NCBI GenBank assembly: GCA_945897885.1
Contig: CAMDGU010000009.1
Span: 1-64,000 of the forward strand
DNA: 64,000 nucleotides
Source of the DNA: Chitinophaga pinensis
Lineage (GTDB): Bacteria; Bacteroidota; Bacteroidia; NS11-12g; UBA9320
Reading direction: 5' to 3'
Numbering within the stretch: position 1 is the first letter of the stretch; every line of letters begins with the position of its first letter. Made by a program: the position numbers and the translations under genes. The notes below the pieces were generated by a model. That model did no database searches. It saw only the letters and a program-made list of their open reading frames with translations, and was not told where the DNA came from. Below are positions 1 through 64,000 of the stretch, piece by piece.

Positions 1-131
1 ATAATTTTTTCCCCTATTTTAAAATAGGTCATCACCATAGTTTGATTAACTGCACGTACTAAGCTGTTTCTAGCACCTTGCAACAAATCTATAATTTGAT
101 TATAAAAAGAAGTGTTTATTGATGGTTTCAT
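1..131 (-). CDS. DUF1016/YhcG-type nuclease, N-terminal fragment
   Basis: This reading frame starts at an ATG at 131 and runs off the left edge, so only 43 residues are visible. They include LLQGARNSLVRAVNQTMV and then TYFKIGEKI, the pattern of the DUF1016 N-terminal helical domain. In full-length members of the family (E. coli YhcG) this domain precedes a PD-(D/E)XK nuclease domain, which would lie outside the window. It begins only 15 bases after the stop codon of the upstream McrB-like gene, so it is almost certainly in the same operon. The nuclease role is inferred from the family; no catalytic residues are visible here. Confidence 0.75.
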   Translation of the reverse strand, partial: MKPSINTSFYNQIIDLLQGARNSLVRAVNQTMVMTYFKIGEKI

Positions 132-146
132 ATGAATAAATAAAAA

Positions 147-1832
147 TTAAGCTTCTGCGTAGCTTGCAAAACCATTTTCAACGGCATTCTTATACATTCT
201 GCAAATTTTTTCGAAGGATATTTTGTATTTAATGTTTGGGTCAGATTTAAGTTCAACCTCTGTTAAATTATTGCTTACAAATTTATCCAAGTAAACCTCT
301 TTGATTTTTGAACTGTCTGACAAACAAAAACCACCTAATATGGGAAGTACTTTTGTAAGCTTGTTTCTTGAACCATGCAATTTTGGTAGTAATTTCTGCA
401 TTATGGCAATATCAAGTAAGGTGTCGCCATCTTCGCCAAGTTCTTTAAGCATATACATTAATCTGCCAATCTCACTTGCGGTTCTATAACCAAATTCAGC
501 TCCCGATTTTTTTAATTCAGAAAAGAAAAGTTTTAAATCATCCGCTGTAGGTTTTAAATTCTTATCTGTTTCTTGCAAAGCCATTGCCATAAAGTTTTCT
601 CCCATATTTGCACCTTTAGCGGTAAGGATATCCATGTTAAGCTTTATGTCACTGTCTATAAAATCTTCTAAATCCTTTTCGGTCAATCTAAATTCAATGC
701 TATTTGCTCTATCTAATACCTTTGGACTAAACATATAAGTGGTTTCATCTACATTCACAGTTCCTATAATGAACAGATTTCTGGGTAATTTTATTGATTG
801 AGGTATTTCTTGTGATTCACTTTCAATTTTATGTAACGGAATGTTATCGCCCGATTCCATGGTGCTTAAAAAATCAGCAAAATACCGCTCTACGTGACTC
901 AGATTCATCTCATCTAATATCAAAAAGTAGGGTTTTGTTGGTTCCTCTTTATTCTCAATATTTTGCTTTGCTTTAAGCATTAAATCTAAAACACCATTTT
1001 CAGGACTTACATATTCTTCTTTGTCTAAAGCATTTGGATAGCCTAGTAAAGGCTCTCGATTGGTCCAATCAGCACCTACTGGTACGATGGCATATTGCGA
1101 TTTGTCCTCTGAAATCCATTGGGCAAAAGCTTGTGCCAATTTTGTTTTGCCCGAACCAGAAAGACCACTGCAAATAACGAATGGTTTGGTGCACAATGAC
1201 GCAACAAAACGTTGAATAAGTTGAGGAGCGAAAATTAAACCTGATTCTTGTGCTTTTGCTTGAAATGACTTTAAATCAAATTTTATTTGTTCGGTTGTTA
1301 TTTTAAACTCAATTATCCTCTTAACTTTTTCTTTTGGTGTTTGCAATTTATTTGGTAGGTTAGATTTATAAATTGATATTAATGAATTTAAGTCATTATC
1401 AATCTGAGGTTCAACAAATTCTTTTTTTAGATCGTAAACTTTATATACAAAAGATCCTCCATAGTTTGTAGGTTCTCCCAAACTATTTTCAGCGAAATAA
1501 TCTTTTATGGTTTTTCCATTTTGAAGATTCCAAGATCTATCAGGTGTATTAGATTCGCTTATTCCATAAGCAAGTATCAATAAATTTTTTTCTTTAAAAT
1601 AAAGATAAACTGGGTAAATTCCTTTTTTTACCGAATCATATTCACTAAGAAATGATATCCATGGAATTCTAGAGGCTCTTCCAGCACCTACCTTGGCTAC
1701 AACTGATAAGCCAGCATATTCTTTGTTTCTTTCGGTATTAAAATCTATCTCACCTACTATTCCTTGCCCTATTATTTGCTTATTAGAAAAAGCAATAAAT
1801 TTTTTTAATTCATTATAATAACTCATTTTCAT
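147..1832 (-). CDS. McrB-like AAA+ NTPase with DUF3578 N-terminal domain
   Basis: This is a 561-residue protein. Residues about 1-140 look like the MrcB/DUF3578 N-terminal domain found on McrB-type restriction NTPases. The AAA+ module follows, with Walker A GLSGSGKT at 223-230, Walker B LILDEMN at 304-310, and the McrB-type sensor segment GTVNVDET near 357-364. In McrBC systems this subunit is the nucleotide-driven translocase that activates a nuclease partner. No McrC is visible; the next gene downstream is a DUF1016-family protein instead. The start overlaps the stop of the XRE gene by 4 bases (ATGA), indicating translational coupling. The role in defence is inferred from family and context. 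Confidence 0.85.
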   Translation of the reverse strand: MKMSYYNELKKFIAFSNKQIIGQGIVGEIDFNTERNKEYAGLSVVAKVGAGRASRIPWISFLSEYDSVKKGIYPVYLYFKEKNLLILAYGISESNTPDRSWNLQNGKTIKDYFAENSLGEPTNYGGSFVYKVYDLKKEFVEPQIDNDLNSLISIYKSNLPNKLQTPKEKVKRIIEFKITTEQIKFDLKSFQAKAQESGLIFAPQLIQRFVASLCTKPFVICSGLSGSGKTKLAQAFAQWISEDKSQYAIVPVGADWTNREPLLGYPNALDKEEYVSPENGVLDLMLKAKQNIENKEEPTKPYFLILDEMNLSHVERYFADFLSTMESGDNIPLHKIESESQEIPQSIKLPRNLFIIGTVNVDETTYMFSPKVLDRANSIEFRLTEKDLEDFIDSDIKLNMDILTAKGANMGENFMAMALQETDKNLKPTADDLKLFFSELKKSGAEFGYRTASEIGRLMYMLKELGEDGDTLLDIAIMQKLLPKLHGSRNKLTKVLPILGGFCLSDSSKIKEVYLDKFVSNNLTEVELKSDPNIKYKISFEKICRMYKNAVENGFASYAEA

Positions 1833-2026
1833 TTCTTTTTACTTGATACAATTAATTCAATTACATCCACGTCTAATATTTTAGCAATATCATTCAACAC
1901 TTCCAATCGCGGCTGTTGTCGGTTTTGCACATAACTATTTACCATGTTGTAGCTTTTTCCCAATTGCTCTGCCAGCCATGTTTGCTTTATGCCTTTTTTA
2001 TCTAGCACTTCCTTAATTCTGTTCAT
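1829..2026 (-). CDS. XRE-family helix-turn-helix regulator
   Basis: This is a small single-domain Cro/C1-type repressor of 65 residues. The HTH covers roughly residues 11-55 (KQTWLAEQLGKSYNMVNSYV, then a PRLEVL turn), and the protein ends in a lysine-rich tail. I chose the ATG at 2026 rather than the upstream TTG at 2050: the TTG overlaps a perfect -7 promoter element, and MNRIKEVL is a natural beginning for this family. It is the first gene of the operon with the McrB-like NTPase and the DUF1016 protein, so it probably autoregulates the defence operon. That role is inferred. Confidence 0.85.
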   Translation of the reverse strand: MNRIKEVLDKKGIKQTWLAEQLGKSYNMVNSYVQNRQQPRLEVLNDIAKILDVDVIELIVSSKKK

Positions 2027-2047
2027 ATCCAAAATAATATTGGTGGT

Positions 2048-2055
2048 CAAAAGTA
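2048..2055 (-). promoter_or_regulatory. -7 promoter element of the XRE/McrB operon
   Basis: The minus strand reads TACTTTTG, a perfect match to the Bacteroidota -7 consensus TAnnTTTG. It would place transcription start near 2042, about 16 bases before the ATG at 2026. I see no TTTG at the expected -33 distance. Confidence 0.5.
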
Positions 2056-2209
2056 ATCATAATTGGCAAATACATCTCATTAATCGAGATAAAAATAATA
2101 TATGTGCGTTGGTAAAAAGTAACTCTTTTGGTTTTGCGATATTACTAGCTGATTTACAAGTCCTAAAAAAGTAATGATTTTTAGATAACTAATGTATCCT
2201 CCCAAAAAG

Positions 2210-2243
2210 CCACAAAACAAAAAAGGCCCGATACAATCGGGCC
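2210..2243 (-). terminator. Rho-independent terminator after the 125-aa gene
   Basis: A perfect 8-bp stem, GGCCCGAT/ATCGGGCC, with a 3-base loop lies at 2225-2243. On the minus strand it is followed by a U-rich tract (TTTTTTGTTTTG). It lies 30 bases past the stop of the gene at 2273. Confidence 0.85.
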
Positions 2244-2272
2244 AATCTAAAATAAACAGGATAGGTTCTCTA

Positions 2273-2650
2273 TTACAAGTATTTGGACAAAAAGCGATAA
2301 AACTCCTGCTTGGTTTGCTGAAAATCGTTGGCTGTAAACTCCATCAATTCCGCTATGTTATGATCGTTTTCAATCATCTTAACACTGATATAATTGGGCT
2401 TGGCTGCTGCTTGCCCCATTAAGGTATCGTTCTTCAATTTCAGGTCGTGCAATAATTCATCGCAATGAAGCCGCATGATTCTAAAACGGTTTTCAAAATG
2501 TTCTACCTGGGTAAGAATATCCGTAGCCGTGTTTCGGGTTACTATCTCTTCAAGTCGTTTTTTAAAAATAGGAATTTCAGTTTTGTAAAACTCTAACTCT
2601 CTGGCCCAATCCTGGCATAAAACGTGTTGGTGTGAAATGCTGTCTTTCAT
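2273..2650 (-). CDS. Hypothetical 125-aa helical protein
   Basis: I do not recognise this family. The protein has no signal peptide or membrane segment. It is rich in charged and hydrophobic residues in heptad-like order, for example EFYKTEIPIFKKRLEEIV and later ENRFRIMRLHCDELLHDLKL, so it is probably an all-alpha coiled-coil cytoplasmic protein. It starts with ATG and has a strong terminator after its stop. It sits between the defence operon and the cbb3 oxidase cluster, 58 bases downstream of the SafE-type gene. It may be the last gene of that transcript or a separate unit. Confidence 0.7.
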   Translation of the reverse strand: MKDSISHQHVLCQDWARELEFYKTEIPIFKKRLEEIVTRNTATDILTQVEHFENRFRIMRLHCDELLHDLKLKNDTLMGQAAAKPNYISVKMIENDHNIAELMEFTANDFQQTKQEFYRFLSKYL

Positions 2651-2708
2651 AATTTTATGGTTTTAAAATTTAAATTTACTACTTGTTTAACTTACCCCAA
2701 AATTATTA

Positions 2709-3416
2709 TTATTTATGGCAACAGCTCACATGATTGTCGTCATGTGTAGGGGATACATAGGGTATTCCCAAGTTTAAACCTCTTAAAATAAGGAGCACCG
2801 CCACCCCCATAATCATATAGGGAGTTATTTTATTCAACGCTTTGCGAAAGCCTAAAGAAATAAATTTTCCAAATACCATGGTTAAGGCCATAATGGGCAA
2901 AGTACCGAGGCCAAAAGCCAGCATTAATACACTGCTGCCCAAAATACTGCCGGCAGCTACAGAGGCCGCAATGGCTATATATACGAGGCCGCAGGGCAAA
3001 AATCCATTAAGAATACCGATGTATAAATAGCTGATGAGTTTTTTATCCGATTTAAGATACTGTCCCAGTTTTACTTTAATGGTTTGCGAAAAACGGGTAA
3101 AGGCATTGGTACTCGGGTTTCCAAAGTGATGAATAAGCAGCACTACCAGTATAAGTGCTCCTGCAATAATGGATAACCCCTGCTGATAATTAAACAGGTT
3201 AAAACTTTGCCCCACCAGCCCAAATACCACCCCCATGGAGGTGTAGGACAAGGCCCTACCAAAATTATAAAACAGGATGGAAACGGATTTGTGAAAAGCG
3301 GATAAGTGATGAATGGGCAATGCCAAAGCCAGCGGGCCACACATGCCTACACAATGAAAACTGCCCAGTATACCGATGGAAAAACCTGATATAAAAACAA
3401 GGAGAAGTTCGTTCAT
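2709..3416 (-). CDS. SafE/UreH-type membrane protein of the cbb3 locus
   Basis: This 235-residue polytopic membrane protein has the conserved first-helix motif HCVGMCGP at residues 21-28, typical of the TauE/SafE-like family found at the end of cbb3 oxidase clusters. About six hydrophobic segments are visible. The C-terminus is rich in potential metal ligands (HDDNHVSCCHK). In several cbb3 loci this protein is proposed to act in copper handling or redox supply for oxidase assembly; no substrate can be read from the sequence. Its ATG overlaps the stop of ccoH by one base (TAATG), showing translational coupling. Confidence 0.8.
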   Translation of the reverse strand: MNELLLVFISGFSIGILGSFHCVGMCGPLALALPIHHLSAFHKSVSILFYNFGRALSYTSMGVVFGLVGQSFNLFNYQQGLSIIAGALILVVLLIHHFGNPSTNAFTRFSQTIKVKLGQYLKSDKKLISYLYIGILNGFLPCGLVYIAIAASVAAGSILGSSVLMLAFGLGTLPIMALTMVFGKFISLGFRKALNKITPYMIMGVAVLLILRGLNLGIPYVSPTHDDNHVSCCHK

Positions 3417-3853
3417 TACGGTATGATAACGGTTTGTTCTCTATAGTAGCTTTTTTTGTTGCTTTCCCACTGTATTCTTACTTTGTAAGAGCCGGTTTGC
3501 AGTTTAGCATTGGATATTAAATAAACGCCATCGGCATTGGGTTCAAAATTTAAAGTAAAGTCTTGCTTTTGGTCGTCATTTTTCAAAAACTCAAGTTTGC
3601 CGTTTTTAAAATCAACCAGCAAGGAAGGGGGAATAGTAATTGCTATGCCACCCTCTTTTTCACTTATTAAATCAATATTGCTTACAGCGTTTAAATTTTT
3701 TGAAGCATCAATAAGCGATTGGTATTTAAGTTCTTTTTCGTAGTAATTGGTGTCTACCATGTCATTGGTTTGCCTAAAAGACACAAATACCATGGCTAAC
3801 ATAGACACGATAAACACAACAATGACGATTAAAATTTTATATCCCCAGTTCAT
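3416..3853 (-). CDS. ccoH: FixH/CcoH family cbb3 assembly protein
   Basis: This 145-residue protein has a single N-terminal transmembrane helix (about residues 5-25), followed by an extracytoplasmic domain. The segment NYYEKELKYQSLID after the helix is characteristic of FixH/CcoH proteins, which help assemble or stabilise cbb3 oxidase. The C-terminal half is a beta-rich fold with SYKVRIQW near the end. It lies 5 bases after ccoG and overlaps the SafE-type gene, in the usual Bacteroidota order ccoG-ccoH-safE. Confidence 0.85.
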   Translation of the reverse strand: MNWGYKILIVIVVFIVSMLAMVFVSFRQTNDMVDTNYYEKELKYQSLIDASKNLNAVSNIDLISEKEGGIAITIPPSLLVDFKNGKLEFLKNDDQKQDFTLNFEPNADGVYLISNAKLQTGSYKVRIQWESNKKSYYREQTVIIP

Positions 3854-3858
3854 AGTTT

Positions 3859-5262
3859 TTAATTAAAAGGCCCTAAAAATTTGGTTTTGATGGTTTGTAT
3901 TTTGTCATCGCCCTTGTACACCCCTATTTTAATTTTGGTACTGCGGTGGGTTATTTCTTTTTGCGGTATTTGTAAAAAGAAGGTGTACTCGTTTAGCGAT
4001 TCTTTCTTTAGCATAATTTGATTGGTACCTATCAGTTTTATCTCACCGTCCATATCCTCCAGTTTTAAGGTTACCGGCATATCTTCCACCGATTTATTGA
4101 TAATTTTGGCTTCAAACAAGTTGCTTATTTTTCCGCCCGGCACTTCCTGATACAATTGCCCCTTAACCCGTGAAATATAGGTATCCACAGTTTTGCGGGT
4201 AGAGATAAGGAAACCCATAGCCACCATTAATATGCCAAGTAATATGCTGTAAGCTTTCATACGGGCATTAAAATGAAACTTTTGGCCGGTGCTTATTTCA
4301 TTTTCGGAAGCATAGCGAATCAATCCTTTTGGTAAATGAACCGATTCCATGACTTCGTTGCAGGCATCAATACAGGCGGTGCAACTCACACACTCCATTT
4401 GCAATCCATCCCTAATATCAATACCGGTGGGGCACACATGCACACATTTCATGCAATTAATGCAATCTCCTTCGGTGCGTTCTATATTTTTCTTAAACTT
4501 ACCACGTGGTTCGCCCCGTTTGTAATCGTAGGCTATTTGCATGGTATCTTTATCAAACATGACCCCTTGCAAGCGGCCATAAGGGCACACGGTGGTGCAT
4601 ACCAAATCGCGAACAAAGGCAAACACCCCGTAAAACAAATAGGTGAAAATGATAAGCCCGGTTAATAATCCCAAATGCTGATCAATGGGTTCTTTAATCA
4701 TTTTTATCACCTCATCTACCCCCAGTATATAAGATAAAAAGGTGTTGGCTATAATAAAAGAGATAACAAAGAACAGAAAATGTTTTAACGCTTTTTTAAA
4801 GGTTTTTTCGATAAAACTGCCTTGTTCCTTTAATTTTTTTTGTTGAGCAGGTGAGCCTTCTATCAGCCATTCAATAGGGCGGAAAACAAATTCCATGAAA
4901 ACGGTTTGCGGGCATACCCATCCACAAAATAGGCGCCCAAAAACAACCGTAAATAGTACAATGAATACAATAAATGTAATCATTGCGATTGCGAATATGA
5001 AAAAATCCTGTGGCCAAAAAATCTTACTGAACAAGATGAATTTGCCCTCCAAAACATTAATCATCATAAATGGCAAGCCGTTTACCTTAATAAATGGCAA
5101 GATGAAAAACACAGCCAGGTATGACCAGGCTATTATTTTTCGATACTTATACCATTTGCCTGACGGCTTTAAGGCATATACCCACTTTCGTTTTCCCTTG
5201 TCGGTAACCGTACTAACACGGTCGCGGTAGGATTCGGCTTGCAATAAATCTTCTTCTCTCAA
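3859..5262 (-). CDS. ccoG: cbb3 oxidase accessory protein CcoG (polyferredoxin)
   Basis: This 467-residue membrane iron-sulfur protein is required for cbb3 maturation in other bacteria, where it reduces copper during assembly. It has about five transmembrane helices. Membrane-proximal cysteine motifs FCGWVCP (112-118) and CTTVCP (222-227) are visible. Two ferredoxin-type [4Fe-4S] clusters are ligated by C267/C270/C273/C277 and C291/C294/C297/C301. The C-terminal 100 residues form an Ig-like periplasmic domain. The start is TTG at 5262, five bases after the ccoP stop; I see no in-frame ATG nearby, so coupling to ccoP is likely. Confidence 0.93.
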   Translation of the reverse strand: MREEDLLQAESYRDRVSTVTDKGKRKWVYALKPSGKWYKYRKIIAWSYLAVFFILPFIKVNGLPFMMINVLEGKFILFSKIFWPQDFFIFAIAMITFIVFIVLFTVVFGRLFCGWVCPQTVFMEFVFRPIEWLIEGSPAQQKKLKEQGSFIEKTFKKALKHFLFFVISFIIANTFLSYILGVDEVIKMIKEPIDQHLGLLTGLIIFTYLFYGVFAFVRDLVCTTVCPYGRLQGVMFDKDTMQIAYDYKRGEPRGKFKKNIERTEGDCINCMKCVHVCPTGIDIRDGLQMECVSCTACIDACNEVMESVHLPKGLIRYASENEISTGQKFHFNARMKAYSILLGILMVAMGFLISTRKTVDTYISRVKGQLYQEVPGGKISNLFEAKIINKSVEDMPVTLKLEDMDGEIKLIGTNQIMLKKESLNEYTFFLQIPQKEITHRSTKIKIGVYKGDDKIQTIKTKFLGPFN

Positions 5263-5267
5263 TGGTG

Positions 5268-6374
5268 TTATTTCATTGTTGAATCGGCTGCTGCAGATGC
5301 TGCTGCCGCTGTTTCACTGTATAATTCACCCTGGGGTTCTTTGGCACCTGCAGGATTTGATCCTTTAAGTGATTTTACAAAGCTGGCCAATTGTGCCATT
5401 TGCTTTGGCGAAAAATTGTTTTGCCAAGATATCATCCCTTTTTCGGGCCAACCATACTTTATGGTTTTAAAAATATCTTTTACAGAACCACCATGAATCC
5501 AGTATTCATCGGTAAGGTTAGGCCCGACACCGCCGGTCATACTTCCACCATGAGCAGCATGGCAAGCCACACAGCTATTGGTAAATAATAATTTACCGGC
5601 TTCAATATCAGATGCACCCAGCATTACTACCGTGTTTTCATCAATGTTATTGCCCTGAACGGAAAGTTGTTTGGCTTTTGCACTATCGGCAGCTGCCATT
5701 TCAATGTTAAATTCTTCCACTTGCAATGGCGCTGATTTTACCACATGATAGCGAACTAAATACACAGCTGCAAAAATGATGGATAAAACAAAGGTGGTAA
5801 TAAACCAGGGCGGGGTAACATTGTTTAACTCTCTAATGCCATCATAATCGTGTCCGGTATCAATATCACCTTCTTCGGTTAATGGTTTAAAGCTATTCAT
5901 TTTGTTCCAAATTCGTGTTAATGCACCTTCTTCTTCCACAGCACCTTCTACCTCCACCTCTTCCGAATTAGGTTTCAATAACTTGATGGTTTGGATAGAA
6001 AAGAAAACAATCATGATGGTTTCGATGAAAATTACACCGGTTAATAACCACGACAACCAGCTATTGGGAAGGTCGTTGGCATTAAAGGATTTTGCTTCGC
6101 TTAATGTGCTAAGGCTAAGCAGAAATATAACTGCCCCTGCTTTTTTTGCAGCGTTTGCTTTCTTTTTTAAATCTTCTTTTAAGGCATAAATAAATGTGTT
6201 GCTCAAAATATAAATTGGCAGCAAAAGAATAAATGCAATCGTGATTAAAATCCAGTTAAAGTCGATTGCAGGGCCTGGGTTGGGAGCAGCGGCCGGAGCT
6301 TGTGCCAAAAGGAGCAGTGGCGCAACAGTGGCGACACAACTCAATAGTATTTTTTTTATGATATTCTGTTTCAT
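5268..6374 (-). CDS. ccoP: cbb3 oxidase diheme-type subunit CcoP, single heme site
   Basis: This 368-residue membrane-anchored c-type cytochrome subunit carries electrons to the CcoN catalytic subunit. It begins with a signal-like helix, followed by two further hydrophobic segments and the CcoP hallmark PPWFITTFVLSI before the helix near 190-210. Only one heme c motif is visible, CVACH at 268-272, with a likely Met ligand in KGMISW. Proteobacterial CcoP carries two such motifs. The N-terminal region is longer than in the proteobacterial protein, and the C-terminal tail is Ala-rich. It lies between ccoQ and ccoG. Confidence 0.9.
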   Translation of the reverse strand: MKQNIIKKILLSCVATVAPLLLLAQAPAAAPNPGPAIDFNWILITIAFILLLPIYILSNTFIYALKEDLKKKANAAKKAGAVIFLLSLSTLSEAKSFNANDLPNSWLSWLLTGVIFIETIMIVFFSIQTIKLLKPNSEEVEVEGAVEEEGALTRIWNKMNSFKPLTEEGDIDTGHDYDGIRELNNVTPPWFITTFVLSIIFAAVYLVRYHVVKSAPLQVEEFNIEMAAADSAKAKQLSVQGNNIDENTVVMLGASDIEAGKLLFTNSCVACHAAHGGSMTGGVGPNLTDEYWIHGGSVKDIFKTIKYGWPEKGMISWQNNFSPKQMAQLASFVKSLKGSNPAGAKEPQGELYSETAAAASAAADSTMK

Positions 6375-6389
6375 GTGTTTAATTTTTAA

Positions 6390-6548
6390 TTAGTCCAATG
6401 GTAATTTTTCAATATGTTCAATTTCTTTTTTGTCGATGCTGAAAATCCATAATGTTACCAGAGCAAAAAACACCACAAACATTATTAAGGATACTAAGGG
6501 ATAAATACTTACACCGACTATTTTTTCTAAATACGTTGAGAATTTCAT
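6390..6548 (-). CDS. ccoQ: CcoQ/FixQ-like small membrane subunit
   Basis: This 52-residue ORF starts at an ATG at 6548 and ends with TAA at 6390. It has one central transmembrane helix (PLVSLIMFVVFFALVTLWIF) flanked by a short N-terminus and a charged cytoplasmic tail (DKKEIEHIEKLPLD). This is the size, topology and position expected of CcoQ, which stabilises the cbb3 complex. It sits exactly between fused ccoNO and ccoP. Sequence similarity among CcoQ proteins is weak, so the assignment rests on topology and context. Confidence 0.8.
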   Translation of the reverse strand: MKFSTYLEKIVGVSIYPLVSLIMFVVFFALVTLWIFSIDKKEIEHIEKLPLD

Positions 6549-6606
6549 TTTTAATTTATGTTTATTTTTTTAATTTATGCAAAATGGAACTTACGTTTCA
6601 TGACTA

Positions 6607-8730
6607 TTAATTTTTAGCTTCTAATTTAATGTCTTTCCCTACACGCTGTAAATAAGCAATTACTGCTATAATTTCCTTATCACTGCTTATTTTGATTTTA
6701 TTTTCTAATAAGCCGGCAGCAATTAATTTAGCTTGTTTGTCTAAATCTTCATTCGCTATGGCTTCATAATTATCAGCATAAGGAACGCCAATAGTTCTCA
6801 TAGCATGTATTTTAGAAATAGTACTTCCTTTGTCAATTTCATTTTCAAATAAGGAAGGATACGATGGCATAATGGAACCCGGGGCCATGGAGCTAGGTTC
6901 AAGCATGTGATTAAAATGCCATGCATCACCATATTTACCACCAATTCTGGCCAAATCCGGACCGGTACGTTTACTTCCCCATTGGAACGGATGATCATAA
7001 ACAAATTCGCCGGCCTTAGAGTATTCGCCATAGCGGGTTACTTCGTATCTGAACGGACGAATCATTTGCGAGTGGCAGTTGTAGCAACCTTCACGTATGT
7101 AAATATCACGGCCTTGCAATTCCAATGGTGTGTATGGTTTTACAGAAGTAATGGTTGGTATATTTTCTTTAACAAGGAAGGTTGGTATTAATTCTACCAA
7201 TCCGCCAATACCGACTACTATTAAGCTTAATACCAAAAGTAATAATGGTTTTCTTTCGATAAAACTGTGCCAGATACTATTGGAAGGAGCATGGTATTCT
7301 TTAATTAATGGAGCAGCTTCAGCTTCTTCTTTTGCAATAAAAGAACCGGCAGCAGCAGTTTTCATTAAGTTATAAATCATAATAATTACACCTACCAGAA
7401 AGATGGTGCCGCCAACTGCTCTCATTATATAAAATGGTATAACCGTTTGAACGATATCAATAAATTGATACTGCAATTGTCCTTCAGGCGTAAAGGCTTT
7501 CATCATAAAATAGGAACGGAAAGCACTCCAGTACATAGGAATGGCGTAAAGTAAAATCCCTAAAGTTCCTATCCAAAAATGCGTTGAGGCCAGTTTACGA
7601 GAATACAGGTTTGTTCCAAATAATTTTGGGATTAACCAGTACATCATACCAAAGGTTAAAAATCCGTTCCAGCCTAAGGCTCCAATATGCACGTGAGCCA
7701 CGGTCCAGTCGCTGTAATGCGAGATGGCATTTACACTTTTTAACGACATCATTGGTCCTTCGAAGGTGCTCATACCGTAACAAGTAACCGCCACCACAAA
7801 AAACTTAAGAACGGGGTCTTCACGTACTTTATCCCAAGCACCACGAAGTGTAAATAATCCGTTTAGCATACCTCCCCAACTCGGTAAAATCAACATAATG
7901 GAGAAGGCTGTACCAAGCGATTGAGCCCAATCGGGTAAAGCAGTATAAAGTAAATGGTGAGGACCTGCCCAAATGTATAAAAATATTAAACTCCAAAAAT
8001 GGACAATACTTAAACGGTATGAATATACCGGACGATTGGCCGCTTTAGGTAAATAGTAGTACATTAAGCCTAAATAAGGCGTTGTTAAAAAGAAGGCAAC
8101 GGCATTATGACCATACCACCATTGTACTAAGGCATCCTGAACACCTGCATACCATGAATAGCTTTTCATAAACGAAACGGGAATTTCAACCGAGTTTACA
8201 ATATGTAGCATGGCTACAGTAACCCATGAAGCAATAAAAAACCATATAGCAACATATAAATGGCGTTCTCTGCGGGTAAGGATGGTGCCAAACATATTAA
8301 TTCCAAAAACTACCCAGATAAGGGTAATCATGATATCAATAGGCCATTCAAGTTCGGCATATTCTTTACCGGTTGTAAAACCCATAAGTAAAGAAACAGC
8401 TGCGCAAACAATAATTAACTGCCAGCCCCAGAAGTGCAATTTGCCTAAGGCATTGCTCCACATCGGGGTTTTTAGCAGTCGTGGAATGGCATAGTAAATT
8501 CCTGTAAAAATACCATTACCCACAAAGGCAAAAATTACTGCATTGGTGTGCACCGGGCGAAGTCTTCCAAATGCTAAATAAGGGAAGTACTCGCTAAAAT
8601 TAAGAACGGGGAATGCTAACTGAAAGGCGGCAATAACGCCCAATAGCATACCTACGGCTCCCCAAAAAATACATGCAATTGCAAATAATTTTGGGAGCTT
8701 GTTGTCGTAGTAAAATTTTTCTAAACTCAT
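6607..8730 (-). CDS. ccoN: Fused cbb3 cytochrome c oxidase subunits I and II (CcoNO)
   Basis: This 707-residue fusion joins the two core oxidase subunits. Residues about 1-470 form the 12-helix CcoN heme-copper subunit, with conserved segments such as LRPVHTNAVIFAF, WWYGHNAVAFFLT and HVHIGALGWNG that contain heme and CuB histidines. A helix near 500-520 leads into the CcoO part. That part has heme c motif CYNCH at 549-553, followed by the CcoO hallmarks SQMIRPFRYE and GSKRTGPDLARIGG. The complex reduces oxygen with high affinity and pumps protons. The fused architecture is known from Bacteroidota. It lies six bases after the ccoS stop. Confidence 0.95.
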   Translation of the reverse strand: MSLEKFYYDNKLPKLFAIACIFWGAVGMLLGVIAAFQLAFPVLNFSEYFPYLAFGRLRPVHTNAVIFAFVGNGIFTGIYYAIPRLLKTPMWSNALGKLHFWGWQLIIVCAAVSLLMGFTTGKEYAELEWPIDIMITLIWVVFGINMFGTILTRRERHLYVAIWFFIASWVTVAMLHIVNSVEIPVSFMKSYSWYAGVQDALVQWWYGHNAVAFFLTTPYLGLMYYYLPKAANRPVYSYRLSIVHFWSLIFLYIWAGPHHLLYTALPDWAQSLGTAFSIMLILPSWGGMLNGLFTLRGAWDKVREDPVLKFFVVAVTCYGMSTFEGPMMSLKSVNAISHYSDWTVAHVHIGALGWNGFLTFGMMYWLIPKLFGTNLYSRKLASTHFWIGTLGILLYAIPMYWSAFRSYFMMKAFTPEGQLQYQFIDIVQTVIPFYIMRAVGGTIFLVGVIIMIYNLMKTAAAGSFIAKEEAEAAPLIKEYHAPSNSIWHSFIERKPLLLLVLSLIVVGIGGLVELIPTFLVKENIPTITSVKPYTPLELQGRDIYIREGCYNCHSQMIRPFRYEVTRYGEYSKAGEFVYDHPFQWGSKRTGPDLARIGGKYGDAWHFNHMLEPSSMAPGSIMPSYPSLFENEIDKGSTISKIHAMRTIGVPYADNYEAIANEDLDKQAKLIAAGLLENKIKISSDKEIIAVIAYLQRVGKDIKLEAKN

Positions 8731-8736
8731 AGATGA

Positions 8737-8892
8737 TTACTTTTTGTTGGTTTTATTGTTGTTAAATAGGATTCGGTTGGCAGGGCTTTCAATGTCATCA
8801 AATTGCCCGTCTTTTACACTCCACAGAAAAGCTACTAAAAAGCCTCCTGCTATGCAGATACTTACTATTAATAATATTATAATTACACTCAT
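8737..8892 (-). CDS. ccoS: cbb3 oxidase maturation protein CcoS
   Basis: This 51-residue protein starts at an ATG at 8892. It has one N-terminal transmembrane helix (about residues 2-24), followed by the CcoS signature FLWSVKDGQFDD, an acidic patch and a short basic tail. CcoS is needed for cofactor insertion into cbb3 oxidase in other bacteria. It starts two bases after the ccoI stop and ends just before the ccoN start, the common ccoI-ccoS-ccoN arrangement. Confidence 0.9.
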   Translation of the reverse strand: MSVIIILLIVSICIAGGFLVAFLWSVKDGQFDDIESPANRILFNNNKTNKK

Positions 8893-8894
8893 GG

Positions 8895-11312
8895 TTATTT
8901 GCTGTTTTCGTTTAAATTTAACTTATGTGAAACCCATTCTGTTAATCCGTAGGTAAGTAATATGATGGTAATGGAACTGCACGGCATTAATATAGCCGCA
9001 ATTACCGGCGATAATATTCCTTGCATTGCATAATACAAGCCCACCAGATTATAAATTACCGAAATGGAAAAGGTTAAAAGGATTATTTTTTTTCCGGCTT
9101 TGGCTAATTGTATAAATGTATCAAGTTTTGATAGGCGGGTCCCATCAATAACACCATCTGATGAGGGTGTAAAATTATTTCCGGTATCGGCCACAGCTAT
9201 TCCTACATCACTTTGCTTTAGGGCTCCGGCATCATTAAGTCCGTCGCCAATCATCATTACTTTCAAATTATGATGGTCTTGCAAATTTTTAATATAGTCC
9301 AGCTTTTGTTGAGGACTTTGATTAAAATATACATCGCTGTCTTTTCCAAGCAGATGTTCAATATTTTTAAGCTCAGTATCATTATCACCTGAAATAAGCG
9401 AAATGCTGTAAAGTTTTTTAAGCGAATCGATTAATTTGGTAACGCCGTAGCGGTATTTATTGGTGATAATAAACTCACCCAAAACAATACCGTCAATAAA
9501 AATAACAACTTTGGTTCCGGGTATATCCTTAAAGTATTCAGCACCTACAAATTTTGGTGAACCAATTTTTACATGTCTTTCATTTATCCATCCCTCTATA
9601 CCCTGTCCTTCCGTTTCTTTAAAATCACTTACTTCAAATAAATGGGTTTCGTTTAAAAATTCGGTAACCACCTTACTTGCAGGATGCGAGGATTGTTTTA
9701 GTAAGGAAGCTACCATTGTCTTTAAATTTTTCTCCAATACTATTCCTGCATACCTCACGTTTGAGCCGTGGGTTTGAGTAATGGTTCCGGTTTTATCTAA
9801 AACAATGTGGTTAATGTTTGAAAGTTTTTCAATGACTTGAGGCGATCTGAGGTAAAATTTATTAAGCCCCAAAACCCTTAAAATATTGCCATAGGTGTAG
9901 TTGTTGGATAGAAGGAGTGCACACGGACATGCCACAATTAAAACCGTTGTAAAGGCATTCCACATCAAGGTAGTTTCACCTTTTAGCAACCAAAACAAAC
10001 CCGACAAAAATCCAAGTGCTAAAACCCCGTAAGTAAAATATTTTCCGATGGTATCGTAAGTATTTTCTTTAATGGTTTCTTCTTTATTAAAGATTGGATT
10101 ATTCCATAAATTGGTGAGATAACTTTGAGAGACTTCTTTTACCACCATTAATTCGAGCAATCCGTCAAGTTGTTTTCCTCCGGCATATATCATTTCGCCG
10201 ATGTTTACATTTATTGGCAAACTTTCACCACTCACAAAACTGTAATCTATACTGGCATTTCCTTTTGATAAAATGGCATCTACAGGAATAATTTCATTGG
10301 AATGAACTTGAATAATATCTTTTTCTTTAACCTTCGAAATTTCTGTTGGGGTAATGATTCCGTCTTTAACAACATTAAGCGCTATTGGAAAAAATGATTT
10401 ATAGTCCCGGTCAAATGAAATGGTTTGGTAAGTTCGTGATTGCAGCCACCTGCCAATAAGCATAAAAAATACAATACCGGCCATGCTATCCAAATAGCCG
10501 TTTCCGGCTCCATTAGTTATTTCATAAATGCTTCGGATAAAGGTGATGGCAAGAGCTAAAGCAACCGGGAAATCAATATTTAAATATTTGTTTTTTAATC
10601 CGTACCACGCTGAAACAAAAAATTCAGTAGCTGAATAAAACAAAACAGGAAGCGAAAGTAGAACGCTTAAAATTTTGAAGAATAAATCAATTTTTGGGTC
10701 AATTACATCGGCGCTAACCACATAGTCGGCTAAGCTCATCATCATTATATTTCCAAAACAAAAACCGGCCACCCCAATTTTATACCATCTGGTTTTGTCG
10801 GTTTTTGAAGGCGATTTTGATGAAATTTCATTTAAACTTAAATACGGTTCATAGCCAATATTATCAAGGGATTCAACTACATTTTTTAAGCTGGTTTTTG
10901 AGTTATCAAATACAATAAAGACTTCTTTTTTTGTAAAATTAACTCGTGATGAAACGATACCATCATTTACTTTATGAATGTTTTCCAGTAACCATAAACA
11001 ACTGCTGCAATGGATTTGCGGAATATAAAATGTAACGTGACTTTGGTGTTGGTTTGAAAAATGAATAAGTTTTCTTTGAATTTCTAAATCATCCAAAAAA
11101 GCGTATTTATCCTTTCGTTTGGTTCTGTTTTGAATTAATCCCGGTTTTTGGTTAAGGTCGTAATACGTGCATAAATCATGCTCGTTCAGTATTTCAAAAA
11201 CCATTTTACAACCACTGCAACAAAATGCTTTATCCTCTAATCGAATTGAATTGTCAGGAACATCGTTTCCACAATGAAAGCACGATTGCAATATGGCTTT
11301 AGAGTTAGACAA
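8895..11312 (-). CDS. ccoI: Copper-type P1B ATPase CcoI/FixI
   Basis: This 805-residue heavy-metal translocating P-type ATPase is expected to export copper for cbb3 assembly. The N-terminus carries a treble-clef-like cysteine module (C11/C14 and C31/C32/C35), then a heavy-metal-associated domain with CSSC at 102-105. The actuator loop has SGES (361-364), the membrane metal site is CPC (462-464), the phosphorylation site is DKTGT (506-510), and the hinge motif is GDGLND. The start is TTG at 11312; no ATG or GTG is available upstream before an in-frame stop. It begins 5 bases after the preceding 52-aa ORF, so initiation may depend on coupling. Confidence 0.93.
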   Translation of the reverse strand: MSNSKAILQSCFHCGNDVPDNSIRLEDKAFCCSGCKMVFEILNEHDLCTYYDLNQKPGLIQNRTKRKDKYAFLDDLEIQRKLIHFSNQHQSHVTFYIPQIHCSSCLWLLENIHKVNDGIVSSRVNFTKKEVFIVFDNSKTSLKNVVESLDNIGYEPYLSLNEISSKSPSKTDKTRWYKIGVAGFCFGNIMMMSLADYVVSADVIDPKIDLFFKILSVLLSLPVLFYSATEFFVSAWYGLKNKYLNIDFPVALALAITFIRSIYEITNGAGNGYLDSMAGIVFFMLIGRWLQSRTYQTISFDRDYKSFFPIALNVVKDGIITPTEISKVKEKDIIQVHSNEIIPVDAILSKGNASIDYSFVSGESLPINVNIGEMIYAGGKQLDGLLELMVVKEVSQSYLTNLWNNPIFNKEETIKENTYDTIGKYFTYGVLALGFLSGLFWLLKGETTLMWNAFTTVLIVACPCALLLSNNYTYGNILRVLGLNKFYLRSPQVIEKLSNINHIVLDKTGTITQTHGSNVRYAGIVLEKNLKTMVASLLKQSSHPASKVVTEFLNETHLFEVSDFKETEGQGIEGWINERHVKIGSPKFVGAEYFKDIPGTKVVIFIDGIVLGEFIITNKYRYGVTKLIDSLKKLYSISLISGDNDTELKNIEHLLGKDSDVYFNQSPQQKLDYIKNLQDHHNLKVMMIGDGLNDAGALKQSDVGIAVADTGNNFTPSSDGVIDGTRLSKLDTFIQLAKAGKKIILLTFSISVIYNLVGLYYAMQGILSPVIAAILMPCSSITIILLTYGLTEWVSHKLNLNENSK

Positions 11313-11317
11313 GTTAA

Positions 11318-11476
11318 TTAGATAGTTGTAATCGCCTTAAGAATTTCTGAATCCAAAGCACTTTTTATTTTAGTGCAAGAAGCACCGCCTTGGCAATCGC
11401 CGCAGCAACTTTCCGATTTGCTATTAGGACCATGTGTTGGCTCGTGTTCATGCTCTTTAATCTTTTTTGCTTCCAT
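11318..11476 (-). CDS. 52-aa Cys/His-rich small protein upstream of ccoI
   Basis: This short ORF runs from an ATG at 11476 to TAA at 11318. I do not recognise it. It has histidines at 9, 11 and 15, then a cysteine cluster C24, C25, C28 and C34 (CCGDCQGGASC), then a predicted helix. That makes a plausible small metal-binding or metallochaperone-like peptide. It is the first gene after the Rrf2 regulator and ends 5 bases before the TTG start of the copper ATPase, so it probably belongs to the cbb3 operon. Metal binding and any role in copper delivery are inferred from composition and position only. Confidence 0.65.
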   Translation of the reverse strand: MEAKKIKEHEHEPTHGPNSKSESCCGDCQGGASCTKIKSALDSEILKAITTI

Positions 11477-11537
11477 TTTGTAGTTGTAATATATTATTTT
11501 AATACCTTAATATCTTTTTATTCGTTTTTAAAAAAAA

Positions 11538-11972
11538 TTATAAATTCTTTAAGAAAAATGAACCTGAATCTAACTTTTCATTAAACTTACCAATGGTATT
11601 GGTATCCATCATTTTTATCAAGTTCCTTTTTATCTCTTTATATTCAAAATGCACAGGGCAGGGATTTACTTCAGAGCAGGCCTTTAATCCTAGCACACAA
11701 TCCAAATATAATTTATCGCCGTCAATAGCCTTTACAATATCGGTAATAGAGGTTTGTAAATTTTTTTCCGTCATATAAAATCCGCCATTTGGTCCTTTTA
11801 TAGACTGAACCAATCGTTTGCGGCCCAGTTCTTGCATAATTTTAGCAATAAAATGTTCCGGCGCATCGGTGCCCTTTGCTATTTCCTTGAGACTTACTCG
11901 TGCTTCATCCTTTGATTTTTGAGCTACAAAAATCATGGCTTTGATGGCATATTCGCAGGATTTTGAAAACAT
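11538..11972 (-). CDS. Rrf2-family Fe-S regulator at the head of the cbb3 locus
   Basis: This is a 144-residue Rrf2/IscR-like winged-helix transcription factor. I chose the ATG at 11972 (MFSKSCEYAIKAMIF) because the family begins there; the longer frame only adds 12 AT-rich codons. The HTH is followed by the wing GPNGGF. The three cluster-ligand cysteines are C92, C99 and C105 with a histidine at 108, almost the positions of the [2Fe-2S] ligands in E. coli IscR. It is upstream of and co-oriented with the cbb3 cluster, 61 bases before the small Cys/His protein. It could sense Fe-S status, oxygen or NO; which one cannot be told. Confidence 0.88.
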   Translation of the reverse strand: MFSKSCEYAIKAMIFVAQKSKDEARVSLKEIAKGTDAPEHFIAKIMQELGRKRLVQSIKGPNGGFYMTEKNLQTSITDIVKAIDGDKLYLDCVLGLKACSEVNPCPVHFEYKEIKRNLIKMMDTNTIGKFNEKLDSGSFFLKNL

Positions 11973-11990
11973 ATTTTTAATACTAAGCGG

Positions 11991-11998
11991 CAAAAATA
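11991..11998 (-). promoter_or_regulatory. -7 promoter element of the rrf2 gene
   Basis: The minus strand reads TATTTTTG, matching TAnnTTTG, 19 bases upstream of the chosen ATG. This supports the shorter start of the Rrf2 gene because the longer frame would overlap the promoter. No clear -33 TTTG is seen. Confidence 0.45.
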
Positions 11999-12089
11999 AT
12001 AAAAACAATAAAATTAAAAGAGTTTTTTATCTTTTTATAAAAATTATTTTTTTAACATTTCATTATTTGGATAAATGGGGTTCGTTTAA

Positions 12090-12827
12090 TCAGCCTGAAT
12101 GAGGCAGTATAACCTTAACTAAACTTACAATTCCGGTGATGAGAATCAGGACTAATACCAATGATTTAAATTGTGTTTCAGAAACCCGGGTTAGGATTTT
12201 TTTGCCGATTAAAGTTCCAATAATACTTACTACTAATAGTATAGGAATTAAATAAAGATCGTCTTTATGAACAAATCCATTAAAAAAATAAACTACGCTT
12301 CGGCTTATATCAATTCCCATATCAATAATTGCTGAGGTAGCTATGAAAGCTTCAGTTTTTAAACTGAAAGCTGCTAATACTATACCTCTTATAGCGCCAC
12401 CGGTTCCTAATAATCCGGCTATTATTCCTGAAAGTATGCCACCTCCAATAGAATTTTTTAAGGTGGGTTTTAAAGCAAGTTTATTGAAAATTAAAAGACT
12501 AAGACTTACAGTTATAAGAAAAATAGATAGAAAAATTTCAAGGAATTTGGTTTCAATAAATTTACTGATGAAAGACCCTACTATAACAAATACCACAGCG
12601 GGAATACCAATGGTTAAAACCAGTTTAAGGTTGAACCCTTTTCGAAAAAGAAAAATTTTGGTAAGGTTACTTGAAACGTGAAATAAGGCTGTAATGCCTA
12701 ACACCGAATGAAAATCGAGAAAATAACTGGCAATTGGAACAAAAAATAAGGAGGAACCAAATCCACCAACGGTTCCAAGTATTTCCGCCAGCAAAGCCAG
12801 TAATATAAATAGCAGTAAGTTCTCCAA
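12090..12827 (-). CDS. TauE/SafE-family membrane permease
   Basis: This 245-residue polytopic protein has about eight hydrophobic segments and the glycine-rich first-helix pattern (AEILGTVGGFGSSLFFVP) and mid-protein repeat (GIIAGLLGTGGAIRG) typical of TauE/SafE (DUF81) transporters. Members move sulfite, sulfoacetate or other organic anions; the substrate here is unknown. The start codon is TTG at 12827, preceded by GGAG-like purines on the minus strand. It lies 6 bases after the T9SS beta-helix gene and may be co-transcribed with it. It is only distantly related to the SafE-type protein of the cbb3 locus. Confidence 0.85.
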   Translation of the reverse strand: MENLLLFILLALLAEILGTVGGFGSSLFFVPIASYFLDFHSVLGITALFHVSSNLTKIFLFRKGFNLKLVLTIGIPAVVFVIVGSFISKFIETKFLEIFLSIFLITVSLSLLIFNKLALKPTLKNSIGGGILSGIIAGLLGTGGAIRGIVLAAFSLKTEAFIATSAIIDMGIDISRSVVYFFNGFVHKDDLYLIPILLVVSIIGTLIGKKILTRVSETQFKSLVLVLILITGIVSLVKVILPHSG

Positions 12828-12833
12828 AATTTT

Positions 12834-14423
12834 TTAAAGCTTTATTATTTTATTTCTGAACAACTGATTCCCTTTTTTTATGGTAATAAAATAAATTCCT
12901 TGTGGTTTATTAACCAAGTCAATTCCATCATAAGATGAAGTTAGTTCTTGTTTTAAAGTTAAAATTCCTGAAAAATCATAAACTTCTACCGAGCATGGAA
13001 TTACGTTTTTTTGAACAAAAAAGGATGAAATAACAGGATTAGGAAAAATTACAGCCTCCGGTTCTAGCGTTATAGGTTCAATCCCAACATTACCCTTAGG
13101 TTTTGAAATGGTATCCAATTGCAATTTCCAGCCTTTGTTGGTGCAACAGCCTGAATAGGCTCCCCGGTAGGTCCAGTCATAACTATCCTGATTAAAATCT
13201 TTGTTGAAATTTGTAGCATTAGTAAACAAGGTATTGGGTGTAGATGTCCCTTTTAGTTGTCCGCTTTTTGGGTATAAATCCAACGTGTTAATCGCTGAAG
13301 TCGCAGATAAAAAGTAGTTACCTGTATTGGCAAATGGCCCGGTAATATTGTCCAGAGTATCTGTAAAATTGGTGATGGCAGCTGTTGCAAATACAGCGTT
13401 GCCATAGCAGTATTGCTTATAACTTGTATTGGGATTGTATAATCGAACAGCGCCGGACGAATTGGCAACCCAAACCGTATTGTGAAAAACCTTTACATCT
13501 TGAGGGCTAACGCCATTATGCGGTGTAATATATATTGCCCTATAGCCTGAAGGATCAAAATGATTAACAAAAATATTTTGGTAAAGCATAATATTTCCGG
13601 TACCCTGAAACAAAGCCTCTACCGGGTTATTGTAAAAAAAGTTTCCATATATTTCATAATAATCCTGCGATCCAAATCCGCTGGTGGCAAATCCGCCAAC
13701 CAATAAGTTGGGTCTGGCATTACCTCCTGTTGACGAGGTTTCGTCTTTTGTAAAAACATTGTGTCGGATAATTGTTTTACCATTCACCGAGGTTTCAGGC
13801 AATAACTCCCGCTGCCCATTTAGTTGATGTTTTATTTCCATACTGTAACCAATGGTGTTGGCCACATAATTATATTCTATAATGCCGTTTACAAAAGGTT
13901 TGGTCCCGTCAGAATTTCCTAAATACAAACCGGTTCCTGCCCCAACAATTTTATTTTTTCGTATTACCCAATTCCATACCGGGCATTTGGTACTTATTCC
14001 TACATTTTGTTGCGAAGCACCGTAATTAATAATGGTTAAATACTCCAATGTAATATGATGAGTCCAGTTATCCGTGGTTCCTTCGGCTTTTACGGCATCA
14101 ATTACCTGATTTAGTCCATCCAGTTTTAGGTTTTTTATTACAAGGTAGGAGCATTTAGTAAGGCTAACCGTATTGCAGCATGACTGCCCTTGAAAAACAG
14201 TGTTATTTCCACTTCCCATTATTACAATGGGTTTGGCCGCAGCTCCATTGATAGTGTTTAGGCTTAAATTATTAGTATAATTGCCTGCGGCAAGTAGCAG
14301 AGTATCTCCGGCAGTTAGTGTGCTAAGAAATCCTTTGTAGTTGGTAGCATCTGCGTTTATCCATTTAGCTTCACTTGCTTTGGCAATAAGAAAGGTTAAT
14401 AAAAGTAAAAATTTAAGCTTCAT
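12834..14423 (-). CDS. Secreted parallel beta-helix protein with T9SS sorting domain
   Basis: This 529-residue protein has an N-terminal signal peptide (about residues 1-19). A long right-handed beta-helix region follows, with repeated short turns such as YLVIKNLKLDG and GIIEYNYVANTIGYSMEIKH, resembling chondroitinase-B/polysaccharide-lyase 6 folds. The last 70 residues are a type A T9SS sorting domain: FPNPV, then VEVYDFSG, then GIYFITIKKGNQLFRNKIIKL-like strands. The protein is predicted to be secreted and surface-attached. Enzyme activity is uncertain: lyase-like proteins often keep this fold without catalytic residues, and I cannot identify a catalytic Lys/Arg pair. Confidence 0.82.
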   Translation of the reverse strand: MKLKFLLLLTFLIAKASEAKWINADATNYKGFLSTLTAGDTLLLAAGNYTNNLSLNTINGAAAKPIVIMGSGNNTVFQGQSCCNTVSLTKCSYLVIKNLKLDGLNQVIDAVKAEGTTDNWTHHITLEYLTIINYGASQQNVGISTKCPVWNWVIRKNKIVGAGTGLYLGNSDGTKPFVNGIIEYNYVANTIGYSMEIKHQLNGQRELLPETSVNGKTIIRHNVFTKDETSSTGGNARPNLLVGGFATSGFGSQDYYEIYGNFFYNNPVEALFQGTGNIMLYQNIFVNHFDPSGYRAIYITPHNGVSPQDVKVFHNTVWVANSSGAVRLYNPNTSYKQYCYGNAVFATAAITNFTDTLDNITGPFANTGNYFLSATSAINTLDLYPKSGQLKGTSTPNTLFTNATNFNKDFNQDSYDWTYRGAYSGCCTNKGWKLQLDTISKPKGNVGIEPITLEPEAVIFPNPVISSFFVQKNVIPCSVEVYDFSGILTLKQELTSSYDGIDLVNKPQGIYFITIKKGNQLFRNKIIKL

Positions 14424-14438
14424 ATTTTTTACATTAGA

Positions 14439-15071
14439 TTATTTCCGCATGTCCATTATTATTGGTTTTAGGCCGCTAAAAAAGAACTCTACGGCTATCA
14501 CCATCACAATCAAACCCATAAGTCGCATCATCACATTGTTTCCTGTTTGGCCTAATATTTTTATAATTCGGGATGAACTATAGAGCACCAAATACGTAAC
14601 ATAAAGCACTACAATAATAGTAACGAAAAGTATGATTTTTTTAGAAATGGTAGAAGCATCTTCCATTAAAACAATAGAATTGGTTATGGCTCCGGGGCCG
14701 CAAATCATGGGAATGGCCAACGGTGTTATAGATATATCAGCCACATAACTTTTTACTTCAGAGTCTTTTATCTTTACCTGCCCAAGTCTGGCTTGAAGCA
14801 TATCCATACCCATCATAAAAAATATAATGCCTCCAACGATTCGCAGACTATTAACCGAAATGCCGAAAAAATTAAAAAGCAACTGCCCCGAAATGGCAAA
14901 CGCCATAATAACAATAGCTGAAATTATGGATGCTTTTTTGGCAATATGGGTTCTGTGCTGGTCTGTTAAATCTGCCGTCATGGTCATAAATACGGGCATA
15001 GTTCCCAATGGATTTATGAGGGTAAAAAAGGAGGTGAAACATAAAAGACCAAATGCTATGGTTTCGTTCAT
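14439..15071 (-). CDS. MarC-family integral membrane protein
   Basis: This 210-residue protein has six predicted transmembrane helices. It shows MarC-family features: the early LINPLGTMPVF motif, the mid-protein PLAIPMICGPGAITN motif (an NP/GP-containing re-entrant-like pair), and GNNVMMRLMGLIVMVIAVEFF near the end. The function of MarC proteins is unresolved despite the old link to multiple antibiotic resistance. It lies between two T9SS beta-helix genes in the same orientation, 15 bases upstream of the first; whether they form an operon cannot be decided. Confidence 0.88.
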   Translation of the reverse strand: MNETIAFGLLCFTSFFTLINPLGTMPVFMTMTADLTDQHRTHIAKKASIISAIVIMAFAISGQLLFNFFGISVNSLRIVGGIIFFMMGMDMLQARLGQVKIKDSEVKSYVADISITPLAIPMICGPGAITNSIVLMEDASTISKKIILFVTIIVVLYVTYLVLYSSSRIIKILGQTGNNVMMRLMGLIVMVIAVEFFFSGLKPIIMDMRK

Positions 15072-15121
15072 GGATTAATTGATTTATAAAATCTTTTGTT
15101 TTGAAATAAAAGAAGGCAAAT

Positions 15122-16525
15122 TTAGTTTTTTAAGAACTTTCCTGTCCACACGGAATCATCTTGTTTAATAACAATCGTATAAATTCCGATATCTAATTTA
15201 GAAATATCCAACGCATTGGCAGAATCAAAAGACGCTATTAATTGCCCCTGTATTGAATAAACCTCGACAGAAGTATTCAATTTATTTGGTAGGTTTAAGG
15301 TTATAAATTGGCGGGAAGGGTTGGGATAAATTTCTGGTTTTTTTAAGTAATTGGAGGTAATAAAACTTGTACTGCAATATTCATAAGCCCCAATATCTAT
15401 AAGGCCTGAAGCACAGCGATTGGTAACATTATTTGGGTGTGAATATTCCTTTACAGGACTTAACGAAAATCCATTGCCTGAGCCTGGATTTTTACCCATA
15501 TTGATAAGCGAGGTACTACTTTTAGTAATATGAAAATCGTAGGTTGATGGGTTGGAAAATGCAAAGGAGGCAATACTTGTATTAACACGGTTGTTGGAGG
15601 TATCAATAATTGTTGGAAAATTTCCGGTAACAAAACTTCCGCTGCCGGCCAATATATTATTGTACCCTTTAAATAAAGCCGTGCCCGTTTGAAACGCAAA
15701 AAAACTACCGGTTGTTTTATTATTTATCAGGGTATTGTTAATAGCATAAACTTCATGTTTACTGGTATTGGTTAATCCTTCCAAGCCATAGCCAATAATA
15801 TTTGAATTTTGGGATAACGGACCTTGTTCAATCACGTTACCAATAATATAACAGGTTCCCCCATTTGGCAAATCAAGACTTCGGCTGGCATCACCGGCAG
15901 CCTCATCGCTAAATCTATTGTAAAGAATAAAATTAACATTGGCTCTACTTTTCAGTTCATGGCCCACCTTGGCATGGTGTGAATAATTGTACCGAAAGGT
16001 TAAAGTATCAATATGGTTAATGTAAAGATTGTGACTTTGACCATCGCCATAGCCATTATTCGCAAACTCGCTGTATTCAATGGTGATATTACTTGGATTT
16101 ACTGTTCCGGCTAATATTCCATTTTGGTTATCATGAAAAAAGCAATGGCTTACCATTATATTTTTTCCTTCCTGCCTTATACCTGCTCCGTTTAAATCCA
16201 CTGAAGTGCATTCTGAAAACTCGATGTATTCAATTTTGCAATCGTTTCCACCTATCACCCAAATGGCTTTTCCACCTGATGCCGTTCCTCCCGATTTTAA
16301 ATGTGCCAATCCGCCAATGCCTTTTAATACCAAATTATTAGCCGTCCATTTGGCTACATCATTCGCATAAACTGCGGCATCTATTTCCACTGTATCGCCA
16401 TTGCTTACCAATGCAGCAACCGCACTAGGTTTGGTATAACTTCGTGAGGCTCCTATTTTCCATATTTTGGCAATACCTGATTGAGATATAATAAAGGCAA
16501 GGAATAAAAAGGTTAATTTTTTCAT
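15122..16525 (-). CDS. Secreted beta-helix protein with T9SS sorting domain
   Basis: The start is the ATG at 16525 (MKKLTFLFLAF), which gives a clean signal peptide; the longer frame adds an implausible 15 residues. The 467-residue protein has a right-handed parallel beta-helix core (repeats such as CKIEYIEFSEC, IMVSHCFFHDNQNGI, ITIEYSEFANNG, TFRYNYSHH). It ends with a T9SS type A domain (IYPNPSRQFITLNLP, VEVYSIQGQLIASF, GIYTIVI). It is predicted to be exported to the cell surface or medium. A polysaccharide-binding or lyase role is possible from the fold but unproven. It is a paralogue-like companion of the gene at 12834. Confidence 0.82.
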   Translation of the reverse strand: MKKLTFLFLAFIISQSGIAKIWKIGASRSYTKPSAVAALVSNGDTVEIDAAVYANDVAKWTANNLVLKGIGGLAHLKSGGTASGGKAIWVIGGNDCKIEYIEFSECTSVDLNGAGIRQEGKNIMVSHCFFHDNQNGILAGTVNPSNITIEYSEFANNGYGDGQSHNLYINHIDTLTFRYNYSHHAKVGHELKSRANVNFILYNRFSDEAAGDASRSLDLPNGGTCYIIGNVIEQGPLSQNSNIIGYGLEGLTNTSKHEVYAINNTLINNKTTGSFFAFQTGTALFKGYNNILAGSGSFVTGNFPTIIDTSNNRVNTSIASFAFSNPSTYDFHITKSSTSLINMGKNPGSGNGFSLSPVKEYSHPNNVTNRCASGLIDIGAYEYCSTSFITSNYLKKPEIYPNPSRQFITLNLPNKLNTSVEVYSIQGQLIASFDSANALDISKLDIGIYTIVIKQDDSVWTGKFLKN

Positions 16526-16604
16526 ATTCGATTTTTTAAAACAGCAACTTATAATGCAAGTGTAAGGCAAACTTATTATTTGTAACCCTTTTTCTTAGGG
16601 GGTT

Positions 16605-17564
16605 CTATTTTCTTTTGTTCCAGTCTTTTTGTTCCTGTTTGGTTAAAAAAGTCCAAGCAACAATTCGGCTAATTTTATTTCCCTGACCCATTTCAATAGT
16701 TTTAACCTCGGTGGCTTTTACTTTTCTAAGTTCAAAATAAACATGCTTTAAGTTAGATTCTTTGGAGATTAAAGTAGAAAACCACAAACACTGATGGGTA
16801 AATTTTTCGCTTTCCTGAATCATATTACTTACAAATTGCGATTCGCCGCCATCACACCACAATTCGGTAGTTTGCCCACCAAAATTTAGAACAGGTGTAC
16901 TTACTTTTTTTTGCTTTAAATTTTTCAATTTACGCAGTGTCCCTGATTTGGCTTCGGCCAAAGAAGCATGAAAAGGTGGATTGCAAAGTGTTAAGTCAAA
17001 GTATTCGTTGATATTAATAATACCATTAAAAATTTCCTTCGTATTTTTTTGAAGTCTGATGTCAATTACTTCGCTCAATCCCTCATTTTTATTAATAATT
17101 GAATTAGCTGAATCGGCAGCTATGGAATCAATTTCGGAACCTACAAACGACCAACCGTATTCTTTGGTGCCTATAATTGGATAAATGCAATTAGCTCCCA
17201 CTCCAATATCCAGCACTTTAATTGTAGGTCCTTTAGGAATTTTACCACCATTTAATTTGCCCAATACATCGGCAATGTGGTGAATATAATCCGCTCTTCC
17301 GGGTATGGGCGGACATAAATAGCCATCCGGTATATCCCAATATTGGATGCCATAAAAATGAATGAGTAGTGCTTTGTTTAATGCTTTTACCGCTTGTGGG
17401 TTAAAAAAATCAATGGATTCATCCCCATATTTATTTAAGGCCACAAAAGGTTTTAGGTCTGCACAACTGCTAATTAATTGCTTAAAATCATAGCGTTCCC
17501 TGTGTTTATTTCTAGGGTGAAGTTTATCCTTTTCTTTGGGATGTTCTTTTTTGGCAGGAAGCAT
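16605..17564 (-). CDS. rlmF: 23S rRNA (adenine-1618-N6)-methyltransferase RlmF
   Basis: This 319-residue SAM-dependent methyltransferase modifies A1618 of 23S rRNA. It begins with the basic N-terminus typical of RlmF ([12 protein letters not shown]). The glycine-rich SAM-binding loop is GVGANCIYP (121-129), with GSEID (142-146) behind it, and the catalytic amino-methyltransferase motif is NPPF at 195-198. The length fits the family. It has its own promoter with -33 and -7 elements upstream and no obvious operon partner. Confidence 0.93.
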
Positions 17565-17598
17565 ATTGATTGGTAAAAAAACAGTGATACGAAGACAG

Positions 17599-17629
17599 CA
17601 AAGTTACTTTGAAGTAGAGGTATTCCAAT
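17599..17629 (-). promoter_or_regulatory. Promoter of rlmF
   Basis: On the minus strand a perfect -7 element TAACTTTG (17606-17599) is preceded, after a 19-base spacer, by ATTG (17629-17626), close to the -33 consensus TTTG. The ATG lies 35 bases downstream of the -7 element. Confidence 0.6.
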
Positions 17630-17651
17630 CTTGTCCACTAATTAATTGAAC

Positions 17652-18407
17652 CTATTTATCCAGCCAGTGTTTAAAATCTGTTACCCTATCACGACTAATA
17701 ATAGTATCCTCATCTTCCAGCCCTGCAAAATCAATCTTTAATCGGCTGTTAAAATAGGGACTTACTTTATTTATGCTGTTAATATTCACAATTACTTTTC
17801 TATTAATCCTGAAAAATAGTTGTGGGTCGATTAAGGTTTCAAGAATATCCAAAGTATAATCCGTGATGAAGCGTTTTCCACCATTAATGGCTAATAATAC
17901 AATACCATCTTCTGATATGAAATGGGTAATTTCTTCTGTTTTTATAGATGAAATAGAATCCCCAATTTTAACCATAAATCGGCTTTTATAGTTTTTATTA
18001 AGGGTTTGATAGGCATTGGTAATATCTTCGATGATGTTGCTTTGATGAACATGGTTGATTTTTTTATATTTGTTCAAGGCAATTTTTAAATCGTCAATGC
18101 CAATGGGTTTTAACAAATAATCAATGCTGTTTAGTTTAAACGCTTTTATAGCATAGTCATCATAGGCTGTAGTAAAAATAACAGGGGTTTCAATTGCTAC
18201 CTTCGAAAATATTTCAAAACTTAAGCCATCCGCCAAATGGATGTCGACAAATAACAAATCGCACGAAATGCCATTTTTAAAAGCATCAACACTTTGCTTT
18301 ACAGATTCATAAATGGCAATGACTTCTATATTTTTGTCTATTCGTTTTAGTAAAGTTTTTAAGTGATCGGCCGATAGACTTTCGTCTTCAATAATTATTG
18401 CTTTCAT
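17652..18407 (-). CDS. LytTR-family response regulator
   Basis: This 251-residue regulator has an N-terminal receiver domain (phospho-acceptor D55 in LLFVDIHLAD, acidic pair near residues 7-8, conserved T in VIFTTAYDDYA, and K in LLKPIG). A C-terminal LytTR DNA-binding domain follows (about residues 150-251, with FFRINRKVIVNINSI and the final RDRVTDFKHWL). LytTR proteins bind pairs of 9-bp direct repeats about two helical turns apart. It starts 1 base after the histidine kinase stop, so the two are coupled. The likely target is the operon's own receptor promoter; see the repeat at 21889. Confidence 0.93.
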   Translation of the reverse strand: MKAIIIEDESLSADHLKTLLKRIDKNIEVIAIYESVKQSVDAFKNGISCDLLFVDIHLADGLSFEIFSKVAIETPVIFTTAYDDYAIKAFKLNSIDYLLKPIGIDDLKIALNKYKKINHVHQSNIIEDITNAYQTLNKNYKSRFMVKIGDSISSIKTEEITHFISEDGIVLLAINGGKRFITDYTLDILETLIDPQLFFRINRKVIVNINSINKVSPYFNSRLKIDFAGLEDEDTIISRDRVTDFKHWLDK

Positions 18408-18408
18408 T

Positions 18409-19428
18409 TTAATGATGCAGTAATGGGAGTTTTACGGTATAAAAAGTTTCACTTTCAATAATTTCTACTTCTCTATCGGAAAAGTGTTTATAGCGGTCCT
18501 TAATGTTCTGTAATCCGGTTTTGGATGATGGTTCATGATTGGTTCGCAATTGCAAATTATTGGAGGTTACCAGTTGGTTGTTGCTAACGGTAACAAGGAT
18601 AGTTAGCGGCTGCTCATGTGAAATTTCATTATGTTTAATGGCATTTTCAAATAGCATTTGCAAGGCCATTGGCGGTATCAAATTATGTAAATAAATGGGG
18701 TCAATATCCAGTTTAAAAATAATATTGGCTTGAAACCGGATTTGTAGCAGGTATGTATAGGACTTAATAAAAGTTAGTTCATGTTCTAAAGTAACTAATT
18801 CAGTATTTACATTATCCAATAAGTATCTGTATACTTTTGATAATTGATTAATAAAATCCACAGCCTTGTCTTGGTCTTTATATACCAATGATGAAAGAAC
18901 ACTAAGGTTATTGAACAAGAAATGCGGATTGATTTGATTTTTTATATTTTGAAGTTGAGCTTTTACACTTTCGGTTTTATATTTTTCAATTTCAACTAAT
19001 GAGTTTTTCCATTGGTTAAAAAATTGAATACTTATTTCAATACCAATAAGTACTATTGAAAACAGGGTACCAATAATAATAGAACTTGAAAATAAAGTGT
19101 TTTTAAAATTTTCAGGAATTTCGCAGAAATACGTATTGTAAATACTCATTCCTATGTAAATGCTGACAGCACTAAAAAGGGTGCCTATGGGAAATTGTAC
19201 AAACAAACGCCTCATCGGTTTTTGAACCCATGGGAATTTTATATTTAATTTCCTGTCAATAAAAAGATTGCCCTCCCATATAACAATAGTTAATAAAATG
19301 CTGAATATGAAATCATAAATTTTATTATGACCCTGCTTTTGAAATGGTATAACGCTATCAATAGATAAAGAAATGAGTATTCCTACAAATACCATTACTA
19401 TATATTTCTTTTTCTTTTGCAGCATCAT
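18409..19428 (-). CDS. LytS/YehU-type sensor histidine kinase
   Basis: This 339-residue kinase has four N-terminal transmembrane helices (residues about 10-25, 38-52, 78-96 and 113-135), a short coiled linker (about 140-165), and a His_kinase domain. The phospho-acceptor is H169 in NQINPHFLFNNL, with the ATP-binding N box in LLFENAIKHN and a glycine-containing G box near the end. It has no periplasmic sensor domain, so it probably senses a membrane or lipid signal or a partner protein. It pairs with the downstream LytTR regulator and lies 21 bases after the TonB receptor gene. Confidence 0.92.
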   Translation of the reverse strand: MMLQKKKKYIVMVFVGILISLSIDSVIPFQKQGHNKIYDFIFSILLTIVIWEGNLFIDRKLNIKFPWVQKPMRRLFVQFPIGTLFSAVSIYIGMSIYNTYFCEIPENFKNTLFSSSIIIGTLFSIVLIGIEISIQFFNQWKNSLVEIEKYKTESVKAQLQNIKNQINPHFLFNNLSVLSSLVYKDQDKAVDFINQLSKVYRYLLDNVNTELVTLEHELTFIKSYTYLLQIRFQANIIFKLDIDPIYLHNLIPPMALQMLFENAIKHNEISHEQPLTILVTVSNNQLVTSNNLQLRTNHEPSSKTGLQNIKDRYKHFSDREVEIIESETFYTVKLPLLHH

Positions 19429-19449
19429 ACTCTATAAGTCACAACCTTT

Positions 19450-21831
19450 TTAAAATTGTATTTTGTATACAAAGTTAGGGAAGAATCCGATTTGATAAGC
19501 GGTATTAATTTGATTGTTAACCGGATTATACCGCTCTGCAAACACATTTTTATGGTTTGTTACATTTTGGATATCCAATGACCAGGATTGGGAAATTTTT
19601 CGCTTTTTGCTATTTTGGGTATATCCGGCTTTAAAATCAAGCCTGAAAAAATTTGGGTTTCGTTCGCTGTATGCATAGATATCCCCTTTTAATACTTGTT
19701 CGTTGGCAATAAGTGAGGCGGCCAAATCTACAGGTGTAAAATAGCGTCCTCCCGCATGGGTCATTTTTATTCCAAAGTTTAAAGCATTGCGACCGTCTTT
19801 GCCCAATTTAATTTCTTTACCTGCTAAAATATTGTAAACAAATTTGCCATTAAAGGCTGTATTACGTTCCACATCATCACTTCCTTTATATTTTGACTCA
19901 TAAATTGTGCCGGTTAGCAAAGCATAATATCCTTCACTAAAGAATTTTTCGATAGTTAACTCAGCACCATAGTTTTCACCTTTTCCTGTATTTTTTAAAT
20001 AGCCTTGATTGTTTGGAATAAAGCTGGCTCCGGTATTTAACATTGAATAACTGCTTGGTGATTGGGTTACCGGAATATTAGATAAAAGTTGATAGTATAC
20101 CTCTGTTTTTATTCGCCAGTCTTTTATAGGTAAAATGTCAAAACCTAAAACAAAGTGATGGCTTTTTGTAAAATCTAAATCCTTGTTAGACTGGTCATAA
20201 GTGCCATCGGCCAATCGTGAACGATAAAAATAAACATCGGTAGGTTGCATTTGGCTATGCATTCCATACCCTATACTTAAGGTGCTTTTTTGGGCAACCT
20301 GATATTTTAATCCAATGCGAGGTTCCACACTTATTGAATTATTTAAGGTAAGCAACTGGCTGTGAATCCCGGTATTTAAAGTCAATTTATCCGTAAATCG
20401 ATAGCGAGCCTGGGCATATCCTTGTAATAAATTGGTATAATCTTTAAAATCCCAATATTGATTCCAAACATCCAATGAATCAAGGATACGGGCATTTAAA
20501 TTCAAATTAATAACTTCAGCAATGGCACCTACTTTAATAAATAATCGGGTATTAACTTTTGAATTGTAAGAGGCATTGATGGAGTAGTGCAATTGACTGG
20601 TTTTATTTTCAATGCTTCGTTTGGTAGTGGTTGGTATTTCTTTCGATACATCATCTTCTAAGTAGTTGGAACCATTATAGGTAACCCCTAAAACGGTATT
20701 AAAATAGGATTTGCTGTTTACTTTAAAAAAATGTTTTAACCCCACCAGCCCAATATCACTGGTAAAGTAGCTGTCCTTTGAAGGGTTGGCAAACAAGTCG
20801 CTCGAATCAATTTTATTATGTAAAAAGTCAATGTTACTTTTTGCACCTAATCCAAAAAGGGTAAATCGCCCAAATTTGGTTTCACCACCATTAATTTTAA
20901 AGGAAATGTCCTGATAAAAAGGCGTGGCGGCGGTACCAATAGGAATACCCATTTTTTGGGCAACTCCTGTAAATGAATATCGGTAAGCAAATAGATACGA
21001 CGACCCTTTTTGCTTATTTAAAGGTCCCTCTGTCATTGCTTCTAAACCCGTTAAAGCACCCAGTTGAAAGGTGTGTTCTCGTTTTTCGGCATTTCCTTTT
21101 CTAAATCCTAAATCAAAAACTCCCGCATTGGCATTACCATATTCAGCAGGAAAAGCAGAAGTAAAAAAATCTGAATTTTTTATAACGTTTGTGTTAATAG
21201 CACTTACCGGTCCGCCGGTGGTGCCAATGGTAGAAAAATGGTTAGGATTTGGAATATTTAAACCTTCAATACGCCATAACACACCTGTTGGTGAATTGCC
21301 TCTAATTACGATATCGTTTCTTGAATCATCGGGAGAACTTACTCCGGCAAAGTTGGCCGCCAATCGCGATGGGTCCGACCGACCGCCGGCATAACGGTTT
21401 ACTTCTTCCATTGAAAACGACCGGGCACTTACGGTGGTCATTTCATTTTGAGTCTCGTTTTTCTTGGTTCCCGATATAAGTACTTCATTTAGATGGCTTA
21501 CATTTTCTTCCATGCCTATTTCCAATACATTTTCTTTTCCTGAACTCACATCCACATTGGGCAGTATTATTTCCTTATACCCAATGTATGTAATTTTTAA
21601 ATCATAGCGCCCTGGTTTTACGTCTGTAATTTTAAATTTACCATCCGCTTCACTTGCAGCAGCCATTGGTGGATTGGAGTTTATAATAATAATGGCAGCA
21701 CCTGCCAGGGTTGATTGTGATTGTTTATCAAAAACAACTCCCCTAATTACCTGAGTAGGGGCTTGAGCATAGGCTAATGACATTAAAGCCTGCAATATCA
21801 TGAACACAAAAAGTATGTAATTTTTTTTCAT
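19450..21831 (-). CDS. TonB-dependent receptor with carboxypeptidase-like domain
   Basis: I took the ATG at 21831 (MKKNYILFVF) as start because it opens a normal signal peptide; this gives 793 residues. After the signal comes a carboxypeptidase-regulatory-like beta-sandwich (about residues 28-115, VIRGVVFDKQSQSTLAGA to GYKEIILPNV). The TonB plug follows (NRYAGGRSDPSRLAANFAG and DIVIRGNSPTG), and then the outer-membrane barrel ending in FVYKIQF with a terminal aromatic residue. The substrate is unknown. It heads a probable operon with the LytS/LytTR pair, suggesting that the receptor is controlled by, or feeds into, that system. Confidence 0.9.
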   Translation of the reverse strand: MKKNYILFVFMILQALMSLAYAQAPTQVIRGVVFDKQSQSTLAGAAIIIINSNPPMAAASEADGKFKITDVKPGRYDLKITYIGYKEIILPNVDVSSGKENVLEIGMEENVSHLNEVLISGTKKNETQNEMTTVSARSFSMEEVNRYAGGRSDPSRLAANFAGVSSPDDSRNDIVIRGNSPTGVLWRIEGLNIPNPNHFSTIGTTGGPVSAINTNVIKNSDFFTSAFPAEYGNANAGVFDLGFRKGNAEKREHTFQLGALTGLEAMTEGPLNKQKGSSYLFAYRYSFTGVAQKMGIPIGTAATPFYQDISFKINGGETKFGRFTLFGLGAKSNIDFLHNKIDSSDLFANPSKDSYFTSDIGLVGLKHFFKVNSKSYFNTVLGVTYNGSNYLEDDVSKEIPTTTKRSIENKTSQLHYSINASYNSKVNTRLFIKVGAIAEVINLNLNARILDSLDVWNQYWDFKDYTNLLQGYAQARYRFTDKLTLNTGIHSQLLTLNNSISVEPRIGLKYQVAQKSTLSIGYGMHSQMQPTDVYFYRSRLADGTYDQSNKDLDFTKSHHFVLGFDILPIKDWRIKTEVYYQLLSNIPVTQSPSSYSMLNTGASFIPNNQGYLKNTGKGENYGAELTIEKFFSEGYYALLTGTIYESKYKGSDDVERNTAFNGKFVYNILAGKEIKLGKDGRNALNFGIKMTHAGGRYFTPVDLAASLIANEQVLKGDIYAYSERNPNFFRLDFKAGYTQNSKKRKISQSWSLDIQNVTNHKNVFAERYNPVNNQINTAYQIGFFPNFVYKIQF

Positions 21832-21888
21832 CTGATTTATTTTATGGCACAATATTACATGGCCATAAAGTTTTGCTAAACTATAAAA

Positions 21889-21927
21889 TGGATGAATTGT
21901 AGAATTGGATGGATGAATTGTAGAATT
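21889..21927 (-). promoter_or_regulatory. Candidate LytTR regulator binding site (two direct repeats)
   Basis: An 18-base sequence is repeated perfectly with a 21-base period, two helical turns apart. On the minus strand each copy contains ACAATTCAT (21900-21892 and 21921-21913). That matches the published LytTR half-site [TA][AC][CA]GTTN[AG][TG] at eight of nine positions, and the 12-base gap between half-sites is the classical spacing. It lies 61-90 bases upstream of the receptor ATG, whose operon encodes a LytTR regulator. Confidence 0.6.
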
Positions 21928-21938
21928 TGCTTAAAAAT

Positions 21939-22406
21939 CTAATTCAACCACCAAATAGCGCCATTTAAAATACTTGCAAAGCTTACCCATAAGAGGTAAG
22001 GAATTTGAAGTAAGGCGGCCGTTTTATTTAGTTTATAAAACGTAAGAATCATGGTAAGTATACTTGCCCAAATGAGCAAAATTTCTATAAATGCTATGCC
22101 AACACGTTGAAACTTGAAAAACAGAAAACTCCAAAGAAAATTTAAACCCAGCTGAACGCAAAATATGATAATGGCTTTTTTTCTCATATCCGTTTTGGGG
22201 GTTTGTAAAATCAGATAAATTGAAATGCCCATTAGCAAATAAAGAAGCGTCCATACAGGGCCAAACAAATAATTGGGAGGATTAAAAAAAGGTTTGTTTA
22301 AAGTTAAGTACCAGCTTTTAATTCCGGCAGCAGTAGCAATTCCTGATATGCTCCCAATAGCCAGCGTAATCAAAAGGCAAAGAATTAATTTCAGTGTTTT
22401 GTTCAC
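21939..22406 (-). CDS. tspO: TspO/MBR-family protein (tryptophan-rich sensory protein)
   Basis: This 155-residue protein has five transmembrane helices and the TspO signature residues: WYLTLNKPFFNPPNYLFGPVWTLLY in the first loop and helix 2, NFLWSFLFF in helix 3-4, and YLLWVSFASILNGAIW at the end. TspO proteins bind porphyrins or related ligands and act in stress or tetrapyrrole handling. The start codon is GTG at 22406. It lies six bases after the SDR gene in the same direction, so the two are probably co-transcribed. Confidence 0.92.
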   Translation of the reverse strand: MNKTLKLILCLLITLAIGSISGIATAAGIKSWYLTLNKPFFNPPNYLFGPVWTLLYLLMGISIYLILQTPKTDMRKKAIIIFCVQLGLNFLWSFLFFKFQRVGIAFIEILLIWASILTMILTFYKLNKTAALLQIPYLLWVSFASILNGAIWWLN

Positions 22407-22412
22407 GTGTTT

Positions 22413-23111
22413 TTACCCGTTTTTTAAAGTATTCATTCCTCCATCTACTGCCAGTATTTGTCCACTAACCCAAGCTGCATTTTCTGATACTAAAAAAGCA
22501 ATGGCATTAGCTACATCTTTTGGGTTACCTACTTTTCTTAAAGGATTTCGCTTTTCCATTTGTTCCATTTTTTCGGGAGTGCTTACAAATTTGTTTCCCA
22601 AAGGGGTATTTACCAAAGAAGGAGCCACACAATTTACCCGAATGGATGGAGCAAGTTCAGCTGCCAAAGCTTTGGTTAATCCTTCAATAGCGCCTTTGGC
22701 CATAGAAATAGAGGCGTGAAAAGGCATACCGGTGCTAACTGCCACGCTGCTTATAAAGACTATTGACGAATTTGGCACATTTTTTAAGTTGGGTAAATAT
22801 GCCTGAACAAATGCAACAGCTCCTAAAGAATTTATTTCTAAATCCTTTAAAAATTCGGCTTGGGTAAGGCGGGCAAAAGGTTTAAGATTTATGGTACCCG
22901 GAAAATAAACCAACCCATCTATTGCTGTTTCCAATATAGGGAATCCCCCAAAAGTATAAGAATCAACTTCATAAAATTCATTGTAATTATATTGCGATGG
23001 TTTGGTACTGATGCCTATAACTTGATGCCCTTGTTCCTGAAGTAATAGGGCAGTTTCTTTGGCGATGGCGCTTGAGGCTCCGGCAAATAGAAAGGTTTTG
23101 GATGTGTTCAT
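22413..23111 (-). CDS. SDR-family oxidoreductase (TspO-linked)
   Basis: This 232-residue short-chain dehydrogenase has a classical Rossmann fold. The N-terminal loop is atypical, GASSAIAKETA at 11-21 instead of TGxxxGxG. The substrate site has S in SSIVFISSVA, and the usual Tyr of YxxxK is not evident: the segment reads MPFHASISMAKGAIEGL, where the expected Y position is S and the K is kept. The C-terminus NAAWVSGQILAVDGGMN is standard. The missing catalytic Tyr suggests altered or lost redox activity. It precedes tspO with 6 bases between them. Confidence 0.85.
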   Translation of the reverse strand: MNTSKTFLFAGASSAIAKETALLLQEQGHQVIGISTKPSQYNYNEFYEVDSYTFGGFPILETAIDGLVYFPGTINLKPFARLTQAEFLKDLEINSLGAVAFVQAYLPNLKNVPNSSIVFISSVAVSTGMPFHASISMAKGAIEGLTKALAAELAPSIRVNCVAPSLVNTPLGNKFVSTPEKMEQMEKRNPLRKVGNPKDVANAIAFLVSENAAWVSGQILAVDGGMNTLKNG

Positions 23112-23258
23112 TTAAATAGTGACCCGAATGGTTTTTAAACTATAGAACACCAAAGCGTTTAGTAATGTTTGCCCAAAGAACTTTAAAGATTAAACAACAG
23201 CATTTATTTAAAGAAAAAGTTTCACCATCAGAAAAAAAGCTTTAAAAAAAACGAAATT

Positions 23259-24128
23259 CTAGTGTTCCTGAATCAAAGAGATAAAATCGCCGTGGAAAAT
23301 GCGTTCTTTTAAGTCATATCCATCACCGTCCACCATTACATGAACAATCAGATTTTCCAAAGAAATAGGGCTACCTTCGGGAATATCGGCAATATTGGAA
23401 TGGCGTATTTTATGTCCGTCTACCAGTATCACACATCCGCTGCCTATAGCTTCAAAATGATTGCCTCCCGTAATAATAAGGCCTGTATCTTCGCCAAGTC
23501 CAATACCTATGCAGGATGGATTGCAACCCACAGCTTGGGCTAATCGGCCAAAGCGACCACGTTTTTCAAAATGTGAATCGATAATAACATTTTGTAAAAA
23601 AGCCAATCCGGTGGTTATCCTCACTTCGCCTTTTAAATGAGCTGTAGTACTATTACCATGGTAAATCATGGTATTACTCATAGCCATCGCTCCGGCACTG
23701 GTTCCGGCCATTACAAATTTTTCATTTTCATAGCGGTTATGAATAATACTCATCAATTCGGTTCCACCTAAAATGGTGGTAAGACGCAACTGATTTCCGC
23801 CCGAAAACATTACGCCATCACACTTTTTTATGCGTTCAATAAAATCCGGATTATCGGCATCGTCCCTATATTTTATATGGATTATTCCAACATTGTCGCA
23901 ACCAATTTTGCCAAAAGCTTTTAAATAATTTTCACCTACTTCTTCGGGTATAGAGGAAGCGGTAGTAATAACTTCTATATGAGAATGGCTACCCCCAATT
24001 TCTTCCACAACACGTTTCAGAATGCCAAGTTCAAAAAAATTAAGGTTATTTTTTTGAATAAAATCCGGCTCAGCTTCTGTGCCTTTGTCTTCTGCTCCGC
24101 CTATTGAAATTAATTTTCCTAATATCAT
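23259..24128 (-). CDS. cphB: Cyanophycinase
   Basis: This 289-residue peptidase of the S51-like family hydrolyses cyanophycin (multi-L-arginyl-poly-L-aspartate) to beta-Asp-Arg dipeptides. The nucleophile serine is S144 in GTSAGAMAMS, with the preceding FSGGNQLRL (109-117) and the downstream glycine-rich IGIGLGEDTGLI typical of the family. There is no signal peptide, so it is cytoplasmic. It is transcribed divergently from cyanophycin synthetase, with a 314-base shared upstream region. The pair makes a minimal nitrogen, carbon and arginine storage module. Confidence 0.93.
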   Translation of the reverse strand: MILGKLISIGGAEDKGTEAEPDFIQKNNLNFFELGILKRVVEEIGGSHSHIEVITTASSIPEEVGENYLKAFGKIGCDNVGIIHIKYRDDADNPDFIERIKKCDGVMFSGGNQLRLTTILGGTELMSIIHNRYENEKFVMAGTSAGAMAMSNTMIYHGNSTTAHLKGEVRITTGLAFLQNVIIDSHFEKRGRFGRLAQAVGCNPSCIGIGLGEDTGLIITGGNHFEAIGSGCVILVDGHKIRHSNIADIPEGSPISLENLIVHVMVDGDGYDLKERIFHGDFISLIQEH

Positions 24129-24442
24129 TTAGTTCAATTTCTGTTTTTTAAATTATGGTAATGATGAATCTTTGATTTGGAATCATCTTTAAAAAGTTTC
24201 AAAAATAGGCCATTATTAAGAGAATGTTAAGTGTAATACCTTTTTTAAGTAACAAGTAATGAACACAAAATGCCAGAACAAATGAGAATAGTTTAAAATA
24301 TTTAAAACCATCAAATGTTGATGACTAAGTATTTTTTGTTTTTTAATAGTTTTAATCTATAAATTGCCGCTTGCAAATTGGTAGGATATGAAATATCGCA
24401 GATATTCCATATTTCCTATAAGTAAAAAACAGATAATTACAT
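24129..24442. promoter_or_regulatory. Divergent cphB-cphA control region
   Basis: This 314-base AT-rich gap contains no gene I can support. On the minus strand a -7 match TATTTTTG lies at 24207-24200, giving cphB a leader of about 65 bases. Two dyads lie on the cphA side: CATCAA-ATG-TTGATG at 24309-24323, and a larger imperfect inverted repeat at 24384-24416 centred on GCA (arms GGATATGAAATATC and GATATTCCATATTTCC) that ends 26 bases before the cphA ATG. Either could be an operator. Their regulator is unknown. Confidence 0.5.
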
Positions 24443-27076
24443 ATGAAGATAATTGATATAAAGGTAATGAACGGGCCGAATTACTGGAATGTAAAGCGGC
24501 ATAAATTAATAGTAATGCGTTTGGATTTGGAAGAATTGGAAGAACGCCCTACTAATAAAATAGATGGCTTTTCTGAACGCATTGAAAAAATGTTTCCAAG
24601 CATGCATTCGCACCGGTGTTCACCTGGCAAGCCGGGGGGATTTTTTTTAAGGGTAAAAGACGGCACCTGGATGGGACATGTAATAGAGCATATCGCCTTG
24701 GAAATTCAAACGTTGGCAGGTATGGAATGTGGCTTTGGCCGTACCCGTGAAACTGCAACGCCGGGTGTGTATCATGTGGTGTTTAGTTATTATGAGCAAA
24801 AAGCAGGAATACATGCCGCCAAATCAGCGGTACGAATTGCCGAAGCCCTTATAAGTGGCGAAGATTATGATGTGGATGCCGTGATTCAAGAACTACGCGA
24901 GATTCGTGAAAACGATCGCTTAGGTCCAAGTACAGGCTCCATAGTTGATGAGGCTGTAAAACGCAAAATTCCTTTTATCCGTTTAAACAACCGTTCATTG
25001 GTACAATTGGGTTACGGAGTAAATCAACACCGCATACAAGCCACTATTGCCAGCACTACGAGTAGCATAGCGGTAGAAATAGCCTGCGATAAGGAAGATA
25101 CTAAAAATCTTTTGGAGGCCGCTGAAATTCCTGTACCAAAAGGAAGGATTTGCTATGACGAAGAAGAATTGAAAGCAGCAGCCAATAAGCTGGGGTATCC
25201 TTTAATTACCAAACCTGTAAATGGAAATCATGGTAAGGGGGTTACCACCGATTTAAACAATTGGGATGACTTATTAATCGGTTTTAATGCTGCTCAAAAA
25301 TATGGTAGGGGAATAATAGTAGAACGATACATAACAGGCTTCGACCACCGAATATTAGTTATTAATTACAAATTTATTTGTGCTGCCAAGCGTACACCAG
25401 CAGCCGTAATAGGTGATGGTAAAAGCACTTTGCAAGAACTTATTGATAGAGTTAACTCTGACCCACGCCGTGGATATGGACATGAAAAAGTTTTAACAAC
25501 CATTAAAGTTGACCATTTTACCCAAAATATTTTAACCGAAAAGGGCATCACCCTTGAAACAATATTGCCTGCCGGGGAAGAACTGTGGCTAAAGCCAACT
25601 GCTAATATTAGCACAGGAGGTACTGCCACCGATATTACAGATTTGGTACATCCAAGTAACATTTTTATGTGCGAACGGATAGCCCGCATCATAGGTTTGG
25701 ATATTTGTGGTATAGATATAATGGCTCCCGATTTAAGCACGCCTTTATCCGAAAATGGTGGAGCAGTACTAGAGGTAAATGCTGCACCGGGTTTCCGTAT
25801 GCATCTTGACCCAACGGAAGGAATTGGCCGCAATGTGGCTGAACCTGTAATCGACATGCTGTATCCTCCGGGAAGTTCGGCACGCATTCCTATCATAGCT
25901 GTTTCGGGTACCAATGGAAAAACTACCACCACCCGCATGATGGCTCATGTTTGCAAGCAAATAGGCCACAAAGTGGGCTATACCACTACTGATGGAGTTT
26001 ATATCCAAAATGAATTAATGCTGAGGGGCGATTGCACCGGTCCTGTTTCGGCTGAGTTTGTTTTAAAAGATCCATCGGTTGATTTAGCCGTTTTGGAATG
26101 TGCCAGAGGCGGAATATTAAGAGCCGGCTTAGGCTTTCATAATTGCGATATGGCCATTGTTACCAATATAGCTGCCGACCATTTGGGCTTGCTAGGTATT
26201 GATACCATTGAGCAACTGGCCAGGGTAAAATCGGTAGTTCCCCGAAGTGTATTGCCCGAGGGGTATGCCATTTTAAATGCCGATGATGATTTGGTTTACC
26301 AAATGCGAAACGATGTGGACTGCAAAGTAGCCTTGTTTAGTTTGGATGAAAACAATCCGCGCATTAAGGAACATTGCAAAGAAGGAGGATTGGCAACGGT
26401 TTATGAAAATGGCTATGTAACCATACTAAAAGGCGAATGGAAAATACGGGTTGAAAAAGTAACCAATATTCCTATCACCTTTGGGGGTAAAGCTGAGTTT
26501 AATATTGCCAATACCTTACCGGTAGTAATGGCCAGTTACCTCCGCAATTTTAAACTGGAAGATATTCGATTGGCACTGCAAACCTTTATTCCTTCACCGG
26601 CACAAACTCCGGGACGAATGAATATGTTTTATTTCAACAACTATACGGTGATGGTTGATTATGCCCATAATACAGCCGGCTTGCAGGCTTTGGGTAAATT
26701 TTTGAGAAAAGTAGAAAGTCCGCGAAAAGTTGGAGTAGTAGCCGGAGTGGGAGATAGACGGGATGAAGATACCATTTCATTAGGAGTGGAAGCGGCTCAT
26801 TTGTTTGATGAAATAGTGATTCGCCAGGATAAAAACCTGAGAGGCAAAAGCGGACAGGAAATTATTGATTTGATAACAAAAGGCATTCATTCGGTAGACC
26901 CTAATAAAATAGTTCACGCTATACCCAACGAAGTAGAAGCCATAAATTTTGTGATGGATAATGCTACCAAAGATAGTTTTATAACCATTTGCAGCGATGT
27001 AGTTCCAATAGCCTTGGATATGATAATAGCCTTGAAAGAAGCCGAAGATACAAGGGCTTTGTCAAGAGGGTTTTAA
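24443..27076 (+). CDS. cphA: Cyanophycin synthetase
   Basis: This 877-residue, two-reaction enzyme adds Asp and Arg to grow cyanophycin using ATP. It has an N-terminal domain with HVIEHIALEIQ, an ATP-grasp domain (about residues 215-475, including KPVNGNHGKGVTTD and the metal-binding EVNAAPGFRMH), and a Mur-ligase-like C-terminal domain. The P-loop of that domain is GTNGKTTTT near 488-496, with VTNIAADHLGLLG and VMVDYAHNTAG further on. The length matches the family. It is divergent from cphB and overlaps the convergent membrane-kinase-like gene by four bases. Confidence 0.96.
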   Translation: MKIIDIKVMNGPNYWNVKRHKLIVMRLDLEELEERPTNKIDGFSERIEKMFPSMHSHRCSPGKPGGFFLRVKDGTWMGHVIEHIALEIQTLAGMECGFGRTRETATPGVYHVVFSYYEQKAGIHAAKSAVRIAEALISGEDYDVDAVIQELREIRENDRLGPSTGSIVDEAVKRKIPFIRLNNRSLVQLGYGVNQHRIQATIASTTSSIAVEIACDKEDTKNLLEAAEIPVPKGRICYDEEELKAAANKLGYPLITKPVNGNHGKGVTTDLNNWDDLLIGFNAAQKYGRGIIVERYITGFDHRILVINYKFICAAKRTPAAVIGDGKSTLQELIDRVNSDPRRGYGHEKVLTTIKVDHFTQNILTEKGITLETILPAGEELWLKPTANISTGGTATDITDLVHPSNIFMCERIARIIGLDICGIDIMAPDLSTPLSENGGAVLEVNAAPGFRMHLDPTEGIGRNVAEPVIDMLYPPGSSARIPIIAVSGTNGKTTTTRMMAHVCKQIGHKVGYTTTDGVYIQNELMLRGDCTGPVSAEFVLKDPSVDLAVLECARGGILRAGLGFHNCDMAIVTNIAADHLGLLGIDTIEQLARVKSVVPRSVLPEGYAILNADDDLVYQMRNDVDCKVALFSLDENNPRIKEHCKEGGLATVYENGYVTILKGEWKIRVEKVTNIPITFGGKAEFNIANTLPVVMASYLRNFKLEDIRLALQTFIPSPAQTPGRMNMFYFNNYTVMVDYAHNTAGLQALGKFLRKVESPRKVGVVAGVGDRRDEDTISLGVEAAHLFDEIVIRQDKNLRGKSGQEIIDLITKGIHSVDPNKIVHAIPNEVEAINFVMDNATKDSFITICSDVVPIALDMIIALKEAEDTRALSRGF

Positions 27077-27759
27077 AAGAAATACTCCACAATATACAAT
27101 GCCAGCAACACTACAATAGGTATAAACAGGTTACTGAATCCTTTTTTGCTGTAAATTTCGGTGGTGCTAGTAAGGGTGGCTATAAATATGGCTACCCAGG
27201 TTATGTCTTTGGTATTAAAAAGATGTGTGGCCAGCAGTATAATGCAGCTTAGCAAAAATGCCAAACTCCAAAAAGCCAGCATACCTCCCAAACTTTTGTT
27301 TTGATGTTTGAATTTGATGATGGGATAGTATAACCCAATCCAGTTGGCCAGAGGATGGCAAAATGCCAGAATTAAAATGGGAAGTTGAAAATAGGCATAC
27401 GATTGCACCACCTGATCTTGCCTACTACCGGAGTAATACCAAGCTAAATACACCAAATACACCACCATCGGAAAAAGGATACTTCCATAGGTTTTTCGTT
27501 TTACCGCATTTATACTTTTTAGTAAACCGCGATTAAGGCTAATAACCAAAACCAACTGTGCCAAACCACACATCAACAATACCAGCCACTGATTGTGAAA
27601 ATACACCGGCAGTAAAAGTGCCAGCAATCCTGAGCCAACGTGAACTATTTTACGGGTAATTTCTACATGAACTTTTTGATTATAATACATCCATTCAGCC
27701 AAAAAAATGAGTGCAATGCCGGCAAGAGATATCCAGAAAAAATGAAAAAGTTCGAGCAT
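27073..27759 (-). CDS. Dolichol/phytol-kinase-like membrane protein
   Basis: This 228-residue polytopic protein has six to seven hydrophobic helices. The N-terminal ITRKIVHVGSGLLALLLP and the central KRKTYGSILFPMVVYLVYL are patterns of the CTP-dependent polyprenol/phytol kinase and phosphatidate cytidylyltransferase superfamily. The usual acidic active-site residues are hard to confirm by eye (AFCHPLANWIGLYYP stands where D-A-A-A-x-x-G often lies), so activity is uncertain. Its stop overlaps that of cphA on the other strand by 4 bases. No functional link to cyanophycin is evident. Confidence 0.7.
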   Translation of the reverse strand: MLELFHFFWISLAGIALIFLAEWMYYNQKVHVEITRKIVHVGSGLLALLLPVYFHNQWLVLLMCGLAQLVLVISLNRGLLKSINAVKRKTYGSILFPMVVYLVYLAWYYSGSRQDQVVQSYAYFQLPILILAFCHPLANWIGLYYPIIKFKHQNKSLGGMLAFWSLAFLLSCIILLATHLFNTKDITWVAIFIATLTSTTEIYSKKGFSNLFIPIVVLLALYIVEYFF

Positions 27760-27812
27760 TTATTTTAGTAGAATGAGGTTGTAAAAATACAATTTACTTT
27801 TTTAGGTATGAT

Positions 27813-27873
27813 ACTAAACAAAAAAATGGGTAGAACGCCATTTGAATCAAAATATCTCAAATGGGTTCTACCC
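27813..27873 (-). terminator. Strong Rho-independent terminator
   Basis: Arms at 27828-27845 and 27857-27873 pair over 17 bp with one bulged base (GGGTAGAAC...GTTCTACCC at the base of the stem). On the minus strand the stem is followed by a U-rich tract (27826-27813). It lies 22 bases past the stop of the 105-aa gene and closes its transcription unit. Confidence 0.88.
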
Positions 27874-27894
27874 GGTAGGTTTATTCTTGGTTAG

Positions 27895-28212
27895 TTAATC
27901 AAGCAAGATTATTTTGGGCTTATTGTTAGGAAACTCAATTTTTACAGGCCCCCATTTGGTTTCATAAAACTCAATTCTGCTTATTCGGTCCATGGCCATA
28001 TCGTGTAGGCTTTCATTTTTTATGTAAACAATGTAATAGTCAGTCACCTCTTCCAGCATTATTTTGGTTGTGATGGTTTTGTCTGTCTCAAATATTTTTC
28101 CAAAGCCAAGGGCCTTCAAGTCTTCTTTTTTTGAAAGATCAGGGCCGTTTATTAAATTCCCCGATGAAAGACTCAAAAGCCAGATAACTGTAAGAACCAT
28201 TACGTTTTTCAT
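27895..28212 (-). CDS. Small secreted protein, unknown
   Basis: This 105-residue protein has an N-terminal signal peptide (MKNVMVLTVIWLLSLSSG). The mature part is short and beta-rich (TKIMLEEVTDYYIVYI, RISRIEFYETKWGPVKIEF). I do not recognise the family. It follows the CsgG-like barrel gene by 24 bases in the same direction and ends at a strong terminator, so the two form one transcript. A periplasmic partner role for the upstream protein is possible but only inferred. Confidence 0.72.
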   Translation of the reverse strand: MKNVMVLTVIWLLSLSSGNLINGPDLSKKEDLKALGFGKIFETDKTITTKIMLEEVTDYYIVYIKNESLHDMAMDRISRIEFYETKWGPVKIEFPNNKPKIILLD

Positions 28213-28236
28213 GACTTTATAATTTTAAGGTTACAC

Positions 28237-29352
28237 CTAATTTACTTTTGGTTTTTTGTAAATGTTGAAACCAAAGCTAAATCCTGCTATAGTTCCTTCT
28301 TTGCGCGGCATCACATAAAGATTTACAGGAATATTAAGATAACCTGATTTGAAAGTGCGGCCTACACCCATAAATAAACTGGTGGAAAGGGTATTGAAAC
28401 CACGGCTATCCAATCGGTTTTCGATGGTGTTAGGATTAGGAGTAGTTCCTGTCCATTCTTTTTCAAGGTGCCATTCATCGTTTTCAAAATAGCCATCCGC
28501 TTTGGTTACAATTCTAAAAGTAGGTCCAAAGGCAAACTCCCAACCAGCTTTCCCTACTCTAAATCCATTAAGAAAAGTAGCTGAAGGAATAAATTTACCC
28601 GATTCTAAACCACCAATCATTGGAAAAAACTCCACCAAAGCTTGAAAATTTCCGGCACTGATGTATTGTTTTTCAAATTGCCAGCCTATTTGAAAAGTGG
28701 CAGGATACATGTCAAATCCACCTTTGCTTTTTGGTGCAGTTAGGACTTTACCAGCATCACCAAAAGCCATAGAAGCTCCCATTCTTGGGCCGTTTAGTTT
28801 CAGCTGAGTTTGCGGGCTAGCAATAGGGGCATCGTAATTAACCAATACGTTTACAATATTTGGATCGGGAGCTATTCCCAACAATCGTTGAACCGAAATA
28901 GTAATCATGCGTTGCAATTCAGGCTGTAAATTTTGGTATTCAGTAGCATCATGTTTTTCTACCGATGCAGTAGCAATGTCAATTACTTTTAAGGAAATAA
29001 CTATTTTTTCACCAAAGCGTTCCACACTTCCGGTAATCATTTTGTCAGCACCCAAGGCTTTTCCGGCAGCCACCACACACGATTTTCCATAGCAACTAGT
29101 TACATCAATTTCATTTTTTTTAATCAATTCAGCCATATCGTACTTATCCATCATGTTGTAAGTATTTGTTTTTTCTAATTCAAGCCTTACCATGTAGCTT
29201 ACCGATTCTGAATTGTTGATTACGCCTTTGCTATCAATACTGAGCACTGCAGCTGTGGGTTTTCCATTTCCTTGAGAATTTGCAAAAAAGGAAGTTCCTA
29301 ATAACGCAATTACAAGTAATAATTTTTCGATGTTGTTTTTTAAAGTTTTCAT
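28237..29352 (-). CDS. CsgG/LpoB-like domain fused to outer-membrane barrel-like region
   Basis: This 371-residue exported protein has a signal peptide (about residues 1-26). Residues about 30-165 resemble the CsgG/LpoB/TolB-N type alpha-beta domain: AVLSIDSKGV, LELEKTNTYNMMDKYDM, CYGKSCVVAAGKALGADKMITGSV and IVISLKVIDIATASVE. Residues about 185-371 have alternating hydrophobic strands (WQFEKQYISAGNFQALVEFFP, GWEFAFGPTFRIV, GTIAGFSFGFNIY) like a small outer-membrane barrel. The two parts are usually separate proteins. It leads a two-gene unit with the 105-aa secreted protein. Upstream blocks at 29370 and 29435 are shared with the epimerase operon. Confidence 0.7.
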   Translation of the reverse strand: MKTLKNNIEKLLLVIALLGTSFFANSQGNGKPTAAVLSIDSKGVINNSESVSYMVRLELEKTNTYNMMDKYDMAELIKKNEIDVTSCYGKSCVVAAGKALGADKMITGSVERFGEKIVISLKVIDIATASVEKHDATEYQNLQPELQRMITISVQRLLGIAPDPNIVNVLVNYDAPIASPQTQLKLNGPRMGASMAFGDAGKVLTAPKSKGGFDMYPATFQIGWQFEKQYISAGNFQALVEFFPMIGGLESGKFIPSATFLNGFRVGKAGWEFAFGPTFRIVTKADGYFENDEWHLEKEWTGTTPNPNTIENRLDSRGFNTLSTSLFMGVGRTFKSGYLNIPVNLYVMPRKEGTIAGFSFGFNIYKKPKVN

Positions 29353-29369
29353 TTTTTTGAGATAATTTG

Positions 29370-29450
29370 ATGAGGCAAAGGTTCACAAATCCAATAGGCT
29401 ATTAAAATTGCCTAAAGCAGGATTGAAGGGGGTTTTTGCATTTTTTGCAA
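29370..29450 (-). promoter_or_regulatory. Shared upstream control blocks, copy A
   Basis: A 14-base block, ATGAGGCAAAGGTT (29370-29383), contains the near-consensus -7 AACCTTTG on the minus strand. Sixty-five bases away lies TTTGCA-TTT-TTTGCAA (29435-29450). The same two blocks recur at exactly the same 65-base offset before the epimerase operon (32106 and 32171). The position upstream of the likely start of transcription suits an activator. Confidence 0.55.
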
Positions 29451-29567
29451 CAAATCAAACACGATAGGTAATTAAAGTTGCACTTTGTACCTTTTTTCAG
29501 GAGGAGGAATCAGCCTTATAGAAATCTTAGCAATTCTTTTTTGCTTAAGTTGCGATATAAGTCAGTT

Positions 29568-30383
29568 TTATTTTGAAAGTGTATCCACTTTTTTTTGCGA
29601 CCGATGAATGATTACATCCATAAGCCTTGGGAAAAATTTAATTAAGAAGTAATATACTTTTCCTGAAAATCCGATGATGGATTGTTTTTTTCTGTATTCA
29701 ATATTTAGGCTAATTCCTTTTGCCACATTAGGCATGCTTTCGGTAAATATTCCTTTGCGTTCGTCCAGCACCAGTGTTTTTCCATTGGCATCCAGTGCCG
29801 TTTTATCTTTTTCAATTTTGGTAATACCCACATAAACTAAGCCTACATGAATACCGTGGGGCTTGGTTTCAAATCGCAACGATTGAGAAATAGCTGTAAG
29901 TGCCATTTTAGCTGCACTGTATATCGAAATTACAGGCAATCCCCGCAATGCCGCCAAACTGGAAATAAATACAATACTTCCTTTGGTTTGTTCAATATAA
30001 GGTAATGCTTTTTTGGTAAGTATTATTGGGGCAATGGTATTGATATTGAAAATAGTAGAAATAAGTCCAGGTGATAGATGTTCCAACTTGCCTCGCATAG
30101 AAACTCCGGCATTGTTTACCAAAATATCAATTTTTCCAAAGCTATCTATTGTTTTTTGTATAAGTCGGTCACATTCTTTTTCGTTGGTAATATCACCAAC
30201 AAATCTAACTACACTGCATCCTGCTTCTTTAAGTTCTATTTCTGTAGCCAGTAATCTTTCAGCATTTCGGGCATTTAATACCACATGAGCTTTTTGTTTT
30301 CCTAAATACAGAGCCAATGATTTCCCAATACCCATGGACGAACCTGTGATTATGACAACTTTTTGCTCAAAAAAGGATTTCAT
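29568..30383 (-). CDS. SDR-family oxidoreductase
   Basis: This 271-residue classical short-chain dehydrogenase has a cofactor loop TGSSMGIGKSLA (about residues 13-24), the NNAGVSM motif, a catalytic Ser in SSLAALRG, and Tyr/Lys in YSAAKMAL. The C-terminal extension (about residues 235-271) has a hydrophobic stretch VYYFLIKFFPRLMDVIIH that could associate with membrane. The substrate is unknown. It is the last gene of a three-gene operon (epimerase, CPBP protein, SDR) and overlaps the CPBP stop/start by four bases. Confidence 0.88.
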   Translation of the reverse strand: MKSFFEQKVVIITGSSMGIGKSLALYLGKQKAHVVLNARNAERLLATEIELKEAGCSVVRFVGDITNEKECDRLIQKTIDSFGKIDILVNNAGVSMRGKLEHLSPGLISTIFNINTIAPIILTKKALPYIEQTKGSIVFISSLAALRGLPVISIYSAAKMALTAISQSLRFETKPHGIHVGLVYVGITKIEKDKTALDANGKTLVLDERKGIFTESMPNVAKGISLNIEYRKKQSIIGFSGKVYYFLIKFFPRLMDVIIHRSQKKVDTLSK

Positions 30384-31099
30384 GTGTATTTCATATCTGG
30401 ATTGTGGTAAACAGAATAATAATCATTTGACAAAGCCAATATTAAATGGGTTACAAATGCCACTGCAATGCTGCCTGTAGAAATAGTGGCATAGCAAAGA
30501 AACAAACCATATGGGAAACTTCCTACCGTTTCGGTTAATCCTTTGGCAATATGTGTAGATGAATAAAAAGATAAATTGATAGCCACTGCCGGCCAAAATC
30601 CAAATGCGTGATAGCAAACCAGTAAAAGCAGTCCGCGATACATGAGTTCATAGGAAAATAAATAGGCCATCCAGCTTAGGGTATTCAGGAGGATCGTTTT
30701 TCTATTCCATATATTTACCCGCATTTGCGGATACATGGCAAGATTATTTGTGTTTTTGGAAACAAAAAAATTAACGATAAGGATAAAAGTTCCTGCTGCT
30801 GAAATATAAAGGAGTGATTCTTTAAAGTTTTCCAGGTTTAATCCTAAATCAGCAAGTGTATAATCTGAATTTGAAATCAAAATTATACAAGGGATAGTAC
30901 CCATAAAAAGTACACCCATCATTTTTTGAAAAAGCACATATGCTACCCAGGCATTTTCCGAACTGTATTTTTTAAAAAATAAAGATTTCAGTTTTTCACT
31001 CATGGCCAAAAACCAATAAACTGCAAAGCCTATCGAGACAGAGAGAATTGTTAAGGTTGCAGCGCTGTATTCAGGGTTCCAATTATAATTTACGTTCAT
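30380..31099 (-). CDS. CPBP/Abi-family intramembrane protease-like protein
   Basis: This 239-residue protein has about seven hydrophobic helices. The CPBP region shows YELMYRGLLLLV (normally E-E-x-x-x-R; here only one Glu precedes the Arg), then FYSSTHIAKG and FVTHLILAL, which carry the second and third motif positions including histidines. These match the CAAX protease/bacteriocin-processing family, with a weakened first motif. The substrate is unknown. It sits between the epimerase and SDR genes with almost no spacing (5 and -4 bases), so it is an integral part of that operon. Confidence 0.75.
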   Translation of the reverse strand: MNVNYNWNPEYSAATLTILSVSIGFAVYWFLAMSEKLKSLFFKKYSSENAWVAYVLFQKMMGVLFMGTIPCIILISNSDYTLADLGLNLENFKESLLYISAAGTFILIVNFFVSKNTNNLAMYPQMRVNIWNRKTILLNTLSWMAYLFSYELMYRGLLLLVCYHAFGFWPAVAINLSFYSSTHIAKGLTETVGSFPYGLFLCYATISTGSIAVAFVTHLILALSNDYYSVYHNPDMKYT

Positions 31100-31104
31100 A
31101 ACTC

Positions 31105-32091
31105 TTAAATGTATTTATTTTCTTTAAACCAATCCAAACTTTGTTCAATCCCAACTTCAATAGGTGTTTGAGGCATATCCAATTCTTTTACTGCTTTTTC
31201 TGAGGTAAAGTAATTGTTTTCTTTGGCCAATAAAGCTATTCCCATGCTTAAGATAGGTGGTTTTTTTGTAACCCTAGCTACCACCGAACCCAAAAATCCA
31301 GCAGTAAGTAAGATAGGATTTGGAACACCGGTCATGGCAAAGGGTTTATTCATTTTTTTGAATGCCTTTTCAAAAAACTCTTTGTATTCCAAATTTTCAT
31401 TGCCTGCAATATAGCACTGTCCCAGTCTCCCTTTTTTTAATGCATTTACTGCAGCTGAGGCAACATCCTTACTACAAACAAAGTTTTTTCCTCCACGATT
31501 ATAAAGTTTTAGTTTGTTTTTGTAAATAGCTATCAGCATTTTTCCCGAAGATGGGCCTGAATCAAACGGGCCAATCATAAACGTAGGATTAATTATAATT
31601 ACAGGAAACCTGGTTTTGTTAAACTGGTCAAGCAACAGATTTTGTGCTTCATATTTACTGTCAATATAATCCATCTTAAATTTATGGCCTGCATAGGGTT
31701 TTTTTTCACTCCCCGGATTTTCTTTGCTGCCATTATTGAATGAACTGGCTGTGCCAATGTGCACCATCCGTTCCATTTTAAGTTGTTCGGCAGCCTGCAT
31801 CACATTTTTGGTTCCTTCAATATTTACATGCCTTATTAATTCTGATCGTCTTGGCCATAAACTCATCAAGGCTGCAACATGTATTACATAGTTACAGCCC
31901 TTCATTTTTTGTAAAAGCAGATTTTTATCAGATACATCACCTTCCACAATTTCAATCGGCAAATTATTCAGAGTGGTTGTTTTTCGGTTAGGAAAACATA
32001 AAGCCCTTACCTCATACCCTTGATGAAGCAACTCTCGGCAAATACTACTTCCCAGCATTCCATCGGCCCCTGTTACAAATACTTTATTCAT
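31105..32091 (-). CDS. NAD(P)-dependent epimerase/dehydratase family protein
   Basis: This 328-residue extended SDR has an N-terminal cofactor loop TGADGMLGSSICRELL (about residues 7-22) and VIHVAALMSLW. The canonical Tyr-x-x-x-Lys is represented by YIDSKYEAQNLL around 142-153. The C-terminal region PQTPIEVGIEQSLDWFKENKYI follows the dihydroflavonol-reductase/3-beta-HSD-like pattern. The substrate may be a sterol-like, polyketide or sugar moiety and cannot be chosen. It is the first gene of the operon, divergent from the HTH regulator across a 220-base control region. Confidence 0.87.
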   Translation of the reverse strand: MNKVFVTGADGMLGSSICRELLHQGYEVRALCFPNRKTTTLNNLPIEIVEGDVSDKNLLLQKMKGCNYVIHVAALMSLWPRRSELIRHVNIEGTKNVMQAAEQLKMERMVHIGTASSFNNGSKENPGSEKKPYAGHKFKMDYIDSKYEAQNLLLDQFNKTRFPVIIINPTFMIGPFDSGPSSGKMLIAIYKNKLKLYNRGGKNFVCSKDVASAAVNALKKGRLGQCYIAGNENLEYKEFFEKAFKKMNKPFAMTGVPNPILLTAGFLGSVVARVTKKPPILSMGIALLAKENNYFTSEKAVKELDMPQTPIEVGIEQSLDWFKENKYI

Positions 32092-32105
32092 TGAATCTAT
32101 ATTAA

Positions 32106-32186
32106 ATGAGGCAAAGGTTTAATAATTGGCGTTTATCTAAAAATTGAAAAAATGGCATTAGGTGTTGCAATTTGCACTATTTGCAA
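32106..32186 (-). promoter_or_regulatory. Shared upstream control blocks, copy B
   Basis: ATGAGGCAAAGGTT (32106-32119) and TTTGCA-CTA-TTTGCAA (32171-32186) are the same two blocks found before the CsgG-like gene, with the same 65-base offset. An extra TTGCAA at 32165-32170 extends the repeat. They lie between the divergent epimerase operon and the HTH regulator gene, which is a candidate for the binding protein. Confidence 0.55.
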
Positions 32187-32311
32187 ATAAAATAAAATGT
32201 TTAGTGATAATAGTTGCATAATATAATAAAATGTGGTTTACTTTGTCAAGCGGTTTAGTTTTAAATACGAATAAAAATTAGGCTACTTGCATTTTTTCTA
32301 AATGTTTTTTT

Positions 32312-33325
32312 ATGAATAGCGGATTTGAATTTCAGGAAAAATTTGTGGCACAACTTAAAGGAAGTATTGCCCCAAACATTAGTTTGGCCGATGAATTGGC
32401 CGATTTGTTAAAAGTATCTACCGATAGTATTTACAGGCGTTTAAGGTGTCAAAGCGGGTTCTCGTTTGATGAGGTAGCCATTATTTCCAAAAAATTTGGG
32501 GTTTCGGTAGATGGCCTGCTGGCTGTAGATTCATTGCAAGTAAATTTTAATTTTAATCCCATGTTTGAAGAAAAATTAAACTTTGGAAAATACCTGATTT
32601 GGTTTTCGGAGTACCTGAGCCAACTAGCAAAAATACCCGGAACCCGCATTATATATGCAGCCGATGATGTGCCGCTGTTCCGGCATTTTAATTTCTCAAA
32701 TTTATCAGCCTTTAAAAGTTTTTACTGGAGTAAAGCCGTATTAAATAGCGAGTTTTTTCAAGGAAAAAAATTTAACTCTAATATTATTCCTCAGGAAATT
32801 ATAGACATTAATAAGAAAACCTATAAGGCCTATTCACAAATTAACAGCATTGAAATTTGGACAGAAGAAACGCTAATAAGCACGCTTAAGCAGGTTGAGT
32901 TTTTTTGGGAATCAGATTTATTTGAAGATACTGCGCAGGCATTATTAGTAACCGAAGAAATACGGCAGATGATGGATGAACTAAAAATGAACTGTGAAAA
33001 CAGTTATAAAAACGATCCTGATTTACGAGGCCAGTTTATGCTTTATAATTCGGAAGTTATGATTGGAAACAATCAGATATTGATTGAACCGGGTGATGCC
33101 AAAATGGGTGAACGGGTATTTTTGGGGTACAATACGTTTAACAGTATTTCTACCTATAATGCTTCCTTTGTTAAAGAAACTCGCCTTTGGATGGAAAACC
33201 TGACCAAAAAATCGCTGCTATTGAGTGGAACGGCTGAAAAGCAACGGGCCAAATTCTTCAAAAAAATGGACGACCAAATATCAGTATTAGAAAGAAACAT
33301 AAGGGGGGTAGCCGGCAGTTATTAA
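32312..33325 (+). CDS. HTH-domain transcriptional regulator of the 28-33 kb cluster
   Basis: This 337-residue protein has an N-terminal helix-turn-helix (about residues 23-68: SLADELADLLKVSTDSIYRRL, then a second helix pair with FDEVAIISKKFGVSVDGLL). The roughly 260-residue C-terminal part has no membrane segment and no family I recognise. It may be a ligand or partner-binding domain. It is transcribed away from the epimerase operon, the usual layout for a local regulator. Its stop abuts the convergent DUF1801 gene with no intervening base. The identity of its target blocks is inferred from location. Confidence 0.75.
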   Translation: MNSGFEFQEKFVAQLKGSIAPNISLADELADLLKVSTDSIYRRLRCQSGFSFDEVAIISKKFGVSVDGLLAVDSLQVNFNFNPMFEEKLNFGKYLIWFSEYLSQLAKIPGTRIIYAADDVPLFRHFNFSNLSAFKSFYWSKAVLNSEFFQGKKFNSNIIPQEIIDINKKTYKAYSQINSIEIWTEETLISTLKQVEFFWESDLFEDTAQALLVTEEIRQMMDELKMNCENSYKNDPDLRGQFMLYNSEVMIGNNQILIEPGDAKMGERVFLGYNTFNSISTYNASFVKETRLWMENLTKKSLLLSGTAEKQRAKFFKKMDDQISVLERNIRGVAGSY

Positions 33326-33754
33326 TTATTCCTTTCCCTTAACCGAAGCCTCAATCATCCCTTTCAGCACATTGAGGTCTATATCCTCCAGTTTATTAAT
33401 GTAAAGGCAACCGACACCGGTTTTGTGTTTGCCAAGTTTTTCAAGAGCTGCTGCATGTTCCTTAATACCAATGCTAATGTACAATGACAGATTTGCTTTG
33501 CGAGGCGAAAATCCTATCAGCAGCCAATCTACCTCTCGGCCGGTGGCAGGGCTTTTGTAGCGCTTATTGCCAAACCCAATAATGGAGCTACTCCATAATA
33601 CCGGCTCCTCACCGGTGGCTTCTTTCATCATTTCCATAATAACCAAACTGTCTTTGCGCTTCTGTTCATCTGTTACATTATTAATAAAATCCTCAACACT
33701 TGCCGCGGTTGGTTTAGTTTTAATTTCTACGTGTTTCGATTTTTTTTCTGTCAT
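33326..33754 (-). CDS. DUF1801 domain protein
   Basis: This 142-residue cytoplasmic protein has the DUF1801 (YdhG-like) pattern: SVEDFINNVTDEQKRKDSLVIMEMM, then EPVLWSSSIIGFGNKRYKS with a variable loop, a WLLIGFSPRKANLSLYI strand, and KTGVGCLYINKLEDIDL near the C-terminus. The function of the family is not known; the fold is iron-chaperone-like by remote similarity. It has an N-terminal Lys-rich tail. It converges exactly on the HTH gene (adjacent stop codons). Confidence 0.85.
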   Translation of the reverse strand: MTEKKSKHVEIKTKPTAASVEDFINNVTDEQKRKDSLVIMEMMKEATGEEPVLWSSSIIGFGNKRYKSPATGREVDWLLIGFSPRKANLSLYISIGIKEHAAALEKLGKHKTGVGCLYINKLEDIDLNVLKGMIEASVKGKE

Positions 33755-33794
33755 ATTTTAATGAGTTATTGCAATATATCAGTTAAATATTTTG

Positions 33795-34412
33795 TTATCT
33801 CCTCACAATTTTAAAGGCTATGTCTCGTCCCTGACCTTGCATAATGGCAAGGTTTATCCAACTCAAAGCAAATTTTTCAAGCAATTCTACTTTATCATCG
33901 CCACCAAAATCATAACAGGACGCAAACCCGATGTCTATGGCCAATTGTTCAGCTATTTTTTTGGAGGGTTTATTATTACCGGCACAAAACATATCTATTC
34001 CTTCTCCTTTATACAGTGGGTTAAGCATGTTTTCAAATCCAGTGGTATTAAAACATTTTACCACGGTTTCTAATTTTGTAAGGGATTTAATCGCATGGTA
34101 GGCCGTTGGGTATGGTTCAGGTTTGGTTCTTACTGAATTTGTGGCATCAATAAGTGTTTTGCCTTCCAAATTTCCAAGTTGAGGGATAAGTTGCAAGACG
34201 GCATCGGGCGGTGTAGTGATAATAATTACCTCACATTGTTTAGTTGCATGTTCAACGGAAGCAAATCGGTCTTCACCAATTTTGGTAGCAAGGTGAATTG
34301 ATTTTTCACTTAATGGGAATTTAGCACCCATTACTACTGTATGACCACCTTTTACAAGTTGTTGCGCCAATGCCCCGCCAACATTACCGGTTCCAATTAT
34401 TGCTATTTTCAT
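33795..34412 (-). CDS. NADPH-dependent F420-reductase-like dehydrogenase
   Basis: This 205-residue Rossmann protein begins with IAIIGTGNVGGALAQQLVKGGH (residues 3-24), the dinucleotide-binding loop of the F420-dependent NADP oxidoreductase family. That is followed by VIIITTPPDAV and KTLIDATNSV. The family also includes NADPH-dependent reductases that do not use F420, which is more likely in Bacteroidota. The substrate is unknown. It lies alone on the minus strand, 40 bases upstream of the DUF1801 gene. Confidence 0.85.
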   Translation of the reverse strand: MKIAIIGTGNVGGALAQQLVKGGHTVVMGAKFPLSEKSIHLATKIGEDRFASVEHATKQCEVIIITTPPDAVLQLIPQLGNLEGKTLIDATNSVRTKPEPYPTAYHAIKSLTKLETVVKCFNTTGFENMLNPLYKGEGIDMFCAGNNKPSKKIAEQLAIDIGFASCYDFGGDDKVELLEKFALSWINLAIMQGQGRDIAFKIVRR

Positions 34413-34574
34413 ATATTTAGTCTGTTATTTTTTTAGAATTGTTATGGTTTATACAAATCAAAAATAGTCTCAAACCGCAAATCAATGATTGAGCCATTAG
34501 AATAAATGCATTAAAAAATGGATGAAAATTTTTAAACATTCTTAAGTACCACTTCACCCTTTGTTTGGTGAAAT

Positions 34575-35537
34575 TTAAAAATTAATGACTTGAATAACAC
34601 TGCCACCCCATTCAACGGCTGTAAATCCTTTTCTACTTTTTTTTAAGGCACTTAAATCTTGCACAGGAAAATCTATTTTGGATTGCAGAGCTTGTGTTAG
34701 CATCATCACGCGAATCGTCGTTTCAGGTTTAGGGGTAATTATCAATTCGGCTTGTTCCTCGTATGCATTGCTTGCAAAATGAATCAAATTAAAAGGGTTG
34801 TTTTCCAAACGCGGCAGCCAATACATTACAAATTCATTTGCCTCCCGGCGGTTTAATCCCAAATAGGCGAGTTTTTCCTCCAAAAATGCAGCAGTTTCTT
34901 TTCCCGGCACAATAAATCCGTCTTTTGGTATCAGTTGCTTGTATGGTTTTCCTTCCCAAAATAAGGCATAATATTCCAGCCCTTTCTCATCCCATAATGT
35001 ACCATTAGGTTCGGCTGCAACGCTCCATCCATCTTTTGGGTAAGCAGGATAGGTATGATCTAACGCACCTTGGTAATTTAGTTGCACGGTTATATTTTCC
35101 TTTTTTGTGGGGTAAAGGTAGATTACAGGTTTTTCAACTTGTATTTGTTTAAGTTCAATCGTAATTTCAAGTTTTATTGCAGAAGGTTGTTCTATTTTAA
35201 TGGATTGGTCAAATGTTGTAAATCCAGGCTTACTGACACGAATACGGTAATTGCCTGTAATTAGGTTTTTTAATTGAAAGTTTCCATCTAAATCACTTTC
35301 AGAGCTACTTGTAGTTCCATCATCATTTATAAAAGTTACTCGGGCAAATTCAATCGGTTCGCCATCCGTTAAATTTTTTATGTGCCCTGTTACCGTTGAT
35401 GTATTGCCTCCATTTGGTTTAGATTGTATATTTATGGTGGCATACTTTAACTCATCCGGCTGCTTTGCTTGTTTTTTTAGCTTGCATCCATAAATACCGG
35501 AAATAAGAATGAGGAATAGAGCAAAGGGTGTTTTCAT
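34575..35537 (-). CDS. Lipoprotein with carboxypeptidase-regulatory-like domain
   Basis: This 320-residue protein has a lipoprotein signal (lipobox GIYGC, Cys18). Residues about 45-125 are a CarboxypepD_reg-like beta-sandwich (TSTVTGHIKNLTDGEPIEFARV, FQLKNLITGNYRIRVSKPGF). The rest (about residues 135-320) starts with KPVIYLYPTKKENITVQLNYQG and contains conserved aromatic and glycine positions seen in a Bacteroidota-wide family of unknown function. It is probably anchored to the outer membrane. It is not obviously in an operon; the gene upstream is a transposase remnant. Confidence 0.75.
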   Translation of the reverse strand: MKTPFALFLILISGIYGCKLKKQAKQPDELKYATINIQSKPNGGNTSTVTGHIKNLTDGEPIEFARVTFINDDGTTSSSESDLDGNFQLKNLITGNYRIRVSKPGFTTFDQSIKIEQPSAIKLEITIELKQIQVEKPVIYLYPTKKENITVQLNYQGALDHTYPAYPKDGWSVAAEPNGTLWDEKGLEYYALFWEGKPYKQLIPKDGFIVPGKETAAFLEEKLAYLGLNRREANEFVMYWLPRLENNPFNLIHFASNAYEEQAELIITPKPETTIRVMMLTQALQSKIDFPVQDLSALKKSRKGFTAVEWGGSVIQVINF

Positions 35538-35694
35538 TTTTTTAAAGCTTTTTTTAGGAGTGAAACTGCCATCAAAGAGTTAGCTTGATGGCAACAGTAA
35601 TTGTGAAAACAAAAATAAGCAATTTTGTAATTTCATTTTTTTCCGTTCGCACGGGTTTTTGCATGAGACCGGGATGGTAATAAACCCAATTTTT

Positions 35695-35761
35695 CACTCC
35701 ATAGGAGTGAGATATTTATAGGAAATAGAAGTAAATAATTCATACGACCCCATAGGGGTCG
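35695..35761. repeat. Two REP-like palindromes
   Basis: Two perfect short palindromes lie 35 bases apart: CACTCC-ATA-GGAGTG (35695-35709) and CGACCCC-ATA-GGGGTCG (35745-35761). Both have a central ATA and look like variants of one REP-type intergenic hairpin. They sit immediately before a fragment of a REP-associated transposase gene, the kind of enzyme linked to such palindromes. Confidence 0.6.
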
Positions 35762-35874
35762 AACAAATTTGAATAATTGGTTAACTATAAACATATAATC
35801 CCTTTCGGATTGGCAAGGTTACGAACACCTATGGTTCATAACTCATCCTTTCTCAGCAGAGTCCTTTAAGTGCC

Positions 35875-35964
35875 ATGATAGTGACCAATCCTAAAGATTA
35901 TATTTTTAGAAGTGCTATAGATTATGCGGATGGCAAAGGATTTGTAAATGTTACGGTATGTTAA
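35875..35964 (+). pseudogene. C-terminal remnant of a REP-associated (Y1) transposase
   Basis: The frame reads MIVTNPKDYIFRSAIDYADG followed by KGFVNVTVC and TAA. This matches the typical C-terminal tail of REP-associated tyrosine transposases (NPEDYxxSSAxDYxxxxG...), with the catalytic HUH and Tyr region missing. It therefore appears to be the end of a deleted gene. It lies about 30 bases before the IS4 element. The rest of 35538-36060 holds the two palindromes and AT-rich spacer with nothing else I can support. Confidence 0.6.
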
Positions 35965-35993
35965 AATACTTAGCGTTACAAACGCTTGTCTCG

Positions 35994-37478
35994 CTTATCC
36001 TCGTTGTAAAGCTACCGTGTACCCACAAAGTTAGTTTACTTTCGCATTAAGGATTAATAAATGAGTACCATATATACACCAAGGTTTACTAATCTTTTCT
36101 TGGATAAAAGATTAGAAAAAAGGGGCTTCAGTTGTTTCGTTTGCTTTTACAGGTTTCCCACACCAGCATTCGCAAGATAAGTCCTACCAGAGCGATTCAG
36201 AAAGGGATTTATCGTTTTTTAAATAATAAAAAAGTGGATGAAGCTATTCTAATTAATGAACTATGTGTTAGATCCTGTTCGCTGGCTGCGGGCCGTCATA
36301 TTTTATGCATTCAGGATACCACGGAAATGAATTATTTCGCTCATAGAAACAGGATAAAAGAGAATACAGGTTTTGGCAGACTTGATGGGGCCTAGCCCTC
36401 ATTAGGATTTAAAATGCATAGTACTTTGATGCAGGATGCTTCAAACGGTGATATTTTTGGTTTCTCAGATGTTCAATTATGGCATCGTCCTTTAGACATG
36501 CCTAATCGCAGAGAAAGAAAATACCAAAGTCTGGCTGTAGAGGAAAAAGAATCTTATAAATGGATTCTTGCAGCTAAAGCAAGCAAGGAAAGATTAGCCC
36601 AAGCTAAGATGATAACATTTATTGAGGACAGAGAAGGTGATTTCTATGAACAGCTTAGCAGTATATCTCAAGAAAATGTTCATTATATAATCCGGTCAAA
36701 AAATAACAGAAAAACTACGGATACACTTAAGGCATGGGAGATTTTGTCGGGTCAACCAATTTTAGGGTCTTATATGCTTTCATTGCAAACGGATTATCGC
36801 AAAAAGAGGATAAAGCAAATTATACCATTAAAGGTTAGATATGCTACGATTACCTTAGCCAAAGGGGAGCATATTAAAAATAATAAATCATATCCAAATA
36901 CTATAACTCTCCAAATTGTTGAAGCCTTTGAAGAAAAAAAGGACGGAATAAGTTGGAAACTCTTAACAACCCATCCCATTAAAACGTTTGAAGATGCTTA
37001 TAAAATTATAGAATGGTATTCACAACGCTGGATGATAGAGCAGATTCACAGGCTACTTAAAAGTAAAGGCTTTCAAATTGAAGATAGTGAACTGGAAAAT
37101 GGTTGGGCAATACGAAAAATTTGCATTGATATGCTTAGTTCATTGCTCAAAATTATTCAAATGAATATTGCTTACAATGAACCCGAAGAAGGGCAAAAAA
37201 TAGAGGTGGCCTTCACTCCAAACGAAATTGAATGTTTAAAAGAAATTAACCACAAAATCCAAGGGAACACCCATAAACAAAAGAATCATAATAACCCTCA
37301 AAAATTAAAATGGGCTACGTGGATTATAGGGCGTCTTGGCGGCTGGAAAGGATATGATTCGCAAGGGCCGCCAAGGATTATAGTTTTAAAAACAGGACTA
37401 GATAAGTTTAATGCTATTTATTATGGCTGGCAGCTTGCTAGAGATGTGGGTACACGTTAGGTTGCAAACGAGGACAAG
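35994..37478 (+). mobile_element. IS4-family insertion sequence, decayed
   Basis: The element is about 1485 bases long. Terminal inverted repeats of about 34 bases (35994-36027 and 37445-37478) share the perfect inner block CGTGTACCCACA and an outer CTTNTCCTCGTT. Inside is one transposase frame with IS4 (YREK) signature residues. The transposase stop codon lies inside the right repeat. I could not find a target-site duplication. Both a frame break and an in-frame stop disrupt the gene, so the copy is probably inactive. Confidence 0.85.
36061..37460 (+). pseudogene. IS4-family DDE transposase, frameshifted and nonsense-interrupted
   Basis: The N-terminus starts at an ATG at 36061 (MSTIYTPRFTNLFLDKRLEK). 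The frame is then lost at a run of six A and four G (36116-36125) and continues one base back as KGLQLFRLLLQVSH. A TAG at 36393-36395 interrupts the frame, and the same frame resumes as PSLGFKMHS. All three catalytic acids can be placed: D in CIQDTTEMNY, D in FIEDREGDFY, and E in the exact IS4 signature Y-x2-R-x3-E-x6-K (YSQRWMIEQIHRLLK). Without the two lesions it would encode about 465 residues. Translational slippage at the A run cannot be excluded, but the amber codon makes it a pseudogene. Confidence 0.82.
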
Positions 37479-37605
37479 TTGGGGGGGCACCACCGAGTTC
37501 ATTTTCCCTTCACAAGTCCTTCCAAATGAGACGCGGGGAACCAAATTCAAAAATTCAAACATTAATAAAGTTAAAATGTTAGTATATTGATATGAAAACG
37601 TAATA

Positions 37606-38424
37606 ATGATAGATCAAATTGAAAAAATTAAAAAGACAATTGAACCCTTAAGACAAGAGATTATTAATCATAAAGTTTATTCAGCTATTAAAGACATAGA
37701 CGACTTAAAAGTGTTCATGCAATTTCACGTATACGCTGTTTGGGACTTTATGTCTTTATTAAAAACGCTGCAAAGCAATTTGACTTGTACTTCTGTTCCT
37801 TGGTTTCCCAAAGGAACCGCTGACACAAGATTTCTTATTAACGAAATTGTTGTAGGTGAAGAGTCGGACATAGACCTAAATGGCATAAGGAAAAGTCATT
37901 TTGAACTATATTTAGATGCTATGAAACAATGCGGGGCAAACACTTCTAAAATTGAAGTTTTTACAGATGTATTAAAAAATACTAGCGACTTTAACTCCGC
38001 TTTTTTAGCTTCAGAAACTCCCAAAGAAGCAAAAGATTTTGTTGACTTTACTTTCAATGTCATTGAAAGCGGTAAAGACTATTTGCAATCAGCTATTTTT
38101 ACTTTTGGACGTGAAGACCTTATACCAGGAATGTTTATCTCGATAATCAATGAAATGCACAAGAACTTTCCTGACGACATTTCTATTTTTAAATACTACA
38201 TCGAAAGACACATTGAAGTTGATGGCGACCACCATAGTCATCTTGCTATACAAATGACAACCAATCTTTGTAAACACAACGAACAATATTGGAAGGAAGC
38301 AGAAGAAGCAGTTATAAATTCATTAAAACAAAGAATTGAATTGTGGAATGGTGTGTACAGAAATTTGACAGAAAGAAGAACTATTCCAAAGACTAGCTCT
38401 AAGAAATTGGCGGTTCAGTTGTGA
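37606..38424 (+). CDS. DUF3050 domain protein
   Basis: This 272-residue protein is DUF3050-like: the N-terminus has EPLRQEIINHKVY, then DLKVFMQFHVYAVWDFMSLLKTLQ, SVPWFPKGTADTRFLINEIV, GEESD and SHFELYLDAM. The family is related in fold to heme oxygenase / TenA-like all-alpha proteins with a buried site (histidines of FHVYAVWDF and HIEVDGDHHSHLA could bind metal). Activity is unknown. It lies just after the IS element and is AT-rich compared with the next gene, so it may be part of an accessory stretch. Confidence 0.85.
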   Translation: MIDQIEKIKKTIEPLRQEIINHKVYSAIKDIDDLKVFMQFHVYAVWDFMSLLKTLQSNLTCTSVPWFPKGTADTRFLINEIVVGEESDIDLNGIRKSHFELYLDAMKQCGANTSKIEVFTDVLKNTSDFNSAFLASETPKEAKDFVDFTFNVIESGKDYLQSAIFTFGREDLIPGMFISIINEMHKNFPDDISIFKYYIERHIEVDGDHHSHLAIQMTTNLCKHNEQYWKEAEEAVINSLKQRIELWNGVYRNLTERRTIPKTSSKKLAVQL

Positions 38425-38640
38425 AATGAAGCTTCCGACTGAGGATCAATTTCGTTACTTTCAAACAGTTTTGTGTTCCAAAATCGCCGTCCTCTTTTAG
38501 CTGCAAATCAATAGTTTTCATAAATATGTTCAATATTTTTTAACGTCAGTATATTACAATCCCAAATCCTCCTTTTTTATTTTCTTTAAGCTCATGCTTT
38601 AAAGTTCATAACTCATACGTATTAACTCCCCGTTCCTCAT

Positions 38641-38648
38641 TAATTTTG
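38641..38648 (+). promoter_or_regulatory. -7 element just upstream of the saccharopine dehydrogenase-like gene
   Basis: TAATTTTG fits TAnnTTTG exactly and ends 5 bases before the ATG at 38654. Initiation would fall at or right next to the start codon, giving a leaderless or nearly leaderless transcript. No -33 TTTG is seen. Confidence 0.45.
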
Positions 38649-38653
38649 CTGCT

Positions 38654-39994
38654 ATGTCACACAAAATTTTGCTTATTGGCGCAGGGCTTTCTACCACCCA
38701 TCTTATTGATTATTTGGCCACCGAAGGATTGGTGAACGACTGGCAAATAACCATTACCGACCGCGATGAACATCTGGCTAAATCAAAGGCGGTGTATGCC
38801 AATACCACGGCCCGGTTTATAGATACAAGCAATACCGAAAACTTAAATACACTGGTGGCCGAACATGATATTGTGATTAGCATGTTGCCGGCTCATTTGC
38901 ATATACCCGTGGCGGAATGCTGCCTGCAACATAAAAAAAATATGGTAACGGCTTCGTACCTTTCAGAAGACATGAAAGCCATGAACGAGGCGGTGAAACA
39001 AGCGGGATTGATTTTTTTAAACGAAGTGGGCCTCGACCCCGGGCTTGACCACCTTACGGCCATGAAAATAATAGACCATATAAAAAGCGAAGGCCACACC
39101 ATCCGCGAGTTCGAAAGTTTTACAGGCGGCTTGGTGGCCCCCGAAGATGACGACAACCCGTGGCATTATAAATTTACCTGGAACCCCCGAAATGTGGTAG
39201 TAGCGGGGCAAGGCGGTGCTGTTAAGTTTTTGCAGGAAGGCCAGTACAAGTATATTCCCTACCACAAAGTTTTTAGGCGAACAGAAATTATAGACATTGC
39301 CGGCTACGGAAAATTTGAAGGCTATGCCAACCGCGATTCGTTAAAATATATTGAAACCTACAATTTGCAGGATATTAAAACCATGTACAGAGGAACCCTG
39401 CGACGCCCGGGTTTTTGCAAAGCATGGAATGTGTTTGTGAGCCTTGGCGCTACCGACGATAGCTATACTTTAGAAAACTCGGAACACATGACCTATCGCG
39501 ATTTTATCAATACCTTTTTGGCCTATCACCCCACCGATTCGGTAGAAATAAAACTGAAATACTACCTTGAAATAGACCAGGACGAAACCGAACTATGGGA
39601 CCGCCTGGAATGGCTGAATATTTTTAAACCTATAAAAATCGGGTTAAAAAATGCCACCCCGGCCCAAATTCTGCAACACATACTGGAGCCTAAATGGAAA
39701 ATACAGGAACACGAAAAAGACATGATAGTGATGTGGCACAAATTTGTTTACATGGATGGCGACCAACGGAAAGAACTGCACGGCTCCATTGTAGTAAAAG
39801 GTGAAGATCAAAGGCACACGTCAATGAGTAAAACCGTTGGGCTGCCGCTGGGCATTGCCACCAAACTAATCTTACAAAACAAAATACAAACCCGCGGCAC
39901 AGTGATTCCTATTCTACCTGAATTTTATAATCCAATACTGGAGGAACTTAAAGGGTTTGGGATAGAGATGGTGGAGAAGAGGGTTGGCATATAG
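38654..39994 (+). CDS. Saccharopine dehydrogenase-like protein
   Basis: This 446-residue protein has an N-terminal Rossmann domain (ILLIGAGLSTTHLIDYLA, about residues 4-21) and the family features DIVISMLPAHLHIPVAECCLQHKKNMVTASYLSEDM and NEVGLDPGLDHLTAM. The C-terminal catalytic domain has FTGGLVAPEDDDNPWHYKFTW and CKAWNVF. It would use NAD(P) to act on saccharopine or a related amino acid adduct. Lysine biosynthesis by diaminopimelate is usual in Bacteroidota, so a catabolic or alternative role is possible. The gene is visibly richer in GC than its neighbours on both sides. Confidence 0.88.
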   Translation: MSHKILLIGAGLSTTHLIDYLATEGLVNDWQITITDRDEHLAKSKAVYANTTARFIDTSNTENLNTLVAEHDIVISMLPAHLHIPVAECCLQHKKNMVTASYLSEDMKAMNEAVKQAGLIFLNEVGLDPGLDHLTAMKIIDHIKSEGHTIREFESFTGGLVAPEDDDNPWHYKFTWNPRNVVVAGQGGAVKFLQEGQYKYIPYHKVFRRTEIIDIAGYGKFEGYANRDSLKYIETYNLQDIKTMYRGTLRRPGFCKAWNVFVSLGATDDSYTLENSEHMTYRDFINTFLAYHPTDSVEIKLKYYLEIDQDETELWDRLEWLNIFKPIKIGLKNATPAQILQHILEPKWKIQEHEKDMIVMWHKFVYMDGDQRKELHGSIVVKGEDQRHTSMSKTVGLPLGIATKLILQNKIQTRGTVIPILPEFYNPILEELKGFGIEMVEKRVGI

Positions 39995-40576
39995 ATTAGG
40001 TTTGTCTGCCCTCACTTCGGTGCACAGTTGAAACGTTTTGTTAGCAGCACCCGTGCGTTGGGAAGTCAGAAATGCGGGCCGAGCCCCGGAAAGAGGGAGG
40101 AAGCATATTTCTGACTTGATTTTTTGGTTCTTTTTCATCAAGGAAAAAGAACGTTTACTCAATATAATATAGAACATATTCAACTGATATGTTTTCTTTT
40201 TTTATCTCTCTCCTTTTTTGCTTGCCCAAAAAAGGAGCAAAAAAAGGCACCAACAAAACCAACTTCAAAATGTTTACATAAGTCGTTCGTAAGCTATAAA
40301 TTTACTTTTTAAAATTTTGCAGTTCGCTCTTTTCATAAGTAATCCATGTTTATCTTCAATGGTCTTATGCAATGCTTCGCATGTGTTGGATCCCAACCGC
40401 ACCCATGCGGATGATACCATTCGGACTATATCTTCTTTTAAATATAAAATTAACTTTTTAAGATTTGATTTCATTAAACCTAAAACCTACAAAAAAAATT
40501 GCTGATAATACCACCATCTCCCATAGTGAAATGCGATGTATTCAATAATACATAATCAAAAAGCGCCGGAGGTGAC
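39995..40576. repeat. Gene-poor spacer with large hairpins
   Basis: This stretch has no gene that I trust. An inverted repeat lies at 40063-40117 (arms AAGTCAGAAAT and ATTTCTGACTT with a GC-rich 30-base loop). A second one lies at 40210-40237 (CTCCTTTTTTG/CAAAAAAGGAG, 6-base loop). The style is that of dispersed intergenic elements in Bacteroidota genomes. A 66-residue minus-strand frame at 40274-40474 looks slightly coding-like but matches nothing I know. Confidence 0.5.
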
Positions 40577-41548
40577 TTACTTCCTAATCCAAACTGTATC
40601 TGTCCGTTCTGTCATTCCGGCAATGAGTCCCAATCCATTGGTAATATTGCCATACACATTGGTAGGATTAAAATAAGGCGTACCAAAAATATCATTATTT
40701 TTATTTTCGGAGTTAATAAACTTATAATACTCGGGTGAAATTTTACGGCATTTAATCAAAACATACTGTTGGGTACAAATCAATTTATCCCTTATTGGTG
40801 CTCCTACCACAGGTGTTCTGAACCGCATAAAAATATTGCTCACGGGATTTTGAAGGGTAAACAAAAAGGATTTATTTTTTCCGTTAAATAAATTATCGGT
40901 TACAGGAAAAGTAAAGCCACTGGGGCTGGGTGGATTAATACCCAAAAAATTAGTGTTTAAGGAAGGCTCATCGTATTTGGTGTAGTAATTTATAAACGCG
41001 TAAGATTTGTTAATAGTATCAGTAGTAGCAGTATCTATCAACAAGCCAAAGTGATGAATCTCAACCATAAATTGGTAGGCATCGTTAAAAGTCACATCAT
41101 CAAAAAGGGTATAGGTAAGTTGAGCATTTTCGCCCTGGGTTAGTTTTATTTCCAGAGGTTTTAGCAAGGTGTTCGGCATTTGAAACTCTCCGCTTAAGGA
41201 AGTGGTTTTGTTTGCAATAACGAGTTTATAATTTTTGAGGCTTTTAGGTTTTATTATAAACGAATGCAACTGACGAGTGCCGGTAATGTTTTGCGATAGA
41301 AGCGAATCTACTTTAACACCGTTTTCGTAAATATACATAGAGGCATTGGGCATATTCACCACATTATCGTCATCAATACCGGTATTGCCCGTGGTAGTAA
41401 TGCCAACGGTGCTATCCAAATTAAAGAGTGCCCAAATAACAGGTTTGGGCTTATAACCGTTGTTTACAGGAATCAATTCTCTGACACAGCCACTTGCCAG
41501 TAGCAAAATCCAAATCAGAGAGCTGTTTTTGTTAAAAGCGAAATTCAT
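40577..41548 (-). CDS. DUF4249 outer-membrane lipoprotein
   Basis: This 323-residue lipoprotein has the lipobox LLASGC (Cys21), followed by a beta-rich fold with DUF4249 features: the early KPVIWALFNLDSTVGITTT, NASMYIYENG, and the late CRKISPEYYKFINS and IAGMTERTD. DUF4249 proteins occur almost only next to TonB-dependent receptors in Bacteroidota and probably cap or assist the receptor. It overlaps the receptor stop by 17 bases, as expected for co-translation. The ligand is unknown. Confidence 0.85.
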   Translation of the reverse strand: MNFAFNKNSSLIWILLLASGCVRELIPVNNGYKPKPVIWALFNLDSTVGITTTGNTGIDDDNVVNMPNASMYIYENGVKVDSLLSQNITGTRQLHSFIIKPKSLKNYKLVIANKTTSLSGEFQMPNTLLKPLEIKLTQGENAQLTYTLFDDVTFNDAYQFMVEIHHFGLLIDTATTDTINKSYAFINYYTKYDEPSLNTNFLGINPPSPSGFTFPVTDNLFNGKNKSFLFTLQNPVSNIFMRFRTPVVGAPIRDKLICTQQYVLIKCRKISPEYYKFINSENKNNDIFGTPYFNPTNVYGNITNGLGLIAGMTERTDTVWIRK

Positions 41549-44171
41549 AACTAATAAATGGAATGAGTGGTAAAAGTCCTACTTCAAAAAATTGAAGCTT
41601 ATTGCTGAGATTATTTCCCATTAACGAAGTAGAAATAAAAAGGGGATTGATATGGCTGTATAAATTATAGGCCCCTATGTTCCAAACCCGCGTGTTTTTA
41701 TTAAGCTTTATGGTTTTGGTAAAGGAAATATCCATGCGGTGGTAATTGCTCATACGGATATTATTGCGTTGGGTAAATTCGAAGTAGGTTTTGCCATCAA
41801 TGTTGTAGATTGAGGTAGGAACCGTAACCGGACTGCCGGAAGAAAAAAGCCAGGTTAATGAAAAATCCCAATTTTTTTTGGAAGTAGGAAATTTCATAAA
41901 GACGGATATCTGATGGCGCCGGTCATATTTAAACGGAAAGGCTTCACCGTTGTTGATATCGGCAAATTGTCGTTCTGATTTTGATATGGAATACCCAATC
42001 CATCCTTTAATTTTTCCGGTTTGTTTTTCAAGCATTATTTCCACTCCTTTTGAAAATCCTTTACCGGTATAAAACGATTTATCCCAGTTATAACCCCCAA
42101 AAGCAAAGAAGTCACCTTCTTTTAGTTCTACCAAATTTTTCATGGATTTATAATAGCCTTCGATACTAAGTTTAAATTTGGTTTTGTAATAATAGCCTGC
42201 CCCAAGGGTAAATTGGTCAGAACTTTGAGGTTTTAAATAATCCGTAACCGGAATCCAAATATCAATAGGCAACCCTATACTGTTGTTGGGCAATATTTGT
42301 AAATTTTGCTGCATGCGGGTAAACGAGGTATTTAAATACAAGCTTTTTGAAAAAGCATAATTGCCACTAAACCGGGGTTGCAGTAAATTGTATCGTGTCT
42401 TTTTTACGTTGATGGAATTAAAACTCAATCCAAAATTGAGGTTTATACGTTTATTCGGCCTCCAGTTGTCTTCAATAAAAATTACTTCATCATCACTGTA
42501 TATTTGCTTATCACCGATGGAGGTATCTTTGGTTTCATCATTATTAGTGGTGGTATAATTGAGAGTTCCGGTATTAAAGCGGTGGTAAATAAAATCGGCT
42601 CCGGCAGTAATTCGGTGATTTTTTATTTTATTAATTTCAAAAATGGATTTTAAGAATAGGTCGCGGTTCCCGCTGGTTTGGGTGTAGTTAAGCGATGAGG
42701 TATTTACCTCTGGTCTGGGTTTTGTTTCCCAGGTTAGTTCATCCTTAAATTTGGTGCTGTATTCGGTAATACCCCCGGTTACCACCATAAAAACTTTATC
42801 GGTAAGGATGTGGTCCCAACGGGCACTGCTCATGGCAGTAAACCATTTTAACTCCTTGTTATGATTGCGTTTTTGAAAGGTTTCGATGGTGTCGGTAAAC
42901 AATTGTTTTTCGGTGATTTTTCCCTTGTCGGCACCTGTAAAGTAGGTGATTGAAATTTTATCACGGTTACCAAACTTGAAATTTACCTTGGCATTAAAAT
43001 CATAAAAATAATACCAGCCCGAGTAATTGTCCAATTCTTTTCGGGTGGCAAAATATTGAATGGGTTTATAAAAAGCATCAAAATAAGTGCGGCGAAACGA
43101 AACCAAAAAAGACGCTTTATTTTTAACGATTGGCCCTTCGATGGTAGCTGATGAGAGCAACATTCCAACATTTATTTTTCCAGATATTTTTTGATTATTT
43201 CCATCTTTAAGTTTTACATCCAATATGGATGACAGCCGGCCATTATGTTTTGCTGAAAAGCCACCTTTTATTAACTCCACCGAATTTACAGCACCCGGAT
43301 TAATAATGGAAAACAGTCCGAAAACATGCACCATATTGTAAACTGGAACCCCGTCTACCAGCACTAAATTTTGATCTGTTCCTCCACCTCTCACATTTAA
43401 TCCACCGGCACTTTCTCCGGCTCCCTGCACCCCTGGAATCATTTGCACTGCCCGCAACACATCGGGTTCACCCAAAAAAGAAGGAATATCTTTTATAGCT
43501 TTTAAATTAAAATAATAGCCATTGGGCCGGTGTTCCGATTTTGAAATGGCCTCGTCGCGTATTTCAATTTCTTTCAGGTCACCATTGGGTTCCAAATTAA
43601 TAATTTTAAAGGAATTGGCCTTATTAATCAGTTTCTCTTTGTATTTGGTGTAGCCAATATATCTCACTTCCAGATGCACCGAATCTTCGGGCAGGGTAAG
43701 GGTAAAAAATCCATAATCGTTTGTGGTGGTCCCGCGCTTGTTATGGCGGCAAAATACAGTTGCACCAATTAGTTTTTCGCCATTGGTTTTGTCAAACACA
43801 TAGCCCGACATGGTATAGTTAATGTTGGAGCGGTATTTTGAAGGCTTTAAAATAATGGTATTGCCACCAAAATACTTGTAATCGATATAGTAGGGTTTTA
43901 AAAGTTTGATAAGAACATCGGATAATTTTTCGTTGGTTGCTTCAAAGGTTTTAAGCTCTTCGCGAGGTAAAATAGAGGATTTGTAATTAAAAGTAACCCC
44001 CGTTTTATTTTTTAGAAGCTTTAAAATTTCTGAAACCCGTTTATCCGTTACCGAAATAGTAACTAGCTTATCTAAAGGGCTGGAAACCTGGCAAAAGGAA
44101 TCACCGGTTATAAATAAAACCAACAGAAATAAACCGATGCGGAAGTATGTGACTGGGAAACGGGATATCAC
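41532..44171 (-). CDS. STN-domain TonB-dependent receptor (transducer type)
   Basis: This 879-residue receptor starts with GTG at 44171. After the signal peptide is a secretin/TonB short N-terminal (STN) domain (about residues 33-108, KLVTISVTDKRVSEILKLLK to TIILKPSKYR), then a carboxypeptidase-like domain (about 119-200, MSGYVFDKTNGEKLIGATVF), the plug (PDVLRAVQMIPGVQ, GLNVRGGGTDQNLVLVDGVPVYN) and a barrel ending in FISYEFRF. STN domains pass the occupied-receptor signal to FecR-type anti-sigma proteins, which matches the sigma/FecR genes upstream in this operon. The substrate is unknown. Confidence 0.9.
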   Translation of the reverse strand: MISRFPVTYFRIGLFLLVLFITGDSFCQVSSPLDKLVTISVTDKRVSEILKLLKNKTGVTFNYKSSILPREELKTFEATNEKLSDVLIKLLKPYYIDYKYFGGNTIILKPSKYRSNINYTMSGYVFDKTNGEKLIGATVFCRHNKRGTTTNDYGFFTLTLPEDSVHLEVRYIGYTKYKEKLINKANSFKIINLEPNGDLKEIEIRDEAISKSEHRPNGYYFNLKAIKDIPSFLGEPDVLRAVQMIPGVQGAGESAGGLNVRGGGTDQNLVLVDGVPVYNMVHVFGLFSIINPGAVNSVELIKGGFSAKHNGRLSSILDVKLKDGNNQKISGKINVGMLLSSATIEGPIVKNKASFLVSFRRTYFDAFYKPIQYFATRKELDNYSGWYYFYDFNAKVNFKFGNRDKISITYFTGADKGKITEKQLFTDTIETFQKRNHNKELKWFTAMSSARWDHILTDKVFMVVTGGITEYSTKFKDELTWETKPRPEVNTSSLNYTQTSGNRDLFLKSIFEINKIKNHRITAGADFIYHRFNTGTLNYTTTNNDETKDTSIGDKQIYSDDEVIFIEDNWRPNKRINLNFGLSFNSINVKKTRYNLLQPRFSGNYAFSKSLYLNTSFTRMQQNLQILPNNSIGLPIDIWIPVTDYLKPQSSDQFTLGAGYYYKTKFKLSIEGYYKSMKNLVELKEGDFFAFGGYNWDKSFYTGKGFSKGVEIMLEKQTGKIKGWIGYSISKSERQFADINNGEAFPFKYDRRHQISVFMKFPTSKKNWDFSLTWLFSSGSPVTVPTSIYNIDGKTYFEFTQRNNIRMSNYHRMDISFTKTIKLNKNTRVWNIGAYNLYSHINPLFISTSLMGNNLSNKLQFFEVGLLPLIPFISYEFRF

Positions 44172-44180
44172 CCCGTAAAA

Positions 44181-45158
44181 TTATGGATTTAAGATGTAAT
44201 CCGTACCTTTTTTTGTTATTTTAGAATCGGTAAGTTCTTCTAATAGATGGAGGGAGGCTAATAAATCAAGGCCTTCAAATGAAGCGGTGTATTGTTCATT
44301 GTTTTTGTCCTCAGGCACTGAAATAGACACTTTGTATTGAGCCTCCAGTTTAGAGACAATTTCTTTAAGTTTCGCGTCTTTAAAGGAAAGACCGGCCACC
44401 CAAATATCTTTATCCAGTGTTTTGGGCTTTATTTTTTCAAACTTTTTGTTCTTTATGGAGTAGATTAATTTTTCACCGGGAGTAATAATTGATTTTTCAT
44501 TTTGAGCAGTAAATTGAACTTTTCCTTCATATAAACTTACCGAAACCTGATTTTCAATGGTTGATTCAATTTCAAAAGAAGTTCCCAAAACTTTAGTATA
44601 GGTATTTTTTGATTTGGTAATGAAAGGCTTTTCAGGATTTTTAGCTACATCAAAATAAGCTTCACCATCCAGTTCTACAAGTCTGGCATTGCTATTAAAG
44701 TTTTTATCAATTGATAAAGAAGAATTTTGGTTTAAGGTAATTTTAGTACCATCATCCAATTTTACAGTTAGGGTTTCCTTGGCACCGGTAGAATAAAATT
44801 TACCATTGGTAAAAGCTGTAAATTCATTTTTAGAAGGTTTTAACAAAAACCACCCTGCTACAAAAATAACTACCGCCGCTGCGGCATATTTGACAAACGA
44901 TGACCAAGGAGTAAAGGTCTTTGTTTTTGCCGGTTGCTCAATTTGAGATTTAAGAGCTTGCCAATTGGCTTCTGTATTTGCATTTACAGAGTAATCAGGC
45001 AATTCAGAAATTTGAGAATTAAGAGAAGTAAGAACTTCAAATTCACTTTTCCAGTAAGCATCATTAAGCACTAAATCCTCCATAACAGCAGCTTCTTCAG
45101 CTGTTGTTTCTCCGTCGATATAACGGATTAATAGAGTATAGAGTTCGTTATGATTCAC
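44181..45158 (-). CDS. FecR-family transmembrane anti-sigma factor
   Basis: This 325-residue protein starts with GTG at 45158. It has a cytoplasmic N-terminal anti-sigma region (about residues 1-85, LIRYIDGETTAEEAAVMEDLV), one transmembrane helix (about 89-106), and a periplasmic FecR domain (GAKETLTVKLDDGTKITLNQNSSL; VELDGEAYFDVAKNPEKPF). A C-terminal DUF4974/STN-like signalling domain follows (LKEIVSKLEAQYKVSISV). It holds the ECF sigma factor until the TonB receptor is occupied. It lies 10 bases upstream of that receptor and 8 bases after the 51-aa microprotein gene. Confidence 0.92.
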   Translation of the reverse strand: MNHNELYTLLIRYIDGETTAEEAAVMEDLVLNDAYWKSEFEVLTSLNSQISELPDYSVNANTEANWQALKSQIEQPAKTKTFTPWSSFVKYAAAAVVIFVAGWFLLKPSKNEFTAFTNGKFYSTGAKETLTVKLDDGTKITLNQNSSLSIDKNFNSNARLVELDGEAYFDVAKNPEKPFITKSKNTYTKVLGTSFEIESTIENQVSVSLYEGKVQFTAQNEKSIITPGEKLIYSIKNKKFEKIKPKTLDKDIWVAGLSFKDAKLKEIVSKLEAQYKVSISVPEDKNNEQYTASFEGLDLLASLHLLEELTDSKITKKGTDYILNP

Positions 45159-45166
45159 TTCTTTAA

Positions 45167-45322
45167 TTAATTATTTGCTTCGTTAAGCGATTGTGCAATA
45201 TGATTATAAATAAAGCGGTTATATTGGCTTTCGTTCAACCATTCTTGCATGTATTCTTTTTCTTCTGCGTTGCAAAGATTTAAAATATACCTTGCTATAA
45301 CATTACCTTTTGCGAATTCCAT
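45167..45322 (-). CDS. 51-aa FecR-N-terminus-like microprotein
   Basis: This short ORF runs from an ATG at 45322 to TAA at 45167. Its sequence (ARYILNLCNAEEKEYMQEWL and NRFIYNHIAQSLNEA) resembles the cytoplasmic anti-sigma segment of FecR proteins (LIRYxxGExxxEE...), but there is no transmembrane helix or periplasmic part. It lies between the ECF sigma gene and the full FecR gene, in the same direction. It could bind the sigma factor without membrane control or be a remnant of a duplicated fecR. Similarity was judged by eye. Confidence 0.6.
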   Translation of the reverse strand: MEFAKGNVIARYILNLCNAEEKEYMQEWLNESQYNRFIYNHIAQSLNEANN

Positions 45323-45370
45323 AATACATTAATTCTCCGCACATACAACACCATTACCCCCCATATACCC

Positions 45371-45907
45371 CTAAGTGATTTTAAAAATAGTTTCTAATAC
45401 ACTGATAATTAGTGCTAAAAAAATTAAAATACTTTTTCGTATTACCTTTATGGCATTGCCAATTTGGTTTTCCACCGTTTTGGCAGAGATACCAAGTAGG
45501 TTAGCTATTTCTTTATAACTTAGCTGTTCATATCGGCTAAGGATAAATATTTCCCTGCATTTTTCGGGCAGGGTATTTATGGCATTTTTTATGGTAGCTT
45601 CTGTTTGTTTGGCCTCCAAATTTGAAACAATGGTATCTGGAATACTCACTTCCTCCGAAATATCTATGGAATTATTTTGAACCTTAGTGCGATTTAATTT
45701 ATTAAAGCAGCGATGTTTTACTGCTGTCATCAGGTAGGCTTTAGGGTTTTCTGTTGTGGGAAAAGCTTCGCGTTTTTCCCAAATATTCATAAACAATTCC
45801 TGAACGGTATCAATGGCTTCCTGCTCGTTTTTAAGATAGAAATACGCAAAATTTACCAGTCCGGGCTGGTAAGTCTTATACAGTATTTCAAAACGGGCAA
45901 TATCCAA
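45371..45907 (-). CDS. ECF-family RNA polymerase sigma factor
   Basis: This 178-residue sigma-70-like factor has a region 2 (about residues 10-77: LYKTYQPGLVNFAYFYLKNEQEAIDTVQELFMNIWEKRE, AYLMTAVKHRCFNKL). Region 4 (about 110-158) contains LPEKCREIFILSRYEQLSYKEIANLLGISAKTVENQI. The start codon is TTG at 45907, as no ATG or GTG is available in the frame. The C-terminal ILIFLALIISVLETIF is hydrophobic, which is unusual in an ECF sigma and may matter for membrane contact. It is the first gene of the FecR/receptor operon and most likely directs its own transcription. Confidence 0.93.
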   Translation of the reverse strand: MDIARFEILYKTYQPGLVNFAYFYLKNEQEAIDTVQELFMNIWEKREAFPTTENPKAYLMTAVKHRCFNKLNRTKVQNNSIDISEEVSIPDTIVSNLEAKQTEATIKNAINTLPEKCREIFILSRYEQLSYKEIANLLGISAKTVENQIGNAIKVIRKSILIFLALIISVLETIFKIT

Positions 45908-45935
45908 AGGAGTGATTTATTATTTATAAGGCGGA

Positions 45936-45964
45936 CAAAGGTAATTATTTTATTTTCTTTCAAT
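45936..45964 (-). promoter_or_regulatory. Promoter of the ECF sigma operon
   Basis: On the minus strand a perfect -7 element TACCTTTG (45943-45936) is preceded, after a 17-base spacer, by ATTG (45964-45961), close to the -33 TTTG. This is the housekeeping promoter form and would provide basal expression of the sigma gene. Confidence 0.55.
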
Positions 45965-46016
45965 TTTTAGACTGATAGAAAGTTAAATTGTTACAAGTAA
46001 AAAAAAAAATAAAAAA

Positions 46017-46047
46017 TTTGGATTAAACATAAATTCATATAATTTTG
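46017..46047 (+). promoter_or_regulatory. Promoter of tRNA-Val
   Basis: A perfect -33 TTTG (46017-46020), a 19-base spacer and a perfect -7 TAATTTTG (46040-46047) stand 13 bases before the tRNA. This is a textbook Bacteroidota housekeeping promoter. Confidence 0.85.
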
Positions 46048-46060
46048 CAGCCCTCTAAAC

Positions 46061-46135
46061 GGGAGCTTAGCTCAGCTGGTTCAGAGCACCTGCCTTACAA
46101 GCAGGGGGTCACTGGTTCGAACCCAGTAGCTCCCA
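46061..46135 (+). tRNA. tRNA-Val (anticodon TAC)
   Basis: A complete cloverleaf can be folded: acceptor stem GGGAGCT/AGCTCCC, D-arm GCTC/GAGC, anticodon stem CCTGC/GCAGG with loop CTTACAA (anticodon TAC at 46096-46098, reading valine codons), and T-arm ACTGG/CCAGT with TTCGAAC. The discriminator base is A, and CCA is not encoded. It has its own promoter and terminator and is a single-gene unit. Confidence 0.97.
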
Positions 46136-46145
46136 CAATACCAAT

Positions 46146-46182
46146 AAAGGGTTTCAAATTTTGAAACCCTTTATTTTTTTTT
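46146..46182 (+). terminator. Rho-independent terminator of tRNA-Val
   Basis: A long near-perfect hairpin (AAAGGGTTTCAA/TTGAAACCCTTT, 46146-46172) is followed by a run of T (46174-46182). It lies 11 bases after the tRNA 3' end. Confidence 0.9.
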
Positions 46183-46385
46183 AAAAATAAAAGACATAGG
46201 TTTTTATGATTAAATATCTTGGATGAAAAAAAAACATCTTTCAGCCATTTGCCAATGACAATTATCATGTAATTTTTTTTTAGGGTTTCCTTTTTTTTGA
46301 GTTCCTTTGATTGAATGTAAAAGATATAATCGGCTCTTTGGATTGTCGTTATATCTTTTCATACTACACTTAAAAATTAAAAATT

Positions 46386-48515
46386 ATGAAGGTTTATGAC
46401 GAAAAGCACATTAAAAATTTAGCTTTGGTTGGGGCTCACAAATGTGGTAAAACCACGTTGGCTGAAACCATGCTTTTTGAGGCTGGTATTATTAACCGCC
46501 GCGGCACAGTGGAAGCAAAAAATACAGTATCCGATTACCATCAGGTGGAGCAAGACAGAGAAACTACCATATTTGCCACCCCCCTGCATACCGAGTGGAG
46601 GAATTATAAAATTAATTTGATAGATACTCCTGGTTTGGATGATTTTATTGGAGAAATAGCCAGCACTATGCGCATAGCGGATACTGTAGCCATGGTTATT
46701 AATGGCGTGCATGGTGTAGAGGTAGGTACCGAAATTATTTGGGATTATATTGACAGGATGAGGAAACCCATCCTTTTTGTTATAAACCATATCGACCATC
46801 CAAACGCCAATTTTGAAGATAGCTATCAATCCATAAAGCGAGCTTTTGGTAAGAATGCAATGCTTATGCAATATCCGGTAAAAATAAACGGAGGCATTGG
46901 TATTATTGATCTTCTAAAAATGCGATTGTACAAGTTTGGTCCTGATGGTGGCAAACCTGAAAAATTGCCTATTCCTGAAGAAGAGGCTGAAAAAGCAGAA
47001 GCACTGCATAATAAATTAGTAGAAAAAGCTGCTGAAAACGATGAAAAATTGATGGAACTTTTTTTCGAAAAAGGAACATTGAACGAAGAAGAAATGAGAG
47101 AAGGAATCAAACAAGGCATGTTGCATCATGAATTGTTCCCTATTTTCTGTGTATCAGCTCTTAAAGATGTGGGAAGCGGACGATTGATGGGCTTTATTGA
47201 TAATGTAGCTCCTGCAGCTTCTGAACTAAATCCTGAACAAAGTGTAGAAGGTGATGAAATAAAATGTGATGCCACAAAACCCTTAGCTTTATTAGTTTTT
47301 AAAACCCTTTTTGAAGCCAATTTGGGTCAGGTAAGTTTCTTTAAGGTAAAGTCGGGTGAAATAAAGCCTGGAGACAAGGTTGTGAATTCCAGAACTGGTG
47401 AAGAACAAACCATCAGTCAACTTTATATTATGGATGGCAATAAGCGTGAACCGGTTGAAAAATTAAGTTCAGGGGATATAGGTGCAGCGCTTAAACTTAA
47501 ATTTACTGAAACCAATGATACGCTGCATTCATTACAAAAAAAGATAACAATACAGCCTATTCAGTTTCCTGAACCAAGAATTATAAAAGCTGTATTTCCT
47601 GTAAACAAAAAGGATGAAGAAAAAATGAGTGAAGTATTGCGCAAAATTCACAGCCAGGACCCAACGATAGTAATTTCATTTAACAATGAGGTAAGACAAT
47701 TATTAATAGGTTGCCAGGGAGAACTGCACCTTGCGGTGGTTGAATGGATATTAAACCATGAATACGGTATCGAAGTTGAATTTATGGCTCCACGTATTTC
47801 GTATCGTGAAACCATACAACGTTCGGCAACTGCCAGTTACAGACACAAAAAACAATCCGGTGGGTCAGGCCAATATGGCGAAGTACATTTAAAAATAGAA
47901 CCACACACCGAAGGAATGCCCGAGCCACAAGGTTTTCAAATACGGGGAAAAGAAGAAATTCCGCTACCTTGGGGAGGAGTCTTGGTGTTTTATAATTGCA
48001 TAGTTGGTGGTGTTATTGATGCTCGTTTTTTACCTTCCATTCGCAAGGGTATAATGGAGGTAATGGAAAATGGCCCTATAACCGGTTCCTATGCCCGCGA
48101 TATCAGAGTAATGATTTATGATGGTAAAATGCATGCGGTAGATTCCAATGATATCTCGTTTAAAATAGCCGGCAGTCATGCCTTTAAGGGAGCCTTTTTA
48201 AATGCCAATCCACGATTATTGGAACCTAATTATGATTTGGAAGTAAAAGTTCCCGAAGATTTAATGGGTGAAATTATAACCGACCTACAATCGCGCCGCT
48301 CTGTAATTATGGGAATGGAAGGAACCGGTCATTATCAGGTTATAAAAGCCAAAACACCACAAGCCGAGTTATACCAATATTCAACTACCTTGCGGTCGAT
48401 GACACAAGGAAAAGGTTCCTTCAGTGCGAAGTTTTCAGGCTATAGCCACGTTCCTCAAAGCATACAGGATGAGTTATTAAAAACACATAAAACAGCTACC
48501 GTTGCTGCAGAGTAA
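46386..48515 (+). CDS. EF-G2-like elongation factor paralogue lacking the catalytic His
   Basis: This 709-residue protein has the five-domain EF-G layout: G domain, domain II (ALVFKTLFEANLGQVSFFKV), and domains III-V (GQYGEVHLKIEP; SGYSHVPQS). The P-loop is GAHKCGKT (16-23). In the G3 motif the canonical DTPGH reads DTPGL (residues 80-84), so the catalytic histidine is leucine. G4 reads NHID (134-137) instead of NKxD. Bacteroides encodes an EF-G paralogue without GTPase activity that supports translocation under energy limitation, and this gene may be its counterpart. That it is not the main EF-G follows from these changes. It is probably monocistronic. Confidence 0.88.
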   Translation: MKVYDEKHIKNLALVGAHKCGKTTLAETMLFEAGIINRRGTVEAKNTVSDYHQVEQDRETTIFATPLHTEWRNYKINLIDTPGLDDFIGEIASTMRIADTVAMVINGVHGVEVGTEIIWDYIDRMRKPILFVINHIDHPNANFEDSYQSIKRAFGKNAMLMQYPVKINGGIGIIDLLKMRLYKFGPDGGKPEKLPIPEEEAEKAEALHNKLVEKAAENDEKLMELFFEKGTLNEEEMREGIKQGMLHHELFPIFCVSALKDVGSGRLMGFIDNVAPAASELNPEQSVEGDEIKCDATKPLALLVFKTLFEANLGQVSFFKVKSGEIKPGDKVVNSRTGEEQTISQLYIMDGNKREPVEKLSSGDIGAALKLKFTETNDTLHSLQKKITIQPIQFPEPRIIKAVFPVNKKDEEKMSEVLRKIHSQDPTIVISFNNEVRQLLIGCQGELHLAVVEWILNHEYGIEVEFMAPRISYRETIQRSATASYRHKKQSGGSGQYGEVHLKIEPHTEGMPEPQGFQIRGKEEIPLPWGGVLVFYNCIVGGVIDARFLPSIRKGIMEVMENGPITGSYARDIRVMIYDGKMHAVDSNDISFKIAGSHAFKGAFLNANPRLLEPNYDLEVKVPEDLMGEIITDLQSRRSVIMGMEGTGHYQVIKAKTPQAELYQYSTTLRSMTQGKGSFSAKFSGYSHVPQSIQDELLKTHKTATVAAE

Positions 48516-48541
48516 TTTTTAAATATTTTTTTAAGTAAAGA

Positions 48542-49495
48542 ATGCCGCGTTTTTTAGGACTTATCATTTTATTGTTGGTTATTATTTCGTGTAATAATCA
48601 GAAATTAAAAGAAGAGGCAGGTTCCGTTGATGCGGCATCTCTTATTATCTTGGGAACCCTTCAAGATGGAGGCTCACCGCATATTGGATGTAAAAAAGCA
48701 TGTTGCAAAAAGCTTTTTGAAAAACCCGACCCAACCCGAAAAGTGGTTTCATTGGGATTAATAGATTTCGAAAATAAGCAAACATGGTTGATGGAAGCCA
48801 CACCTGATATTACGTCACAACTTAAAGATTTAAAAAAAGTTGCAAAATTTCAGGAAACCGAAACACCCAATGGAATTTTTATTACTCATGCCCATATTGG
48901 TCATTATGCAGGCTTGATGTATTTAGGAAAGGAAGCTTTGGGAGCTAAAAATTTACCGATATATGCTATGCCTCGCATGAAATCGTATTTGGAAACCAAC
49001 GGACCATGGAGTCAGTTGGTGTCTCAAAATAATATTTTTTTAAGCCGTTTAAAAAAGGATTCCTCAGTAATATTAAGCAGCAATTTTTCTATTACTCCCT
49101 TTACAGTTCCGCATCGTGACGAATACTCCGAAACGGTGGGATATAAAATTAAAGGTCCAAATAAAACAGCCCTGTTTATTCCTGATATTAATAAGTGGAG
49201 TATTTGGGAAAAGCGCATAATTGATGAAATAGCCATGGTGGATTATGCCTTTATTGATGCCACATTTTATGATGGCAACGAAATTAATACCCGTAAGATT
49301 TCAGAAATTCCACATCCTTTTGTAATTGAAAGTATGGAACTTTTTAAAGGCTTACCGGCCTCTGAAAAAAGCAAAATTTATTTTATTCATTTCAATCATA
49401 CCAACCCTTTGTTGAACCCCCAAAGCAAACAAAGTAAAAATGTAATTAAACAAGGTTTTAAAATTGCCCGATTTGGGCAAGTCATAAATTTATAA
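48542..49495 (+). CDS. PqqB-like metallo-beta-lactamase-fold hydrolase, lipoprotein
   Basis: This 317-residue protein has a lipoprotein-type signal (IISC, Cys17). The core is an MBL-fold hydrolase resembling PqqB: LGTLQDGGSPHIGC (about residues 37-50) with a cysteine group C50, C54 and C55, metal-binding HAHIGH (116-121, where the usual HxHxDH Asp is Gly), VPHRDEYSETVGY, FIPDINKW and IHFNHTNPLLN. The altered Asp implies changed metal occupancy, as in PqqB-type relatives. No other pqq genes are nearby, so a PQQ role is not supported. It is 26 bases downstream of the EF-G2-like gene and converges on the frameshifted lipoprotein. Confidence 0.8.
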   Translation: MPRFLGLIILLLVIISCNNQKLKEEAGSVDAASLIILGTLQDGGSPHIGCKKACCKKLFEKPDPTRKVVSLGLIDFENKQTWLMEATPDITSQLKDLKKVAKFQETETPNGIFITHAHIGHYAGLMYLGKEALGAKNLPIYAMPRMKSYLETNGPWSQLVSQNNIFLSRLKKDSSVILSSNFSITPFTVPHRDEYSETVGYKIKGPNKTALFIPDINKWSIWEKRIIDEIAMVDYAFIDATFYDGNEINTRKISEIPHPFVIESMELFKGLPASEKSKIYFIHFNHTNPLLNPQSKQSKNVIKQGFKIARFGQVINL

Positions 49496-49974
49496 AGAAA
49501 TTCATTTTTTATAAACCCCATAAAGTCCAAGGTCGGTATGGGATAATTCGACACCGTTAATCTCAAATTTTTAATATGTTCAGCTCGACAGCAATCATGG
49601 TTGCTTAAAGTTTCGGTAACATTAAACAAAATGGTGTCAATATCATGATCATTCAATTTTAAAAAGTAGTTTTTTTGCCCAGCTAAACTTTTTTGAATCC
49701 AATCGGAGGAGCCAAGAGTGACTCTTTTATTGGCGGTGTCAATATAGGAATCAATTTTAATCCTATGGGTTAGGTTATTTTCTATTGAGTAAATCTGAAT
49801 TGTATCAAGACTATATCGTTTTGTATATAACAAATCTTCAGAGGTGTTTTTATCAATAATTCTAAAATTAACAGATAGGGGAGGATTTTCACAGGCAGGG
49901 CATTTATAGCAACCTGTAAAAAGGAATGAAATACTGCCTGCAACTAGCAACAGGTATTTTACATATTTATTCAT
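49396..49974 (-). CDS. Hypothetical lipoprotein with apparent C-terminal frameshift
   Basis: The lipoprotein signal ends at Cys22 (LFTGC), followed by YKCPAC. I do not recognise the family; the mature part is beta-rich. As sequenced, the frame runs to 49396 and overlaps the convergent PqqB-like gene by 100 bases with an unnatural tail. Adding one A to the AAA at 49565-49567 would make the protein continue as NGVELSHTDLGLYGVYKK and stop at 49502, clearing the overlap. A single-base deletion (real or a sequencing error) is therefore likely. Only the segment from 49974 to about 49568 should be trusted. Confidence 0.65.
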   Translation of the reverse strand: MNKYVKYLLLVAGSISFLFTGCYKCPACENPPLSVNFRIIDKNTSEDLLYTKRYSLDTIQIYSIENNLTHRIKIDSYIDTANKRVTLGSSDWIQKSLAGQKNYFLKLNDHDIDTILFNVTETLSNHDCCRAEHIKNLRLTVSNYPIPTLDFMGFIKNEFLYKFMTCPNRAILKPCLITFLLCLLWGFNKGLV

Positions 49975-49975
49975 G

Positions 49976-50995
49976 CTAAAATACTTTTTTCAAAACCTCT
50001 TCTGCTTTCTCCATCATTTCCTCCGAAATATCAAGGTGGGTCACAAATCGAATCCAGCCGCCACCTGTAGCTGCAGCCAGTATGTTTTGTTCTTTCAGTA
50101 ATTGTAAGTAGCTATTCGCTTTTTCAACCGATTCAGTTTTAAAAAGTACAATATTGGTTTGCACAGGCATCACTTCTTTTACCGCATGCAATGATTTTAA
50201 AATACTTTCAAATTTTAAAGCTTTTTGATGGTCTTCAGCTAATCGGGTAATATTATTTTGCAACGCGTAAATACAGGCTGCGGCCAAATAACCAGCTTGT
50301 CGCATACCACCACCAAAACGTTTGCGGTGTTTTCGTGCAGCGGCTATAAACTCCTTTTTACCCACTAAAACTGAACCAACAGGGCAACCTAATCCTTTAC
50401 TAAAACACACCGAAATACTATCAAACCATTGGCTGTAATCTTTTGGGATTTGATTGGTTTTTACCAAGGCATTCCATAGTCGGGCACCGTCTAAATGGGT
50501 TTTTAAACCGTGTTTTTTTGAAGCTTCACAAACCGCAGAAATTTGCTCAGAGGTCCAGCAAATGCCCCCTCCTTTGTTTACGGTATTTTCAAGGCACACC
50601 AATTTGGTATCAGGAAAATGAATATCATCGCTATTGATATTTGTGATAACATCTTCGGGGTTAAAAATTCCACGTTCACCAAATAATAGGCGAACCGAAG
50701 CTCCAGAATTGAAAGCAATTCCACCACCTTCATAGCGATAAACATGAGCCGTTTGGTCGCAAATTATTTCATCACCCGGTTGGGTATGTGTTTTTATAGC
50801 TACCTGATTGGCCATGGTTCCACTTGGAAAAAAAAGGCCGGCTTCCATTCCAAAATAATCAGCCGTTAATTGCTGTAATTCATTTATGGAAGGGTCATCA
50901 CCAAACACATCATCACCCACTTTGGCGCTAAACATGGCTTCTATCATAGCCGCCGTTGGGCGGGTTACAGTATCACTTCGTAAATCAATAAGCAT
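49976..50995 (-). CDS. ltaE: Low-specificity L-threonine aldolase
   Basis: This 339-residue fold-type I PLP enzyme splits L-threonine or L-allo-threonine into glycine and acetaldehyde. The N-terminus is the family standard LIDLRSDTVTRPT, then MEAGLFFPSGTMANQ, HVYRYEGGG and HLDGARLWNA. The PLP lysine is K200 in CFSKGLGCPVGS. The C-terminus is normal, and the length fits the family. It starts 85 bases from the divergent outer-membrane protein gene and ends 1 base from the lipoprotein start (same strand, so probably co-transcribed). Confidence 0.94.
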   Translation of the reverse strand: MLIDLRSDTVTRPTAAMIEAMFSAKVGDDVFGDDPSINELQQLTADYFGMEAGLFFPSGTMANQVAIKTHTQPGDEIICDQTAHVYRYEGGGIAFNSGASVRLLFGERGIFNPEDVITNINSDDIHFPDTKLVCLENTVNKGGGICWTSEQISAVCEASKKHGLKTHLDGARLWNALVKTNQIPKDYSQWFDSISVCFSKGLGCPVGSVLVGKKEFIAAARKHRKRFGGGMRQAGYLAAACIYALQNNITRLAEDHQKALKFESILKSLHAVKEVMPVQTNIVLFKTESVEKANSYLQLLKEQNILAAATGGGWIRFVTHLDISEEMMEKAEEVLKKVF

Positions 50996-51043
50996 GGTGT
51001 AAAATTAGTAAAAAGGCAAGGAAAGCAATGAAATTATAAAGGT

Positions 51044-51073
51044 TTTGACTTGTACATAATTTGAATACATTTG
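51044..51073 (+). promoter_or_regulatory. Promoter of the outer-membrane protein gene
   Basis: A perfect -33 TTTG (51044-51047), an 18-base spacer and a perfect -7 TACATTTG (51066-51073) lie directly before the ATG at 51081. The leader would be very short. Confidence 0.75.
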
Positions 51074-51080
51074 AAGCATT

Positions 51081-52130
51081 ATGAATAAACTTTTGCTTCT
51101 AATTTTGGCTATATCCTTCAAATACAGTTGGGCAGGAAATGATACAACTGCAATGAAAGAAGGCAAATGGCTAACTAAGTATTGTGCCGCCCGAATAGTA
51201 GGTATGAGCCCCAACAAAGTTATTTCCTTAGGCTATGATTATGAATTTGGGCAAACCTTAAAATCATCGGATATTGGGAGTTTTGATAAAAAGGCCGAGC
51301 CACCAATTATTGAAACCACCAAGTATAAGCGAGTAAGTGGATTACGATTTAGTGCAAAAGCACCCATTATTAATAATCCCAAAATCATTTGGCAATTTGG
51401 TCTTAATTATTGGGCTATAAATTATTTAAGGGAACAAGCTACTTATCCGGTTATCAGTCCAAAATTTGGGGCAGAACTTACCCGCCTTACAACTGCAGGC
51501 ATGAATACCTCTGTTTACAAACCTTTAAACGCCAAGGAATTTTTAATTTTCCAAACCTCTGTTGATTTAAACGGAGATTATAAATTAGGCAATTTACATC
51601 CCTTAAAATACTTGAGATATTCTGGTGTTGTAATGTACGGGAAACGAGTACACGACCGCAAGCAATGGGCATTAGGTGTTGCCCGGGGCTACAATGCTGG
51701 GCAAGTTACCATTTTGCCAATGGTTATGTTTAACTATACTTCGCCCAACAAAAAATGGGGTACAGAAATAATGCTACCTGCCAGAGCATGGTATCGCTAC
51801 TCAATTAATAAAAACAGCTTGTTTCGTGCCGGATTTGAATTGGAAGGAGCCAGTTATCACTTAAGCAATATCAATACATCCGTTTCAAATATGGAATTGC
51901 GACGCGGGCAATTGCGCTTCAAAGGTGAGTACCAGCGCAAACTTTACAAATCATTTTGGATAGCCCTGCAACCGGGGTATTGCACCATGCTTAATTTTAA
52001 TTTGGATGCTGTGGGAGCTGATGGTAAGGATTTTTCAAGGCAATTTGACAGCAAAAAAAAGCATGCCATGATAAATGACCTTTCTGACTTTTTCTTTCTT
52101 AACTTGAGTATAAACTTTGTGAGTTTATAA
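51081..52130 (+). CDS. Outer-membrane beta-barrel protein, unknown function
   Basis: This 349-residue protein has a signal peptide (about residues 1-18, ending in SWAG) and many amphipathic strands typical of an outer-membrane barrel (PKIIWQFGLNYWAINYL, LIFQTSVDLNGDYKL, WGTEIMLPARAWYRYS, SLFRAGFELEGASYHL). It ends in FLNLSINFVSL rather than with a terminal aromatic residue. The overall style resembles the DUF6268 family of Bacteroidota, but this is only a visual impression. It has a strong promoter of its own and converges on the DUF2231-like gene. Confidence 0.75.
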   Translation: MNKLLLLILAISFKYSWAGNDTTAMKEGKWLTKYCAARIVGMSPNKVISLGYDYEFGQTLKSSDIGSFDKKAEPPIIETTKYKRVSGLRFSAKAPIINNPKIIWQFGLNYWAINYLREQATYPVISPKFGAELTRLTTAGMNTSVYKPLNAKEFLIFQTSVDLNGDYKLGNLHPLKYLRYSGVVMYGKRVHDRKQWALGVARGYNAGQVTILPMVMFNYTSPNKKWGTEIMLPARAWYRYSINKNSLFRAGFELEGASYHLSNINTSVSNMELRRGQLRFKGEYQRKLYKSFWIALQPGYCTMLNFNLDAVGADGKDFSRQFDSKKKHAMINDLSDFFFLNLSINFVSL

Positions 52131-52134
52131 GAAA

Positions 52135-52629
52135 CTAATCCTCGTCTTGCTCTCCTCCGCCTTGTTCTTGTGCTGGTGTGTTTACACCATTTGGGCCAAC
52201 TTCGGTATGACGAATTTGTCCACCTAAATAACCGGTTCGGGCTACCAATCCAAAACTAACAAGTGAAATAAGCAAAACCACTAACGCCACTTTATTGGCC
52301 AATGCTGATTTTTTATAGCTTAAGAAAAGTCCGATAAGCGATGTGCCTCCCAAAATCATTAAGGAAATGAAAGCAAGCTCGGCAGCTTCTTCGTGTTCTT
52401 CAATCATACTTTTGGCAATTCCGGCAATATTTTCCACAGTTTCTTCGGCAGCTTCGCCTGTAAAATAGGCTATGGCAGCACCAATGGCTGCAATAATAAG
52501 AACATTATAAGCAGCTATTTTCGTTTGATTGCTTTTGGTCCAAAGGCCATGCGAAAGCACAAGCCCACCCAATATGGAGCCAAAAATAGGTAGATGAGTA
52601 ACGAGTAAATGAATATGTGTTTGGTTCAT
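52135..52629 (-). CDS. DUF2231-like membrane protein
   Basis: This 164-residue protein has four transmembrane helices. The N-terminal HIHLLVTHLPIFGSILG and the late ARTGYLGGQIRHTE carry paired histidines at membrane ends, as in DUF2231-like proteins that may bind heme. Between helices 2 and 3 is an acidic loop (MIEEHEEAAELA). The C-terminal tail is Gly/Glu-rich and disordered. It converges on the barrel gene with a 4-base gap. Its function is unknown. Confidence 0.75.
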   Translation of the reverse strand: MNQTHIHLLVTHLPIFGSILGGLVLSHGLWTKSNQTKIAAYNVLIIAAIGAAIAYFTGEAAEETVENIAGIAKSMIEEHEEAAELAFISLMILGGTSLIGLFLSYKKSALANKVALVVLLISLVSFGLVARTGYLGGQIRHTEVGPNGVNTPAQEQGGGEQDED

Positions 52630-52825
52630 GGTGATTATATTTCAAATCAAAGGTAAAGGATGCGGCAATAAAAACCAATGATATTTATCAGTTTGGGCTT
52701 ATTTAGGATTGTTATAGATGGGGGTGATTTAAATATTAATTACTTTGTGCCTCCGTGCGATATTTTTCCTCAAACACAAGTCCAAATCCCCTAAATTTGA
52801 GGGTTTATTCTCTTTCAAAAATTAA

Positions 52826-55810
52826 ATGATACTTTCTGAAAAGGCAACTATTGCTTTTCTGTATTCCATTGTAAAGCATCCTTATTTGGGGCTGGTGATT
52901 GAGCCGTTTTTGGTGGAGGTAACTGCTGCCGGAAATTTTTCGTTGGCCCACCAGCGCCTTATTGCCGCCAATGCCAATCTATACAGCCATTTGCTGGAAG
53001 AAAGTGATTTTAAAGCCATCAAAATTTTAGAAGAAATAACCCCCGAACGGATTGTTAAAAAATTTTACCGCAAAGGAGCCATTCGACCCAAGGAATTTTT
53101 TGAAAAAAAATGCGATGAACAAACCTATGCCACAGTTATCCGCCCATTTATAGAACGCCGGCTAAGTGAGGCTTTGGAACTTATTAATCCCACTAAATTA
53201 TACTTTACCAGCGAAACCAAAAACCCCACGGCCAAGCACCTAACCATAAATAAAGACAATGTGAGTGTGTTGTTTCATTTTAACCGCATGGAAACCGAAA
53301 CTCGGTATTATGCTACCATAAAAGTAAACAACGAGCGGTTGAAATTAATGGGAAACAGTGCCATACTAACCTATGACCCTGCCCATATTATTATTGACGA
53401 CAAACTCATCGTACTAAAAGATGTGGATGGAAAAAAAATAGAGCCATTTATTACCAAATACTACATTGCCGTAGCTCGCAGGTCGGAAGAAATTTTCTTT
53501 AAAAAATTTGGGCTGGAGCTGATTGAAAAATTTAATGTGAGGGCCGAAGGCTTTGAAATAGTTCAGGAAACCCATAAGGCATCTGCTATTTTAAAATTTG
53601 AAAAGGTACTGTCCAACGACTATGGATTTATCCTTTCGTTTAAATATGACGGGCAAGTTTTTCCTTACCATTCCAAAAAAATGGCTCATGCCATTTATGA
53701 AAAAAAAGGGGATTCGTTTTTGTTTCGAAAAATAAGACGAAGCCGCGATTGGGAAGAACATAAACGTGAATTTATTGAATCCATTGGCCTGCAGCAATTG
53801 GAAGGGTCGGTGTTTGTGCTAAAAGAAAAAGGATTGGTAAAAACCGAACCAACCGAAACCGCCCAAAAATACAGGACTATTGAATGGCTGGAACTTCAAA
53901 AAAACACTTTGATAGGACGAGGCTTTGAGATAAATCAAAACATTGGCAAGGAAGTATACTTTTTGGGTGAAAAAAACCTGAAAATAGAAATAGCAAAAAA
54001 TGCCGATTGGTTTGATTTGGAAACCAAAGTGTGGTTTGGAAACTTTGAAATTCCGTTTCTTGAACTCAAAGAAAATATACTTAACAACAACCGCGAATTT
54101 GTACTGCCCAATGGGGAAATTGCATTGATACCCGAAGAATGGATGGCTAAGTTTCAGGGGATTTTGAGGTATGACGAAGGAGGCCAACACATCCGAATTA
54201 AAAAATTACACTGGGGCTTGTTGGGCAGTTTTGAAACCACTGCCGGCATACAAACCAAGCTTGAAGGGTTAAAATCGTTTGAAGAAATAGCAGAAAGGCC
54301 TTTGCCAAAAGGATTAAAGGGAACTTTGCGCGATTACCAAATTGCGGGCTATAACTGGATTTATTTTTTAAAGGAATATGGATTTGGTGGGTGTTTGGCC
54401 GATGACATGGGCTTAGGGAAAACAGTTCAAACTCTTGCCATGTTGCAGAACGAAAGGGAAACCAGCCATGAATCGATAGTACCGGAAGTAACCGAAATGA
54501 AACCTGTGGTGGCTCAATTATCCATATTTGAGCAGGTAAAACCAAAAAGTAAGGTTATTTTAAATCCAACCAAAACCTCACTATTGGTGGTCCCAACGTC
54601 CCTTATATATAACTGGATAAACGAAGCCAAAAAATTTACCCCAAATCTTAAAGTATTTATTCATACGGGTCAGGCAAGGCTTAAAGAAAACGAACATTTT
54701 GAAAAATACGATTTAATCATCAGTACCTATGGAACTGTGAGAAACGATGAAGAACTGTTTATCAATTTCAGGTTTCATTATATCATATTGGATGAGAGCC
54801 AGAATATAAAAAATCCCCATAGCCAAACTTCTAAAACGCTTCGCAACCTCAATGCCGACAACCGATTGGTGCTTACCGGAACACCGGTTGAAAATTCCAT
54901 TCGTGACCTTTGGTCGCAAATAAGTTTTGTAAATCCGGGATTGTTAGGAGGTTTAAAGTTTTTTGAAGACACCTACGTGACCCCGATAGAACGTGACCAC
55001 GATGAAGCAAAATTGGCGGAGTTAAAAACCTTAATAAAACCCTTTATTCTTCGCCGGACCAAACAACAGGTAGCCAAAGAATTGCCTGAAAAAACAGAGC
55101 AAGTTTTATACTGCGATATGACGCCCGAGCAGGAAACTATTTACGAGGAACTAAAATCACAATTCCGAAATCAGGTGTTGGAAAACATAGAAGAAGTGGG
55201 AATTAACAAAGCACGTTTTAATATTATAGCGGGGTTAACCAAATTGAGGCAATTGGCCAATCATCCGTATTTGGTAGATAAAAACTATGAGGGAAGTTCC
55301 GGAAAATTTATTGAGCTGCTAACTCGAACCCACACTGCTATTGAAAGCGGGCATAAAATTTTAATCTATTCCCAGTTTGTTCAGCAACTACAAATTATCA
55401 AACAAGCTTTTGATAAAGAGGGGCTAAAATACTGCTATTTTGATGGAAGTTTTAGTGCCAAGGAGAGACAAAAGCAAGTGAAGATATTTCAGGAAACGCC
55501 GGAAATACCGATTTTTTTGGTATCGCTAAAAGCAGGAGGCGTTGGACTAACATTAACCGCTGCTGATTATGTTTTTATCATTGACCCTTGGTGGAACCCA
55601 TCTGTAGAACGGCAGGCTATTGACAGAACGCATCGCATCGGGCAAACCAAAAATATCTTTAGTTATAAGTTTATAACCAAAAATTCAGTGGAGGAAAAAA
55701 TATTAAATCTGCAAAACAAAAAACTGAATTTGGCCTCAGAATTAGTATTAGCAGAAGAATCTTTTTATAAAACTTTGGATGTAAATGATATAAAAAATAT
55801 TTTGGGGTAA
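52826..55810 (+). CDS. SNF2/SWI2-family DEAD-like helicase
   Basis: This 994-residue protein has an N-terminal region of about 480 residues without a domain I recognise, followed by a SNF2-family motor. Motif I is DDMGLGKT (about residue 526), motif II is DESQ (about 656; DEAH in classical members), motif III is LTGTPVEN, and the C-terminal helicase lobe has YSQFVQQLQI, VSLKAGGVGLTLTAADYVF and DRTHRIGQ. Bacterial members of this HepA/RapA-like group help RNA polymerase recycling or DNA remodelling. It begins at an ATG preceded by a -7-like TAAATTTG at 52792. It seems to be a single gene. Confidence 0.9.
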   Translation: MILSEKATIAFLYSIVKHPYLGLVIEPFLVEVTAAGNFSLAHQRLIAANANLYSHLLEESDFKAIKILEEITPERIVKKFYRKGAIRPKEFFEKKCDEQTYATVIRPFIERRLSEALELINPTKLYFTSETKNPTAKHLTINKDNVSVLFHFNRMETETRYYATIKVNNERLKLMGNSAILTYDPAHIIIDDKLIVLKDVDGKKIEPFITKYYIAVARRSEEIFFKKFGLELIEKFNVRAEGFEIVQETHKASAILKFEKVLSNDYGFILSFKYDGQVFPYHSKKMAHAIYEKKGDSFLFRKIRRSRDWEEHKREFIESIGLQQLEGSVFVLKEKGLVKTEPTETAQKYRTIEWLELQKNTLIGRGFEINQNIGKEVYFLGEKNLKIEIAKNADWFDLETKVWFGNFEIPFLELKENILNNNREFVLPNGEIALIPEEWMAKFQGILRYDEGGQHIRIKKLHWGLLGSFETTAGIQTKLEGLKSFEEIAERPLPKGLKGTLRDYQIAGYNWIYFLKEYGFGGCLADDMGLGKTVQTLAMLQNERETSHESIVPEVTEMKPVVAQLSIFEQVKPKSKVILNPTKTSLLVVPTSLIYNWINEAKKFTPNLKVFIHTGQARLKENEHFEKYDLIISTYGTVRNDEELFINFRFHYIILDESQNIKNPHSQTSKTLRNLNADNRLVLTGTPVENSIRDLWSQISFVNPGLLGGLKFFEDTYVTPIERDHDEAKLAELKTLIKPFILRRTKQQVAKELPEKTEQVLYCDMTPEQETIYEELKSQFRNQVLENIEEVGINKARFNIIAGLTKLRQLANHPYLVDKNYEGSSGKFIELLTRTHTAIESGHKILIYSQFVQQLQIIKQAFDKEGLKYCYFDGSFSAKERQKQVKIFQETPEIPIFLVSLKAGGVGLTLTAADYVFIIDPWWNPSVERQAIDRTHRIGQTKNIFSYKFITKNSVEEKILNLQNKKLNLASELVLAEESFYKTLDVNDIKNILG

Positions 55811-55831
55811 TAAAAAGGGAATAGTTATCCT

Positions 55832-55839
55832 TACCTTTG
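55832..55839 (+). promoter_or_regulatory. -7 promoter element of the T9SS protein gene
   Basis: TACCTTTG fits TAnnTTTG exactly and lies 21 bases before the ATG at 55861. A TTTG at 55801 is too far (27-base gap) to be a convincing -33. Confidence 0.45.
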
Positions 55840-55860
55840 AAGATTATTAATTAAAAAAAC

Positions 55861-56586
55861 ATGAAAAAAATCCTTACTATTTTATTAGTTTTAATTTCTA
55901 TTTCAACATTTGCTCAACGTAATTGTGACATGGAAGTTGTTATGACCAAACCTACCGCTAACCAAAAAGTTGCAGCTGGATTTGCATTTGACGTTGCCTA
56001 CACCGTAAAAAACCTTGGACCTGATAAATTGATGCCGGGCGATACAATATTTTGGGGATTTACCCTTAACGGTAGTGTTTTGGGAAATGTTACTGGAGCT
56101 GTTTTAAATACTCAAGTGGCTAAAGATTCATTCGTTATTAAATTTAACAATAAACTTAATATAAACTTTTCTTTTGAGAATCCAAATTCAAATTTCTGTG
56201 CATTTTTTATTGTTCAAAATAGGATAGAAGGTAATAAACAAATAAATGATCCCATTGTAACAAATAATTCAGGTTGCAAAGTGCTTAATATGACAGCTGA
56301 TATGAAAACACTTGGTAATGGCTTAACTGTTGCTACAAAAATTAATGCATCTCCTAATCCTGCAAATAATTTCACTAATATTACTTATGAATTAATTAAT
56401 CCTGAAACTGTAACTGTTTCATTGTATGATATGAATGGAAGACTAGTAATTGCTCCAATAATTGATAAGCAGGGTGCCGGTGAAAATAGTATTCAGTTGA
56501 ATACATCTGAATTGGTTTCTGGTTTATATTTTTACGAAGTTAAAATTGGTAACGATTCAAAACGTTATAAATTAATTGTTGATTAA
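55861..56586 (+). CDS. Secreted protein with T9SS sorting domain
   Basis: This 241-residue protein has a signal peptide (about residues 1-18, ending in TFAQ). The N-terminal half (about 19-140) is an Ig-like or adhesin-like beta domain (VAYTVKNLGPDKLMPGDTIFWGF). The C-terminal 75 residues are a T9SS type A sorting domain: ASPNPANNFTNITYEL, VSLYDMNGRL and GLYFYEVKIGNDSKRYKLIV. It should be exported across the outer membrane and anchored. It is followed by a strong terminator. The role is probably a surface or adhesion protein but cannot be named. Confidence 0.88.
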   Translation: MKKILTILLVLISISTFAQRNCDMEVVMTKPTANQKVAAGFAFDVAYTVKNLGPDKLMPGDTIFWGFTLNGSVLGNVTGAVLNTQVAKDSFVIKFNNKLNINFSFENPNSNFCAFFIVQNRIEGNKQINDPIVTNNSGCKVLNMTADMKTLGNGLTVATKINASPNPANNFTNITYELINPETVTVSLYDMNGRLVIAPIIDKQGAGENSIQLNTSELVSGLYFYEVKIGNDSKRYKLIVD

Positions 56587-56610
56587 CGAGCTAAACAATA
56601 CAACATAAAA

Positions 56611-56642
56611 AAAACCTCACCGTTTCGGTGAGGTTTTTTTTA
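56611..56642 (+). terminator. Rho-independent terminator of the T9SS protein gene
   Basis: The stem is CCTCACCG/CGGTGAGG with a 3-base loop (56615-56633), followed by an eight-T run. An A-run before the stem would let it work for the opposite strand as well. Confidence 0.93.
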
Positions 56643-56689
56643 TGCCTAAAAATTGTAAAGTGTAATAAATTCAATACCATTTTAAAAAT

Positions 56690-56697
56690 TATCTTTG
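56690..56697 (+). promoter_or_regulatory. -7 promoter element of yebC
   Basis: TATCTTTG is a perfect TAnnTTTG match that ends 8 bases before the ATG at 56706, so the mRNA is expected to have almost no leader. It also argues against the longer reading frame starting at 56628, which would overlap the preceding terminator. Confidence 0.6.
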
Positions 56698-56705
56698 CAG
56701 CCGAG

Positions 56706-57464
56706 ATGGCAGGACACAGTAAATGGGCCAATATTAAACACCGAAAAGGAGCGCAGGATAAACGGCGTTCAAAATTGTTTACCCGAATAATTAAGGATAT
56801 AACAATTGCGGCAAAAAGTGGAGGGGATAATCCGGATAGTAACCCTTCGTTGCGATTGGCAATGCAAAATGCTCGTGGAGCCAATATTCCAAAAGATAGG
56901 ATTGAAAATGCCATAAAAAAAGCATCGGGTGCTGATGCAGCCAATTATCAGGAGCTAACTTATGAGGGGTATGGAAATGGGGGAGTGGCTGTATTTATTG
57001 AAACAGCAACGGATAATGTAAACCGCACTGTGGCAAATATTCGCAGCATTTTTATGAAAAGTGGAGGGAATTTAGGAACCAACGGGTCCTTAAATTTTGT
57101 CTTTGCCCATAAAGGTGTTTTTAGTGTTTCCAATCAGCAAATGGCAAGCAAGAATGAAGACGAACTGGAATTTGAGTTAATAGATGAGGGTGCTGACGAG
57201 ATAGAAAAAACTGAAGAAGGGTGGACGATTACCACATCGTTTGAAAATTTTGGGGCCATGCAAAAAAAACTTGAGGAATTGGGAATTGAAGTAGAAAATG
57301 CCTCACTCCAACGAATTGTTTTAAACACCAAAACATTGCCAGTTCCCGAAGCTTTAAAATTTTTGAAAATGATAGAAAAACTGGAAGATGATGATGATAT
57401 AAATACCGTTTATCATAATCTTGAATTGACGGATGAATTAATAAAAGAATTGGAAAATAGTTAG
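56706..57464 (+). CDS. yebC: YebC/PmpR-family transcription or translation factor
   Basis: This 252-residue protein begins with the invariant MAGHSKWANIKHRK (ATG at 56706). It continues with the family patterns RRSKLFTRIIKDI, NPSLRLAMQNARGANIPKDRIENAIKKASG and YEGYGNGGVAVFIE, and the acidic C-terminal domain has NLGTNGSLNFVF. YebC proteins act as regulators and, in some bacteria, relieve ribosome stalling at polyproline. It is followed by a repetitive spacer and the carboxylase gene. Confidence 0.96.
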   Translation: MAGHSKWANIKHRKGAQDKRRSKLFTRIIKDITIAAKSGGDNPDSNPSLRLAMQNARGANIPKDRIENAIKKASGADAANYQELTYEGYGNGGVAVFIETATDNVNRTVANIRSIFMKSGGNLGTNGSLNFVFAHKGVFSVSNQQMASKNEDELEFELIDEGADEIEKTEEGWTITTSFENFGAMQKKLEELGIEVENASLQRIVLNTKTLPVPEALKFLKMIEKLEDDDDINTVYHNLELTDELIKELENS

Positions 57465-57465
57465 T

Positions 57466-57562
57466 AGATATGAGACTATGGGATATAAGACTATAAGATA
57501 TATTTGTAATATTAATTTGAGTCCTACTTCTCAAAATCTCACTTCTCAAAATCTTATATCTA
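57466..57562. repeat. Repetitive AT-rich spacer between yebC and pccB
   Basis: The left part has degenerate tandem units such as AGATATGAGACT and GGATATAAGACT (57466-57500). The right part has two perfect 14-base copies of ACTTCTCAAAATCT with a 15-base period (57526-57539, 57541-57554). The two sides are imperfect reverse complements, so the whole could fold. Its function is unknown. Confidence 0.6.
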
Positions 57563-57569
57563 TAAAAAA

Positions 57570-59111
57570 ATGAACAAACGCGAAAAGCTAATATTTAAAC
57601 GAGAGCAAAGTAAATTAGGCGGTGGAGCCGATAGAATAGAGTCACAACATAAAAAGGGTAAACTTACGGCTCGAGAACGCTTAGAACTCCTATTGGATAA
57701 AGGGAGTTTTGAAGAAATAGATGCTTTCGTGAAACACAGAAGCACAGATTTTGGAATGGAAGAAGTGCATTATCCGGGTGATGGGGTAATTACAGGATAT
57801 GGTACTGTAAACGGTCGTTTGATATTTGTATTTTCACAAGATTTCACAGTTTTTGGTGGTTCATTGAGCGAAACTCATGCCGAAAAAATTTGTAAAATAA
57901 TGGATATGGCCATGAAAAATGGTGCTCCTGTCATAGGCCTTAATGACAGTGGTGGCGCAAGAATTCAGGAAGGTGTTGTTTCATTGGGTGGTTATGCCGA
58001 TATATTTTATAGAAATACACTTGCCAGTGGAGTTATTCCTCAAATATCCGTAATCATGGGGCCTTGTGCCGGTGGTGCAGTATACAGCCCGGCCATTACC
58101 GATTTTATAATGATGGTAGAAAAATCATCGTATATGTTTGTAACAGGACCTAATGTAGTAAAAACGGTTACCAACGAAGAGGTGAGCAGCGAAGATTTGG
58201 GTGGGGCCTCGGTTCATGGAACTAAATCAGGGGTTTCTCATGTCAATGCTACTAACGAACTGGATGCCATGAATAAATTGAGGAAACTAATAAGTTACAT
58301 ACCTCAAAATTGTGAAGAGCGACCACCATTTGAAGAATATACGCTAACCAAAAATGAATTGCGGGAGCAATTGGCAGCCATTATTCCTGAAAATGCGAAT
58401 CATCCTTATGATATGCGGGAAGTTATAGAAGGGATAATTGATGCCAATAGTTTTTTTGAAATACACAAAGATTTTGCTGAAAATATAGTCGTTGGTTTTG
58501 CCCGTCTTGCAGGCCGAAGCATTGGTATTGTAGCCAATCAGCCCGCTTTTTTAGCTGGGGTATTGGATGTAAAGAGCAGCCAGAAAGCCGGCAGATTTGT
58601 GAGATTTTGTGACGCATTTAATATTCCCCTTTTAGTTTTGGAAGATGTTCCGGGATTTCTTCCGGGAACGGACCAAGAATGGAATGCTATTATAACCAAC
58701 GGGGCCAAATTGCTTTATGCCTTTTGCGAAGCTACAGTGCCGCGAGTAACCGTTATTACCCGTAAAGCATACGGAGGAGCCTATGATGTAATGAATAGCA
58801 AACATATTGGTGCTGATATGAATTTTGCCTGGCCAACAGCTGAAATTGCTGTAATGGGAGCAAAGGGTGCCGCTGAAATTATCTTTAAAAAGGAAATTAG
58901 TGAGGCTGTTGACCCAGCTGATGCATTAAAGCAAAAAGAAGCGGAGTATGCAGGAATTTTTGCAAATCCTTATCGTGCTGCCGAAAGAGGATTTATTGAT
59001 GAGGTTATTTTACCTGAAGAAACCCGTATTAAACTTATTAAAGCCTTTAAAATGCTTGAAAACAAGGTGGCCAATTTGCCTAAGAAAAAGCACGGAAACA
59101 TTCCACTATAA
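57570..59111 (+). CDS. pccB: Acyl-CoA (propionyl-CoA) carboxylase beta subunit
   Basis: This 513-residue carboxyltransferase has the two crotonase-like halves of the family. The first half has [41 protein letters not shown] and the covalent-free acyl-CoA site around [17 protein letters not shown]. The second half has [24 protein letters not shown] and [17 protein letters not shown]. It is most like propionyl-CoA carboxylase beta or methylmalonyl-CoA decarboxylase alpha; the partner biotin subunit is not in the window. It carboxylates propionyl-CoA to methylmalonyl-CoA. The gene converges on a small secreted-protein gene with a 4-base gap. Confidence 0.93.
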
Positions 59112-59115
59112 ATCC

Positions 59116-59442
59116 CTATCCACCTTCTCTGCAATCGCAAGCTCTAATTATGTGGCGTTTGCCGTATCGGTCAATTTTTAACCAAGGTTTATTTTTTTCG
59201 TAGTAAATAATCCAAATTTGTTTCCCTTGTTTGTATTTTATTTGTTTTGAAAAATTTCCATCGGCATTATACCAGGTCCAAATTTTATGACGTTTGGTAT
59301 TTTTAAAATATCCCTTAACTGTTACTTTTTCATCAGTTTTAAAATAGTAGATGCCAGGTTTTGTTGAATCAGATTGTGCAGTTTGGCTGAATACTTTAGG
59401 TGTAAAAAAAAGTATAAGAAAAGCTAAAACTACTTTCAACAT
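59116..59442 (-). CDS. Small secreted MORN-like protein
   Basis: This 108-residue protein has a signal peptide (about residues 1-19, ending VFSQ). The mature part consists of short repeats of the type GYFKNTKRHKIWTWYNADGN and KQIKYKQGKQIWIIYYEKNK, like the MORN/toxin-antitoxin-associated antigen repeats of Bacteroidota. It ends with RACDCREGG. Its function is unknown. It converges on pccB and lies upstream of uppP on the opposite side; the 12-base gap to uppP suggests co-transcription after uppP. Confidence 0.75.
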   Translation of the reverse strand: MLKVVLAFLILFFTPKVFSQTAQSDSTKPGIYYFKTDEKVTVKGYFKNTKRHKIWTWYNADGNFSKQIKYKQGKQIWIIYYEKNKPWLKIDRYGKRHIIRACDCREGG

Positions 59443-59454
59443 ACCATTGAATTT

Positions 59455-60252
59455 TTAATCAATAATAGAAAGGCTAACGCCTGAGTAGTAAAGTATCAAA
59501 ATAAAAGTACCAGCAAGGATGCGGTAATAACCAAAAAATTTGAAACCATATTTGGTAAGCACATTTATCATAAACCGAATGGCAAGAATGGAAACTAAAA
59601 AGGCAACAACATTACCTACTGCAAATAATTTCCACTGCTCAGAAGTGACAACTCCACCTTCATCAAAATAATCATAAAGTGACTTAACCGTGGCAGCAAA
59701 CATAGTAGGAACTGCCAAAAAAAAGGAAAACTCAGCCGCTGCTTTTCGGGTAAGTCCCTGACTCATTCCTCCAATAATAGTTGCCGCAGAACGAGATACA
59801 CCCGGAATCATACTTATGGTTTGAAACAAGCCTATTACCAAAGCATTTTTATAGGTTGTTTTTTCTTCGTTGTTTTTTTTGCCACGTTCAAAAAAACTAT
59901 CAATAAATACCAAAAATAATCCTCCAACAATTAAAGCAAACGCAACGACTATCACATTTTCAAGAAGAGAATCAATTTGATCTTTGAATAATACTCCGAG
60001 AATAACAGCCGGGATAAAGGCTACAAAAAGTTTGTAATAAAATTCGATGGACTGAAAAAAACGCTTAAAGTATAACGCCACCACAGCCAGTATAGAGCCT
60101 AATTGAATGCAAACGGTGAATAGTTTTACGAAATCATCTGATTGTATGCCCATAAACGAAGAGGCAATAATCATGTGGCCGGTACTACTTACTGGAATGT
60201 ATTCAGTAAGTCCTTCAACAATTGCTAGAATTATGGCCTCAATCAGCCCCAT
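59455..60252 (-). CDS. uppP: Undecaprenyl-diphosphate phosphatase UppP
   Basis: This 265-residue membrane phosphatase recycles the C55 lipid carrier of peptidoglycan synthesis. It has about eight transmembrane helices, with the two catalytic motifs [14 protein letters not shown] (13-26) and [10 protein letters not shown] (150-159). The length and helix pattern are standard. It overlaps the end of the DUF3098 gene by 14 bases, and ftsX lies further upstream. The three probably form one cell-envelope operon. Confidence 0.95.
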
Positions 60253-60511
60253 GGGTATTTTTAGGCTTATACATTATAGCATATACACCAATCAAAAATC
60301 CGGCAATAACTATAATTGGCGCCAAAGTTATTCTGCGAAAGCTATAGATATCTTCTTTACCACCCCACATAAGTAAAAAACCTAAAACCACAACGGCAAA
60401 TGCCACGGCAGTAAGTATATAGTTTTGTTTTTCAAACACCATATCAATTTTTGAACTTGGTGCTGTTTCTTTTGAAACGGTTTTTGCTTTTTCCTGAACT
60501 TTTTTCGACAT
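60239..60511 (-). CDS. DUF3098 membrane protein
   Basis: This 90-residue protein has two transmembrane helices (about residues 32-52 and 64-85), preceded by a Lys/Ser-rich cytoplasmic N-terminus. [26 protein letters not shown] and the final [13 protein letters not shown] fit the DUF3098 family, which in Bacteroidota lies between ftsX and uppP. Its function is not known. It starts 10 bases after ftsX and overlaps uppP, so it is probably translated in concert with both. Confidence 0.88.
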
Positions 60512-60521
60512 AATTTTTTAT

Positions 60522-61436
60522 TTAATAAAGATCTTCAATGTTTGAGTATAAGTAACGTTTTGTGCTCCAGTAGGTACAAATTAAGGGTATAAGCATACCT
60601 ATCAGAAACAGAATTACAAATAAAGAAGAATAAATCAATATTTCCTCTTGTGGATTTTGAATATCTATCCATTTCATTTGCCCCGAAAACAATAATTCAT
60701 TCGCCCAGTTTCCAATCACATAAAAGGTGATAACCAAAAAAACGGTGGAAACCAGAAATGCTAAAAGGGCTTGCAAGGCTGCTTTTTTAAGAAAAGGTTT
60801 AATAATGAATAGTTCAGTGGCTCCCACCAATTGCATACTGCGTATTAAAAAACGTTTGCTGTATATGCTTAATCGAATAGTGCTGTTTATAAGGAAAAAT
60901 GCAATGACAATAAACAACAAACCCATTCCGGCTAGTATGCCGGCAGCCAGTTTTTTATTTTTGTTTATTTGGTCAATAAGGCTGCTTTGGGTTAATACTT
61001 CCTGCACTCCTTCGTTCAAATATAGTTCTCGTTCAATTTTATGAAGACTTGCCCGGTCGCTGTATTTTGATTTTATGGATAATTCAATACTGGCGGGCAA
61101 TGGGTTATAACCCAATATATCTACAAAATCCTGTTCAAGCTCTTTTTTATATTCATTGGCAGCTTCCTCGTTGCTTAAAAAAAAGGCCTCTTTTGTGTAG
61201 GGTTTTGATTTTAGGCTTTCCATTATTTTAAGAATACTGCTTTCATCTACTTCTTTATAAAAATAGATGTTTACGTAAACTTTTTCCTTTAGACTATCTA
61301 CCAATTTTTGCCCTACAAAAAACATAAGACCTGATAAACCAAGTAAATAAAGAATAATGGCAATACTAATCACCTGGGGCAATGACGAGGGGTCACGCTT
61401 TGAAATTTTTGGTGAAGAAGTATTATAACTGCTCAT
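60522..61436 (-). CDS. ftsX: Cell-division ABC transporter permease FtsX
   Basis: This 304-residue protein has the FtsX topology: first helix at about residues 24-44, a periplasmic loop of about 110 residues (EVDESSILKIMESLKSKPYTKEA, LGYNPLPASIEL), then three C-terminal helices (AAGILAGMGLLFIVIAFFLI, ALLAFLVSTVFLVITFYV, ILIYSSLFVILFLIGMLIP). With FtsE it controls peptidoglycan hydrolases at the septum. FtsE is not adjacent here. It heads the ftsX-DUF3098-uppP transcript. Confidence 0.93.
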   Translation of the reverse strand: MSSYNTSSPKISKRDPSSLPQVISIAIILYLLGLSGLMFFVGQKLVDSLKEKVYVNIYFYKEVDESSILKIMESLKSKPYTKEAFFLSNEEAANEYKKELEQDFVDILGYNPLPASIELSIKSKYSDRASLHKIERELYLNEGVQEVLTQSSLIDQINKNKKLAAGILAGMGLLFIVIAFFLINSTIRLSIYSKRFLIRSMQLVGATELFIIKPFLKKAALQALLAFLVSTVFLVITFYVIGNWANELLFSGQMKWIDIQNPQEEILIYSSLFVILFLIGMLIPLICTYWSTKRYLYSNIEDLY

Positions 61437-61587
61437 GTATTAACGGTCTTCAAAAAAACGATTATTTTTAGAGTTATTTCAATTTTATTTAGGCTTAAAC
61501 TTAATCTCATTTCTCCGGCCTCATTTGCCGATTAATTTATGTTTAATTTTTAAATTAAGGCATCGGCGGATGCTTTCCTTCCTGCGC

Positions 61588-63096
61588 TCAATCCCACCTC
61601 TCAGCTCTCATCTGAGGGAAAAACAAAACCTCCTGAATAGATTGCTGATTGGTTAAAAGCATTACAAGTCGGTCCATTCCAATTCCAATACCGGCAGTTG
61701 GTGGCATTCCGTATTCCAAGGCCCTCAAAAAATCCTGATCAATAAACATGGCTTCGTCATCGCCTTTTTCGCTTAGGCGCATTTGTTCGGTAAATCGTTC
61801 ACGTTGGTCAATAGGGTCATTTAGCTCGCTGTAGCAATTGGCTATTTCCTTACCGTTTATTATCAATTCAAAACGCTCGGTCAGTCCCGGTTTATCGCGG
61901 TGTATCTTGGTAAGCGGACTCATTTCAATCGGGTAATCAATAATAAATGTTGGTTGTATTAAATGGTGTTCTACCAGTTCGCCAAACAATTCATCTATCA
62001 TTTTGCCTACACCCATTTTTTCATCCGCATGTATGTTATTTTTTTTGCAGGTTTGGCGCAAGGTGTCTTCATCCATTCCGTTCACATCCACATTTCCGTA
62101 TTTTTTTATGGCATCAATTATACTGATACGTTCAAAAGGTTTACCAAAATCAAGTACCACATCACCAAAAGGAACTTGCTCATCTCCGGTTACATCAATT
62201 GCTAATTTACGCAGCATTTCCTCTGTGGTATCCATCATCCAGTAGTAATCCTTATAGGCAACGTAAAGTTCCATTATCGTAAATTCAGGATTATGGGTAC
62301 GGTCCATACCTTCGTTTCTAAAGTCTTTAGAAAATTCATATACGGCATCAAACCCTCCAACAATCAATCTTTTTAAGTATAGTTCATTAGCTATTCGCAA
62401 ATAAAGTTGGGTATCCAATGCATTGTGATGGGTAATAAATGGACGAGCCGCTGCACCTCCGGGAATGGGTTGCAAAACCGGTGTTTCCACTTCCATATAC
62501 CCTTTGTCATTTAAAAACTGACGCATGGAATTAAAGGTTTTGGTGCGTTTTATAAAAATATCTTTTTGCTGACGGTTTACTATCAAATCCACATAGCGCA
62601 TGCGGTAGCGCATTTCAGGGTCGGTAAAAGCATCAAAAATTTCACCGTCTTTTTCCTTTGGCAAAGGCAATGGATTTAAGGATTTCGAAAGCAATGTAAA
62701 TCCGGAAACATGGATACTAATTTCGCCGGTTTGGGTGGTAAATACATACCCTTTTACCCCAATGATATCGCCAATGTCAAGTAGCTTTTTAAATACTTCA
62801 TTATACATGGTTTTATCCTCATCCGGACAAATCTCATCACGGTTTACGTAAATCTGCATTCTGTCGGTACTATCCTGTAATACCGCAAAGGCTGCTTTTC
62901 CCATAATTCGGATGGACATAATGCGACCTGCAAACGAAATATCTTTGTAATTTAATTTATCATTTTCGTAGTTTTCCTTTATGTCGGCAGCCGATGCATT
63001 CACATCGTAAGGGTGAGCCGGATAAGGGTTTATGCCCAGTTCACGCAACCGGGTTAATTTTTCTCTTCGTTGAATTTGTAATTCGTTTAATTCCAT
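61588..63096 (-). CDS. lysS: Lysyl-tRNA synthetase, class II
   Basis: This 502-residue enzyme charges tRNA-Lys with lysine. The ATG at 63096 ([26 protein letters not shown]) is the natural start; the longer frame adds 13 poor residues. It has an N-terminal OB-fold anticodon-binding domain (about residues 50-150) and a class II catalytic core, with motif 2 in [18 protein letters not shown] and motif 3 in [12 protein letters not shown] near the C-terminus. The sequence [17 protein letters not shown] is diagnostic. The gene is separate from ftsX by a 151-base spacer. Confidence 0.97.
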
Positions 63097-63195
63097 GGTA
63101 TAAAAACAGCCGCGAATATAAGTCATCAAAAGCAACTCTTTTATGTTTATGGTTGTCTATTACAGCAGGAAAGACGTAATTTGAGATAAATTATT

Positions 63196-64000
63196 TTGGT
63201 CAGATTTTTAAAATATTGTTTTTTAATTGGAATATTATTTCCATTGCTTGCAACTGCCCAAGATGTTGATGCCTTGCAATTTATTGAAAACAAAGGCCAG
63301 TTTGATTCCAAAGTGCTTTTTAGAGTTCAGTTAAACAGTGGGTATGTTTTTCTGGAACAAAACGCCATTACCTTTAAAATATTTGATGAAAAAAATTATG
63401 CCGAAGCGCATCAGCATTTGCATAAGGACCATCAAAAAACGGATGAGACCATTATCTACGGTCATGTGTTTAAATACAAATTTTATAAAAGCAGAACGAA
63501 TTTAACGGTCCGGGGGCAAAAGCCATTTTTTGAAAAGTTTAATTATTTTTTAGGAAACGATAAAAGCAAATGGGCCTCAAATGTTTTGGCATTTTCGGAA
63601 GTTATTTATACCAACGTTTACGATGGAATTAATTTAAAAGTTTATTCCTTGCATGGGCAAATAAAGTATGAATGGATTGTTAGCCCCGGTGCCGATGCTT
63701 CGCAAATTGAACTGGAACTTGTTGGGCTTGACTCAACTGCAATCAAAAACAATGCATTACTGTTGCACACGTCTATTGGTACATTTCCTGATAAAAATTT
63801 GGAAGTATGGCAAAGCAGCGGTCAACTAAAAAAAGTATATGCATTGGGTTTAAAATGCAATTATGTTTTAAAGAAAAACAGGATTTCGTACCAATTTCCG
63901 GAAGGATATAACAAGGATATGGAATTAGTGATTGACCCCATTCTTGTCTTTTCAACCTATTCGGGTTCACGCGGTGATAATTTTGGGTATACCGCGACGT
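63196..64000 (+). CDS. Large secreted protein, N-terminal fragment (DUF7948-like, T9SS-type)
   Basis: The frame opens at a TTG at 63196 and continues through the right edge with no stop; 268 codons are visible. It has a signal peptide ending at LLATAQD. Then comes a domain typical of long Bacteroidota surface proteins: FIENKGQFDSKVLFRVQ, FFEKFNYFLGNDKSKW, VYDGINLKVYS, and finally DPILVFSTYSGSRGDN, where SBBP-type repeats usually begin. The rest, including any T9SS sorting tail, is outside. The start is the only usable one, because an in-frame stop lies 9 bases upstream. Confidence 0.8.
   Translation, partial: MVRFLKYCFLIGILFPLLATAQDVDALQFIENKGQFDSKVLFRVQLNSGYVFLEQNAITFKIFDEKNYAEAHQHLHKDHQKTDETIIYGHVFKYKFYKSRTNLTVRGQKPFFEKFNYFLGNDKSKWASNVLAFSEVIYTNVYDGINLKVYSLHGQIKYEWIVSPGADASQIELELVGLDSTAIKNNALLLHTSIGTFPDKNLEVWQSSGQLKKVYALGLKCNYVLKKNRISYQFPEGYNKDMELVIDPILVFSTYSGSRGDNFGYTAT

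Follow-up and report, generated by a model that had tools for sequence, protein, structure and literature searches.

A palindrome shared by two promoters and conserved beside a family of HTH regulator genes suggests a small envelope and lipid regulon in Bacteroidota

Two transcription units in the analysed window (the whole stretch of DNA, 64,000 nucleotides in length) were found to share a control region made up of a palindrome and a -7 box at a fixed distance from each other. This combination occurs once more in the genome, and the palindrome is conserved beside genes of a single HTH regulator family across the order. Comparison of these sequences makes it probable that a one-component regulator of the Xre type acts from operators near -72 as activator of a small regulon of envelope and lipid genes. 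Such a pairing of one-component regulator and palindromic operator is of an ordinary kind; the novelty lies in the regulator family, the operator and the envelope and lipid targets. The features discussed are listed in Table 1.

Table 1. Positions in the window of the genes and candidate control elements
Feature	Position	Strand	Remark
Small secreted protein, follows barrel gene	27895..28212	-	
TolB_N/LpoB-like domain fused to OmpX-like 8-strand barrel ("CsgG-like")	28237..29352	-	
-7 box AACCTTTG, promoter A	29376..29383	-	Within block 1 (29370-29383); consensus TANNTTTG, PMC9723704
CAATT element, promoter A	29406..29410	-	Common to A, B and C19
Operator A, palindrome TTGCAAAAAATGCAA	29436..29450	-	Centre ~-72 from predicted start of barrel gene
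Half-site TGCAACT	29476..29482	-	~31 bp upstream of operator A; 31-bp period also in homologues
Short-chain dehydrogenase/reductase (SDR)	29568..30383	-	
CPBP/Rce1-like membrane protein	30380..31099	-	
NAD-dependent epimerase/dehydratase, HpnA-like, 3beta-HSD-like	31105..32091	-	
-7 box AACCTTTG, promoter B	32112..32119	-	Within block 1 (32106-32119)
CAATT element, promoter B	32142..32146	-	
Operator B, palindrome TTGCAAATAGTGCAA	32172..32186	.	Between HTH gene and epimerase operon; predicted to serve both directions
Half-site TGCAACT	32212..32218	-	~31 bp upstream of operator B, inside promoter region of HTH gene
Candidate -7 box TTACTTTG of HTH gene	32238..32245	+	51 bases from operator B
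HTH regulator, 337 aa	32312..33325	+	Xre/BetR-type N-terminal domain plus C-terminal domain

The first-pass annotation had reported ATGAGGCAAAGGTT at 29370 and 32106 and TTTGCANNNTTTGCAA at 29435 and 32171, and the offset is indeed 65 bases in both copies (A, before the barrel gene, and B, before the epimerase operon); neither block has a further exact copy in the window. The blocks had been read forward, but as the target genes of A and B lie on the minus strand they are to be read on that strand, where TTGCA-N5-TGCAA is followed by 52 bases and then by AACCTTTGCCTCAT at both sites. The positions stood and the identities changed, block 1 being a -7 box plus downstream bases and block 2 the palindrome. 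The Bacteroidota -7 box has the consensus TANNTTTG and occupies -12 to -5 (PMC9723704), which places the centre of the palindrome near -72. Judged by this sigma-A consensus, AACCTTTG in A and B has one mismatch, and the third copy found on contig C19, TACTTTTG, is exact. The sequence between the blocks, described earlier as different, does differ largely (21 of 52 bases identical between A and B, 14.7 expected, p 0.04) but not wholly, as CAATT is common to both at offset 26-30, that is, 25 bases past the palindrome and 22 ahead of the -7 box; this element was noticed post hoc. The similarity continues over 38 bases on the upstream side of the palindrome, with 21 identities where 12.1 were expected (p 0.001), and in both A and B a TGCAACT half-site lies ~31 bases upstream of the palindrome.

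The rarity of this arrangement was assessed in the genome of 3.03 Mb, the genome-wide work consisting of pattern searches plus stretches of sequence. The 14-mer of block 1 with up to two mismatches gave 56 matches against 51 for a reversed control, and block 1 was rejected as an independent motif given this absence of enrichment; a repeated 14-mer in a 64-kb window is no rarity. The palindrome alone occurs 20 times, mostly within genes, where a first-order Markov model predicts ~13.6. This count was rejected as sole proof, as the excess is mild and many genomes lacking the HTH gene also have several palindromes. The composite palindrome-N52-NANNTTTG was found at three sites against ~0.10 expected given the 20 palindromes, and when CAATT, with its post hoc origin, is included the same three sites remain and essentially none are expected. 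The reversed-control composite had no match in the genome, and the next-best full composite has two mismatches. The third site (C19:15140-15214) lies on another contig and precedes an outer-membrane-barrel-like gene, the product of which has an apparent N-terminal signal peptide. It is thus the combination that exceeds chance, as the first-pass annotation had argued for the geometry, and not the separate blocks. Occurrence of the pattern before many unrelated genes had been named beforehand as evidence against a regulon; this check did not overturn the regulon idea.

It is very improbable that the spacing match of A and B reflects only a recent duplication of DNA, or chance, and carries no regulatory meaning. 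Such an origin would agree with the upstream and intervening identities (21/38 and 21/52) and with the unremarkable nature of a repeated 14-mer in the window, but the third, unlinked promoter has the same architecture with no overall similarity, and conservation of the palindrome beside HTH genes extends across the order. The third promoter also modifies the proposal of a local regulon: an identical promoter on another contig means that the regulon is not strictly local, and the palindrome also precedes a fatty-acid hydroxylase gene in two species. Few genomes of the genus keep the strict 52-base spacing, and it is absent at the C56/C16 hydroxylase and at the barrel gene on contig C2 of G005. 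An order-wide search for the composite says little, since its pattern was too strict and misses A and B themselves. A composite palindrome-N52-NANNTTTG is present in another family of the order (locus L250; G060 contig C14, 7485-7560). An RfbC-like gene also has an intergenic palindrome, 209 bases ahead of it and lacking the -7 spacing (locus L046, 3960; G000 contig C4, 39959-39973), and may be a weak extra target.

A scan of the genome collection returned 79 loci with homologues of the HTH gene, of which 78 were usable, and the region from -350 to +60 of the HTH start was searched for sites. The exact palindrome was found upstream of 35 of the 78 homologues (37 sites in 31 kb vs 5 in 612 kb of flanks), and when symmetric A/G variants were allowed, as TTGC(A/G)-N5-(T/C)GCAA, the number rose to 53, against 0.35 expected from the flanks. 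The other 25 had no recognisable site in the region examined, in which a few loci are incomplete. In an unbiased search of all 5-mer dyads, TTTGC-N7-GCAAA (38 loci vs 1 flank match) and TTGCA-N5-TGCAA (35 vs 5) ranked first. Repeats of TTGCA with a 31-bp period occur at 17 loci and nowhere in the flanks. One homologue has three palindromes upstream of it, exactly 31 bp apart (locus L150, 453-530). Among sister species and members of the family, the HTH gene and its divergent neighbour have the palindrome between them, and in many relatives the operators are nearer the HTH start; the palindrome is absent in the sister species G004 and G007, whose HTH proteins are 71-73% identical. As the switch adjoins one regulator gene across relatives, that regulator probably controls a few envelope and membrane-lipid genes, for which no description was found, and phylogenetic footprinting in this way supports the earlier suggestion of an undescribed regulon under the adjacent HTH protein. 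Enrichment of the palindrome at the HTH gene itself is typical of a self-operator.

What speaks most against an exclusive link between palindrome and HTH gene is G002, where the palindrome is kept before the barrel gene and the HTH gene is a remnant of 42 residues. A deletion has removed most of this gene (locus L121, 8960-9362; contig C12), providing a natural test of regulator loss. G002, together with some palindromes far from any HTH gene, would be accounted for if a more global regulator bound the palindrome and the HTH gene were merely one of its targets. This is improbable: at the HTH gene the palindrome is enriched over 100-fold in distant genomes with otherwise different neighbours, and the -7 box of G002 is degenerate (AAAATTTA), as expected once the regulator had been lost.

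The HTH gene is present as a single copy in this genome, has matches, a few of which are fragments, in 31 of 38 family genomes and belongs to a family found in 84 of the 108 genomes of the order. Its product (the 32312 protein) scored 22.6 bits for BetR (PF08667) against a family cut-off of 21.6, and 14 of 19 homologues matched BetR at an E-value of 0.01 or better. The recognition-helix region (YRR) is constant. In the structural model (pLDDT 86.7) the N-terminal helices match Xre-type HTH structures, and a search of viral folds returned matches to essentially HTH domains only. No described function was found for the family in a limited literature search, nor any match for the palindrome strings or for the BetR domain together with "Bacteroid". 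The protein resembles the Xre/Cro-CI one-component regulators (BetR PF08667, HTH_3) in its N-terminal HTH, which lies just above the BetR cut-off, and in having a short palindromic operator beside its own gene with tandem sites, as judged by footprinting. It differs from them in its C-terminal domain of ~250 residues, for which there was no convincing Pfam match and no clear solved relative. The operator, the candidate targets and a testable model are thereby available for a regulator family of most genomes in the order, and the site may be used for target prediction in culturable relatives.

The 32312 protein is predicted to bind ATTTGCA-N5-TGCAAAT as a dimer through its Xre/BetR-type HTH, and would bind more weakly at a second site ~31 bp (three helical turns) upstream. 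Under this model it would control, in response to some signal, its own gene along with a limited number of genes for the cell envelope and membrane lipids. The candidate targets are the operon of the epimerase, CPBP and SDR genes, the barrel gene together with the small secreted protein gene that follows it, and the C19 outer-membrane-barrel-like gene, and the fatty-acid hydroxylase gene on contig C56 is a probable further one. Operator B would drive both divergent promoters from nearly equal distance, and equivalents of the candidate -7 box of the HTH gene lie 50-51 bases from the operator in two sister species. The half-site upstream of B, within the HTH promoter, may limit the regulator's own synthesis and so close an autoregulatory loop. 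In A, B and C19 the operator keeps a constant position, its centre ~72 bases ahead of the predicted start, so that activation of the class I type is the most likely mode, in which the 32312 protein would touch RNA polymerase.

Promoters activated in this way are known from CRP at lac and similar systems. They likewise have a palindromic operator at a fixed distance upstream of the core promoter, here ~-72, and the distance is fixed in three promoters of this genome. In contrast to CRP/FNR, the presumed regulator is of the Xre/BetR type, the operator is a 15-bp palindrome with a 5-base spacer and the promoter is of the Bacteroidota kind (TANNTTTG). Xre-type proteins are often repressors, and it is conceivable, if rather unlikely, that the HTH protein binds the palindrome as a signal-released repressor, the spacing then arising from common descent of the promoters or from looping between tandem sites. 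Besides this general tendency of Xre-type proteins, repression would agree with the tandem sites 31 bp apart, with the operators nearer the HTH start in many relatives, which could block the gene's own promoter, and with the extra similarity of A and B, which fits duplication. However, an operator near -72 at A, B and C19 lies far upstream of the -7 box, which is unusual for direct repression, and the C19 copy keeps the same spacing without overall similarity to A or B. The lack of a -33 TTG was considered as a sign of activator dependence and was dropped, as such an element is present in only 3 of 13 further TANNTTTG promoters of the window.

The barrel gene is the commonest neighbour of the HTH homologues (34 of 78 loci) and invariably lies upstream, on the strand opposite to theirs. 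Also recurrent are genes for a CDP-alcohol phosphatidyltransferase (15 loci) and for a family of secreted proteins (15), as well as the epimerase gene (6), and phosphatidyltransferase and CTP-transferase genes are present at the loci of G003 and G004. The family of the C19 barrel occurs near HTH genes at five other loci (best match 1.6e-101), and in G005 its homologue has a palindrome 270 bases upstream. In G005 a composite site precedes a fatty-acid hydroxylase gene, and a bare palindrome is found before another such gene in this genome (contig C56) and in G006. As the intergenic region surrounding the C56/C16 palindrome is generally conserved, conservation of the palindrome itself at this place is weak evidence. 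With its barrel, phosphatidyltransferase, epimerase and hydroxylase genes, the set leans toward envelope and lipid functions, and the surface-lipid role suggested earlier fits this content; the epimerase may be linked to sphingolipids, as a possible ceramide reductase. Many distant homologues have other neighbours, e.g., aldehyde dehydrogenase, which indicates that the targets are not identical everywhere. In Bacteroidota, outer-membrane barrel proteins would through this regulon be tied to lipid-modifying enzymes.

The product of the barrel gene had been called CsgG-like, which holds only loosely. Its N-terminal domain has a fold of the TolB_N/LpoB/PelC type, with matches to TolB (Foldseek E 1.5e-8), LpoB, PelC and small barrels in an AlphaFold model with a mean pLDDT of 77. 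The Pfam scores for CsgG (16.7 bits, cut-off 20.8) and TolB_N (19.9 bits, cut-off 22.4) both fall below threshold, and sequence comparison yielded no convincing solved relative for this protein or for the HTH protein. Compared with the TolB N-terminal, LpoB, PelC and CsgG proteins, which share the fold, the product is fused to a single-chain OmpX-like barrel and is not a CsgG secretion channel.

The C-terminal domain of the HTH protein gave weak fold matches (E 0.05 or worse) to members of the PLD superfamily, namely FAM83A, phosphatidylserine synthase, polyphosphate kinase and SauUSI. None reached an E-value of 0.001, the best being 0.053 for FAM83A, and there was no Pfam PLD match. A conserved NSEVMIGN stretch (N-x-E-x4-N) is spaced like an HxKxxxxD motif in degenerate form. 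That the domain is a degenerate PLD-like sensor is a lead only. TrmB-type regulators combine an HTH with a PLD-like effector domain, and the 32312 protein recalls them in these fold matches and in N-x-E-x4-N at the HxKxxxxD spacing, but the E-values are 0.05 or worse, the HTH is of another class and no TrmB structure is among the matches listed. It is speculative, and on balance doubtful, that the C-terminal domain is a PLD-like fold devoid of catalytic activity which detects a membrane lipid or lipid head-group and tunes outer-membrane lipid chemistry along with the barrel protein. If it did, the epimerase/SDR, phosphatidyltransferase and fatty-acid hydroxylase would be adjusted jointly with a barrel bearing a TolB_N/LpoB-like periplasmic domain, and the HTH family would represent widespread lipid-sensing regulators of Bacteroidota.

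The HTH and barrel genes face each other directly in G003 and in more distant relatives. This genome, G005 and G006 have the epimerase, CPBP and SDR genes between the two, and each unit has one copy of the control region, one of the G006 copies having a mismatch. The residual similarity of A and B is as expected if the control region had been duplicated on insertion. In G006 both the barrel gene and that of the small secreted partner are duplicated in tandem (locus L103, 7140-10250; contig C7). Near the barrel operon the window also contains divergent genes which by sequence look like cyanophycinase and cyanophycin synthetase (23259-27076); such a pair is also found beside the barrel operon in G005, and the synthetase in G006. 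Transposase-like reading frames, apparently in two pieces, are present at 36132-37460.
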